The notes below the pieces were generated by a model that was given only the letters and a program-made list of their open reading frames with translations, made no database searches and was not told the origin of the DNA. A stretch of 24,388 nt of DNA from positions 1-24,388 of the IMG/VR virus record IMGVR_UViG_3300042881_004954. One strand, 5' to 3'. Source of the DNA: a virus. Positions 1-24,388 of the stretch are shown piece after piece. The translations under genes and the position numbers were made by a program. Position 1 is the stretch's first letter; every line of letters starts with the position of its first letter.

Positions 1-1723
1 CGAAAACCCAAATGCTGTTAAATGTAATTTGTCTAACTCCTGTATCTCTAAGAATCCAAGAAGGAGGATTATTGTTTAATGTATTGCTACAATAAAGATT
101 ACCAGAATTATCTAAAATATAAATTACTGCGCTTGATGGATATGTATCATCATAAAGAACGATATTATTAATATTCTCTTTTGTTAATGAATTTGGGATT
201 TCGTGTTCTTGTCTTCCGCCGAGACTATATTGAATTTCGATCTTATTGTCTTGTTTTAGAATAACTGGCCATTTGGGACTATGTGCAAACATATTGTATG
301 CTCCAGTAGCATATAGACTAAATTCATAATAACTATCATTAATACCTGTTAAGTTATTTAATGTGTCGTAATTAGAAAGTCTTAGTGGGCTAGACGAATT
401 ATTTCCTTGAATTCTATAAATTCTACCGTCGTCATATATTTCATAATAATAAGGATATGGTGCGTTTAAAAGTTTCTTAGGGACTCTACTAGATTTATAA
501 TTTGCTGTATAAAAATAAAATCCAGTTTGATCGTTATATTTTTGAATTGCTGCTATCTCTGCGTCAGAGTTATTATTAGTTTCAGCAACAGAAATAAAAT
601 CTGGGGAGCTTCCAGGAGAAGATATATTATAATCTCTATCTAAACTTATAGATGTACTAGAATTAATAGAATATGGTTGTAGTTTAAGATATCTTGGATT
701 TAAAATAGAGGAAGCTCCGCCTTGTCCAACTATTCCACTTGGTGGAAAAATAATAAAATAATTGTTCCCTCCAAAATTAACTATATTTTGAATTTCTGTT
801 GAAATTAATGGTCTATCAATTGTTGTCTTTAGAAGATAATTACCAAATGGTTCAAATGTATTTTCTACATAATTCCAGATGATTTTATCAGCATCTTCTG
901 TTATATAATCAAGAACATTTATTCCTACTGCTCCATCTGATCCACCGCTTGATCCCGAGCCTGACTCGCTACCAGAACTTTCTGTTGAATCTACGTCTTG
1001 TATTTTTAATTCTATTGGTGTTTTATATAAAATATCTGCTCGATACCATTTTTTAGTTGGAATAAAATTATTTCCAGTATAGTTATTATAATAAACTATA
1101 TCATTTAAATTGTCGTAAAGAATCCAGATATCGTTTCTTTTGTATTTAAGGTAATTTTCTCTAAATTGTCCACCAAAACTTGTATCCGAAGGATTATTAA
1201 ATCTATAGTATCCTCTTGAGTCTGTGGTATTTTCTATTTGAGAATTTCTTAAAATATCTATCGCACTTTGACCTTTAAAAACCACAAATCTTGGACTAAA
1301 ATAAGCTGATGTTACATTAACGCCAAAAATATAACCTACAGCATTTTGAAATGATATATATTGATCATTGAGGTTATAATATGTTGAACCATCAAAAGAA
1401 ATTGACTTATTACTTGATAAACTTACTGGTTCATAGTTTTCATCTGATGCTCCAGTTAGAGTTGCTAATACTTTTTGTTCTACTATAGTTTTAGTAATAG
1501 CATTTACTTTTACTTCTGATCTTTTAACTTTATTTTCTATTTTTTTTGTTTTTGCTTCTATTATTTGTGTTTTTTCTGTTATGGCTTGAGCATTAGTTAC
1601 TGGATCTGATTGTAGATTAGTTTTCTCCGTTGTTAAAGTAGTAACTTCTGCAAGAATATTTTTAATTTCAGTTACTTTTGAAACTATTCTATTAACAAAC
1701 GATCTTTTACTAGCGCGAGCCAT
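1..1723 (-). CDS. Large virion-type protein, N-terminal part (runs off the left edge)
   Basis: The frame is open from an ATG at 1723 to base 1, about 574 residues, so the C-terminus lies outside the window. The start (MARASKRSF) is preceded by GGAG at about 7 bases, one of the few Shine-Dalgarno-like sites here, just after the stop of the upstream 165-residue ORF. Residues about 10-80 are Lys/Glu/Thr-rich and probably a coiled coil. A Ser/Gly linker (SSGSESGSGSSGGSDG) lies near residue 250. The rest is rich in Tyr, Asn, Ser and beta-prone segments, as in tail fibre or baseplate appendage proteins. I recognise no specific family. The structural assignment is inferred from composition and from the neighbouring LDFSK proteins. 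Confidence 0.75.
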   Translation of the reverse strand, partial: MARASKRSFVNRIVSKVTEIKNILAEVTTLTTEKTNLQSDPVTNAQAITEKTQIIEAKTKKIENKVKRSEVKVNAITKTIVEQKVLATLTGASDENYEPVSLSSNKSISFDGSTYYNLNDQYISFQNAVGYIFGVNVTSAYFSPRFVVFKGQSAIDILRNSQIENTTDSRGYYRFNNPSDTSFGGQFRENYLKYKRNDIWILYDNLNDIVYYNNYTGNNFIPTKKWYRADILYKTPIELKIQDVDSTESSGSESGSGSSGGSDGAVGINVLDYITEDADKIIWNYVENTFEPFGNYLLKTTIDRPLISTEIQNIVNFGGNNYFIIFPPSGIVGQGGASSILNPRYLKLQPYSINSSTSISLDRDYNISSPGSSPDFISVAETNNNSDAEIAAIQKYNDQTGFYFYTANYKSSRVPKKLLNAPYPYYYEIYDDGRIYRIQGNNSSSPLRLSNYDTLNNLTGINDSYYEFSLYATGAYNMFAHSPKWPVILKQDNKIEIQYSLGGRQEHEIPNSLTKENINNIVLYDDTYPSSAVIYILDNSGNLYCSNTLNNNPPSWILRDTGVRQITFNSIWVF

Positions 1724-1735
1724 GTTCTGGCTCCA

Positions 1736-2233
1736 TTAACTTCTTTCCCAGCTAATATAGTTTGGGGTTGCTCCAGAAACACTAACTACGCCAGTATAAG
1801 CTTGATCAGAAAGACTTCCGCCATCACCAGCATTAGAAGCTGTGTTTGCGGCTAATACAAAATTAAATGAAGAACTACTTGCATTTGTTCCATATTTTAC
1901 ATAAAGAGCGCCAGTAGCAAGATTTTGAACAAACAATTCTAAGCGATTTTCATTAGCGGGTAGAATTATGCCATTAGATCCACTTGCTGTACTATTAGAT
2001 ATTGAAGAACTTTGAATAGGAGAAGTTGAGACATTATCAAGATTTTTATCTAAATTGGCTTGGTAAACTGTTATTCCAGAAGGAATATTAGCCCCAGTAA
2101 CAGTAAAGGAATTTAAAAGAGCTTCTATTCCATCGATTTTACTAAAGTCAAGAGCTTGAAACCCTGTAATATCACTATTATATACTAGAGAGATTCTTTT
2201 TTCGTTTTGATTTTCTGTTATAAGATTAGACAT
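1736..2233 (-). CDS. Small virion-type protein with N-terminal LDFSK module and C-terminal PNYISWERS domain
   Basis: 165 residues. Residues about 14-42 (RISLVY...ALDFSKIDGIEALLN) match the start of the next gene (RIGLVY...PLDFSKIDDIESLL). The last 70 residues match the C-terminus of the 164-residue protein encoded at 7911-8405: both have an F-x-QNL stretch, LYVKYGT, SFN-(F/Y)-VL, YTG-x-VSV and end in PNYISWERS. It is therefore a chimera of an anchor-like N-terminal module and a shared beta-rich C-terminal domain. That suggests a virion decoration or tail-fibre-associated protein, but no named family is recognised. The start is preceded by the motif TATAGTGTAATATT instead of a Shine-Dalgarno sequence. 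Confidence 0.8.
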   Translation of the reverse strand: MSNLITENQNEKRISLVYNSDITGFQALDFSKIDGIEALLNSFTVTGANIPSGITVYQANLDKNLDNVSTSPIQSSSISNSTASGSNGIILPANENRLELFVQNLATGALYVKYGTNASSSSFNFVLAANTASNAGDGGSLSDQAYTGVVSVSGATPNYISWERS

Positions 2234-2240
2234 ATTATCT

Positions 2241-2256
2241 AATATTACACTATAAA
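2241..2256 (-). promoter_or_regulatory. Promoter-like motif TTTATAGTGTAATATT
   Basis: It lies 8 bases before the ATG of the 165-residue gene. This is the best copy of a motif found ahead of many genes in the window. No -35 hexamer is visible. Calling it a late promoter is an inference. Confidence 0.45.
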
Positions 2257-2275
2257 ATAAAAAAATATTAAAAAA

Positions 2276-3652
2276 TTATCTAGTTTCGCGCCATTGCATT
2301 CCAACAAAAGCATTTGTTGCTGTAGAACCGCCTCCTGCAGAATAATTTTTCATTATAACACAGAAGATATTACTATCATTACTATCTATATTTTGACTTA
2401 AATAACTACGTTTTGCGGTTGATGCACTTGCTATACTGCTTGTTGCTGCACTTGCATTACCAACTCCAACGCTATTTGATTGAACAAATCCCACATCGAT
2501 TATATTTGCTCCAGATAGACTAAAACCTGTAGCATTTACATTATATTCTACAACACTATCATCCCCTACGCTTACCCAAGATCCACCGATTAATGAAGCT
2601 CCACTTGGGAGCCTTGCAATATCATAAGAGCATGGTTGAGCTGAACTAAAAAATTCTAAAGAACCTAATCTAACAACACTTCTATTTGGTTGACCATAGT
2701 ATCCTGTTTTCAATCTAATTGCCATCACTGGCAATGAAGCTTGCACATCAATGCTTCTAAATCCAGTTGTTTTCGCTCCAAAATCTACTCCTGCTTCACT
2801 ATATCCTCCCTCACTAAAAACTGTAGCACATATTTGTTGCATACAATCTACACCAGTTGTACTACTGTAATTCCTAATATCGCAACGAACAGGAAGATTT
2901 GGGTTACTTAGATATACTGAATCTTTAAGATTACTATTATAGAATTGATGTGCAGTTACAAATCCTCCTTCATTTATGAATCCAACTCTAACTCTACCTA
3001 CTCCAAGCCATTCATAATCTGACCAAAATAATTGCGTTTTTGTTGGATCTAAATTAAATTGAGAAAATCCACTGCCATTACATACATCAGTATTCCAATT
3101 ATTTTGATATACCATTTCGTCATATACAACACCAGAAATATTATTTCTTAATACCATATGTAAACTTCCATCCCCACTTTGCATAAAGTATATACCATTT
3201 TTATCATCAAAAAGTCCTACTCTTTTATTTGTACCAACTCTTACTCCACTAAAATTAAAGCTCTGTAAAGTTACTTGACTTTTTCCTGGCATGTAGTGAT
3301 GATACATTCTACTTTGATGAATTGTAAAATCACTCTGTCCAGTACCAACCTGCAATTGTGCTTCGGCTTTTAAAATATTAAAAGTAATCTTTGAATTTGT
3401 TCCACTAGTTTTAGTGAGGAGTTCTGTTTCTTCACCATAAACATGAGAATAGTCCCCAAGAGTAAAAGGCTCAGATACTCTTAGTCTACCAAATGCGTCA
3501 ATATTTGTTGCACTTGAAGAATTTCTTAAAAGAGATTCAATGTCATCTATTTTACTAAAATCTAAAGGTTGATAATTTTCGTTATCGCTACTATAAACTA
3601 AACCTATGCGTTTTTCTGATGAGTCTGGGGTAGTAAAAAAATGTTCTGGCAT
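2276..3652 (-). CDS. Virion-type protein with N-terminal LDFSK module, beta-rich
   Basis: 458 residues. It begins with the same N-terminal module as the 165-residue neighbour (RIGLVYSSD...LDFSKIDDIESLL, residues about 16-42). From about residue 50 it reads like a receptor-binding or particle-surface domain: NIDAFGRLRVSEPFTLGDYSH, then YHHYMPGKSQ, many Gly/Ser/Asn-rich strands, and a terminal ATNAFVGMQWRETR. 'DAFGRLRVSEP' is, as I recall, frequent in uncharacterised phage structural proteins; this is memory, not a search. A hairpin and the TAGTGTAAT motif lie upstream and there is no Shine-Dalgarno sequence. Confidence 0.8.
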   Translation of the reverse strand: MPEHFFTTPDSSEKRIGLVYSSDNENYQPLDFSKIDDIESLLRNSSSATNIDAFGRLRVSEPFTLGDYSHVYGEETELLTKTSGTNSKITFNILKAEAQLQVGTGQSDFTIHQSRMYHHYMPGKSQVTLQSFNFSGVRVGTNKRVGLFDDKNGIYFMQSGDGSLHMVLRNNISGVVYDEMVYQNNWNTDVCNGSGFSQFNLDPTKTQLFWSDYEWLGVGRVRVGFINEGGFVTAHQFYNSNLKDSVYLSNPNLPVRCDIRNYSSTTGVDCMQQICATVFSEGGYSEAGVDFGAKTTGFRSIDVQASLPVMAIRLKTGYYGQPNRSVVRLGSLEFFSSAQPCSYDIARLPSGASLIGGSWVSVGDDSVVEYNVNATGFSLSGANIIDVGFVQSNSVGVGNASAATSSIASASTAKRSYLSQNIDSNDSNIFCVIMKNYSAGGGSTATNAFVGMQWRETR

Positions 3653-3661
3653 TGCGAATTG

Positions 3662-3670
3662 ATTACACTA
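3662..3670 (-). promoter_or_regulatory. Promoter-like motif TAGTGTAAT
   Basis: It lies 9 bases before the ATG of the 458-residue gene. A second TAGTGTAATT forms the loop side of the hairpin at 3685-3701. Confidence 0.4.
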
Positions 3671-3684
3671 AATAATAAATAAAA

Positions 3685-3719
3685 GCTAGAATTACACTAG
3701 CATATCCCTTTTGGGATAT
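3685..3719 (-). terminator. Two tandem hairpins after the Cys-rich gene
   Basis: On the minus strand the first hairpin is ATATCCC-AAAA-GGGATAT (3719-3702), starting right after the stop codon of the Cys-rich gene. The second is GCTAG-TGTAATT-CTAGC (3701-3685), followed by TTTTATTTATTATTT. A hairpin plus a U-rich tract fits an intrinsic terminator. The loop of the second hairpin also carries the promoter-like core TGTAAT, so the element may both end one transcript and start the next. Confidence 0.55.
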
Positions 3720-3720
3720 A

Positions 3721-3951
3721 TTACTTTGGACATCTAGGCACACATATAAAACTATTACAATATTTCGTGCATGGCGTACCAAACTCTTTACCTGTTCCGC
3801 AAGCGATAGGTCCATTCTCCTGTTCTGTTTCGTCACTTTTACATGGTGGTCGCCCACCGCTACTTCTAGAACAATCTGCTCTTATTCCTCCGCATTCGTC
3901 AGGTCTTTTTCTTTGCCATTCTATCCTCTGATCATAACTTGGTCCAGCCAT
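3721..3951 (-). CDS. Small cysteine-rich protein
   Basis: 76 residues with nine Cys: one near residue 20, one near 27, one near 37, one near 51, then a C-terminal cluster (CTKYC...CVPRCPK). The remainder is hydrophilic with many Gly, Pro, Arg and Lys. No signal peptide is seen. The Cys pattern could bind metal or form disulfides, but no family is recognised. It starts with ATGGCTGG after AAGGTAAAAACT, and a terminator-like double hairpin follows its stop. It lies between two structural genes and could be a minor virion component. The overlapping frame at 3663-3857 looks like a shadow. Confidence 0.6.
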   Translation of the reverse strand: MAGPSYDQRIEWQRKRPDECGGIRADCSRSSGGRPPCKSDETEQENGPIACGTGKEFGTPCTKYCNSFICVPRCPK

Positions 3952-3956
3952 AGTTT

Positions 3957-4040
3957 TTACCTTATTCTTGCATTTATATTTATATGTTTATATGCAACGT
4001 ATTTTGCTAGAGCCTTAAGTATTTCTTCTAAAGAGTTCAT
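3957..4040 (-). CDS. Tiny ORF, 27 residues
   Basis: The ATG at 4040 begins immediately after the stop of the 1000-residue gene (TAATATG), and the ORF ends 5 bases before the Cys-rich gene. The product is helical and basic (MNSLEEILKALAKY ... NINARIR). The tight spacing and sensible composition are the only support; no family is recognised. Confidence 0.35.
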   Translation of the reverse strand: MNSLEEILKALAKYVAYKHININARIR

Positions 4041-4041
4041 A

Positions 4042-7023
4042 TTAAAAGTTTATGTAGTCTATATTATTTACACCAGATAGAACTACAGGCAATATAATTT
4101 TATTTTTATCTATATCTGAATTATAGATCTCTATGTTACCACTAAATATTGGTTTTGTTAAATTTTGATAGTATCTAGAACTATCTGTATTTATCTCCTG
4201 AGAATAATTTGCATCTATAATTTGAAATCTACTTGATATTCCATTATAACCAGAAGCTTGATAATTAAAGACTCTTGCGCCAACTAAACTAGATGGAACA
4301 TAAAAATTTATATATTCAAAGAACTTGCCTGATCCGTTAAAGAATCCTGTAGCGAAATTTGGATTATTTAGATTAGTTATTCTTCTAAAATTATTAAAAT
4401 AAACTGGCGTATATATTCCTGTTCCTTCTGGCAAAGTATTTTCTTCGAAGTATAAACTTGTTCCCGTAATCTCTAATTGTGTCTCTGTCACTCTTAAAAA
4501 GTGATAGTTTTTTCCAGTTTCTAATTGTAATACTGGATTTGTAATTGCAGAATTATATTGTTTAGAAAGTATGTCTAACGCTTGACTATCAGAATAGCAA
4601 CCTGTTGTATTTTCATCTTTTATACGCCAAAATTTATTTATACCACTATTACAAGGATTTTGTGGAAATGGTGTATCTTTTTCATTTAATATTTGGATAT
4701 TTAATAATTCTTTATAAAATCTTACAGAATTTAATGCTGCGTATCTTACACCTGTATAATTATTGGTAATTAAAGATGCCATTTCTCCAGATGTTTGAAG
4801 ATAAGAAGTTTTTACTTCCCAATCTGGTTGTATGGAAAATATAAACCATTCATTACTATTATCTCCACTATAGTAATTAATCTTTTTTCTTTCTTGAATT
4901 TTAAAAGATCCTGTTCCATAAATTCCTGACCATACTATATTAGTATTAGCAACTCCACTAATTGGTTTATATGTGGAGCTATTATTTAGAGTTGCAGATA
5001 CTTCTAACAATTTATATTTTTGAGAAATATTATTATTATATTCTGGATTATAAGTCTTTACTGGTTTATTAACAATATTAAAATGCTGCCATCCAGTTGT
5101 AAAGAATCTGTAATTTTTATTCTCGGCAATTAAATGATCAATATTTTCTAAATTATTAAATAAATATTTATTTCCAGATATTGTTACTAAGAAATTAGAG
5201 GCTCCAGTATTTTGATAATTTGGTAAAAGATTTTTGGTATTAATTTCAAAAACTAAATCTTGAGTTAATGCTCCGTATATTGGATTAAAGATATTATTTA
5301 TAAAATTACCAGAAAATCCAGTTACATATCTAAAATTCTGATTAGGATTTATAATATTAATCCATGGGGAATTAGAATTAGCATAAAAATATGCTTCTCC
5401 AGAAAATATAGGATAAATATATTTTATTCCACTATATATTCCAGTATTTGAATAGGGTCCTAATTTATTTATTTTTTGATAAATATCTGCTGCTGCAGGA
5501 CCACTTCTAATATTTGATCCCGTGCTATATAAAGATAAATTTAAAATCTTTCTTTGTACATTTGTAAAACCAGATGATGTAAAAAATATTGGTGATGTTT
5601 TTTGTAATGTATTTATATATACGCCAGATCTAATATTTGTATAAAAATCATCAGTTATGATTTTCGTTTGATTATTTTTTAAATAAATATTTACAGGAAA
5701 AGATTTTTTATCATAAAGTAATCCAGAGCTTTCACTTTGTATTAAATTTACTTCTTCATTAGATTTACCAACTTTTTTGTATCCTGTAATTTTATATATA
5801 TCAACATACACCGTGCTAATGCTATCTACTGAATCTTTTAATCCTGTAGTTACTACCTCTAAATTATAATTTGCATTAGAGTTAGAAGTTAAGTCAAATA
5901 ATCTAATAAATTCTCCAGATTTTACACCATGTATATCTTCATTTGTATAGATATAAGGAGAAGAAATATTTTCTACATTTTTTAATCTCAATGCATTGCT
6001 GTATTCTTTTCTAATTGCAGCAAAACCTAGTACAGATACAGATCCTGTATTGTAAATACAAAATGTTCTATTAAAAGTTTCTGGGTAAATTCCTGTTAGA
6101 TTTATTGAATAATTTTCATTTGCAAATTGTGCATAATTAGGATTTGTTAATTGTAATATTGGTCCATATCCAAAATTGCTTTGGCCAGTTATAGCTTGTT
6201 GAGTTTGACTTAAAGGAACAAGAGTAAAATCTAAATTACCTGTATAAAAGAATGTCAAAAATCTTGGCTCATTTAATTTTTCTGTAAAAGAGAATCTTTT
6301 ATTATTTTCATCTACAGTAGTAAAATTTTTATTTTTTATTATTTTCGTAGAAGGAAAGATTAAGACTTTAGTATCTGAATTAATTTTAGATTTATCTAAT
6401 CCTGATTGGAAATATATCTCATTATATCCAATCTCTTCACCAATCTTATAAGCGATAGATTTATCTTTAAAAAGATTTACTCCAAGATCTCCTACTTGTT
6501 TATTCTTATGATCAAAAATCTCATAAACATTTCTATATGGAAAATCTGGAACTTCTCCAGTTTGATTTTGAAAGTCTACGGTTATACTCTCATCAATAAA
6601 TCCACCAATTACATTTGCTGTATTATTAAAATCTTTTTGCTCTCCAGACCAAATTATATTATCTATATAGACTCCAGTTGAATCTATGGTCGTATATGGA
6701 AGCCTATTTCTTTTAAAGATTATACTTGAATGAGGATAATTAAAGAATATACCTCGAACAGGGCTTTTTTCATACCATCCAGATTCATACCAAATTCCAG
6801 AATAATTTTTGGTTTTAGTTTGTTCTATATTTCTTTTAAAATTTAAACTTTTTTTAGATATACCCTTATTAATAAAACCTTGTTGCTCGGCTTCTTGCTT
6901 TGCATCAAGAATAGATTCGGACATTAAATCTTCATTAGCAAATCTTTTAAAATTATCAGATAAGCTTGCTCTATATAGATTTAATTTACTAAAATCTAAA
7001 CTGCCTGTTATTCCATACTTCAT
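4042..7023 (-). CDS. Very large virion-type (tail/fibre) protein
   Basis: 993 residues from the ATG at 7023, or 1000 from an in-frame GTG at 7044. I prefer the ATG: it follows AGGGTAAAC and the protein then opens MKYGITGSLDFSK, so the LDFSK module seen in two other structural genes sits at the N-terminus. The body is very rich in Asn, Ser, Tyr, Ile and Gly, with dozens of short S-G/T-G turns (YSGIW, IIWSG, FSGN, YTGV). That is the look of a repetitive beta-structured fibre or baseplate protein. No enzymatic motif is visible. The 5' region is the group I intron-like RNA at 7045-7441. Confidence 0.8.
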   Translation of the reverse strand: MKYGITGSLDFSKLNLYRASLSDNFKRFANEDLMSESILDAKQEAEQQGFINKGISKKSLNFKRNIEQTKTKNYSGIWYESGWYEKSPVRGIFFNYPHSSIIFKRNRLPYTTIDSTGVYIDNIIWSGEQKDFNNTANVIGGFIDESITVDFQNQTGEVPDFPYRNVYEIFDHKNKQVGDLGVNLFKDKSIAYKIGEEIGYNEIYFQSGLDKSKINSDTKVLIFPSTKIIKNKNFTTVDENNKRFSFTEKLNEPRFLTFFYTGNLDFTLVPLSQTQQAITGQSNFGYGPILQLTNPNYAQFANENYSINLTGIYPETFNRTFCIYNTGSVSVLGFAAIRKEYSNALRLKNVENISSPYIYTNEDIHGVKSGEFIRLFDLTSNSNANYNLEVVTTGLKDSVDSISTVYVDIYKITGYKKVGKSNEEVNLIQSESSGLLYDKKSFPVNIYLKNNQTKIITDDFYTNIRSGVYINTLQKTSPIFFTSSGFTNVQRKILNLSLYSTGSNIRSGPAAADIYQKINKLGPYSNTGIYSGIKYIYPIFSGEAYFYANSNSPWINIINPNQNFRYVTGFSGNFINNIFNPIYGALTQDLVFEINTKNLLPNYQNTGASNFLVTISGNKYLFNNLENIDHLIAENKNYRFFTTGWQHFNIVNKPVKTYNPEYNNNISQKYKLLEVSATLNNSSTYKPISGVANTNIVWSGIYGTGSFKIQERKKINYYSGDNSNEWFIFSIQPDWEVKTSYLQTSGEMASLITNNYTGVRYAALNSVRFYKELLNIQILNEKDTPFPQNPCNSGINKFWRIKDENTTGCYSDSQALDILSKQYNSAITNPVLQLETGKNYHFLRVTETQLEITGTSLYFEENTLPEGTGIYTPVYFNNFRRITNLNNPNFATGFFNGSGKFFEYINFYVPSSLVGARVFNYQASGYNGISSRFQIIDANYSQEINTDSSRYYQNLTKPIFSGNIEIYNSDIDKNKIILPVVLSGVNNIDYINF

Positions 7024-7079
7024 GTTTACCCTAGTTTCCTTCACCTGTTCTTTGACTGTCCTTTTGACTCCCGCATACC

Positions 7080-7097
7080 GATCTCTAGTAGGAGATC
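7080..7097 (-). other. Hairpin GATCTC-N6-GAGATC in the leader of the large fibre gene
   Basis: A perfect 6-bp stem with a 6-base loop. It belongs to a locally GC-richer block (about 7040-7130) between the intron-like core and the ATG at 7023. Nearby GGCT...AGCC can also pair. It may be a peripheral part of the intron-like RNA or a separate leader structure. Confidence 0.45.
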
Positions 7098-7412
7098 TTG
7101 GGCTTGCACACCCGAGGAGCCTTCAAAGGTTATCATTTTGATTAGAAAACTGACACTGTGTTTTATTTCTTTTTTTAATAAGAAAACTTAATGTTACCAT
7201 TAAGATCGGACTATATCTTTTTTATGATAAATCATAAAATCGGGCGCTCGTGTCTCTATTATTCCTGCGGTAGGTCAAGAGTTAGTCTCTACACCTTCTT
7301 AAATTGTTTAAACCGCAATTTAAGCTTGGCTCGGTATTTTCCTATTTATTTCAAAGAACTTTTATTTTTTTATAGGGTTTTTACCGAATTCACCCGATAA
7401 GGGCTTATAATA

Positions 7413-7441
7413 ATATACACTATAATTTGATTTTTATAGTG
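7413..7441. promoter_or_regulatory. Inverted repeat with promoter-like motifs on both strands
   Basis: CACTATAA-TTTGATTT-TTATAGTG (7418-7441) is a perfect 8-bp inverted repeat with an 8-base spacer. Each arm reads TTATAGTG outward. The plus arm ends 5 bases before the ATG of the 155-residue gene (7447). The minus arm extends to TATAGTGTATAT and points into the intron-like RNA and the large fibre gene. This fits a back-to-back pair of the window's recurrent motif. Confidence 0.45.
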
Positions 7442-7446
7442 CCTAA

Positions 7447-7914
7447 ATGTATAATAGGTTTAGTGTGATAAATCGAGAAGTCAGTATTGTACGGAAATAT
7501 ATTCGTCTTTTCTTAAATGAGAAAAATCCATTCGACATCTTATATGAAACATACCCAGAAATAAGACAGGATTTAACTTCTGCAAGAGAATTAGTCGATT
7601 GTCAATGTAGATCTAGAGTCATAATATTTTTAGAAGAAAAAATAAAAAATAAAGATGATTTTAACTTAATAAATAGTTTGCTTATATTACCAGAGGTTCA
7701 AGCCTTTAAGAAAGAATTAGATGACGAATTTGAACAGGAAATATTTGAATTAGAAAAAAAAATAAGAAGACAGAATAATGCAAGAAAGATATATAATGTT
7801 TCAAAAGATGAAGAAGGTTGGATACAATTTATTGATTATGCCAAAGAGAATATAGAATTTAAATGCTTTTCTATAATTGAAAGAGAAGATTATCTAGAAG
7901 TTAGATTTATTTAA
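7447..7914 (+). CDS. Unknown charged helical protein with a CxC motif
   Basis: 155 residues, the only plus-strand gene in the structural block. It is strongly charged and mostly helical. A C52-Q-C54-R-S-R motif lies in its middle, followed by an acidic/basic helix (residues about 90-115, LDDEFEQEIFELEKKIRR). The 100-residue protein at 19092 has a comparable C-x-C-x-R motif after a similar 'FVKEN/FLNEK' helix, so the two may be distant relatives; that is inference. Its stop overlaps the stop of the convergent 164-residue gene by 3 bases. No family is recognised. Confidence 0.75.
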   Translation: MYNRFSVINREVSIVRKYIRLFLNEKNPFDILYETYPEIRQDLTSARELVDCQCRSRVIIFLEEKIKNKDDFNLINSLLILPEVQAFKKELDDEFEQEIFELEKKIRRQNNARKIYNVSKDEEGWIQFIDYAKENIEFKCFSIIEREDYLEVRFI

Positions 7915-8405
7915 CTTCTTTCCCAACTAATATAATTTGGTGTTGAGCTACTATATACACTAACATCACCAGTATAAAAAGAATCTCTGAAATGAGTAAA
8001 ATTACTGCCAGATAAAACGTAATTAAAACTTGTATTTGAGGCAGATGTACCATATTTTACATACAACGGAGAATGAATAAGATTTTGTATAAAAAATTCT
8101 TTTCTATTGATATTACCTTTTATCACTAATCCATCTGATCCACTTGGTGTATAATTTGATATTGTTGAGCTTCTCTCTGGGACTGATAATACGCTATCCG
8201 TTGCATAATTTAAATCGTCTTGGTTTACATCAACTCCGTTTCCAGCCCAAGAATTAAAGGTATTTACTATTAGATCTAGTCCACTTACTGAAACACTATC
8301 AGATAAATAATTTAGATCATCCTGAGCAACGCCCAAGTTATTTATGCCACTTGCCCATTGCTTAACTGCTAATTCAATATTTGATATTCTTTGTGATGTA
8401 CTCAT
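7911..8405 (-). CDS. Small virion-type protein sharing the PNYISWERS C-terminal domain
   Basis: 164 residues. The C-terminal half is paralogous to that of the 165-residue protein at 1736-2233 (F-x-QNL, LYVKYGT, SFN-(F/Y)-VL, YTG-x-VSV, final PNYISWERS). The N-terminal half instead has two internal repeats, about residues 19-54 and 55-80: an (V/G)-D(V)-x-QDDLNY-x-(S/T)DSV pattern occurs twice. So the C-terminal domain is the conserved unit and the N-terminal part is swapped. It is probably a virion surface or fibre-associated protein. A promoter-like motif and a hairpin lie upstream. Confidence 0.8.
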   Translation of the reverse strand: MSTSQRISNIELAVKQWASGINNLGVAQDDLNYLSDSVSVSGLDLIVNTFNSWAGNGVDVNQDDLNYATDSVLSVPERSSTISNYTPSGSDGLVIKGNINRKEFFIQNLIHSPLYVKYGTSASNTSFNYVLSGSNFTHFRDSFYTGDVSVYSSSTPNYISWERS

Positions 8406-8411
8406 TATTAA

Positions 8412-8436
8412 AATATAGTTCGACTATATTACACTT
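8412..8436 (-). promoter_or_regulatory. Motif AAGTGTAATATA overlapping a leader hairpin
   Basis: The motif (8436-8425) lies 20 bases before the ATG at 8405. It runs into a perfect 8-bp inverted repeat AATATAGT-CGA-ACTATATT (8430-8412). A leader hairpin right after a promoter motif could stabilise the message. Confidence 0.4.
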
Positions 8437-8449
8437 AAAAAACAATATG

Positions 8450-8521
8450 AGCCAGAAATCGGATTCGAACCGATGACCTGCGGTTTACAAAACCGCTGCA
8501 CTACCGCTGTGCTATTCTGGC
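8450..8521 (-). tRNA. tRNA-Thr (anticodon UGU)
   Basis: A full cloverleaf on the minus strand: acceptor GCCAGAA/TTCTGGC, D arm GCAC-AGCGGTA-GTGC, anticodon stem GCGGT/ACCGC with loop TTTGTAA (anticodon TGT), T arm ATCGG-TTCGAAT-CCGAT, discriminator T. CCA is not encoded. It reads ACA, a codon expected to be common in this AT-rich genome. It follows the 65-residue gene and is likely co-transcribed with it. Confidence 0.95.
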
Positions 8522-8542
8522 GTATTTATTATTATGATATTA

Positions 8543-8740
8543 TTATTTTACTTTTTCAAGTATATCTTGCTCTTTTACCCATTGAACATAGTTAAAATCA
8601 ACAAACACTTCATATCTAATACTATAATCCCAATTCAAATTTGCTTGTCGTATACTAAGTATTTCACCTATTACATACTCATTAACGTAGATGCAGTTAT
8701 ACCTTACCCTATCACCTACTTCATACTTTGGCTTACTCAT
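8543..8740 (-). CDS. Small protein, possible SH3-like/KOW-type barrel
   Basis: 65 residues. It opens MSKPKYEVGDRVRYN, continues YVIGEILSIRQAN and YEVFVDFNYVQWVKEQDIL, the alternating strand pattern of a small SH3-like barrel (VGDxV ... GxI). This is a fold-level guess from pattern; no family is recognised. Its ATG overlaps the stop of the preceding 27-residue membrane ORF by ATGA, so the two are probably translationally coupled. Confidence 0.75.
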   Translation of the reverse strand: MSKPKYEVGDRVRYNCIYVNEYVIGEILSIRQANLNWDYSIRYEVFVDFNYVQWVKEQDILEKVK

Positions 8741-8820
8741 AAGCTTAATAAGAATTTAGCTACGCCAAATATAATAAGCCCAATAATCAAAGTATAGATA
8801 TATTCTGCACCATCTTTCAT
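8737..8820 (-). CDS. Tiny single-span membrane protein, 27 residues
   Basis: MKDGAEYIY followed by a hydrophobic span TLIIGLIIFGVAKFLLSL. The ATG lies at 8820, directly after the stop of the HNH gene, and the stop overlaps the next start (TTATGA). The motif AGTGTAAAC lies 8-12 bases upstream. Clean junctions on both sides and an obvious membrane span make it likely real. Function is unknown. Confidence 0.65.
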   Translation of the reverse strand: MKDGAEYIYTLIIGLIIFGVAKFLLSL

Positions 8821-9390
8821 CTAACTGTTTACACTTTTTATTTGATTTATAAATTTTATCATTTCCTCTTTTGTAAAGTCATTTTTCATAACATTAATAC
8901 AATAACATACGAATTCAACATTACCTATAATATATCCTTTATTTGGATCTATTCTATCAAGACTTGCTTTTGTAGGAGTTTTTCTAATATCTTCATCTTG
9001 ACATGTTCTAGATATTTCCATTTTAATTCCGGTATAAGGACAAATTCCTTTTTGACTATCCCAAATTTCTTTTAAATATTTTATATTAATATTAAATTTT
9101 TTCCCTCTAGCTTTACTTCTAGCTTTTGCTTTGCTCGCGTGATACTTAAAAGGGCTATATTCATCCAACTGACAATATCCACTTTCTTTTAAAAAAGATA
9201 TATTTCCTTTATTCTTATCTAGATTTTTTGGATTTTTTCTATAGTTAGCGGTTGAAGAGCATCTGTTACTGCAATAAAAATTTAACTGTCCTCTGTTGAT
9301 TTGTCTTAAATAATCTGACTTATGTTTTAAGTGTTCTTTATGACATTCAGCACAGATTATTTTTATTTTTGTAGATTTTCTTTTTAGCAT
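8821..9390 (-). CDS. HNH-family endonuclease with N-terminal zinc-finger-like segment
   Basis: 189 residues. C13-x2-C16 and C40-x3-C44 form a likely zinc-binding N-terminal segment. Residues 115-180 carry the phage HNH pattern: GICPYTG (115-121), SLDRIDPNKGY (143-153), then GN-x-EFVC...N-x-MKNDF-x-K-x-E-M. A basic helix (about 84-98) precedes it. Such enzymes cut DNA and are often homing endonucleases inserted beside or within genes. This one sits 43 bases downstream of the tmRNA in the same orientation, but the tmRNA is not interrupted. Promoter: TTGATT-N16-TATAAT, 8 bases before the ATG. Confidence 0.88.
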   Translation of the reverse strand: MLKRKSTKIKIICAECHKEHLKHKSDYLRQINRGQLNFYCSNRCSSTANYRKNPKNLDKNKGNISFLKESGYCQLDEYSPFKYHASKAKARSKARGKKFNINIKYLKEIWDSQKGICPYTGIKMEISRTCQDEDIRKTPTKASLDRIDPNKGYIIGNVEFVCYCINVMKNDFTKEEMIKFINQIKSVNS

Positions 9391-9398
9391 TAAAAGAT

Positions 9399-9426
9399 AT
9401 TATAGTAAAAATATAATATAAATCAA
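9399..9426 (-). promoter_or_regulatory. Sigma70-like promoter for the HNH gene
   Basis: TTGATT (9426-9421), a 16-base spacer, then TATAAT (9404-9399), 8 bases before the ATG at 9390. A start 6-8 bases after the -10 would give a leaderless mRNA. Confidence 0.6.
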
Positions 9427-9433
9427 TAAAACT

Positions 9434-9822
9434 TGGACCAGGGGGAAATCGAATCCCCGTCTTTTAGAGAATTTAAATTAAAATACTACAAGTTTAGTTC
9501 TTTTTGTTTTTAGCTTTGTATAGATAAAGAACAAACATACTCAGCGATTTTATTTTGAGTACTAAACCTATAAAGAATAAAAAAACTTTATAAATAAAGA
9601 CATCTAAATACGCAACTATCCATTAGATGTGTCATGGTAATCACGCTGTAGAACTTAGGCTACAGAAACGGTCTCCTCAACTAGAGAAACTCTAGCAGAG
9701 ATATGACCTTTGTATTTAGCTGTTTTGGCAGTTAATACTTTTTAAGGCTTTTTAAAGAGACCCACCTAAACCTCTACTTGCATTCTAATTCCGATTCCTA
9801 AAATCGAAACCAGATCTGGCCC
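9434..9822 (-). ncRNA. ssrA: tmRNA (transfer-messenger RNA), 389 nt
   Basis: The 5' end GGGCCAG (9822-9816) pairs fully with CTGGTCC (3' end, 9441-9435) as the acceptor stem. It is followed by the hallmark ATCTGGTTTCGA; the 3' part has the T arm GACGGGGATTCGATTTCCCC. The segment GCAAGTAGAGG...TAAAAAGCC matches the standard 5' domain. TTAACT then leads to the resume codon GCC. The tag reading frame (9729-9655) encodes 24 residues, AKTAKYKGHIS... ending ...EETVSVA, then TAA. A 3' region with pseudoknot-like repeats follows. The CCA end is not encoded. tmRNA with SmpB rescues stalled ribosomes and tags the product for degradation. Phage-borne copies are uncommon. Confidence 0.96.
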
Positions 9823-9851
9823 AATGAGAAAGAACTTATATTATTTTACAC

Positions 9852-9880
9852 ATTATAAAGCTTTTAAAAGTTTTTGGCAA
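9852..9880 (-). promoter_or_regulatory. Sigma70-like promoter of the tmRNA
   Basis: TTGCCA (9880-9875), a 17-base spacer, TATAAT (9857-9852), about 30 bases upstream of the mature tmRNA 5' end. It overlaps the 3' end of the upstream gene (stop at 9853), so the tmRNA has its own promoter and a short 5' leader to be trimmed. Confidence 0.75.
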
Positions 9881-10062
9881 TCTTTTTTATAAACAAAATT
9901 AAATTTAATTCTAGCCCCATTTATATCTGAAATTAATTGAGGTATTGCAATACAGGGATATTCATTAGGCTCATCATAAATATTGTTATTATCTATGTTG
10001 TAATGCTTAACGCATTTTTGAGAGTAAACTGACCACCTAGCTTTATTTTTTACTACTTCCAT
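9853..10062 (-). CDS. Small unknown protein
   Basis: 69 residues from the ATG at 10062 (MEVVKNKARWSVYSQ...). The frame extends upstream to an ATG at 10131. That extension is hydrophobic and unusual (FNYIRIHLLFCQSFF) and overlaps a strong plus-strand promoter, so the shorter start is preferred. The product is basic with a central DEPNEYPCIAIPQLI segment. No family is recognised. Its last bases contain the tmRNA -10 box. Confidence 0.6.
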   Translation of the reverse strand: MEVVKNKARWSVYSQKCVKHYNIDNNNIYDEPNEYPCIAIPQLISDINGARIKFNFVYKKDCQKLLKAL

Positions 10063-10083
10063 CTTATATATTATAAAAAAACT

Positions 10084-10112
10084 TTGACAAAAAAGCAAAT
10101 GTATTCTAATAT
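10084..10112 (+). promoter_or_regulatory. Near-consensus sigma70 promoter reading into a gene-free region
   Basis: TTGACA (10084-10089), a 17-base spacer, TAATAT (10107-10112), with TATAAT overlapping at 10110. It is opposite in direction to all neighbouring genes, and no convincing plus-strand ORF follows for over 300 bases. Confidence 0.7.
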
Positions 10113-10118
10113 AATTAA

Positions 10119-10446
10119 ACATAGCTTCCAATTAGAGCAGTTTGTTGATGTCAAAAAATCAACTATCAATCCCTGAGATAGCAATGTCCCAAGGGCTGAC
10201 AACTATTAAAACCTTCTTTTGTACATAATATGGCTTTTGAAGGGAATGTAGCTATAGGCATCGCAGAATGTAGTGGTCGAAGCTACCTCTGACCCATAAG
10301 TGCGATGGCCCGTTTATCGCTGAAATCGTGATAAATTTGGAGTCAAAAGAAAAGTTGGGTTGATAATACTTAACTTCAGATATATAAGATCTGAAGGTAA
10401 AGCCCTTTTGGATATCAAAGAAAAGTTAAATAATCTGAGGATATCG
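10119..10446 (+). ncRNA. Candidate novel structured RNA, about 330 nt, with pseudoknots
   Basis: There is no plausible gene between 10063 and 10448, yet complementary segments abound: GTTGAT/ATCAAC (10144-10163); ATCAATCCC (from 10164) with GGGTTGAT (from 10357); CCAAGGGCT (from 10189) with AGCCCTTTTGG (from 10401), crossing the previous helix; CCTTC/GAAGG; CATCGCA/TGCGATG (about 10259-10306) enclosing a GTAGT...GCTAC stem interleaved with TGGTC...GACCCA, an H-type pseudoknot; TTTATCGC/GTGATAAA; and CTTCAGAT/ATCTGAAG. In two stems the exception is a G-U pair on the plus strand but A-C on the minus strand, so the RNA is plus-sense, in agreement with the promoter. It lacks the conserved blocks of RNase P RNA, SRP RNA, 6S RNA and group I introns as I know them. 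The ends are estimates. Confidence 0.6.
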
Positions 10447-10448
10447 TA

Positions 10449-10964
10449 TTAATACCAAACTTCATTATGTATGATTCTTAATACTTTAATCCAATCTTTA
10501 AGATGATAAGATATCTCTTCTTTATCTGAATTAATGAATCCGTTCTTTGCTATATTATAATAGATATTTTCTGATGGATAGCATCTTCTAGTTCTATGTA
10601 GACTTTTATAAAAAAACCCTAAAAATACTAAGACTGATTTAGCTGTATCTTCATTCTGTTCTAATGTAAAAAAATATTTATTTTGAAGTGGATATTCTAT
10701 AAGATCGTAAAACTTTGTACCAACCATCTCTGATACATATTCCTTCTCTTCAAACGAATAGTCTAAATCTTTACTATATTTTATTATAGTTAATTCAGCA
10801 AAGACTGGGAAACTTATATCTACTATTCCATCTATATTATCTTCTGATACTTTATCTAATATTTCTGGAAGGCAATCTGGATCTTGTAACAGTAAGAAAG
10901 TCTTTTCTGGTGATAAACCTAGCTTTTTTGCAAAAAAATCTATATCTCTATCTGAAACCGTCAC
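10449..10964 (-). CDS. Unknown protein, 171 residues
   Basis: It starts at a GTG (10964), after AACTGTAATAGTTAAT. The first 35 residues are helical (DRDIDFFAKKLGLSPEKTFLLL). The middle is acidic (YSFEEKEYVSEMVGTKFYDL), with aromatic helices near the C-terminus (FLGFFYKSLHRTRRCY, HLKDWIKVLRIIHNEVWY). No catalytic motif or membrane span is seen and no family is recognised. It follows the 112-residue membrane protein by 14 bases and is probably in the same transcript. Confidence 0.75.
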   Translation of the reverse strand: MTVSDRDIDFFAKKLGLSPEKTFLLLQDPDCLPEILDKVSEDNIDGIVDISFPVFAELTIIKYSKDLDYSFEEKEYVSEMVGTKFYDLIEYPLQNKYFFTLEQNEDTAKSVLVFLGFFYKSLHRTRRCYPSENIYYNIAKNGFINSDKEEISYHLKDWIKVLRIIHNEVWY

Positions 10965-10978
10965 ATTAACTATTACAG

Positions 10979-11317
10979 TTAATTTTTATTTTTATTCATC
11001 AAATAATTCTGTATAGTCTCAAAATTTCTATCAAGTTTAGCTTCAATTCTATCAAAATACGCTTCAAATGATTCTTTTGTAACGTAAGTAGTACTTACTT
11101 TTAAAGCTAGATCTGCGATCTCTTGTTGGTGCTTACGACTTTCTATCTCTACTTCTTTTCTTAAAGCTATAAAATCACTGAATGTTTTATCATTTAAATC
11201 TTTAATTAATTTCTCTTGACGATCAGATATAGAGAATACTCTAGTAAAAAGCCATCCGCCTAAGAATGATAAGGCTCCTATAACAAGATTAAATACAGTT
11301 GTGATGTCTAGATTCAC
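10979..11317 (-). CDS. Membrane-anchored coiled-coil protein
   Basis: 112 residues from a GTG start. One membrane span (about 7-27, VFNLVIGALSFLGGWLFTRV) is followed by a long charged coiled coil (about 32-105) containing RQEKLIKDLND, EVEIESRKHQQEI and FDRIEAKLDRNFETI. This layout is common among small phage membrane proteins, including holin-associated ones; a lysis role is only a possibility. The motif TAAGTGTAAATATA lies 3 bases before the GTG. Confidence 0.75.
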   Translation of the reverse strand: MNLDITTVFNLVIGALSFLGGWLFTRVFSISDRQEKLIKDLNDKTFSDFIALRKEVEIESRKHQQEIADLALKVSTTYVTKESFEAYFDRIEAKLDRNFETIQNYLMNKNKN

Positions 11318-11320
11318 ACA

Positions 11321-11334
11321 TATATTTACACTTA
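11321..11334 (-). promoter_or_regulatory. Promoter-like motif TAAGTGTAAATATA
   Basis: It lies immediately before the GTG at 11317, with no -35 hexamer. It is almost identical to the copy at 22581-22591. Confidence 0.45.
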
Positions 11335-11357
11335 TAGATTATATTTTTTTATATAAA

Positions 11358-11558
11358 TTATGGTAAAGTTGCACTATTATCGTTTGGAACATTGGACAGT
11401 TCAATAGCCATCGCGTGAGAAGGTAAAAGCTTCCTATAGTGATTTAAAACATGCTGATAGTACTTACATTCTATTTGTCCAGCTAATCTAGTTAAGATTG
11501 CTTCGCACTCTTTAATTGTAAGTTGATTTACTTTCTTTTTCTTTTTAATCTCGCTCAC
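11358..11558 (-). CDS. Small basic helical protein, unknown
   Basis: 66 residues from a GTG at 11558. It has a Lys run at the N-terminus (EIKKKKKVNQL) and an amphipathic helix with two Cys (ECEAILTRLAGQIECKYYQ). No family is recognised. It lies just after the hairpin following nrdB, and the copy of AGTGTATTATATA in that hairpin ends next to its start. Confidence 0.6.
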   Translation of the reverse strand: MSEIKKKKKVNQLTIKECEAILTRLAGQIECKYYQHVLNHYRKLLPSHAMAIELSNVPNDNSATLP

Positions 11559-11561
11559 ACT

Positions 11562-11585
11562 ATATAATACACTTTTGTATTATAT
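11562..11585 (-). terminator. Perfect 10-bp hairpin after nrdB, overlapping a promoter-like motif
   Basis: ATATAATACA-AAAG-TGTATTATAT on the minus strand begins at the nrdB stop codon. No U tract follows. The loop and right arm contain AAAGTGTATTATATA, a variant of the recurrent motif, ahead of the next gene. It may be an mRNA 3'-end or processing hairpin combined with a promoter. Confidence 0.5.
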
Positions 11586-12649
11586 TATAGCTTCATATCT
11601 CCAAAATCATCATCAGATATATCAGTTTTTCTTGCGCCAATCTTATATGTTGATATCTCTGTTTCTTGTGGAGCAACCTGTACTTTACTACTATCAAGAT
11701 AACTATCTAGCCAGCCAGCAATAGGATTATCTTTTTGATTAAAAATTTTCTTATATCCCAATGATCGCAAACGAGCATCACAAAGCCATTTGGAATAGCC
11801 AGCTAGTACCTCCGCATTTAAACCTAATAGAGAGCCTTTACTAAATAGATACTCTGCCCATTCAATTTCATTTTTAGCAGCCTGTTCATAAAATGCATAT
11901 ACTTTATCTTCGCTCTTTTTGACTATAGAAGTAAAACCTTCTTTATCTTCTTCTTTAAGAATCTTAATTAAATTTTGAGTTGTAGCAAAATGAAGAGCTT
12001 CGTCTCTTTGAATAAACTTAATGATCTTAGCATTACCTTCCATTTTACCACGATATCCAAAATAGAAAGAACAAGCAAATGAAACATAAAATACAAGACC
12101 TTCCATTACATTAACGGAAAGGATACAATCAAATATTTTTTGTTTTAAGTCTTTCTTATCATCATCGCCAAGGATTTTATCAAAATTATTCCTAATAAGT
12201 TCTGCGCGAGATACGATCTCTTTATCTTCCATAATGCTATCAAAGAATTTACTTGCATCTGGATGAACATTATTAAGAAGATATGAATAAGAATAACTAT
12301 GAATACCTTCAAATCTTTGCCAAGTATTCATACATATCTCAAGTTCTGGATTACTTACATAATCTTTTAAGGAATGAATACTTCTTGAAAGCATACTATC
12401 TCCAAGAGTCTGAAATTTTAGATTAGTATCAAATACGAATCTTTCTTGACCAGCTAGATCTTTATAATCGCTACGATCTTTATTTAATGCTATTTCATGT
12501 GGCCACCAAAAGAACTCTTCTTGTTTTTTAAATAATTCAAAGAATATAGGATATTTAAAACGATCATATCTTTGAAGATTAAGATCTTCTCCAAAAAATA
12601 ATGGTTGTTTTGTATGATCTATATTTTTTAAATTTAAAACACTTTTCAT
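11585..12649 (-). CDS. nrdB: Ribonucleoside-diphosphate reductase beta subunit, class Ia
   Basis: 354 residues (E. coli NrdB has 376). It houses the diiron-tyrosyl radical that starts catalysis in NrdA. All ligands are present: D84 (TLGDS), E114 and H117 (FEGIHS), E183 (VMEGLVFYVSFACSF), E217 and H220 (RDEALH). The radical tyrosine is Y121 (E114-GIHSYS-Y). The C-terminal tail (DDDFGDMKL) is the type that docks on NrdA. It starts 3 bases after the nrdA stop, so the two are coupled. No glutaredoxin or thioredoxin gene is seen in the window. Confidence 0.97.
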   Translation of the reverse strand: MKSVLNLKNIDHTKQPLFFGEDLNLQRYDRFKYPIFFELFKKQEEFFWWPHEIALNKDRSDYKDLAGQERFVFDTNLKFQTLGDSMLSRSIHSLKDYVSNPELEICMNTWQRFEGIHSYSYSYLLNNVHPDASKFFDSIMEDKEIVSRAELIRNNFDKILGDDDKKDLKQKIFDCILSVNVMEGLVFYVSFACSFYFGYRGKMEGNAKIIKFIQRDEALHFATTQNLIKILKEEDKEGFTSIVKKSEDKVYAFYEQAAKNEIEWAEYLFSKGSLLGLNAEVLAGYSKWLCDARLRSLGYKKIFNQKDNPIAGWLDSYLDSSKVQVAPQETEISTYKIGARKTDISDDDFGDMKL

Positions 12650-12652
12650 AGA

Positions 12653-14908
12653 TTATAATTTACACGCTCCAGAGGAACAATCGCGATCTTCTTTTTGATT
12701 CATTAGCTGCTCCTTATCTCCATCATCTGTATTATTATAATAAAGACTAATTAAACCTAGAGAGTAAGCTTGCATAATTTCTTTCATTACTTTAGCGTCT
12801 GGAAGAACATTGTTTTCATAATGAGAATAATTGTAGTATACATTAGTTGATATTGCCATGTCAATGTATTTTTGAATAACAGCATTTATTTTTAATAAAC
12901 CAGAATTATCCTTGAAGTCATATGCTAATTCATAGTTATCATCATATTTACCAACCCCAGGAACTAGTACTGGTAATTTACCCATTTTACTCATCTTATA
13001 AGTAATTAAACTCCGAATAGGTTCTACGCCATTTGTTGAGGATTGAATTACAGAGCTACTCTCACATGGCATACATGATGATAATGTAGAATGTCTTAAA
13101 CCAAATTCTTTAATCTCTTTTCTTAATTTTTCCCAATCAAGAGATAGTTTTCTTTTACATAATTCGTTTACTTTATCTTTATAAGTATCAATAGGTAAAA
13201 TTCCCTTTGAATACTTTGTTCTATCAAACTTTTCACATTTACCTTTTTCTTTAGCAAGCTCTAGACTTGATTTTAAAAGATAATATTGAAAATGCTCCAT
13301 CCACTCATCAAGAATTGGAAGCGTTTTATCAGATGTATATTTTAATTCATTTTTAGCAAGATAAGCTGCTAGATTAGTTATTCCTATCCCAAGACTACGA
13401 CGTTTTTTAGCAAAATTTTCAGCAGCAATATTAAAGTAATCTTGAATTTCAATGATTTCATCAAGAAATCTTACGATAAGATCGCAAGTCTTTTCAAGAT
13501 CTTGCCAGCTTTTTATTTCTAGCATATTTACTGCCGAAAGGATGCACATGCCAATTTCACCATTTTTATCGTGATAATCATTTAATGGAATTGTTGGATG
13601 GATAACTTCAGTGCATAAGTTACTCATTGTAACTTTATCAAGCCAAGCTCCGTGATCATTAGCATGGTCAACATTAAGAATATAAATTCTACCAGTTTCA
13701 ACTCTTTCTTTAATAATGAGAGAAAATAATTTACGAGCAGATACTTTCTTTTTAATTTTTAATTTCTTAGCTTCACATTCTTTATAGATTTTGTCGAAGT
13801 TTTTAGTTCCCCAAGCTTCGTATAGCTCTGGAACTTCAGAAGTATTGAATAGGGTAATATCTTCATCTTTTAGAACTCTATCATAAAATAATTTACTCAT
13901 GCCAACTGTATAATCTAATTTACGAACACGATTATCGTCTGTACCTGCATTATTCTTTAGTACTACGATATCTTCTATTTCATAATGCCACCATTGAATA
14001 TTGCAAGTTGCACTCCCGCCTCTTAAGCCATTCTGTTGCCAAGCTTTAACACTACTTTCATAGATTTTTAAAAATGGAATTAATCCCGTATGCACAACCT
14101 CACCATTTTTAATTGGTGAACCGATAGCTCTAATTTTAGATACATCAATCCCAATTCCGCATCTACTGGCAGTAGCCATACTAACAGCAGTAGCACTAGC
14201 TGTTATACTATCTCTGCTGTCATCAACTCCAATTAGACAACAACTAGCATAATTCTTGCTTGGTGTTCTTACTCCAGCCATTACTGGTGTTGGTAAATTA
14301 ATCTTATGTTTACTTATTGCATCGTAAAATTTTCTAACATAGTTTAGTCTCGTATCTTTCGAATAATTTATAAAAGCATAAGCTGCAATTAATATGTATG
14401 CAAATTGTGGAGTCTCGTATATCTTACCAGTGACACGATCTTTAATAAGATATTTATCGCATAATTGTTTTACTCCTGCATATGTAAAATTATAATCTCT
14501 TTCGTGATCAATAAATTCTCCCATTTTATTCAATTCATCTTCATCATACTTCTCTAAAATAATTGGGTCATATATTTTATTCTTCAAACCTTGATTTAAG
14601 AATTCTAGTAATCTTGGCGCATGCTTACCTTTCCAGACATCTTTTCTAAGTTGATAATTTAATAGTCTTCCAGCTACATATTGATAATTTGGTTTTTCTA
14701 CAGAAATTAAATTTGCTGCCGATTCAATTAGAAGTTTATGTATTTCTTTTGTTGAAATACCTTCGTGTATATTTATCTTAGCATTAATCTCTACATCAGT
14801 TAAGCTAACATTACTTAAATCTTGTATTGCCCAACTTATGACTTTGTGAATTTTTTCTATATCAAATTTTTCTGTAATACCATTTCTTTTTTTTACTTTT
14901 ATATTCAT
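12653..14908 (-). CDS. nrdA: Ribonucleoside-diphosphate reductase alpha subunit, class Ia
   Basis: 751 residues, close to E. coli NrdA (761) and collinear with it. It reduces NDPs to dNDPs. An N-terminal ATP cone (residues 1-90, VKKRNGITEKFDIEKIHKV) indicates dATP/ATP allosteric control is retained. The active-site pair is C223 (YASCC) and C455 (GMCILSAVN); the radical site is N430-L-C432-T-E434. The C-terminal redox tail reads DCSSGACKL. The leader carries a 6-bp hairpin and the motif TGTAATATTAG. It lies downstream of the FmdB-like gene with an 81-base gap. Confidence 0.97.
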   Translation of the reverse strand: MNIKVKKRNGITEKFDIEKIHKVISWAIQDLSNVSLTDVEINAKINIHEGISTKEIHKLLIESAANLISVEKPNYQYVAGRLLNYQLRKDVWKGKHAPRLLEFLNQGLKNKIYDPIILEKYDEDELNKMGEFIDHERDYNFTYAGVKQLCDKYLIKDRVTGKIYETPQFAYILIAAYAFINYSKDTRLNYVRKFYDAISKHKINLPTPVMAGVRTPSKNYASCCLIGVDDSRDSITASATAVSMATASRCGIGIDVSKIRAIGSPIKNGEVVHTGLIPFLKIYESSVKAWQQNGLRGGSATCNIQWWHYEIEDIVVLKNNAGTDDNRVRKLDYTVGMSKLFYDRVLKDEDITLFNTSEVPELYEAWGTKNFDKIYKECEAKKLKIKKKVSARKLFSLIIKERVETGRIYILNVDHANDHGAWLDKVTMSNLCTEVIHPTIPLNDYHDKNGEIGMCILSAVNMLEIKSWQDLEKTCDLIVRFLDEIIEIQDYFNIAAENFAKKRRSLGIGITNLAAYLAKNELKYTSDKTLPILDEWMEHFQYYLLKSSLELAKEKGKCEKFDRTKYSKGILPIDTYKDKVNELCKRKLSLDWEKLRKEIKEFGLRHSTLSSCMPCESSSVIQSSTNGVEPIRSLITYKMSKMGKLPVLVPGVGKYDDNYELAYDFKDNSGLLKINAVIQKYIDMAISTNVYYNYSHYENNVLPDAKVMKEIMQAYSLGLISLYYNNTDDGDKEQLMNQKEDRDCSSGACKL

Positions 14909-14909
14909 A

Positions 14910-14942
14910 AGACTCGATGTGAGTGTGAGTCTAATATTACAT
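14910..14942 (-). promoter_or_regulatory. nrdA leader: TGTAATATTAG motif plus hairpin AGACTC-N11-GAGTCT
   Basis: The minus strand reads AATGTAATATTAG and then a stem (14932-14927 with 14915-14910) that ends one base before the nrdA ATG. The stem could limit initiation or stabilise the mRNA. No Shine-Dalgarno sequence is present. Confidence 0.45.
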
Positions 14943-14989
14943 TGATTTTAGTTTATAAGAAAGAAAAAACTAAAAAGTTATAAACAATT

Positions 14990-15337
14990 TTAATCTGAAC
15001 TGCTTTTTGGGTGTAGCTTACCTTTGCGTTTTTTTGACCAATCTTTGAAATATTTTTCTTTAACAGGATCTTTACCATAAATCTTTTTCCTCTTCTCTGA
15101 TAACTCTTTGCTTTGATCCCATAAGTCCCCAATAGAGCCTTTCTTTTTACCAGTAATTCTATCAAAATCTTTAGCGTTAGAATCTACGCTTAGTTTATCT
15201 TGCGTATTTACTTCTGGTACAGTAAATACTCTATTCCATTTAATATTATCTTCATAGTATTCATGTAAATCATGCACACTTTGTATGATTTCTTTTATCT
15301 CTCTAGTTTTTGGATTTTGATATAAATAAATCGGCAT
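14990..15337 (-). CDS. FmdB-like phage protein
   Basis: 115 residues. The N-terminus MPIYLYQNPKTREIKEIIQS has the shape of the FmdB zinc-ribbon family (MPIYEY...), but the usual zinc-binding Cys pairs are missing. The continuation WNRVFTVPEVNT, KKGSIGDLWDQSKELSEKR, DPVKEKYFKDW and the basic tail KKRKGKLHPKS recall proteins I know from T4-like phages of marine bacteria; this is memory, not a search. Role unknown. It starts 1 base after the glycosyltransferase stop (TAATATG). Confidence 0.75.
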   Translation of the reverse strand: MPIYLYQNPKTREIKEIIQSVHDLHEYYEDNIKWNRVFTVPEVNTQDKLSVDSNAKDFDRITGKKKGSIGDLWDQSKELSEKRKKIYGKDPVKEKYFKDWSKKRKGKLHPKSSSD

Positions 15338-15338
15338 A

Positions 15339-16427
15339 TTATTTTTCTATAATTTGTAAGACTCTATCTGCGAATAATTCCGAATTAAAAGATGATTGTA
15401 ATTCTAATCCTTTATTATTTACTTTATTTAGTCTATATCTTTCTATAGCTTTTTCGCAACCTTGAATGAAATCATCTGTATCGAAATCATAAATATTACC
15501 TTGATTAAATGGTTGACCTTTATGGAAGAACATATTATCATATGCTTCAATCTTGCCATTAGGTTCAATTAGAACTGAATTAGATTCATTAGCCCAATCT
15601 TTGTAAGCATGGGCATTTAATATCACAGCATGCTTACCTAAAGCTACTGATTGAAATTCTGGTAAACCCCAACCTTCACCACCACTCATACCAATAATAA
15701 TATTTCCACTATTTAAGAAATCATTATACATTACATTCTTTGGCATTTGTCCAAGGAAAGAAATATTAAAATAATTTTTACCTTCTAGTATAGAATTAAA
15801 AAGAGCTTTATTATCCTCCTCTTTTAGAAATCCATTATATATTGCACATTGTAAGTGGTATCCTTTTTGATTACCATATTTCTTAAGCCAAGCTTGTATA
15901 ACTTTTTTATGGTGCTTTCTCTTTTCTAATTTACCAACTAGATTGAATATAATTCTACCATCATTAAAATACGTTTTATCTAGCTTGCTAAAATTATATT
16001 TATCAAAAGCTAAAGGTAGATATTCTATATTAGTACACCCTGCATTTCTAAAAATATCTACAGTATATTTAGATGTAAATAATACTTTATCATAATTTTT
16101 TACAATATTAACTTCCTCTTTAGTAGGAGCATCAAGTTCGTAGAAAGATAGTAGATATCTTTTATTCGAACAAGATTCAAGAGAGCCATTGAGATGCCAT
16201 AACTTAAAACATGGATTTTCTCTTTTTACTCTAGCTAAAAAATCAGAAGATTTATTTCTTACATAAGAAAAGAAATTACTATCATCTTCTTGACATGAAA
16301 GATCTAAGGCATTACCTATAGGTAGTAATGTAAAATCTTTATTCTTTTTATAAAGCTCCCTTAAAAGGAGTGTTGATACCTGTCCAAAACTTACCGAATT
16401 AACGGGTACGTTTAAAGTGAAACTCAT
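15339..16427 (-). CDS. GT4-type glycosyltransferase
   Basis: 362 residues with a GT-B layout. The C-terminal domain shows NLVGKLEKRKHHKKVIQAW (about 162-180, donor phosphate side) and the family-4 loop GGEGWGLPE (249-257) followed by ALGKHAVI. The N-terminal domain is short for the family. Phage enzymes of this group transfer sugars to modified DNA bases, to virion proteins or to host surface glycans; the target cannot be told here. Its ATG overlaps the stop of the preceding gene (ATGA), so it is translated with the acidic-tail protein. Confidence 0.88.
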   Translation of the reverse strand: MSFTLNVPVNSVSFGQVSTLLLRELYKKNKDFTLLPIGNALDLSCQEDDSNFFSYVRNKSSDFLARVKRENPCFKLWHLNGSLESCSNKRYLLSFYELDAPTKEEVNIVKNYDKVLFTSKYTVDIFRNAGCTNIEYLPLAFDKYNFSKLDKTYFNDGRIIFNLVGKLEKRKHHKKVIQAWLKKYGNQKGYHLQCAIYNGFLKEEDNKALFNSILEGKNYFNISFLGQMPKNVMYNDFLNSGNIIIGMSGGEGWGLPEFQSVALGKHAVILNAHAYKDWANESNSVLIEPNGKIEAYDNMFFHKGQPFNQGNIYDFDTDDFIQGCEKAIERYRLNKVNNKGLELQSSFNSELFADRVLQIIEK

Positions 16428-16714
16428 AGAATGTCATCTTCATCCTCTTGAGTTTGTTGTACTTGCTTTACGTTATTAGTTTTTACAGCTGTCTTAACTT
16501 GTTTATTTTCTAGTGGTTTAGAAACATATAGTCTGTAATCTGGAGCTTTTTCGTTCTTTTTATTTCCATTAGCAAAAACTACAACATCAATTCTTTGACC
16601 ATCATGGTCATTGATATATCCAGATAGGAATGACATTCCAGTTTTACTCTTCTTTTTCCAGAGAGCGCCTAGTTCTTGATTTTTATTATTATTTGTATTG
16701 TTTGTTTTATTCAT
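16424..16714 (-). CDS. Small OB-like protein with SSB-type acidic tail
   Basis: 96 residues: an Asn/Lys-rich start, a core ELGALWKKKSKTGMSFLSGYI, VVVFANG, DYRLYVSKP, then a Gln/Lys linker and an acidic end QEDEDDIL. The core resembles small phage proteins with an 'ALWK...FLSG' signature, and the acidic end recalls the C-terminal tip of single-stranded DNA-binding proteins. A role in DNA replication is plausible but unproven. It has a clear sigma70-like promoter overlapping the sigma gene and is first of a cluster with the glycosyltransferase and FmdB-like genes. Confidence 0.75.
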   Translation of the reverse strand: MNKTNNTNNNKNQELGALWKKKSKTGMSFLSGYINDHDGQRIDVVVFANGNKKNEKAPDYRLYVSKPLENKQVKTAVKTNNVKQVQQTQEDEDDIL

Positions 16715-16722
16715 ATTTTTAT

Positions 16723-16751
16723 ATATTACTATGTTTATTATATTTTGTCAA
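16723..16751 (-). promoter_or_regulatory. Sigma70-like promoter, leaderless type
   Basis: TTGACA (16751-16746), a 17-base spacer, TAATAT (16728-16723), 8 bases before the ATG at 16714. It overlaps the last codons of the sigma-like gene, letting the downstream cluster be transcribed on its own. Confidence 0.7.
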
Positions 16752-17322
16752 AATAATTTTTACTTGTAATTTTTTTATTTAAAAATTCAAGAGCTTTATT
16801 ATGTATATTAATAGCGGTCTGAGTACTTATATGCAATTTTCTACCTATCTCATTCCAAGCTTTTAATTTTTTAGAATCAAAATATCTCATCTTAAATATC
16901 TTTTCTATCCTTTTATCTTTCATATTGGATAGTATATCGAATATATAGTCTAATTTAGATGGGTCAAAATTATTCATTTCTTCAATTTGTCTTTTCTCTA
17001 CTAGATATTTAATGTTTTCATCATCAAGACAAAGATTATTTTTATTTTTATTTAAAATATTTAAACAAAAGTATCTCATTTGATTACCTAACCAACTAGA
17101 ATATTTTATTTTCTTTTTAGGATCAAAAGATAAAGCGGCTTGATAGACAACATAAGTCTTATCTCTGACAAGATCCTCAATACTATAACTTTTAGCATTT
17201 AATTGCCCTAGATATTTCTTAATTATTTTAACGCACAGACCTCCGTGAAGCTCGTCTAAGGCTTTTACAGAATCTGAGCAGTGATTCTTTTTTATTTTTT
17301 TAATTAGTTGAGATTCGTTCAT
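16738..17322 (-). CDS. Sigma70-family RNA polymerase sigma factor, divergent phage type
   Basis: 194 residues, a two-domain layout. Residues about 20-95 read as sigma region 2 (SIEDLVRDKTYVVYQAALSFDPKKKIKYSSWLGNQMRYF, compare the classic DLxQ...A...FDPxxGxxFxTYA pattern). Residues about 128-185 read as region 4, a helix-turn-helix (KIFKMRYFD...WNEIGRKLHISTQTAINIHNKALEFL). It would direct the host polymerase to a phage promoter class, as T4 gp55 does at late genes. Its start lies inside the dNMP kinase gene (23-base overlap). The recurrent TATAGTGTAAtAT motif is a candidate target. Confidence 0.85.
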   Translation of the reverse strand: MNESQLIKKIKKNHCSDSVKALDELHGGLCVKIIKKYLGQLNAKSYSIEDLVRDKTYVVYQAALSFDPKKKIKYSSWLGNQMRYFCLNILNKNKNNLCLDDENIKYLVEKRQIEEMNNFDPSKLDYIFDILSNMKDKRIEKIFKMRYFDSKKLKAWNEIGRKLHISTQTAINIHNKALEFLNKKITSKNYFDKI

Positions 17323-17884
17323 AAATATTTTTTAAGTGTTTTTGTACTAATTCGTATAAGAAATTTGTATCTTGGCATGTATCCCAAGCGACACAATAAT
17401 CGGCAACAGCTTTTAATTTATTATCATTAGCTTTTTCTTCTATATTAGCTGGAGGAACAAGTGAGCCATCATCTAATTTTCTGGATATATGCACCAATAT
17501 GCCATTATGAGATTTTAGCCAAGAATATTCATCATCCTTGTATTCAATATATCTAATATCAGTAATGATAGGAATTGTTTTATTCTTAATTAAACCCTTA
17601 ACCCTATCCTCTAAAAGAGAAGTCCAATATTTACCTTCGGTCTGTACTCTTCTGCATTTACCATAAGCTACCATCAATGGTCTAACTAATTCTTTATCAG
17701 AACCATCACATTTAAATAAATCAATCTTAAATTTATCTTTCGTAAATTCATGAAGTTCTTTCTTTAAAGCATCTGCAAGAGCTAATCTCTCAGATTCTAT
17801 TTGTCTCTCTTTTAGATATTTATTAAGTATAGCATAGAACGTATCTTTACCAGATCTAGCAACACCAGTAAGACCTATAATCAT
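17300..17884 (-). CDS. Deoxynucleoside monophosphate kinase
   Basis: 194 residues from the ATG at 17884 (MIIGLTG). An upstream TTG extension is rejected because it would run over the promoter. The Walker A motif is G7-VARS-G12-K13-DT. The following ALADALKKEL, R(V)QTEGKYWTSLL and PIITDIRYIEY segments fit the phage dNMP kinase family (T4 gp1-like), which phosphorylates dNMPs for dNTP supply. It has a strong promoter divergent from the Cys-rich plus-strand gene, and the sigma factor gene overlaps its 3' end. Confidence 0.88.
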   Translation of the reverse strand: MIIGLTGVARSGKDTFYAILNKYLKERQIESERLALADALKKELHEFTKDKFKIDLFKCDGSDKELVRPLMVAYGKCRRVQTEGKYWTSLLEDRVKGLIKNKTIPIITDIRYIEYKDDEYSWLKSHNGILVHISRKLDDGSLVPPANIEEKANDNKLKAVADYCVAWDTCQDTNFLYELVQKHLKNIYERISTN

Positions 17885-17891
17885 AGTGTAT

Positions 17892-17942
17892 ATATTATTA
17901 TATGTTTTTTTCTTTGTCAATCCAATTGTAATATTATATAAT
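17892..17942. promoter_or_regulatory. Divergent sigma70-like promoters with overlapping -35 boxes
   Basis: Plus: TTGTCA (17914-17919), 17 bases, TATAAT (17937-17942), 7 bases before the ATG at 17950. Minus: TTGACA (17920-17915), 17 bases, TAATAT (17897-17892), 7 bases before the ATG at 17884. The two -35 hexamers share 5 bases, so polymerase should occupy only one at a time. Both predicted start points fall at the ATG. Confidence 0.8.
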
Positions 17943-17949
17943 AAAATAT

Positions 17950-18471
17950 ATGTCTAATTGCGCTGATAAACCACAAATTTTAAATCTTAATGATGAAAAT
18001 GAACCCTGCGGTTGCTTTTCAGCAAGATGCGCAGGGTCAGGATGTAAATTAAAATTTAAATATGTTAACGTAAATGCAATTCAAGATGATGTATTTGAAT
18101 TAACAGTAATCGTTACTGATTGTGAGGGTACAGAAACAAAGACGAATATAGGTACTATAAATGGTAGATGTGATGCATATTATATTAATCCTGAAACTGG
18201 CGAGCAATCTGAATGCCAGTGTACGAAAGTTGATGAAAGAACTCTAGAGTGGGAATTATCATTACAAAATATTAAGGACTTTGATATATGTGAATCGTGC
18301 AAAATTGAAGTCGAGATAAAACAAGTTGGAGATAACGAGTGTGGAACTTTTGCTACATTTGATGTTATAGGTCCATGCGGACCTGGATTTGAAGGAACAA
18401 TGGCGCAGGGAACATTTCAGATTGATTTATATAAAGCCTGCTTTGAATGTAAAAACTTTTTGACATATTAA
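17950..18471 (+). CDS. Cysteine-rich beta-type protein, unknown
   Basis: 173 residues with about 17 Cys, in clusters such as CGCFSARCAGSGC near the N-terminus, ECQC in the middle, CESC near residue 118 and CFEC near the end. The middle (KFKYVNVNAIQDDVFELTVIV, TLEWELSLQNI, KIEVEIKQV) looks like an Ig-like beta sandwich. No signal peptide or membrane span is present. It could be a metal-binding or disulfide-bonded virion or host-interaction protein. It opens the plus-strand block from a leaderless-type promoter. No family is recognised. Confidence 0.75.
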   Translation: MSNCADKPQILNLNDENEPCGCFSARCAGSGCKLKFKYVNVNAIQDDVFELTVIVTDCEGTETKTNIGTINGRCDAYYINPETGEQSECQCTKVDERTLEWELSLQNIKDFDICESCKIEVEIKQVGDNECGTFATFDVIGPCGPGFEGTMAQGTFQIDLYKACFECKNFLTY

Positions 18472-18477
18472 TAAAAT

Positions 18478-18768
18478 ATGAAATTTCAAGATCCATTGCA
18501 TTTTGGTAGTTTTTTAAAAGAAAATATTATATATTTTGAAGATATATTTTTTAAAAAATATTTAGAATTATATACGAAAAATATGAATGATATTAAAAAA
18601 CTTGAATCAGATAAAATATCAGAATATAATATTCAAGAGTTAAAAAATATGTATTTAAAAATACAAGATTATCTCGATGAAAAAAAGATAGAGCATTTTA
18701 AAAATATATTTAACAATAAAAAAATAGAATTTTTATTTATGGGTAAAACATTTTATGTTATTGGATAA
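18478..18768 (+). CDS. Unknown small helical protein
   Basis: 96 residues, very rich in Lys, Ile, Phe and Asn and predominantly helical (NDIKKLESDKISEYNIQELKN). It ends FLFMGKTFYVIG. It starts 6 bases after the previous stop and overlaps the next gene by 14 bases, as in a tight operon. No motif is recognised. Confidence 0.6.
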   Translation: MKFQDPLHFGSFLKENIIYFEDIFFKKYLELYTKNMNDIKKLESDKISEYNIQELKNMYLKIQDYLDEKKIEHFKNIFNNKKIEFLFMGKTFYVIG

Positions 18769-19120
18769 TCTATTATTAATTGGTATACAAACATTATTGT
18801 TAATTGTATTTTTTGAGACAAACTTCATATATGAATATAGTAAATTATTTAGAATTATAAAAAAAATAAGAATAATTAATGAATACGAGGCATATATCTA
18901 CAAAAATAATTTTTTAAAATTTTCTGATTTTTTATCTTTAAAAACAAATTTTATAGCGAAACTATTTTCTTGTCCATTATGTTTAAATTTTTGGTTATCT
19001 TTATTCTCTTGCATTTTGTCAAATAATATGCTATTATTAGGAATAAATTATGTCTTATCAATCTTTACATATTTAGTAATATCTTTATTATATGGAAAAT
19101 ATATCAGAACACATATTTAA
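18755..19120 (+). CDS. Membrane protein with CPxCxxFW motif (DUF1360-like)
   Basis: 121 residues. One N-terminal membrane span (about 2-20), a charged middle, then C73-P-L-C76-LNFW entering a hydrophobic hairpin (about 74-112). The CPxCxxFW signature before a membrane hairpin is that of the DUF1360 group of small membrane proteins, whose function is unknown. The gene overlaps both neighbours (14 and 29 bases), which argues for co-translation. Confidence 0.7.
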   Translation: MLLDNLLLIGIQTLLLIVFFETNFIYEYSKLFRIIKKIRIINEYEAYIYKNNFLKFSDFLSLKTNFIAKLFSCPLCLNFWLSLFSCILSNNMLLLGINYVLSIFTYLVISLLYGKYIRTHI

Positions 19121-19394
19121 TAATCTTGGAGAATTAGCTCTCTTCGTAAAAGAGAACGAATCAAATTCCAAGATATTTCAATTAAGAAGATTTAAAGAAC
19201 AACACGAAAATACTTTTGGTGGATGTAGTTGTAACAGGCAAAGAAGAATGATTCAAGCTAGAGATTTTTATGTAGAGAATATTAAAAAATTAGAATCTCA
19301 TACAATTTTAGCTATGAAAGAAATATTAAAAGTTGAAAGAATTAAGTTTAAATGTTTAGAAAAAACGCAGGCAGAAATAATTGCGGAATATTGA
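19092..19394 (+). CDS. Unknown protein with CxCxxQRR motif
   Basis: 100 residues. Helical and charged, with G43-GCSCNRQRR at its centre (C45, C47) and a Lys-rich helical second half. The arrangement is like the CQCRSR protein at 7447-7914. No family is recognised. It overlaps the membrane protein by 29 bases and precedes the IMPDH/GMPR-like gene by 37 bases. Confidence 0.65.
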   Translation: MENISEHIFNNLGELALFVKENESNSKIFQLRRFKEQHENTFGGCSCNRQRRMIQARDFYVENIKKLESHTILAMKEILKVERIKFKCLEKTQAEIIAEY

Positions 19395-19423
19395 TATTGA
19401 CTATATCCTAAACATAGGTTAAA

Positions 19424-19444
19424 CTTCTTTTATGTTTAAAGAAG
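19424..19444 (+). promoter_or_regulatory. Hairpin holding the start codon in its loop
   Basis: CTTCTTT-TATGTTT-AAAGAAG is a perfect 7-bp stem whose loop contains the ATG (19432) of the IMPDH/GMPR-family gene. It could expose or hide the start codon. No Shine-Dalgarno sequence is at a usual distance. Confidence 0.45.
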
Positions 19445-20532
19445 CTATTGGATACGAAGATATATCTCTATTACCCAACTTTTCAGATATTCAATCTAGA
19501 AAAAGTGTGTCTACAATTACAAAAATTTCAAAAAATAAATATATTGATATCCCAATTATCTTATCGCCGATGGATACAGTATCTTCTGTAAAATCATGTA
19601 TTAAAATTAACCAAATTGGTGGTGCTGGAGTCCTTCATAGGTTTATGTCTATTGAAGAACAATTAAAGAAGTCCAAAAGGATTAAGGATAATAGTAATTT
19701 TTGTATAAATGCCGTGGGTTTAAAAGATGCAAGAGAAAGATTGCATGCTCTATCAGATATAACGGATGTATTCTTTCTAGATACGGCGAATGGATTATCC
19801 TCAAATGTTGAAGATTTTCTAATTGATTATAAACAGTCGGACTATAAACAAGATATTATCGTTGGTAATACTCTCACAAAAGAAAGTGTTTATAGATTAG
19901 CCAATCTAAAAGCAGATGGATTTAGACATCTAATTGGCCCTGGATCTATGTGTTTAACTCAAGTTAAGACTGGTATTGGTTGTCCTAGTGTTACTGGACT
20001 TGGATATGCTTGGAAAGCAGTTAGGAATTTTCAATTAGCTAATTTAGATTATTTTAGACACGAAAATCCTAAAGAGGAGAATAGACCAAGTATTCTAGCT
20101 GATGGAGGAATACGTTATCCAAAAGATTTAGTTAAAGCGATAGCCAGCGGAGCCGATGCGGTAATTTGTGGCAGAATCTTTGCTGGCTTGGTTGATATTG
20201 CAGATGAAGAAAATATTATCGAACAAAATGGAAAAAGATATTTTAAATATAGAGGTATGGCTAGTAGAGATGTTGTAGAAGATTACGATCTATATGACGG
20301 CTCGAAGAAAAACCTCTTTGTTGAAGGAGATAATACTTTGATACCTGTTATTGAAAATAAATCTATCGAAGATGTTGTTTATGATTTTGCAAATGGCTTA
20401 AGAAGCGCTATGAGTTATCTAGGGCTTTCTTCTATAGAAGAAATGAGAGGTGGAATTTGGACTGGAAAAATAAAAGCCGTAAGAGTCACAGCTAATAATA
20501 TGTACGAGGGATTTGCTCATGGAAAATCTTAA
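19432..20532 (+). CDS. IMP dehydrogenase / GMP reductase family enzyme
   Basis: 366 residues: a TIM barrel without the CBS pair found in full-length IMPDH. Motifs: YEDISLLP (8-15), ILSPMDTVSS (43-52), DTANG (117-121), catalytic-loop LIGPGSMC174-LTQ..TGIGCPS, ADGGIRY (223-229), YRGMASRD (273-280), GLRSAMSYLG near the end. C174 is the covalent catalytic Cys. The loop is unusual: families normally read C-T-T-R, here C-L-T-Q. I do not see the R-Y dyad of IMPDH after the flap (the text is NTLIPVI), so GMP reductase (GMP to IMP) is as possible as IMPDH (IMP to XMP). It acts on the same IMP node as PurA, which is encoded nearby. Confidence 0.88.
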   Translation: MFKEAIGYEDISLLPNFSDIQSRKSVSTITKISKNKYIDIPIILSPMDTVSSVKSCIKINQIGGAGVLHRFMSIEEQLKKSKRIKDNSNFCINAVGLKDARERLHALSDITDVFFLDTANGLSSNVEDFLIDYKQSDYKQDIIVGNTLTKESVYRLANLKADGFRHLIGPGSMCLTQVKTGIGCPSVTGLGYAWKAVRNFQLANLDYFRHENPKEENRPSILADGGIRYPKDLVKAIASGADAVICGRIFAGLVDIADEENIIEQNGKRYFKYRGMASRDVVEDYDLYDGSKKNLFVEGDNTLIPVIENKSIEDVVYDFANGLRSAMSYLGLSSIEEMRGGIWTGKIKAVRVTANNMYEGFAHGKS

Positions 20533-20830
20533 AGTAAAAGATATTATCAAGTATTCAATAATACTTATAATCGTATTTCTTGTATATTTTGGTTCATCAG
20601 TTAATGCACAGCAAAGTGACTGTTTAACTAGAGGAATAAACTATCATGTTTCCAAAGCTCAAGTGGATTCAAATATCAAACATATAAAATTGTTAGAGTA
20701 CCAAAAGAAAAACTTATCAATCTTTAATAAGAAAGAATGTATAGAGAGATCAAGAATACAAGCTGTTATCGGCGCAAAAGAAAATGAAAATTTTAGATTA
20801 CAAAGAAAAATGCAGAACGATCTAGAATGA
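20519..20830 (+). CDS. Small exported or membrane-anchored protein
   Basis: 103 residues from the ATG at 20519, which lies inside the previous gene (a TTG 6 bases earlier is also possible). One hydrophobic segment (about 11-27) ends with SSVNA-QQSD, a good signal-peptidase I site after A30. The mature part is helical, basic and has two Cys (C34 and one in KKEC). This could be a secreted protein or, if uncleaved, an inner-membrane spanin-like protein; no lysis partner is identified next to it. Confidence 0.6.
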   Translation: MENLKVKDIIKYSIILIIVFLVYFGSSVNAQQSDCLTRGINYHVSKAQVDSNIKHIKLLEYQKKNLSIFNKKECIERSRIQAVIGAKENENFRLQRKMQNDLE

Positions 20831-21261
20831 GAATATCTTTTGAAGAGATGGCTATTAATATAGCTAATGTGGTAAAAGAAAGATCGGAAGATCCACATAA
20901 AAAAGTTGGAGCGTGTATCCTTAATAAAGAAGGGAGAGTTTTAAGTATAGGATATAATGGATTATTGTCGAAGCAAAAAATCTTTAGCAAATTTTGGCAG
21001 GATCGCGATGAGAGAAGGAAATATGTTATTCACGCAGAAGTAAATGCCTTAGCTTGTATATCTAGATATGACGAGCCGTATGTATTAGCTTCTAGTTTAC
21101 TTCCATGTTCAAATTGTGCTATTAATATTTGCGCTCATGGAATAAAGCACGTATTTTATTCTGAAGAATATCATAAAGATGTCTTGGCGTATGAAATATT
21201 TGATTTTTATAAAGTAAAGTTAAAAAAAATTAATTTTACAAATTACAATATAAACATATAA
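20827..21261 (+). CDS. Deoxycytidylate (dCMP) deaminase
   Basis: 144 residues. The zinc-binding deaminase motifs are H69-A-E71-VNAL and P93-C94-SNC97, with E71 the proton shuttle. GYNGLLS before the HAE motif is typical of dCMP deaminases. The enzyme makes dUMP for thymidylate synthesis, which suits an AT-rich phage. It is somewhat short and lacks the extra Cys/His insert of some family members. It overlaps the upstream gene by 4 bases (ATGA). Confidence 0.9.
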   Translation: MRISFEEMAINIANVVKERSEDPHKKVGACILNKEGRVLSIGYNGLLSKQKIFSKFWQDRDERRKYVIHAEVNALACISRYDEPYVLASSLLPCSNCAINICAHGIKHVFYSEEYHKDVLAYEIFDFYKVKLKKINFTNYNINI

Positions 21262-21262
21262 T
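21235..21262 (+). promoter_or_regulatory. Sigma70-like promoter near the end of the dCMP deaminase gene
   Basis: TTTACA (21235-21240), 16 bases, TATAAT (21257-21262), 5 bases before the ATG at 21268. It is the same design as the promoter at 22601-22628. Confidence 0.5.
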
Positions 21263-21267
21263 ATATT

Positions 21268-21450
21268 ATGGATTCAAGTGGTAAAAAGTTATTGAATATG
21301 CTGGATCAAATTATACTAAAATTTGAGTGGCAAGACGCAGAGCTTAAAAAAGCAAATCCTCTTTTGACTGGCGAAAGCTGGGATTTATTTCATTTGAAAA
21401 CATTTAAAGATTTATTAATAAAATATATTGAAAACAAAAAGCAAGAGTAA
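21268..21450 (+). CDS. Small acidic/basic helical protein, unknown
   Basis: 60 residues (MDSSGKKLLNMLDQ...), with a WQDAELKKANPLLTGESWDLFHLKTF middle and a Lys-rich end. No motif is recognised. It overlaps the following 56-residue ORF, which lies in the +1 frame. Confidence 0.6.
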   Translation: MDSSGKKLLNMLDQIILKFEWQDAELKKANPLLTGESWDLFHLKTFKDLLIKYIENKKQE

Positions 21451-21598
21451 GAATAAATATTACGCAGTATATTCTAAACATGATAATTTTCTTTATGGAG
21501 TATTCCCATTGTCTAAAGAAGGTTATAAAAAAGCCTCGGAATATGTATCAAAAATAGGATCAAAGAATAAAAATAAATTTGTTATTAGAAAGAAATAA
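21428..21598 (+). CDS. Small ORF (56 residues) from a TTG start or a +1 frameshift
   Basis: The frame opens after a stop at 21419 and reads KTKSKSKNKYYAVYSKHD, FLYGVFPLSKEGYKKA and ends NKFVIRKK. This has the composition of a real small protein (Tyr, Gly and Phe in a sensible pattern, no rare residues). The only upstream initiation codon is TTG at 21428, inside the 60-residue gene. Alternatively ribosomes shift +1 from that gene near AAGCAAGAGTAAG. Its stop abuts the convergent membrane gene. Confidence 0.55.
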   Translation: MKTKSKSKNKYYAVYSKHDNFLYGVFPLSKEGYKKASEYVSKIGSKNKNKFVIRKK

Positions 21599-21599
21599 T

Positions 21600-22577
21600 T
21601 TAACTATTCTCTGGTAGATTTGGGTCGGCAAATTCTTTATTGTGTATTTTTTTAGTTCCTCTTTTAAATTCTTTAAATATAGTTTTTATTTTCTCTACTG
21701 GTTTTTCTATAATTTTTTCTACAATAATAGGCTCTTTAGGCTCAAAGACCTTTCTATCTTTTAATAAAGAATTATAAGCTATTACTAAACATACAGCTAG
21801 TGGATCAAATACTATTACTATTAATATTATAAATATTCTTACCGCAGTCTCTATACTTACGCCAAATGCATCGGCCACAAATTTAAATGTTCCTATTTCT
21901 CCTTTTGTATTATCACTTTCGAGAGTAATTATCTCTTGAGAGATTTGCGATGCTTGTTTTTCTAGATCTTGAAGATTTTGATTTGCTAATGATATCTGTC
22001 CAAATAAAGAATTAATATTCTGCTGAGACCCTTCGACAATCTTATTTCTACTTTCTACCAATTTTGAATCAGTAACTTTTTCTGTTTTACCAGAACTAAA
22101 TAAACCACCACTTGTCGTTCTTGTCGTGGTAACATCTTGTTTCACTGCAGAGTCCAGAGAATTTTGATAAGTTTTTTGTAATTCTACTAGATCTTTTAAT
22201 TTATTCTTATTAAAATCAATTTGAGAAAGAATTAAATTTTGTTGAGATTTTAAACTACTTATCTTTGAAATATTTAAACTATATTGAGAGAAATTTCTTT
22301 GGAAAGCATCAGAAAGAAAGCCAAATATACCAAGACTTGTAATTGCCATTAAAAGTATAGTCGCAGATAGCATATACCTTTTTAGAATTTTATTCGTTTG
22401 GTTCCAGTATCTATAAAGATAGCTTGCTGATACGAGTTTTGCTAATTCCATAGTCCCAGCCATAATAGCTACACTCCAAAAACTTGCTGCAAATAAGAGA
22501 GCTATTCCTTTAACAGAAAAGAAAGCTGCACAAGAAGCTAATGCGAAAGCTGAGAATCCCAATATATACTTAAACAT
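21600..22577 (-). CDS. Four-helix membrane protein with large coiled-coil domain
   Basis: 325 residues. Membrane spans at about 3-21, 24-45 and 68-88 and again at about 245-270 (IFIILIVIVFDPLAVCLVIAYN). Between the third and fourth is a 150-residue Gln/Ser/Lys-rich coiled coil with a TTTRTTSGGLFSSGK turn. The tail is basic (KTIFKEFKRGTKK). I recall this architecture, including the F-D-P-L-A stretch in the last span, in phages of marine bacteria; function is unknown. The coiled coil would lie outside the cytoplasm if the first span enters with the N-terminus in. It has its own motif-type promoter. Confidence 0.8.
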   Translation of the reverse strand: MFKYILGFSAFALASCAAFFSVKGIALLFAASFWSVAIMAGTMELAKLVSASYLYRYWNQTNKILKRYMLSATILLMAITSLGIFGFLSDAFQRNFSQYSLNISKISSLKSQQNLILSQIDFNKNKLKDLVELQKTYQNSLDSAVKQDVTTTRTTSGGLFSSGKTEKVTDSKLVESRNKIVEGSQQNINSLFGQISLANQNLQDLEKQASQISQEIITLESDNTKGEIGTFKFVADAFGVSIETAVRIFIILIVIVFDPLAVCLVIAYNSLLKDRKVFEPKEPIIVEKIIEKPVEKIKTIFKEFKRGTKKIHNKEFADPNLPENS

Positions 22578-22580
22578 AAT

Positions 22581-22591
22581 ATATTTACACT
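22581..22591 (-). promoter_or_regulatory. Promoter-like motif AGTGTAAATAT
   Basis: It lies 3 bases before the ATG at 22577 and is preceded by AAAGT. It is nearly identical to the copy before the coiled-coil gene at 11317. No -35 box is seen. Confidence 0.45.
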
Positions 22592-22600
22592 ACTTTATTC

Positions 22601-22628
22601 TTTACATTTTAAATATATGTACTATAAT
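22601..22628 (+). promoter_or_regulatory. Sigma70-like promoter, leaderless type
   Basis: TTTACA (22601-22606), 16 bases, TATAAT (22623-22628), 8 bases before the ATG at 22637. It drives the SEC-C and purA genes and is divergent from the motif-type promoter of the membrane protein. Confidence 0.65.
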
Positions 22629-22636
22629 CATATTAT

Positions 22637-22885
22637 ATGGAAGAAATTAATAAAATAAGTTTACCAAATAATCCCTACGCAAGAGCCACACCATTTTCCC
22701 CAATCGTAAGGGTTTTCCCTAAGATTAATCGTAACACTTTATGTCCTATGACAAATAAAAAATTTAAGAATTGTTGCGGTGCATCAGGTCAAGACTTTTG
22801 CACTAAAGCAAAAGAAAATCTAGAGAATTATTTAAATGAATTAAAAGCTTCTGCACCCGAAGTTAAAAATGATCAAAGCAGTTGA
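22637..22885 (+). CDS. SEC-C motif mini-protein
   Basis: 82 residues. C36-PMTNKKFKN-C46-C47-G is a SEC-C type zinc-binding motif (usual form CPCGSGKKYKKCCG), lacking the second Cys of the usual CxC. The rest is a Pro-rich N-terminus and a Lys/Glu helix. SEC-C modules mediate protein contacts, for example in SecA. Its end overlaps the purA start by 17 bases. Confidence 0.7.
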   Translation: MEEINKISLPNNPYARATPFSPIVRVFPKINRNTLCPMTNKKFKNCCGASGQDFCTKAKENLENYLNELKASAPEVKNDQSS

Positions 22886-23861
22886 TATTATCTTTGGTTT
22901 AGCTTGGGGAGATGAGGGTAAAGGCAAAATAAGTAATGCTATTGCTAAAGATTATGATATTGTTTGCCGCTGGAATGGTGGTCCCAATGCAGGTCACACA
23001 GTTTATCTTAATGATAAAAAATATAAAACTCATATTATTCCTTGTGGAGTTTTCCAAAATAAACTTAGCATCATTGGTCCAAATTGCGTTATCAATGTTG
23101 ATAAATTTTTTGACGAGATAGATTATTTAAAGAAAGAAGGATTTGATACATCTTTAATTAAAGTAAGTCCAAAAGCTCATTTAATTACTGAAAGACACAT
23201 TAGATATGATCTAGCTATTCTTAAAAAGAAATTGGGTACGACTGGTCAAGGCATTGCTCCTTCGTATGCAGATAAAATGTTAAGAGTAGGTAAACTTGCT
23301 AGAGATTATATTGATAAAGAATATCTTTGGGATGGTCAACTTTATGGCAATATTCTTTGTGAAGGGGCGCAAAGTTTTTGGCTTGATATTAATTATGGTG
23401 ATTATCCTTACGTTACTAGTAGTGAGACCTTACCTTATTCCGCATCCTCTTTAGGATTCTCTCCTAAAAAAATCAGAGATATTATCGGAGTAGCAAAAAT
23501 TTACGATACCAAGAGTGGCGTAGACCCACTATTCCCAGAGACTCTTTGGGAAGATCCAGAATTAAATATGTTAATAGAAGCTGGTCAAGAGTTTGGCTCT
23601 ACAACTGGAAGAAGAAGAATTGCTAATTGGTTAAACCTAAATAAACTAATTGATGCAATTAAAATTTCTGGAGTAACAAAACTTATTATTAATAAATGTG
23701 ATATATTACAAAAGATACACACTTACAAATTATTTCAAAATAATAATCTTTATAAGTTTAATACTTTGCAAGCTATGGAATCTTTCATTAGATCTCAATT
23801 AAATCATAATTTGGATGAATTTATTGATATAACTTTTTCTGGAAATAAAGAATATATTTAA
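22869..23861 (+). CDS. purA: Compact adenylosuccinate synthetase (PurA family)
   Basis: 330 residues against about 430 for bacterial PurA; the compact size is like archaeal and phage forms. Motifs: GLAWGDEGKGK (10-20) with catalytic D15, NGGPNAGHT with H43, TTGQGIAP (124-131), EGAQSFWLDI, YPYVTSS, and the aspartate-binding loop GSTTGRRR (243-250). The reaction is IMP + Asp + GTP to adenylosuccinate. PurZ enzymes of 2-aminoadenine phages replace the catalytic Asp (GSTGKG-type loop); here D15 is kept, so a normal PurA reaction is more likely. It follows the SEC-C gene with overlap and the tRNA-Ser starts 5 bases after its stop. Confidence 0.9.
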   Translation: MIKAVDIIFGLAWGDEGKGKISNAIAKDYDIVCRWNGGPNAGHTVYLNDKKYKTHIIPCGVFQNKLSIIGPNCVINVDKFFDEIDYLKKEGFDTSLIKVSPKAHLITERHIRYDLAILKKKLGTTGQGIAPSYADKMLRVGKLARDYIDKEYLWDGQLYGNILCEGAQSFWLDINYGDYPYVTSSETLPYSASSLGFSPKKIRDIIGVAKIYDTKSGVDPLFPETLWEDPELNMLIEAGQEFGSTTGRRRIANWLNLNKLIDAIKISGVTKLIINKCDILQKIHTYKLFQNNNLYKFNTLQAMESFIRSQLNHNLDEFIDITFSGNKEYI

Positions 23862-23865
23862 TATT

Positions 23866-23953
23866 GGTGCGATGGCTGAGTGGTCTAAAGCAGAAGTTTA
23901 CTAAACTTCCGATGGTTTAATATCATCCGTAGGTTCGAATCCTACTCGCACCG
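23866..23953 (+). tRNA. tRNA-Ser with unusual anticodon ACU
   Basis: Class II tRNA: acceptor GGTGCGA/TCGCACC, short D arm, anticodon stem GAAGT/ACTTC with loop TTACTAA, giving anticodon A-C-U at 23900-23902. A long variable arm (GATG...CATC), T arm GTAGG-TTCGAAT-CCTAC and discriminator G all point to serine. CCA is not encoded. The expected anticodon would be GCU; A34 would read AGU. Confidence 0.93.
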
Positions 23954-23965
23954 AATAACATATGT

Positions 23966-23973
23966 GTGTAATT
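23966..23973 (+). promoter_or_regulatory. Promoter-like motif GTGTAATT
   Basis: It lies 6 bases before the ATG at 23980, within TGTGTAATTAATATT. It is a weak copy of the recurrent motif and could be chance. Confidence 0.3.
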
Positions 23974-23979
23974 AATATT

Positions 23980-24213
23980 ATGAGCAATGAAAATGAAGCT
24001 CTCGCTATATGTTCAGAGTTTGCGGACGAATATGGAATTGATGTAGAAGATGGTCAGACACTAGTGGTATACATGAAAAGTGAATATATTAATGAATTAA
24101 AGAATATGCTGGACAGAAAAGAGTATAAGTTAAAATCATTTAAAGTATATGGCGATGAAGCATTAGTTAATTTTATACCAAATAATAGAAAAGAATTTGA
24201 CGAAGATATATAA
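23980..24213 (+). CDS. Unknown small acidic protein
   Basis: 77 residues from the second ATG (MSNENEALAIC...). The first ATG (23962) would translate the motif GTGTAATTAATATT, so the later start is preferred. The pattern is alternating helix and strand (AICSEFADEYGIDVEDGQTLVVYMKSEYINELKNML, then FKVYGDEALVNFIP), suggesting a small alpha/beta fold. No family is recognised. Confidence 0.65.
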   Translation: MSNENEALAICSEFADEYGIDVEDGQTLVVYMKSEYINELKNMLDRKEYKLKSFKVYGDEALVNFIPNNRKEFDEDI

Positions 24214-24221
24214 TAATATAG

Positions 24222-24388
24222 ATGAGATACGTATTATCTTATACATTATATATAATTGGTGATCTTATTAGTCGAACAACAATGCGTTGGGGCTATGGCA
24301 TAGGATATTCTGTATATAGTAAAGTAATGAATTGGAGTGTTAATTTAGATACTGAACATAAAATATGGATACCTGTCGAAACAAAAGG
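24222..24388 (+). CDS. Conserved-looking phage protein, N-terminal part (runs off the right edge)
   Basis: Open from the ATG at 24222 to the window end, 55 residues: MRYVLSYTLYIIGDLISRT, WGYGIGYSVYSKVMNWSV. Hydrophobic N-terminus, then Tyr/Trp-rich. I recall similar 'GDLISRT...WGYG' proteins among T4-like phages of unknown role; this is memory only. Confidence 0.6.
   Translation, partial: MRYVLSYTLYIIGDLISRTTMRWGYGIGYSVYSKVMNWSVNLDTEHKIWIPVETK

Follow-up and report, generated by a model that had tools for sequence, protein, structure and literature searches.

Divergent sigma70 promoters arranged back to back are pairs of promoters that point away from a common upstream zone. In phage lambda, the cI message from PRM is made near a divergent promoter. 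This phage message also starts at its AUG (cI is named in PMC9031893), as is predicted for the messages described here. In E. coli, bidirectional promoters consist of pseudo-symmetric DNA on which polymerase is placed in two orientations with mutually exclusive binding; the -10 is the shared element, and the starts lie 10, 18 or 23 bp apart (Warman et al. 2026, PMC12825309). At the level of translation, an in silico survey of bacterial genomes found leaderless (TA-led) genes marked by a TANNNT about 12 bp before the start codon and by the lack of a Shine-Dalgarno (SD) site (Zheng et al. 2011, PMC3160421), and leaderless translation in E. coli is known to favour AUG (PMC9031893). Neither leaderless mRNAs nor bidirectional promoters are new in themselves; their combination in a clade where leaderless starts seem widespread appears to be. 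A narrow search of the open-access literature found no prior description of such a phage lineage, and an open-access search for shared or overlapping -35 boxes gave nothing usable.

Here, we describe a 65-bp region in a virus record of 24,388 bases (the window, i.e. the whole stretch of DNA that was analysed). The region probably works as a compact two-way promoter of the sigma70 type: polymerase would bind in one orientation at a time, and two leaderless mRNAs would result. As in the E. coli promoters, the DNA is pseudo-symmetric, polymerase would bind in two orientations and binding is expected to be mutually exclusive. Unlike in those promoters, it is the -35 that is shared, with 62-65 bp between the inferred starts. 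The locus therefore falls outside the Warman/Grainger definition of a bidirectional promoter, its -10s being at 17892-17897 and 17937-17942 with inferred starts ~65 bp apart; by analogy, the phage module would work like such a promoter with the -35 as its shared element. The TA-led genes were described in bacterial genomes, whereas here the same signal and lack of an SD occur in phages, where the promoter is a complete TTGACA/17/TATAAT and two such starts are joined back to back. Lambda PRM has operators, a repressor and Cro, none of which was found here, and in the clade studied here starts of the leaderless type are spread over many gene families. Finally, relative to back-to-back sigma70 pairs in general, the -35 boxes overlap by 5 bp, the spacers are fixed at 17/17 and the ATGs coincide approximately with +1. 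Being conserved, the module offers a compact natural test of polymerases sharing one -35 box.

The features of the two arms are collected in Table 1. A sequence-only reading had proposed divergent leaderless promoters with a common -35 box, and its geometry proved exact to the base, in coordinates and letters: TTGTCA (+) and TTGACA (-) overlap by 5 bp (17915-17919), both spacers are 17 nt, an ATG lies 7 nt beyond the -10 on each arm, and the ATG-to-ATG interval is 65 bp. The same reading called both -10 boxes good, which suits the TATAAT of the plus arm but not the TAATAT of the minus arm, which is just fair (4/6). A perfect TATAAT does occur on the minus side 5 bp closer to the -35, but its spacer of 12 nt is unfavourable; in relatives, the -10 at the 17-nt position is kept as TATAAT, TATGAT, TATCAT or TATAGT. 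The plus-arm promoter matches the consensus at 11 of 12 positions and the minus-arm promoter at 10 of 12, and the TTG-A-CAA at the shared -35 is a dyad around one base pair. In sequence the locus fits a sigma70-type divergent pair, the mark of which is a -35 and a -10 box with a 16-18 nt spacer on both strands, each promoter facing a gene. Single sigma70-consensus matches are near chance in the AT-rich window (100 vs 88 +/- 12 in shuffles); the argument therefore draws on geometry and conservation.

Table 1. Coordinates, strands and supporting details of the promoter elements and genes in the window.
Feature	Position	Strand	Details
Second leaderless-type promoter, TTGACA-17-TAATAT	16723..16751	-	8 nt before ATG of 96-aa gene
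96-aa protein gene	16424-16714	-	Weak DUF736 (PF05284) match
Sigma-factor-like protein, kinase arm gene 2	16738..17322	-	phrog_36, phrog_351, phrog_1740
dNMP (deoxynucleoside monophosphate) kinase	17300..17884	-	phrog_139, E 2e-19; ATG ~ +1 (predicted)
Minus-arm (kinase) -10, TAATAT	17892..17897	-	4/6; 17-nt spacer; ATG 17884, 7 nt on
Minus-arm (kinase) -35, TTGACA	17915..17920	-	TTGACAA conserved in box-sharing relatives
Plus-arm -35, TTGTCA	17914..17919	+	17915-17919 common with minus-arm box
Plus-arm -10, TATAAT	17937..17942	+	17-nt spacer; ATG at 17950, 7 nt on
First plus-arm gene, 173-aa Cys-containing orphan	17950..18471	+	ATG ~ +1 of inferred transcript
Homologue of 117-aa gene	18755..19120	+	Clustering; gene orders
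GuaB-like gene (phrog_9582)	19432..20532	+	Plus arm; own leaderless-type promoter with TTGACT

The kinase has 50 relatives in viral_contigs, and the shared -35 module lies upstream of it, by strict matching, in the window and 15 of these. In all 16 cases the overlap is 5 bp and the spacers are 17/17, with an ATG-to-ATG gap of 62-65 bp. Four more relatives (L002, L003, L047 and L039) share the -35 with one weak -10. Nine have a divergent neighbour and separate -35 boxes; in a further 22, which occupy one branch of the tree, the neighbour is co-directional with the kinase and there is no such promoter. Sharing of the -35 is thus not required. An overlapping pair with both ATGs is nonetheless not a product of chance: it was seen 16 times, a count inflated by kinship since the sampled contigs are related and are not independent events, whereas none turned up in 60 first-order Markov sequences modelled on the window or in three Markov versions of the 51-sequence set. 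Moreover, a reverse -10 with an ATG accompanies TTGACAA at 18 of 19 sites upstream of the kinase vs 2 of 208 elsewhere in the family, and when 12 of these regions are aligned, hardly any intergenic column stays invariant outside the -10s and the -35; the ATG is invariant too. An exact scan of viral_contigs turned up at least 120 stretches with the perfect symmetric module, which shows that the symmetric DNA as such extends beyond the clade. The setting of most of them is leadered or unclear; leaderless ATGs on both sides occurred in 1 of 120 among the matches listed (L113).

The genes behind the module are less constant. Across the shared-box cases, the first gene of the left arm (the plus arm of the window) is the 117-aa gene (L004-L006 and L013), a 19-aa hydrophobic ORF, a dCMP-deaminase-like gene or the 173-aa orphan of the window, and the arm strengths differ by lineage (11/11, 12/9 and 10/11 of 12 for kinase arm/other arm). 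In relatives such as L004, the promoter is followed outward by the 117-aa gene, a ~93-aa gene and the GuaB-like gene. In the window, the 117-aa homologue lies at 18755, then a 100-aa gene and then the GuaB-like gene at 19432, with the 173-aa gene and a 96-aa gene standing between the conserved promoter and the 117-aa homologue. With two extra genes directly behind it, the promoter has apparently persisted through a change of its first gene. The 173-aa protein has no family in PHROGs or Pfam and no relative in viral_contigs.

Could the shared box simply reflect compactness? Two ordinary leaderless divergent promoters might come to overlap through the preferred TTGACAA and a short intergenic space, with no functional consequence. 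Promoters of the clade that are not divergent (those of the 96-101-aa gene) often have TTGACAA as well, and five bidirectional promoters of E. coli were too weakly transcribed at basal level for polymerases to compete (PMC12825309). The closest relative, L050 (89% kinase identity), tolerates a 13-nt insertion that parts the two -35 boxes; it has a different first left-arm gene, and both its starts are still leaderless in appearance. This lack of a shared -35 in L050, together with the 4/6 minus -10, counts against a two-way promoter. Compactness by itself, however, leaves unexplained why the 5-bp overlap and the 17/17 spacers persist over lineages and four different left arms, and relatives with separate boxes have T rather than A as the seventh base (TTGACTT, TTTACTT, TTGACAT), which is consistent with dual use constraining the A. 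We regard an overlap free of consequence as rather unlikely, and return to the two-way promoter.

The second half of the argument concerns the leaderless starts. In the 51 sequences, the TTGACA-to-ATG distance peaks sharply at 35-38 nt (82/127), and 125 of 1,012 genes have ahead of them a full sigma70-type promoter whose -10 is placed at -12 from the ATG, vs a background of 4.8 per position; the genes so placed span at least 14 families. The -10 boxes of the window start at -13 on both arms, close to the clade peak at -12. These promoter-to-ATG positions equal standard promoter-to-start-site coordinates, so the A of the ATG is expected to be +1. The locus also carries the marks of leaderless genes: a -10-like box ~12 bp ahead of the start codon, an AUG start and no SD site. 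Among 180 strong non-redundant promoters, an ATG lies 6-9 nt beyond the -10 in 106 and a GTG or TTG in 10, while an SD occurs in 0 of 95 short-leader cases. Within the family, a promoter orthologous to that at 16723..16751 stands ahead of the 96-aa gene in 41 of 51 members, and a leaderless-type promoter precedes the GuaB-like gene in 24 of 48. The 96-101-aa gene, leaderless in most members, has an AGGAG-type SD and a 19-26-nt leader in L018, L037, L048 and L043. Downstream of the sigma-like gene, it thus provides a natural contrast of leaderless and SD-led modes.

Given the very high AT content of the region and the near-chance number of single promoter matches in the window, one may ask whether the boxes near the ATGs are artefacts of composition, transcription coming instead from other promoters upstream. 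Such an artefact would hardly produce the sharp -12/-35 peak relative to the ATG, the preference for ATG or the contrast in SD use, and the -12 peak is absent in T4 and HTVC008M, both similarly AT-rich. The whole contigs G001 and G002 have 38 and 20 genes with such a promoter (5.6 and 3.9 expected) and an SD in 18% and 15% of genes, respectively, against 0 in 50 kb of T4 (1.5 expected; SD 48%), 4 in HTVC008M (3.6 expected; SD 45%) and 4, three of them at -12, in Mosig (1.9 expected; SD 41%). We therefore consider leadered transcription from elsewhere very improbable. Leaderless starts appear to be a lineage-wide pattern, of which the module in the window would be one case. Taken with the conservation upstream of the kinase, this clade-wide promoter position relative to the ATG strongly supports the earlier proposal of leaderless divergent promoters sharing a -35. 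Start codons of an uncultured clade become predictable from promoter position, which helps annotation, and the clade lets one ask whether a phage can depend on leaderless initiation.

How would the two-way promoter operate? The pseudo-symmetric heptamer TTG-A-CAA would act as the -35 box in both orientations, with a -10 placed 17 nt off each side, and host polymerase, presumably a sigma70-type holoenzyme, would bind in either of two mirror-image ways, one at a time. The promoter reading presupposes a suitable sigma factor in the host and a host able to use leaderless mRNA. Each transcript would start at the ATG or one base before it, giving leaderless mRNAs that would be translated without a leader. 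One minimal site would in this way drive, probably early, both the kinase arm (dNMP kinase and sigma-like gene) and the plus arm (toward the GuaB-like gene). One sigma-70 domain 4 is accommodated per -35 box, and two polymerases cannot use one box simultaneously. Mutually exclusive binding would follow from this structure. Relative box quality and polymerase competition, rather than a bistable switch, would set the ratio between the arms. In E. coli, five bidirectional promoters showed no competition at basal activity, and strengthening one direction suppressed the other; competition mattered only under strong transcription, where it shaped ratio and noise (PMC12825309). With boxes near consensus, competition and a sequence-set ratio are plausible in the phage.

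The sequence-only reading had gone further and suggested a possible switch between the arms. In such a switch, exclusive binding would let the phage choose an arm, and a regulator or a changing sigma factor would tip the balance. Overlapping -35 boxes must indeed exclude simultaneous sigma binding (established structure), the boxes are near consensus, as in the E. coli situation that did show competition (PMC12825309), and a sigma-like gene is carried in the kinase arm. This part of the proposal found no support. The 65-bp region contains only A/T-rich inverted repeats besides the -35 dyad, i.e. no operator-like repeat; no regulator was identified, nor any repressor-like protein among the proteins scanned, many of which have no family. 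Left-arm genes are interchangeable and relative strengths vary, the boxes are separate in the closest relative, and nucleotide-metabolism genes, likely needed together, lie on both arms. A switch would need a factor that shifts the balance over time, and since none was identified the compact two-way promoter is favoured; we judge a regulatory switch improbable. Given the sigma-like gene in the kinase arm, any control of timing would more plausibly come from that protein, which could serve a later stage of transcription.

On a broader scale, we tentatively suggest that the lineage may have moved the heads of many transcription units to leaderless starts, with much less SD use than T4-like phages, and that the -35 heptamer may split polymerase between two leaderless operons in a ratio tuned by sequence.

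As for the genes and their relatives, the start of the sigma-like gene overlaps the end of the kinase gene in the window, and a Pfam search with the sigma-like protein gave no match. Neither protein has relatives in the named-phage collection, and no bacterial relatives of the kinase were found in genome_contigs, with a single sequence and then with a 22-sequence alignment. The large subunit of ribonucleotide reductase (12653-14908, -) is closest to those of the pelagimyophages HTVC008M and Mosig (53%). A pelagimyophage placement is not claimed from it: the HTVC008M terminase matches the clade weakly (26-27% over ~130 aa), and other genes lack such closeness.

Several further features accompany the locus. 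The stretch at 19432-23861 (+) groups nucleotide-metabolism genes, namely the GuaB-like gene, a dCMP deaminase and an adenylosuccinate-synthetase-like protein (phrog_1211) that retains the WGDEGKGK motif. The window also carries a tmRNA gene (9433-9822, -), present too in L002, L028, L036 and L048, and two tRNA genes (8450-8521, -, and 23866-23953, +). A conserved hydrophobic ORF of 19-22 aa (e.g. MELKFILIMLFSVYLFYKL) comes first on the left arm, starting at the shared promoter, upstream of the kinase in L007, L024, L026, L041, L039 and L019.

A second motif, GTGTAAA, is found 13-15 nt before the ATG in 23 family cases, setting aside coding matches in nrdB at 16, and few occurrences lie at other distances. 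In the window, it occurs at 22590-22584 (-) before the gene at 21600-22577, and also at 9851 (-) near the tmRNA gene. The motif may mark another class of promoter, perhaps one read by the sigma factor of the phage itself. A further divergent pair lies at 22577-22637, where the ATGs are 59 bp apart; the minus side carries a GTGTAAA-type element and the plus side TTTACA/TATAAT, each directly next to its ATG.
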